Shown: piece after piece, positions 1 to 8,850 of the stretch
Layout: each line of letters opens with the position of its first letter
How positions within the stretch are numbered: position 1 is the first letter of the stretch
Source of the DNA: JBFLXN01 sp040755715 [NCBI: Candidatus Edwardsbacteria bacterium]
GTDB taxonomy: Bacteria; Edwardsbacteria; AC1; JBFLXN01
Assembly (NCBI GenBank): GCA_040755715.1
Contig: JBFLXN010000117.1
Coordinates: 1-8,850, forward strand
Length of the DNA stretch: 8,850 nucleotides
Direction: 5' to 3'
Translations under genes and position numbers: made by a program
Notes under the pieces: model-generated
Databases searched by the model: none
What the model was told of the DNA's origin: nothing
The model's input: the letters and a program-made list of their open reading frames with translations, nothing else

Positions 1-50
1 ATAATTTTCGCTCATTTGGTTTTAATTTAACTTGATTTTTTATTTTCAAG

Positions 51-78
51 TATACCACCTCCTTTTGGAGGTAGTATA
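51..78. repeat. Imperfect 12-bp inverted repeat (hairpin) upstream of the R-M remnant
   Basis: The arms TATACCACCTCC (51-62) and GGAGGTAGTATA (67-78) are complementary except for one C/A mismatch and are separated by a TTTT loop. There is no T-run after the right arm, so it is not a classical terminator for plus-strand transcription. It is the only structured element in the first 128 bases, which are otherwise AT-rich with no convincing gene. It could be the end of an upstream unit, a relic of the event that truncated the next gene, or a regulatory hairpin. Confidence 0.6.
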
Positions 79-128
79 TCATAAATAATTTAATTTGTCA
101 AGAACTTATGTCATAAAGCACTAGACTT

Positions 129-875
129 TTGAATAGAGGTGCCACTATCTTTCGGCACGCTTTTGCAAATACTAATGTTATAGATATAGGTTTCCTTTCC
201 TCTAAAACATCAGAAACAGCCCATATTTTCCCTCTTTACCTTTATCAAAAGAAAGACAATCCTAAAAAACATTCTTTTAGAAGTCTTATGATGCTTTTTG
301 AAACGCAGGCAAAATATCAAACAAGAACTCCAAATCTCAATAAAGAATTTGTTAATAAAATTGAGTTAACATATAAGAGAAAAATTTTACCAGAACAAAT
401 CTTTTATTATATCTATGCAGTGCTTTATTCAAACATTTATCGCAAAAAATATGCTGAGTTTCTAAAGATAGATTTTCCCAGAGTGCCTTTGACTGATAGA
501 TACGAACTATTTCAAGCACTTACTAAGCTCGGGGAGGGACTCGTTTCGTTACATCTTTTGAAATCTCCATTGTTAAATGAAACAAAAGCGAAATATCCGA
601 TAGCGGGAAATGACAAAGTGGAAAAAGTCCAATATGAAGCAAAAACAGGCAAAATTTATATTAACCAGAAGCAGTTTTTTGAAGGCATTCCTGAAGGTGT
701 CTGGCAATATCAAATCGGTGGTTATCAGGTTTTAGATAAATGGCTCAAAGACCGACAAGACCGCACCTTGTTAGCCGAGGAGATTGAGCACTATCTCAAG
801 GTGATTACCACGATTAAGCACACGCTCAAATTGCAAAAGAAAATAGACAGATTATATGCTGAGCTAGAAAAGTAG
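129..875 (+). pseudogene. C-terminal remnant of a type ISP (type IIG-like) restriction-modification enzyme
   Basis: The 248-residue product resembles only the last quarter of large single-chain restriction-modification proteins (helicase-nuclease plus N6-adenine methylase plus target recognition domain). Recognisable family signatures are FPLYLY (residues 34-39), PEQIFYYIYAVLYS (88-101), the YAEFLKIDFPRVPLT stretch (108-122), and GVWQYQIGGYQVLDKWLKDR (190-209). This part normally contributes DNA target recognition. No helicase or methylase motif (such as NPPY) is present here, and an in-frame stop lies at 114-116, so the catalytic parts are missing. The only usable start is a TTG at 129 without a Shine-Dalgarno sequence, which fits a decaying fragment. 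The last codons overlap the ribosome binding site of hldA, so it is probably co-transcribed with it. Alternatively it could be a stand-alone specificity-like protein. The homology call is from recognised motifs, and the loss of function is inferred. Confidence 0.72.
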
Positions 876-885
876 GAGGGAAAAA

Positions 886-1881
886 ATGCACAAGATTACT
901 TATAGTCATCTGAACCCGATTCTTTCAAGATTTGCTAAACAAAATATTTTAGTCCTCGGGGATGTAATGTTGGATGAATATCTCTTTGGCATCGTGAACC
1001 GCATTTCCCCAGAGGCACCAGTGCCAGTAGTAGAAATTAACCGGCAGACCTCTCATTTAGGCGGAGCGGCCAATGTGGTTTGGAATATTACCTGTCTTGG
1101 AGGAAAATCAAAACTCTTCGGCGTCATCGGTGACGATGGAGCAGGCTTTCATCTTCTCCACGAACTAAGAAAGAGTAAGATTTCTTACGAAGGTATAGTG
1201 ACTGAAAAGAAAAGACCAACAACGATTAAGACTCGGATTATCGCTCATCATCAACAAGTAGTCAGAACTGACCGAGAAACCAGAGAAGAGATTTCTGCTA
1301 AGACAGAAGAGAAACTACTCAACTTACTGGCTCAAACAATCAAAGATATGGATGCAGTATTGATTGAGGATTACAATAAAGGTGTCTTGACAAAGAGAGT
1401 CATTGAAGAAACGATAAATTTGTGTCTGAAGCATAAGAAGATTGTTACGGTTGACCCTAAATTTAATTATTTTTTTGACTTCAAAAAAGTGGCACTTTTT
1501 AAACCCAATTTACCTGAGACAGAAGCGGCTTTGGGGATAAAAATTAAGAATGACGAAGATTTGCCTCGGGCAGGAAAAGAATTACTCCATCGGCTAAAAG
1601 CCCAGGCGGTCTTGATTACTTGTGGTGAAAGAGGAATGACTCTCTTTGAAAGTGAAGGGCGTGATAAAATTATTCATATTCCTACGGTGGCCAGAGAGGT
1701 CTATGATGTTTCAGGAGCTGGTGACACGGTGATTGCTACCTTGACTTTGGCTTTAGCTGCTGGAGCCGATTTTAAAGAAGCCGCCTACATTGCTAATCAT
1801 GCCGCAGGAGTGGAAGTAGGGAAGATTGGTGTAGCCGCTGTTAGTCTAAAAGAACTCAGGAAGGCACTTAGGGAGTGGTAA
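886..1881 (+). CDS. hldA: D-glycero-beta-D-manno-heptose-7-phosphate kinase (RfaE domain I type)
   Basis: This is a cytoplasmic PfkB/ribokinase-family kinase that phosphorylates heptose 7-phosphate at C1, on the way to ADP-heptose for the lipopolysaccharide inner core. The family signs are GDVMLDEYLFG near residues 25-35, RISPEAPVPVVE (39-50), the sugar-binding LGGAAN (58-63), and the carboxy-terminal anion-hole signature DVSGAGDT, with the likely catalytic base Asp280. At 331 residues it matches the single-domain HldA form. The cytidylyltransferase domain of the fused HldE is absent, so the adenylyltransferase (HldC/RfaE2) must be elsewhere. The ATG at 886 follows AGGAGGG (874-880) at 5 bp, and this ribosome binding site overlaps the stop of the upstream remnant. 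One base separates its TAA from the ATG of nth, suggesting translational coupling. ADP-heptose synthesis implies an outer membrane with LPS or a glycan-decorated surface. Confidence 0.93.
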   Translation: MHKITYSHLNPILSRFAKQNILVLGDVMLDEYLFGIVNRISPEAPVPVVEINRQTSHLGGAANVVWNITCLGGKSKLFGVIGDDGAGFHLLHELRKSKISYEGIVTEKKRPTTIKTRIIAHHQQVVRTDRETREEISAKTEEKLLNLLAQTIKDMDAVLIEDYNKGVLTKRVIEETINLCLKHKKIVTVDPKFNYFFDFKKVALFKPNLPETEAALGIKIKNDEDLPRAGKELLHRLKAQAVLITCGERGMTLFESEGRDKIIHIPTVAREVYDVSGAGDTVIATLTLALAAGADFKEAAYIANHAAGVEVGKIGVAAVSLKELRKALREW

Positions 1882-1882
1882 A

Positions 1883-2536
1883 ATGTTGGAAAAAGGCGAA
1901 CAAAAACGAATAACAGAAATTATTAATAGACTAAAGAAAGAATATCCTCAGGCAAAGATTGCCTTAAATTACAGGACACCTCTGGAACTTTTAGTCGCCA
2001 CTGTCCTTTCAGCCCAATGCACTGATGAAAGGGTCAACCAAGTTACCGTTTCGCTTTTCAAAAAATACCGAAAGGCTTCGGACTATGCCTTGGCAAATCT
2101 TGAGACTTTTGAATTGGAAATTCGGTCCACTGGCTTCTATCATAACAAAGCGAAAAATATTATTACGGCGGCCAGGATTATTCAAGAAAAATTTGGTGGT
2201 GAGGTTCCTTCCACCATGGAAGACTTGTTGACACTTCCCGGAGTGGCAAGAAAGACGGCCAATATTGTCTTGGGAAATGCTTTTGGCAAAGTGGAAGGGA
2301 TTGCAGTTGATACCCATGTTTCAAGACTATCACAGAGATTAGGATTAACAAAAAACACTACTGCAGAAAAAATTGAAAAAAACCTAATGGTTATTATTTC
2401 TAAAAAGGATTGGTTTCAATTCAGTTATTGGCTGATTGACCATGGGCGAAAGGTCTGTCAGGCAAAGAAACCACTTTGTCAAGAGTGTGTTCTTTTGACT
2501 TTGTGTCCGTCAAAGAATGAAGGACTCAAGTGCTGA
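1883..2536 (+). CDS. nth: Endonuclease III (DNA glycosylase/AP lyase)
   Basis: This is a base-excision-repair enzyme that removes oxidised pyrimidines and cleaves the abasic site by beta-elimination. The HhH-GPD fold is clear: VATVLSAQCTDERVN (38-52), the helix-hairpin-helix LPGVARKTANIVL (118-130) with the Schiff-base lysine Lys124, and VDTHV (142-146) with the catalytic Asp143. The [4Fe-4S] cluster ligands are complete as C-x6-C-x2-C-x5-C at Cys192, 199, 202 and 208. At 217 residues it is full length for bacterial Nth. The ATG lies one base after the hldA stop, with GGGAGTGG upstream inside hldA acting as the ribosome binding site. The last residues (EGLKC) run into an 8-bp tandem repeat, so the stop codon lies inside the repeat. 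The operon with hldA appears to be one of convenience, since no pathway links them. Confidence 0.97.
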   Translation: MLEKGEQKRITEIINRLKKEYPQAKIALNYRTPLELLVATVLSAQCTDERVNQVTVSLFKKYRKASDYALANLETFELEIRSTGFYHNKAKNIITAARIIQEKFGGEVPSTMEDLLTLPGVARKTANIVLGNAFGKVEGIAVDTHVSRLSQRLGLTKNTTAEKIEKNLMVIISKKDWFQFSYWLIDHGRKVCQAKKPLCQECVLLTLCPSKNEGLKC

Positions 2537-2559
2537 AGCCCTGAACCGCTGAGGTTGAA
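2528..2559 (+). repeat. Degenerate 8-bp tandem repeat spanning the end of nth
   Basis: Consecutive octamers AAGTGCTG, AAGCCCTG, AACCGCTG and AGGTTGAA (2528-2559) look like diverged copies of one word, roughly AAGYGCTG. The first copy contains the last codons and the TGA stop of nth. The units are short and imperfect, so this is a modest call from inspection. Confidence 0.5.
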
Positions 2560-2568
2560 GACTGTAGA

Positions 2569-2674
2569 AATAACCAATCATCAAATTCCAAACACCAAAT
2601 AATGACCAATACCCAATAACCAGATTCCGAACGAAGGAGGTTGGGTAATTGGTTATTGTGGCTTGGTTATTGGA
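2569..2674. repeat. Intergenic CCAATAACC-word repeats with inverted copies
   Basis: The 157-bp gap between nth and the next gene is filled with variants of one word in both orientations. AATAACCAAT (2569-2578) is the exact reverse complement of ATTGGTTATT (2648-2657). CCAATACCCAA (2606-2616) nearly mirrors TTGGGTAATTGG (2641-2652). A further copy, CTTGGTTATTGG, follows at 2663-2674. The RNA could fold into a long imperfect hairpin just before the ribosome binding site GAGGAGG (2682-2688) of the downstream gene. A second AGGAGG-like string (2635-2640) lies in the loop and precedes no start codon. Whether it is a mobile hairpin repeat or a regulatory leader cannot be told here. Confidence 0.65.
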
Positions 2675-2693
2675 ATTTTAAGAGGAGGAATAT

Positions 2694-3164
2694 ATGGAAC
2701 ATTTGGCTGTGCAAAGACAGAAGATACAAGTTAGCATTGTCTGCCGAGACAAACAAATTTTAGAGGGGAATCTTTTCTTAAGTCCCCAAGCCAAGACTCA
2801 TCCTGGTAAAGAGACGGTTTTGGAATTTATGAATGAGAAGGATAGATTCTTTGCTTTATCTACCGAAGGGGACAAGCGGGTTAAAATCTTACACAAAGAA
2901 GGAATTAAAGAAATTATTGTGGATGCGGCTTCAGAATTTCAAGATGTTGACCGATTTCAATTGGGGGCTAAGGAAGAAGCAATGACGGTTGTCTTTGATG
3001 ATTCTACCGAACTTGAAGGAATAGCCTATGTGGAACTTCCACCACAAAAGTCAAGAGCGATTGATTTTATGAATCACTCGGAAAAATTTTTCTCTTTGTG
3101 TGTCGGCGAGAAAATGCACATCATCAATAAACACTATGTGAACTATATCATTCCAGGGAGGTGA
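2694..3164 (+). CDS. Uncharacterised protein of two tandem similar domains, next to the pilT-like gene
   Basis: I do not recognise a named family with certainty. The 156-residue protein is soluble, has no signal peptide or membrane segment, and is made of two similar halves. Half 1 (about residues 11-76) contains ILEG, VLEFMNEKDRFFAL and a final KEIIV. Half 2 (about 97-154) contains ELEG, AIDFMNHSEKFFSL and a final NYIIP. The shared pattern, two short beta strands with LEG, then a FMN..(E/H)..(R/K)FF(A/S)L segment and a hydrophobic final strand, suggests a small beta-rich domain used twice. It may resemble small beta-barrel domains of unknown function, but that is only an impression. The start is supported by GAGGAGG at 2682-2688, 5 bp ahead. 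It sits 91 bp before the pilT-like gene in the same direction, so a role as an accessory or regulator of that ATPase is a reasonable guess, not shown. Confidence 0.8.
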   Translation: MEHLAVQRQKIQVSIVCRDKQILEGNLFLSPQAKTHPGKETVLEFMNEKDRFFALSTEGDKRVKILHKEGIKEIIVDAASEFQDVDRFQLGAKEEAMTVVFDDSTELEGIAYVELPPQKSRAIDFMNHSEKFFSLCVGEKMHIINKHYVNYIIPGR

Positions 3165-3176
3165 CTGGGTTTACCT

Positions 3177-3221
3177 GGTTTATTGAGTTTAACCCTAAAA
3201 ACCCGATAAACTCAATAAACC
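3177..3221. repeat. Perfect 15-bp inverted repeat between the two-domain gene and pilT
   Basis: GGTTTATTGAGTTTA (3177-3191) and its exact reverse complement (3207-3221) flank a 15-base loop. Around it are further variants of the same word family (GGGTTTACC before; AACCCAACAAACCCGACAAACCC after, ending about 3240). There is no T-run directly after the stem, so it is not a standard intrinsic terminator. It lies 24 bp before the ribosome binding site of the pilT-like gene (GGGAGG, 3245-3250), so it could affect read-through, mRNA processing or stability between the two genes. Confidence 0.75.
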
Positions 3222-3255
3222 CAACAAACCCGACAAACCCAATTGGGAGGATAAA

Positions 3256-4731
3256 ATGGCACAATTAGATACCTTTTTCAAAGCGATGATTCAATATAAG
3301 GCAGAGGAACTCCATCTGATTTCTGAAGCGGAACCGGTTTTTAAGACACCAGCCGGGATGCAACCAGTTTCTAAACAGAAATTTTCCACGCAAGAAATAA
3401 TGGGACTCCTCTTTGAAGTTATGCCGCCAGAAAAGCGAGAGCTTCTCATGTCTCAACCAACAGTAGATTTCATCTATCAATCACCAGGGGTTGGAGAATT
3501 TCAAGGAATTGTCAACAAAGAAGGGCATAATCTGATGGCTATCTTCGCACCGGCCATAACTAAGGCACCGTCTTCAGCACCACTTAAAGCAGGTGCGGAG
3601 GAGTCTGGATATAAGTTAACTACCACTGACAAGGTCCACGAAATTGATAAATTTCTGCACCTCCTTTGCGAAAATAAAGGCTCAGATTTACATTTGAGCA
3701 CTGGAGAAAAACCTATCATCCGGGTTGACGGAGACATCAAACGGTTGGAAGAATTTCCTATTTTGCAACCACAGGATACTGAGCGGTTAATCTTTGAAAT
3801 CGTCCCCAAACGCTACCTTGAACAATTTCAAGAAAGACATGATACTGATTTTGCTTATGAAATTTCAGGACTGGCTCGCTTCCGCTGCAATGTCTTTATG
3901 GACCGCAAAGGAGTAGGTGGCGTCTTCCGGGTCATTCCCACGAAAGTCGTGACCGTAGAAGACCTCGCGCTATCTCTGGCCATCCAAAATCTCTGCTTTC
4001 TGCCTAAAGGATTAGTTTTAGTCACTGGACCTACTGGTAGTGGAAAATCAACTACGCTCTGCGCCTTACTTGACCTTATCAATCGTAATAGGTCAGACCA
4101 TGTTATTACCATTGAAGACCCTATTGAGTTCGTCCATGAAAACAAAAAATGTTTAATCAATCAAAGAGAAATTGGAGCTCACACCGATTCATTCAAGAAT
4201 GCTTTAAGAGCGGCTTTGCGAGAAGACCCAAACATTGTTTTGGTCGGTGAAATGCGTGACTTGGAAACTATTTCCATCGCTTTGGAAACAGCGGAGACTG
4301 GCCATCTGGTCTTTGCTACACTTCATACTTCTACGGCCCCAACAACCATTGATAGAATCATTGACCAATTCCCGGCGGACAAACAAGAACAAATTCGGGT
4401 GATGCTCTCTGAGTCTCTAAAAGGAGTGCTCTCGCAAACTTTGTGCAAACGAATTGGCGGTGGCCGAATAGCCGCAATGGAAGTAATGCTCGGTATTCCG
4501 GCAGTTGCTAATCTCATCCGGGAAGGAAAGACTTACCAGCTGCCCTCAATCATTCAGACCAATCGCAAAATTGGGATGATTACGCTCAACGATGCTTTGA
4601 TGGAACTGGTGAACAAGAAGATTGTTGAGCCGAAAGAAGCTTATGCAAAGGCAATTGACAAGGCAGATATTTTAAATCAGTTAAAGAGAGATGGATATAA
4701 CACAAGATTTGTGGAAGAGACAGTTTCTTAA
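3256..4731 (+). CDS. pilT: PilT-like type IV pilus retraction ATPase with duplicated N-terminal domain
   Basis: This is a hexameric cytoplasmic secretion ATPase of the PilT/GspE family that powers pilus retraction at the inner-membrane pilus base. Residues about 128-491 form a complete PilT: an amino-terminal PAS-like domain (GSDLHLSTGEKPIIRVDGD, 142-160), Walker A GPTGSGKST (258-266, Lys264), Asp box TIEDPIEF (285-292), Walker B NIVLVGEMRD (326-335), His box TGHLVFATLHT (348-358), and the PilT-type retraction motif AVANLIREGK (416-425, AIRNLIRE in the family). Residues about 1-98 repeat the amino-terminal domain in degenerate form (LDTFFKAM, EELHLISEAEPVFKT, LLFEVMPPEKRELL, VDFIYQSPGVGEFQ), and a Pro/Ala-rich linker (99-120) joins them. 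Typical PilT is about 350 residues, so the 491 here is explained by this extra domain. The start follows GGGAGG at 5 bp. PilU or another PilT paralogue is an alternative name. Confidence 0.92.
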   Translation: MAQLDTFFKAMIQYKAEELHLISEAEPVFKTPAGMQPVSKQKFSTQEIMGLLFEVMPPEKRELLMSQPTVDFIYQSPGVGEFQGIVNKEGHNLMAIFAPAITKAPSSAPLKAGAEESGYKLTTTDKVHEIDKFLHLLCENKGSDLHLSTGEKPIIRVDGDIKRLEEFPILQPQDTERLIFEIVPKRYLEQFQERHDTDFAYEISGLARFRCNVFMDRKGVGGVFRVIPTKVVTVEDLALSLAIQNLCFLPKGLVLVTGPTGSGKSTTLCALLDLINRNRSDHVITIEDPIEFVHENKKCLINQREIGAHTDSFKNALRAALREDPNIVLVGEMRDLETISIALETAETGHLVFATLHTSTAPTTIDRIIDQFPADKQEQIRVMLSESLKGVLSQTLCKRIGGGRIAAMEVMLGIPAVANLIREGKTYQLPSIIQTNRKIGMITLNDALMELVNKKIVEPKEAYAKAIDKADILNQLKRDGYNTRFVEETVS

Positions 4732-4893
4732 AGATAAGTTTTCCGTTATTCGTTAGTTGTCTTTCGTCTTTTTAGCCGTATCACGATGCCGTAAGACGAA
4801 ACGAGCGGCGCTCCCGGAGAACAGGCAACGAGTCCCTTTTCCCCAACTATTTATTTAGAGTTTGGGATTTCGGGTTTAGAGTTTGTATAAGAT
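4732..4893. other. Intergenic region with a 9-bp inverted repeat and a short word repeat
   Basis: TTTCGTCTT (4762-4770) and AAGACGAAA (4793-4801) are perfect inverted arms around a 22-base loop that holds two copies of GCCGT. A small GC-rich hairpin GAGC-GGC-GCTC (4803-4813) follows, making the stretch 4788-4840 more GC-rich than its surroundings. A direct repeat TTTAGAGTTTG then occurs at 4854-4864 and 4875-4885. Neither hairpin is followed by a T-run, though CCCTTTTCCCC at 4834-4844 is nearby. The region may end the pilT transcript, but I could not identify a tRNA or a known RNA family in it. Confidence 0.5.
4886..4891 (+). promoter_or_regulatory. -10-like TATAAG directly before the archease start
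   Basis: TATAAG, with a TG one step upstream, ends 2 bases before the archease ATG at 4894, and no Shine-Dalgarno sequence is present. The next plus-strand gene shows the same arrangement (TATAAA then 2 bases then ATG). Such closeness would require a leaderless transcript or a start slightly downstream. It is a pattern seen in sequence and its function is uncertain. Confidence 0.25.
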
Positions 4894-5310
4894 ATGCCTC
4901 ATTACGAAATCATTGACCATACCGCAGATATTGGCATTCGGGCTTTTGGTAAAGACCTCAAGAAACTCTTCTCTACCACAGCCTTTGGGATGTTTGAAAT
5001 TCTGGTTGATTTGAATTTGGTTTCAGAAAACATCACCAAATCAGTAGTAGTTGAAGCAGAAGACTTAGAGCAATTATTGGTTAAATGGCTTTCAGAATTA
5101 CTCTATCTTTATGAAACCAAAGGAATAATTTTCAAACGATTTGAAATAAAAAAAATTACTCCACAAAGATTAGAGAGTAATGTATTTGGTGAAAACATCA
5201 ACCCATCAAAACATCAGATTAAAACCGAAATAAAAAATGTTACTTATCATCAATTGAGAGTAGAACGGACAAAAGATGGTTGGCTCGCAGAAGTAATTTT
5301 TGACCTTTAA
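4894..5310 (+). CDS. Archease (activator of the RNA ligase RtcB)
   Basis: Archease helps the 3'-phosphate RNA ligase RtcB complete its guanylylation turnover and so supports tRNA or stress RNA repair in the cytoplasm. The 138-residue product has the full family pattern: the opening YEIIDHTADIGIRAFGKDL (residues 4-22) with conserved acidic residues Asp8 and Asp12, LFSTTAFGMFEILVDL (25-40), LLVKWLSELLYLYE (81-94), NVTYHQLRVER (114-124), and the terminal WLAEVIFDL, where Asp137 is a likely metal ligand. Length and start agree with the family, although no ribosome binding site is visible. RtcB is usually encoded nearby or elsewhere in the genome and is not in this window. The gene stands alone after a 162-bp gap and is followed by a regulator gene after 97 bp. 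Confidence 0.93.
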   Translation: MPHYEIIDHTADIGIRAFGKDLKKLFSTTAFGMFEILVDLNLVSENITKSVVVEAEDLEQLLVKWLSELLYLYETKGIIFKRFEIKKITPQRLESNVFGENINPSKHQIKTEIKNVTYHQLRVERTKDGWLAEVIFDL

Positions 5311-5332
5311 GGCAATTGAAGTAATACAATGT

Positions 5333-5364
5333 TTTGGCATTTCGGTAATTGCCAAAGTGCCAAA
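5333..5364 (+). repeat. 32-bp direct repeat, copy 1 (upstream of the HTH gene)
   Basis: It is identical base for base to 5720-5751. It starts TTTGGCA, contains GGTAATTGCC, and ends with two TGCCAAA heptamers separated by one G, so the first heptamer can pair with either of the last two. In addition GGCAATT at 5311-5317, just after the archease stop, can pair with AATTGCC (5347-5353). Lying 43 bp upstream of the ATG of the winged-helix gene, it could be an operator, a terminator-like hairpin for archease, or one end of a duplicated or mobile segment. Confidence 0.9.
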
Positions 5365-5399
5365 ATGTCCATTTACAATTTTAATTTAGAATTTTCTGG

Positions 5400-5405
5400 T
5401 ATAAA
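5400..5405 (+). promoter_or_regulatory. Extended -10-like TGGTATAAA before the HTH gene
   Basis: TG at 5397-5398 followed by TATAAA at 5400-5405 resembles an extended -10 element, 2 bases before the ATG at 5408. No ribosome binding site is visible, and no clear -35 is seen in the AT-rich stretch 5371-5396. Leaderless expression or a mis-set start are the two explanations; the call is weak. Confidence 0.25.
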
Positions 5406-5407
5406 CT

Positions 5408-5719
5408 ATGAAAAGGAAAAAGATAGGGGAAACTCATTATCGGGCATCACGGCTATGTCGTGTTCTCGGTAATCCTACTGCTTATATGATTCTTATCACA
5501 CTGGCCGAGAGGAAAATGACACCTTCGCAGATCTCTAAAAGACTTGGAGTCTCCTTAGCGACAATTTCCGATACACTTCGTTCATTAAGACAGATTGATC
5601 TGGTAAGATATGAAGCCAAAAGAGAGTGTAAACTTTATTGGATAAAGGACCCGATAGTCTTAGAAATTGTTAGGAGACTTGAAGCTTTTGTAAAACGGAT
5701 GCGCGACAAAAGATGGTAA
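5408..5719 (+). CDS. Small ArsR-type winged helix-turn-helix regulator
   Basis: The 103-residue product has the ArsR-like layout: a leading helix with CRVLGNPTAYMILITLAE (17-34), a helix-turn-helix from about 38 to 63 (TPSQISKRLGVSLATISDTL then RSLRQ), a turn LVRYEA, and a wing ending LYWIKDP (76-82), followed by a final amphipathic helix probably used for dimerisation. It should bind DNA as a homodimer. Only two cysteines occur (Cys17, Cys74), and the CxC metal box of arsenic/cadmium sensors is missing, so the ligand is unknown. The gene is bracketed by two identical 32-bp repeats, the second beginning at the base after its TAA. The repeats contain inverted heptamers of operator-like size. 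Autoregulation is plausible but untested. There is no Shine-Dalgarno sequence, and the next Met is at residue 27, inside the fold. Confidence 0.85.
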   Translation: MKRKKIGETHYRASRLCRVLGNPTAYMILITLAERKMTPSQISKRLGVSLATISDTLRSLRQIDLVRYEAKRECKLYWIKDPIVLEIVRRLEAFVKRMRDKRW

Positions 5720-5751
5720 TTTGGCATTTCGGTAATTGCCAAAGTGCCAAA
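5720..5751 (+). repeat. 32-bp direct repeat, copy 2 (abuts the HTH stop codon)
   Basis: This copy is identical to 5333-5364 over all 32 bases, 387 bp away, and starts immediately after the TAA at 5717-5719. The flanking bases differ between copies, so the unit boundary is sharp. Its TTTGGCA/TGCCAAA stem could act as a transcript end signal for the regulator gene, but no T-run follows it. Confidence 0.9.
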
Positions 5752-5764
5752 TAGACATTATTTT

Positions 5765-5785
5765 AGGCAACCACAAGAGTTGCCT
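5765..5785. terminator. Hairpin between the two convergent blocks, possible bidirectional terminator
   Basis: AGGCAAC (5765-5771) and GTTGCCT (5779-5785) form a perfect 7-bp stem with a 7-base loop, exactly at the end of the minus-strand glycosyltransferase gene (stop at 5786-5788). TTTT lies just left of it on the plus strand, which reads as AAAA after the stem in the minus-strand transcript. Neither direction therefore has the U-run of a canonical intrinsic terminator. Position between convergent genes is the main argument. Confidence 0.4.
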
Positions 5786-6715
5786 CTACTCCACTATTTG
5801 CTTCACTATATGTTCCTCTTCTTTGGTTTCCCTCAAAGAATAAATCATTTCTCCCAAGAGTCCAGTAAAAACAAACTGAATGCCAATGACAATTAAAAAA
5901 AGTCCCAATAAGAGTAGGGCTTGATGCCCAATCTTTCCTTTAGCCAATCCTTCTACGGTAATCGCCAAGTCTATACAAAATCCGCCTACTCCAAAAATCA
6001 AACCAAAGAGACCAAAGAAATGCAAAGGTCGCTTAATATATTGAGTGAGAAAAATCACCGTAATCAAATCCAGAAAGCCCTTGATAAATCTTCCAAATCC
6101 ATATTTTGTCTTTCCGTATTTCCTGGGATAGTTCTCTACTTTGATTTCAGTAATCTTGTATCCCTTCCAGTAAGCCAAAGCCGGGATGAAGCGATGCAGT
6201 TCTCCGTAGATATGAAGATTTTTAGCGACTTCCTGACGATAAGCCTTAAACGGACAGTTAAAATCGTGCAGAGGTAATTTGGTAAAAAAGGAAGTGACGA
6301 AGTTAAAGAACTTAGAGGAAAATCTTCTCTTTCCTTTTCCCGTGTATTTCCAGCCGCTGACTAGGTCATAGCCTTCTTTCATTTTCTCCAAAAAGTTAGG
6401 AATTTCCTCTGGCGCATCCTGTAAATCTCCATCCATAGTGATAATGATTTCTCCTTTGGCCGAGGCAAATCCGGCTGAATAGGCATAGGCTTTACCAAAG
6501 TTCTTATTAAAATGGAGAATCTTGATTTTGTTATGCTGGTTATGCCTTTCTTTTAAGAGAGAGAAGGTTTTATCAGTAGAGCCATCATCTACAAAAATAA
6601 CTTCATAATTTAGATTCAAAGAGGTGAGGATTTTTTGTAAGCGGTCACAGAGTTCAGGAATGCTCTCTCCCTCGTTATAGACAGGAATGACTACGGAAAG
6701 CTTTGTATTGTTCAT
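5786..6715 (-). CDS. Membrane-anchored family 2 glycosyltransferase (polyprenyl-phosphate type, GtrB/DPM1/ArnC-like)
   Basis: It probably transfers a sugar from a nucleotide sugar to undecaprenyl phosphate at the inner face of the cytoplasmic membrane, making a lipid-linked sugar donor for surface glycans or glycoproteins. The 309-residue protein has the GT-A start LSVVIPVYNEGESIPEL (6-22), EVIFVDDGSTDKT (38-50), KNFGKAYAYSAGF (71-83), and the metal/nucleotide motif MDGDLQD (94-100). HDFNCPFKAYR (150-160) and the basic YPRKYGKTKYGFGRF stretch (196-210) are typical of this group. Two membrane helices follow (about 231-252 and 265-289), with a short charged tail. The exact sugar and acceptor cannot be read from sequence. 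AAGGAA (6721-6726) sits 5 bp before the ATG, and the gene starts 13 bp after the secreted-protein stop, so they are co-transcribed. Glycosylation of the pilin or secreted protein is a speculative link. Confidence 0.9.
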   Translation of the reverse strand: MNNTKLSVVIPVYNEGESIPELCDRLQKILTSLNLNYEVIFVDDGSTDKTFSLLKERHNQHNKIKILHFNKNFGKAYAYSAGFASAKGEIIITMDGDLQDAPEEIPNFLEKMKEGYDLVSGWKYTGKGKRRFSSKFFNFVTSFFTKLPLHDFNCPFKAYRQEVAKNLHIYGELHRFIPALAYWKGYKITEIKVENYPRKYGKTKYGFGRFIKGFLDLITVIFLTQYIKRPLHFFGLFGLIFGVGGFCIDLAITVEGLAKGKIGHQALLLLGLFLIVIGIQFVFTGLLGEMIYSLRETKEEEHIVKQIVE

Positions 6716-6728
6716 AGGGATTCCTTCT

Positions 6729-8198
6729 TTATTTAACCACCACCAACTTGCCGGCTGATTTTAGTCCGCCGCCGAAAATTAGGTAGAAATAAACTCCTGG
6801 AGAAACACTCACGCCTCTTTGATTTCTGCCATCCCAATGTAAGATATATTCTCCCTGACCTTTAATTCCATCATTCAAAACCCTTAACTTTTGACCGCAG
6901 ATGTTATAAATAGAAACACTAACTTTCACCGGTTTTTTTAAATTAGCCAGGCGATAACCAATTTTAAAATTCCGTCCTGGATTAGGCCAACTGAAGGAAT
7001 AAATAGCTGGCTTTAGTCCAGACTCGCTGGAACTCTGTAATTCTTCCACACCTAATGCTTCATAACTTACTTTTCTGGCATAAATATCCCAGGTCTGTGA
7101 TGTATCCCTTAAATCCTGCCAGGTGGCGAAAATTTCTTTTCCACAACTTGCTAGTCTTACACTCTCACGGTATCTCTCTCCTATTCCTGAAGAACTGCTG
7201 ATTCTAAGATTTCCTCCATCAGGTTGATTGCAGTTTTGATATCGTTGACAGTAGTTATCCACCCAATCTCTTTCGTCAGTCCAACCGATAACAAACTTGT
7301 TGTCAGAAACAGCAGTTACTGTGCAGTGCCCACCCCAGATAAGTGTATCTTCATTTACTACCGTATTGAGAGCCCCCACTGCTGTGCCAGTAGAATCAAA
7401 GAATTGGGCCATAATAGCCACGCCAGTAATGGTTGCTCTGGTCCAAGCGATGCAGTAATTATTGGAATCATTAACCGCTATCGCTGGCTGGGCATAATCT
7501 AAGTTTAGCGCTCGTGCATTAACTCTATCCGAAGGTCCGGACGGAGTGGTGTTAGCGTCAAATCTACGCCAGTAGATATTTCCATCATCGCTCTGCCAGA
7601 CTATGGCAAAACTGCCATCAGAACGCATAGCAATCTTAGGGTCCATACCGAAGAGATCTGAAAGCAAAATATCACTGCCAAGTGGAATGCCATTAGCCAG
7701 AAATCTCCGACCATAAATTCGCCAGCCATTTCTAAAATCCATCCAGACTACGGTGAAGTTTCCATTGTTATCCGCCGCGGCAGACGGGCAATAGCAGTAA
7801 CTCAAAATGTCATTTATTTGAAATGCAGAAGAGAGGGAATCACCATTTAGGTTAAATCTCTGAGCAAGTATATTCCATCTTCCATTATAATCCTCTATCC
7901 ACACTCCTAGCCACATTGAATCACTAAGCGAGCATAAGGCAGGCAAGGTTTGATAGGAATCTGATGATAATCTTTTATTAGTTCCCAATGGTGTCTCAGC
8001 GGTATCATAACACTGAATAAAAATGAAGGAACTATCATCAAATTCCTCTTGCCATCCCACGATAAAACCGTTATGGTTGACAGCGATTTCTGGGTAACCC
8101 TGCCAGCGATCACTCGTATCTGTATTAACTCGGATATCAGCGAAAGCGGCCGTGCCGACCAAAATCATCTCTAAAGAGTTCAAAAATATTCTCTTCAT
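6729..8198 (-). CDS. Secreted protein with seven tryptophan-marked repeats and a C-terminal FlgD/Por-like sorting domain
   Basis: The 489-residue product begins MKRIFLNSLEMILVGTAAFA, a signal peptide with likely cleavage after Ala20. This start (ATG at 8196-8198) is preferred over an upstream in-frame ATG at 8265-8267 because GAGGA (8206-8210) precedes it by 7 bp. The longer form would overlap the pilin gene and bury the signal peptide. Seven repeats of about 50 residues follow, each with a pattern like PxIAxxxxGxFxVxW, marked by Trp49, 100, 152, 201, 252, 306 and 360. Most continue with an xIYxxRF strand and a Gly-containing turn. This spacing suggests a seven-bladed beta-propeller. A carboxy-terminal domain (about 405-489; PNPGRNFKIGYRL, VSIYNICGQKLRVL, GQGEYILHWDGRN, SVSPGVYFYLI) is of the FlgD-Ig/type IX-sorting-like kind found on cell-surface proteins. 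Function is unknown; adhesion or binding is a guess. Confidence 0.88.
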   Translation of the reverse strand: MKRIFLNSLEMILVGTAAFADIRVNTDTSDRWQGYPEIAVNHNGFIVGWQEEFDDSSFIFIQCYDTAETPLGTNKRLSSDSYQTLPALCSLSDSMWLGVWIEDYNGRWNILAQRFNLNGDSLSSAFQINDILSYCYCPSAAADNNGNFTVVWMDFRNGWRIYGRRFLANGIPLGSDILLSDLFGMDPKIAMRSDGSFAIVWQSDDGNIYWRRFDANTTPSGPSDRVNARALNLDYAQPAIAVNDSNNYCIAWTRATITGVAIMAQFFDSTGTAVGALNTVVNEDTLIWGGHCTVTAVSDNKFVIGWTDERDWVDNYCQRYQNCNQPDGGNLRISSSSGIGERYRESVRLASCGKEIFATWQDLRDTSQTWDIYARKVSYEALGVEELQSSSESGLKPAIYSFSWPNPGRNFKIGYRLANLKKPVKVSVSIYNICGQKLRVLNDGIKGQGEYILHWDGRNQRGVSVSPGVYFYLIFGGGLKSAGKLVVVK

Positions 8199-8211
8199 TA
8201 CATAGTCCTCT

Positions 8212-8820
8212 TTAATTTTTAGTCTTCTTTGCACTCTGAAGGATAAAGGCAATGGGTCTATACACACCCATACCAGTTATTTTATAGCTAAGGGCGGCTT
8301 CACCCTCTCCCACTGAATTTCCAGAAGTGTCAAAACCTTGCCAGTAGACACAACCGAATGGTTTTTTTGCCACTCCATTTCTAATGGCATGATTGTTGGG
8401 ATTAATAGGATTAGCAAAATCCACGGGAATCAAGGCCTCGGGAGGAAAAGGAGGCCTGGTGGCACCTGCAATTACGCTATTATTGGTAGAGGGTATACCT
8501 ATCTGAGCCAACACCTGAGCTACCGTTGTGTTAATGCCTCCGGGATAAAGTCCCTCAGCCATAGTGGAGAAATTTTCCCCTGCCAGTTGAACAGTGTGCA
8601 TATTGGCTTTAATGCTGGCTTCTTTAGCGTTCTCGCTAGACTTCACATATTGCGAGTAGCCAATTGTTGAAAGAACTCCTAACAATAATAGAGCTATCAA
8701 CAACTCCACTATACTAAAACCTTTTTGATTCTCCCGACAGATGTTGGCTATTGATTCACCCCGCAGTGCCCGGAGCACTAACTCAAATTTCTTCTCTGGT
8801 GAGCATTTACTTTGATACAT
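8212..8820 (-). CDS. Type IV prepilin with a transposase-like N-terminal leader (chimera)
   Basis: A class III prepilin signature is clear: cleavage/methylation site QKG|FSIVE (Gly34, Phe35), conserved Glu39 at mature position +5, and a hydrophobic helix to about residue 56. This is followed by the alpha1 segment with YVKSSENAKEASIKANMHTVQ. The mature part is about 168 residues, normal for a major or minor pilin, processed by PilD and assembled into the pilus or a pseudopilus. The first 30 residues (SPEKKFELVLRALRGE, then SIANICRE) instead match the opening helix-turn-helix of IS3-type transposase OrfA proteins, replacing the usual short basic leader. The ATG has a strong AAAGGAGGT 6 bp before it (8827-8835). 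The only alternative start inside the leader seen is a GTG at codon 15 (8776-8778) without a good ribosome binding site. The next gene starts 13 bp after its stop. Whether peptidase still processes such a leader is unknown. Confidence 0.88.
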   Translation of the reverse strand: MYQSKCSPEKKFELVLRALRGESIANICRENQKGFSIVELLIALLLLGVLSTIGYSQYVKSSENAKEASIKANMHTVQLAGENFSTMAEGLYPGGINTTVAQVLAQIGIPSTNNSVIAGATRPPFPPEALIPVDFANPINPNNHAIRNGVAKKPFGCVYWQGFDTSGNSVGEGEAALSYKITGMGVYRPIAFILQSAKKTKN

Positions 8821-8826
8821 GACTGG

Positions 8827-8835
8827 ACCTCCTTT
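8827..8835 (-). promoter_or_regulatory. Strong ribosome binding site of the prepilin gene
   Basis: On the minus strand AAAGGAGGT ends 6 bases before the ATG at 8820. It is near-perfect to anti-Shine-Dalgarno and fixes the start at the transposase-like leader, not at an internal codon. Confidence 0.85.
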
Positions 8836-8841
8836 CCATTA

Positions 8842-8847
8842 ATTATA
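8842..8847 (-). promoter_or_regulatory. Consensus -10 box TATAAT upstream of the prepilin operon
   Basis: Reading the minus strand, TGGTATAAT at 8850-8842 contains a perfect TATAAT with an upstream TG one base away, as in extended -10 promoters. A start point near 8835 would leave a leader of about 15 bases carrying the ribosome binding site. Any -35 element lies beyond the window end, so this is not fully supported. It may be the promoter that came with the transposase-like sequence. Confidence 0.45.
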
Positions 8848-8850
8848 CCA

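Follow-up and report, generated by a model that had tools for sequence, protein, structure and literature searches.

The locus examined here raises the question of how a type IV prepilin could come to begin with residues typical of an insertion sequence (IS) transposase, and whether such a beginning belongs to the genome or to its assembly. The window, meaning the whole stretch of 8,850 nucleotides that was analysed, carries on its reverse strand a 202-aa open reading frame that begins MYQSKCSPEKKFELVLRALRGESIANICRE and continues with NQKGFSIVELL. The features considered, with the evidence on which they rest, are the following:

8212..8820, (-): fusion ORF of 202 aa, an OrfA-type N-terminus followed by a type IV prepilin (sequence, Pfam, NCBIfam)
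8731..8820, (-): codons 1-30, IS3-type OrfA start, with homology extending to residue 32 (N-terminal search, OrfA profiles)
8724..8730, (-): probable junction of IS fragment and pilin, inferred from the end of the profile alignment at residue 32 and possible microhomology
8716..8721, (-): predicted prepilin peptidase cleavage site, Gly34 and Phe35 codons (N_methyl match, sequence, PMC4471445 rule)
8827..8833, (-): ribosome binding site AGGAGGT (sequence)
8842..8847, (-): TATAAT, -10-like, its -35 lying past the window end (sequence, comparison with IS copies)
6729..8198, (-): downstream gene for a secreted-type protein with an FlgD_ig/sorting-like C-terminus, below the Pfam cut-off (Pfam, comparison)

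The prepilin frame and its relatives

The original prediction placed a standard prepilin from residue 31 onward, and this was borne out by Pfam N_methyl on residues 31-54 (E 4.5e-7) and by TIGR02532 on residues 32-55 (27.8 bits, cut-off 16.3). The two profiles capture the prepilin trait of a leader-final Gly, a hydrophobic stretch and Glu5, and the pilin frame is unbroken for 172 residues with Gly-1 and Glu5 in place; PDB matches (to geopilin domain 1, E 0.002-0.008) were weak. Residue 34, with codon 8719-8721, is the cleavage Gly and closes a 34-residue leader with seven Lys/Arg and four Asp/Glu. The native pilin start codon is absent from the fusion ORF, and the sole other in-frame start 5' of the cleavage Gly is a GTG at codon 15, within the OrfA part. 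In the available part of PMC4471445, prepilin leaders are given as 6-26 residues, or about 15-30 for the Tfpb class, ranges that the 34 residues exceed; the same part of that source states that classes by leader length no longer hold, and we take length as a descriptive trait, not a defining one.

Of 147 searched genomes, all from the phylum of the WOR-3 MAG L001 (G001), 109 contain pilin relatives, and none of the relatives inspected carried an OrfA leader. A motif search of the loci gave 43 prepilin starts, some from outside the phylum, and in 41 of them the nearest in-frame start lies 3-14 residues ahead of the cleavage site; the motif missed L014 and L015, the closest relatives, and translation does not always begin at the nearest start. 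On this distribution, a long pilin leader conserved across the phylum was dropped as an explanation. Among the matches listed, some relatives reach query residues 5-20, several of them across stop codons; L038, the one inspected, has its nearest start 25 residues before the cleavage site and hence a 25-residue candidate leader, with no resemblance to OrfA by eye. Another of the 43, the prepilin-like frame of L026 (G084:C23), contains no ATG, GTG or TTG from the preceding stop down to the cleavage Gly, which may perhaps reflect another lost or displaced start.

The closest pilin among the matches listed is that of L014, with 48% identity over 148 residues, beginning at residue 52. Downstream of it lies a gene whose product is related to that of 6729-8198 (30% over 250 aa), and by reading, L015 has the same arrangement of pilin and downstream gene. 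Since this arrangement is kept at both loci, the pilin and the 6729-8198 gene look like an old pair to which the OrfA leader is new. The pilins of L014 (1501-2013) and L015 (1495-2025) themselves have KSPITLKE in place of Gly-Phe-x-x-x-Glu, so they may escape the prepilin peptidase.

Two further genes of the window were also considered. Positions 3256-4731 encode a PilT/T2SSE-type ATPase with an extra N-terminal region; most of its matches, among those listed, cover residue ~125 onward only, and among the best eight, those in G124 (from residue 125 only), G132, G016 and G019 (nearly full length) stand out. The ORF at 129-875 (+) covers a Type ISP restriction-modification enzyme in its C-terminal part only (Type_ISP_C, profile positions 128-336 of 342, E 3.8e-58), and an AT-rich stretch with a hairpin lies 5' of it; with only the C-terminal profile part present behind such a stretch, this gene looks 5'-truncated.

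Origin of the leader and its upstream signals

Searched apart from the pilin, residues 1-30 alone matched no family in NCBIfam and none in PHROGs, and the sole Pfam match of residues 1-34 was HTH_28 (E 0.17). A 32-residue N-terminal query against the 147 genomes gave 15 weak matches at an E limit of 1, spread over 14 genomes, the best with an E-value of 0.026; those at ranks 1, 2, 4 and 9 are IS3-type OrfA starts aligned in register, and the other 11 look like chance. With OrfA relatives gathered by means of the first OrfA from this query, a profile of 13 sequences, the window left out, gave residues 1-31 a score of 20.2 bits, which none of 5,000 shuffles reached (maximum 11.2), and across 2,184 frames the best non-OrfA-like one scored 6.8 bits. 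Because three of these OrfAs had been found via the window's own residues, they were taken out; against the remaining ten, themselves collected via one of the three, the window residues scored 17.3 bits, again above all 5,000 shuffles (maximum 10.9), and among 1,079 natural N-termini of fetched loci the top one not judged transposase-like scored 7.2 bits. The group is read as IS3-type because the reference OrfA L076 matches HTH_Tnp_1 (1.2e-12) and a fragment matching rve_3/rve_2 comes after the L081 OrfA. The OrfA N-terminal helix-turn-helix is accordingly represented in the window by a 5' fragment of about 31 residues. The window contains no OrfB, the part of such elements that carries the DDE integrase core and is joined to OrfA by frameshift. 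The expectation that residues 1-30 are an IS3-type OrfA start is upheld by the profiles and their shuffles, with the curated libraries leaving these residues unnamed, and an IS origin of the pilin leader is well supported.

The upstream region points the same way. Within the 30 bases 5' of the start codon (ATG, 8818-8820, reverse strand) stands TATAAT, 21 nt from the ATG, with AGGAGGT between them. Six of ten other OrfA copies compared have a TATAAT 20-30 nt 5' of their ATG, and in these six a hexamer matching TTGACA at 4-6 positions lies 17 nt above it; in L080, L081, L141 and L145 the best -10 chosen by the script is farther upstream, and near-matches at the usual distance are visible by eye. 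As regards the terminal inverted repeat of such an element, the window stops 30 bp 5' of the ATG, and the copies of G065 and G069 share 69-77 bp of identical sequence upstream of theirs. The transposase-type ribosome binding site and TATAAT that had been predicted therefore do resemble OrfA start regions, with similar spacing. As the sequence ends there, the -35 region is missing from the window, and a generic promoter scan of 8100-8850 on both strands, the -35 being absent, found no promoter; with the -35 box outside the window, the pilin gene may be driven by mobile-element signals, as had been proposed.

If residues 1-30 were instead a native long prepilin leader, alike to OrfA by accident and owing nothing to an IS, one would expect the silence of the curated libraries apart from HTH_28, and the 25-residue candidate leader of L038 would be a partial precedent. 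Against such an accident, neither the shuffles nor any N-terminus that is not transposase-like came near the profile score, and the upstream signals match OrfA genes too; we regard it as highly improbable.

Several further searches were uninformative. The DNA of 8715-8850 had no close IS copy in the 147 genomes, giving short, chance-like matches of which the best by E-value was 22 bp, and tblastn of the 32-residue N-terminus against plasmids gave no match. In IMG/VR, the fusion protein and an OrfA used as queries each returned 11 stretches, none confirmed; a peptide-derived pattern returned 11 stretches whose inspected frames included no transposase, and a second such pattern returned none. 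The OrfA profile had no match in three genomes from other groups, and it found three places in two of eight genomes of G002's phylum, all transposase-like frames without a host gene; the N-terminus query gave one weak match, also in a transposase-like frame, in 47 genomes of G149's phylum.

The junction and comparable fusions

The probable junction lies 121-127 bp from the window end, which is within one short read, and it was compared with the ends of related contigs. Sixteen contigs from four related MAGs end in or near orfA copies, and nine of them stop 140-141 bases past the point at which two copies diverge, as would a k-mer assembler with k ~141 at a repeat. The other seven stop elsewhere, four of G064 at 82-106 and three of G130 at 106-203 bases depending on the compared pair. 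A contig that ends k bases into a repeat is the normal outcome of a true junction, and the window end would fit a real boundary between unique and repeated DNA if the window is the whole contig and the assembler used k ~119-127.

A single chimeric read, with about 30 bases of pilin and about 120 of IS, could also have lengthened a low-coverage contig end, in which case the true leader would be short. The distance of less than one short read from junction to window end and the 41 of 43 related starts at 3-14 residues suit this account, and it keeps its weight because one chimeric read would put the contig end in a similar place. On the other side, the frame is open across the junction (one in three by chance), an end k bases into a repeat is what a true junction should give, and a second fusion, that of L090, lies about 1 kb inside its contig. 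We judge an artefact of this kind rather unlikely, and consider it probable that the junction is real genomic DNA formed from the 5' end of an IS. Counted against a real IS-derived junction are the absence of the fusion from any second pilin inspected, the silence of the curated libraries on the N-terminus, the lack of an IS DNA copy in the 147 genomes, the seven of 16 contigs off the 140-141 rule, and a leader beyond the reviewed range.

An OrfA-start profile search of the 147 genomes gave 51 places in 23 genomes, and all 51 frames were inspected. No prepilin with an OrfA start was among them, and only at L090 does a long non-transposase frame continue from an OrfA start; with this result, a lineage-wide fusion was dropped. 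Looking for the same fusion in relatives, as the original prediction had proposed, thus produced no second pilin and one comparable case with a secreted-type protein.

In L090 (G083:C90, WOR-3 phylum), OrfA codons 1-28 are joined in frame to YLLLFLIIVNLCIDAHGAN, by reading a signal-peptide core. The protein is 483 aa in total with an FlgD_ig C-terminus (27.3 bits, cut-off 27), TTGACA-17-TATAAT stands upstream of its OrfA start, and the fusion is about 1 kb from the end of a 12,107-base contig. Relatives of the protein occur in 130 of the 147 genomes, no more than 10 candidates per genome having been scored in most of them, and among the matches listed no other covers its first 23 residues. Like the window, L090 combines an OrfA start and an IS-type promoter in frame with an exported-type protein that lacks its own start. 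It differs in having a class I signal peptide (by eye) where the window has a prepilin leader, in using another OrfA subtype, and in lying about 1 kb inside its contig. That IS3 5' ends repeatedly become new starts for exported proteins in this phylum, with the window prepilin and L090 as the instances, seems unlikely at present.

Within contigs of related genomes, solo 5' remnants of OrfA elements are also present (L137, L138, L140, L143, L144, L149). Four of them (L137, L138, L140, L144) continue into short frames, none with a long host ORF behind it, and in L143 the frame has 71 aa and matches HTH_Tnp_1, with HTH_3 below threshold; the match at L128 is weak (E 0.066) and falls in the middle of a 501-aa frame. 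At L136 (G069:C49), an OrfA start is in frame with the apparent catalytic part of OrfB in a 266-aa frame, which from its sequence reads as an internal OrfA-OrfB deletion of the IS. In the contig-end loci L176 and L177 (G130:C4 and G130:C26), the OrfA copies seem to have lost an internal piece after codon ~36.

Proposed capture of the gene start and comparison with known systems

The reading that we favour is capture of an IS 5' end by deletion. An IS3-family element would have sat 5' of a type IV prepilin gene, and a deletion would have taken orfA from about codon 31 through the pilin start codon, leaving an in-frame joint. The IS would now provide the ribosome binding site, the start codon and the 34-residue leader, and probably the promoter as well. 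If the protein is made, the pilin helix would enter the membrane while the leader stays in the cytoplasm, and the prepilin peptidase would be predicted to cut after Gly34, following the general rule in the available part of PMC4471445. A cut at that position would leave the mature pilin unchanged; with the foreign residues ahead of the processing site, exported proteins would tolerate capture of an IS 5' end. Supporting capture are the OrfA homology, the OrfA-like upstream signals, the lost pilin start, an intact pilin with its conserved downstream partner, the OrfA 5' remnants in related genomes, the L090 fusion and the junction-to-end distance of 121-127 bp. The proposal of gene capture forming a new prepilin stands in part, as regards the OrfA leader, the lost start, the OrfA-like upstream signals and the inspected relatives without the leader; the genomic junction that it presupposes is probable.

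The same deletion may simply have killed the gene, the in-frame fusion then being an unselected relic carried by part of the population. Precedents exist in the four remnants that lead into short frames, the leader is longer than reported ones, and the window also holds the 5'-truncated restriction gene. Against this, the pilin has kept an open frame through 172 residues, its Gly-1 and Glu5, and its downstream partner, and we consider a dead gene unlikely. That the captured form is actually made and processed is put forward tentatively, as a possibility on the doubtful side.

On the broader and less likely reading that such captures recur in the phylum, they would swap promoter, ribosome binding site and leader and leave the mature protein untouched, since whatever precedes the processing site is lost. 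They would then offer transposases a near-neutral way to rewire the expression of surface proteins. IS elements are well-known suppliers of promoters; with a transposase N-terminus as translated leader, an IS could also replace the start codon and the leader. Exported proteins would be predicted to be over-represented among IS-fused genes, a count that public genomes allow, and L090 makes the general idea testable. A narrow search of the open-licence literature, in the parts available, returned no matching case of a transposase-host gene fusion, a result that does not prove absence.

The blaNDM product is an exported protein, as the window prepilin is predicted to be. In the available part of PMC8894482, blaNDM is described as having a possible chimeric start behind ISAba125, and like the window it would have had its first codons and upstream signals swapped via a mobile-element rearrangement. 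There, according to the same part of that source, the first six residues match aphA6 and not the IS transposase, the IS giving the promoter region, whereas in the window about 31 residues would come from OrfA itself. Type IV prepilins with long leaders, as described in the available part of PMC4471445, share with the window a Gly-ended leader, a hydrophobic helix and Glu5, and differ in that the window leader has 34 residues and appears to be of transposase origin. The possible chimeric NDM start is the nearest documented parallel that we found, judging from the available part of PMC8894482, and the window fusion is to be classed, as a variant, with mobile-element captures of gene starts.
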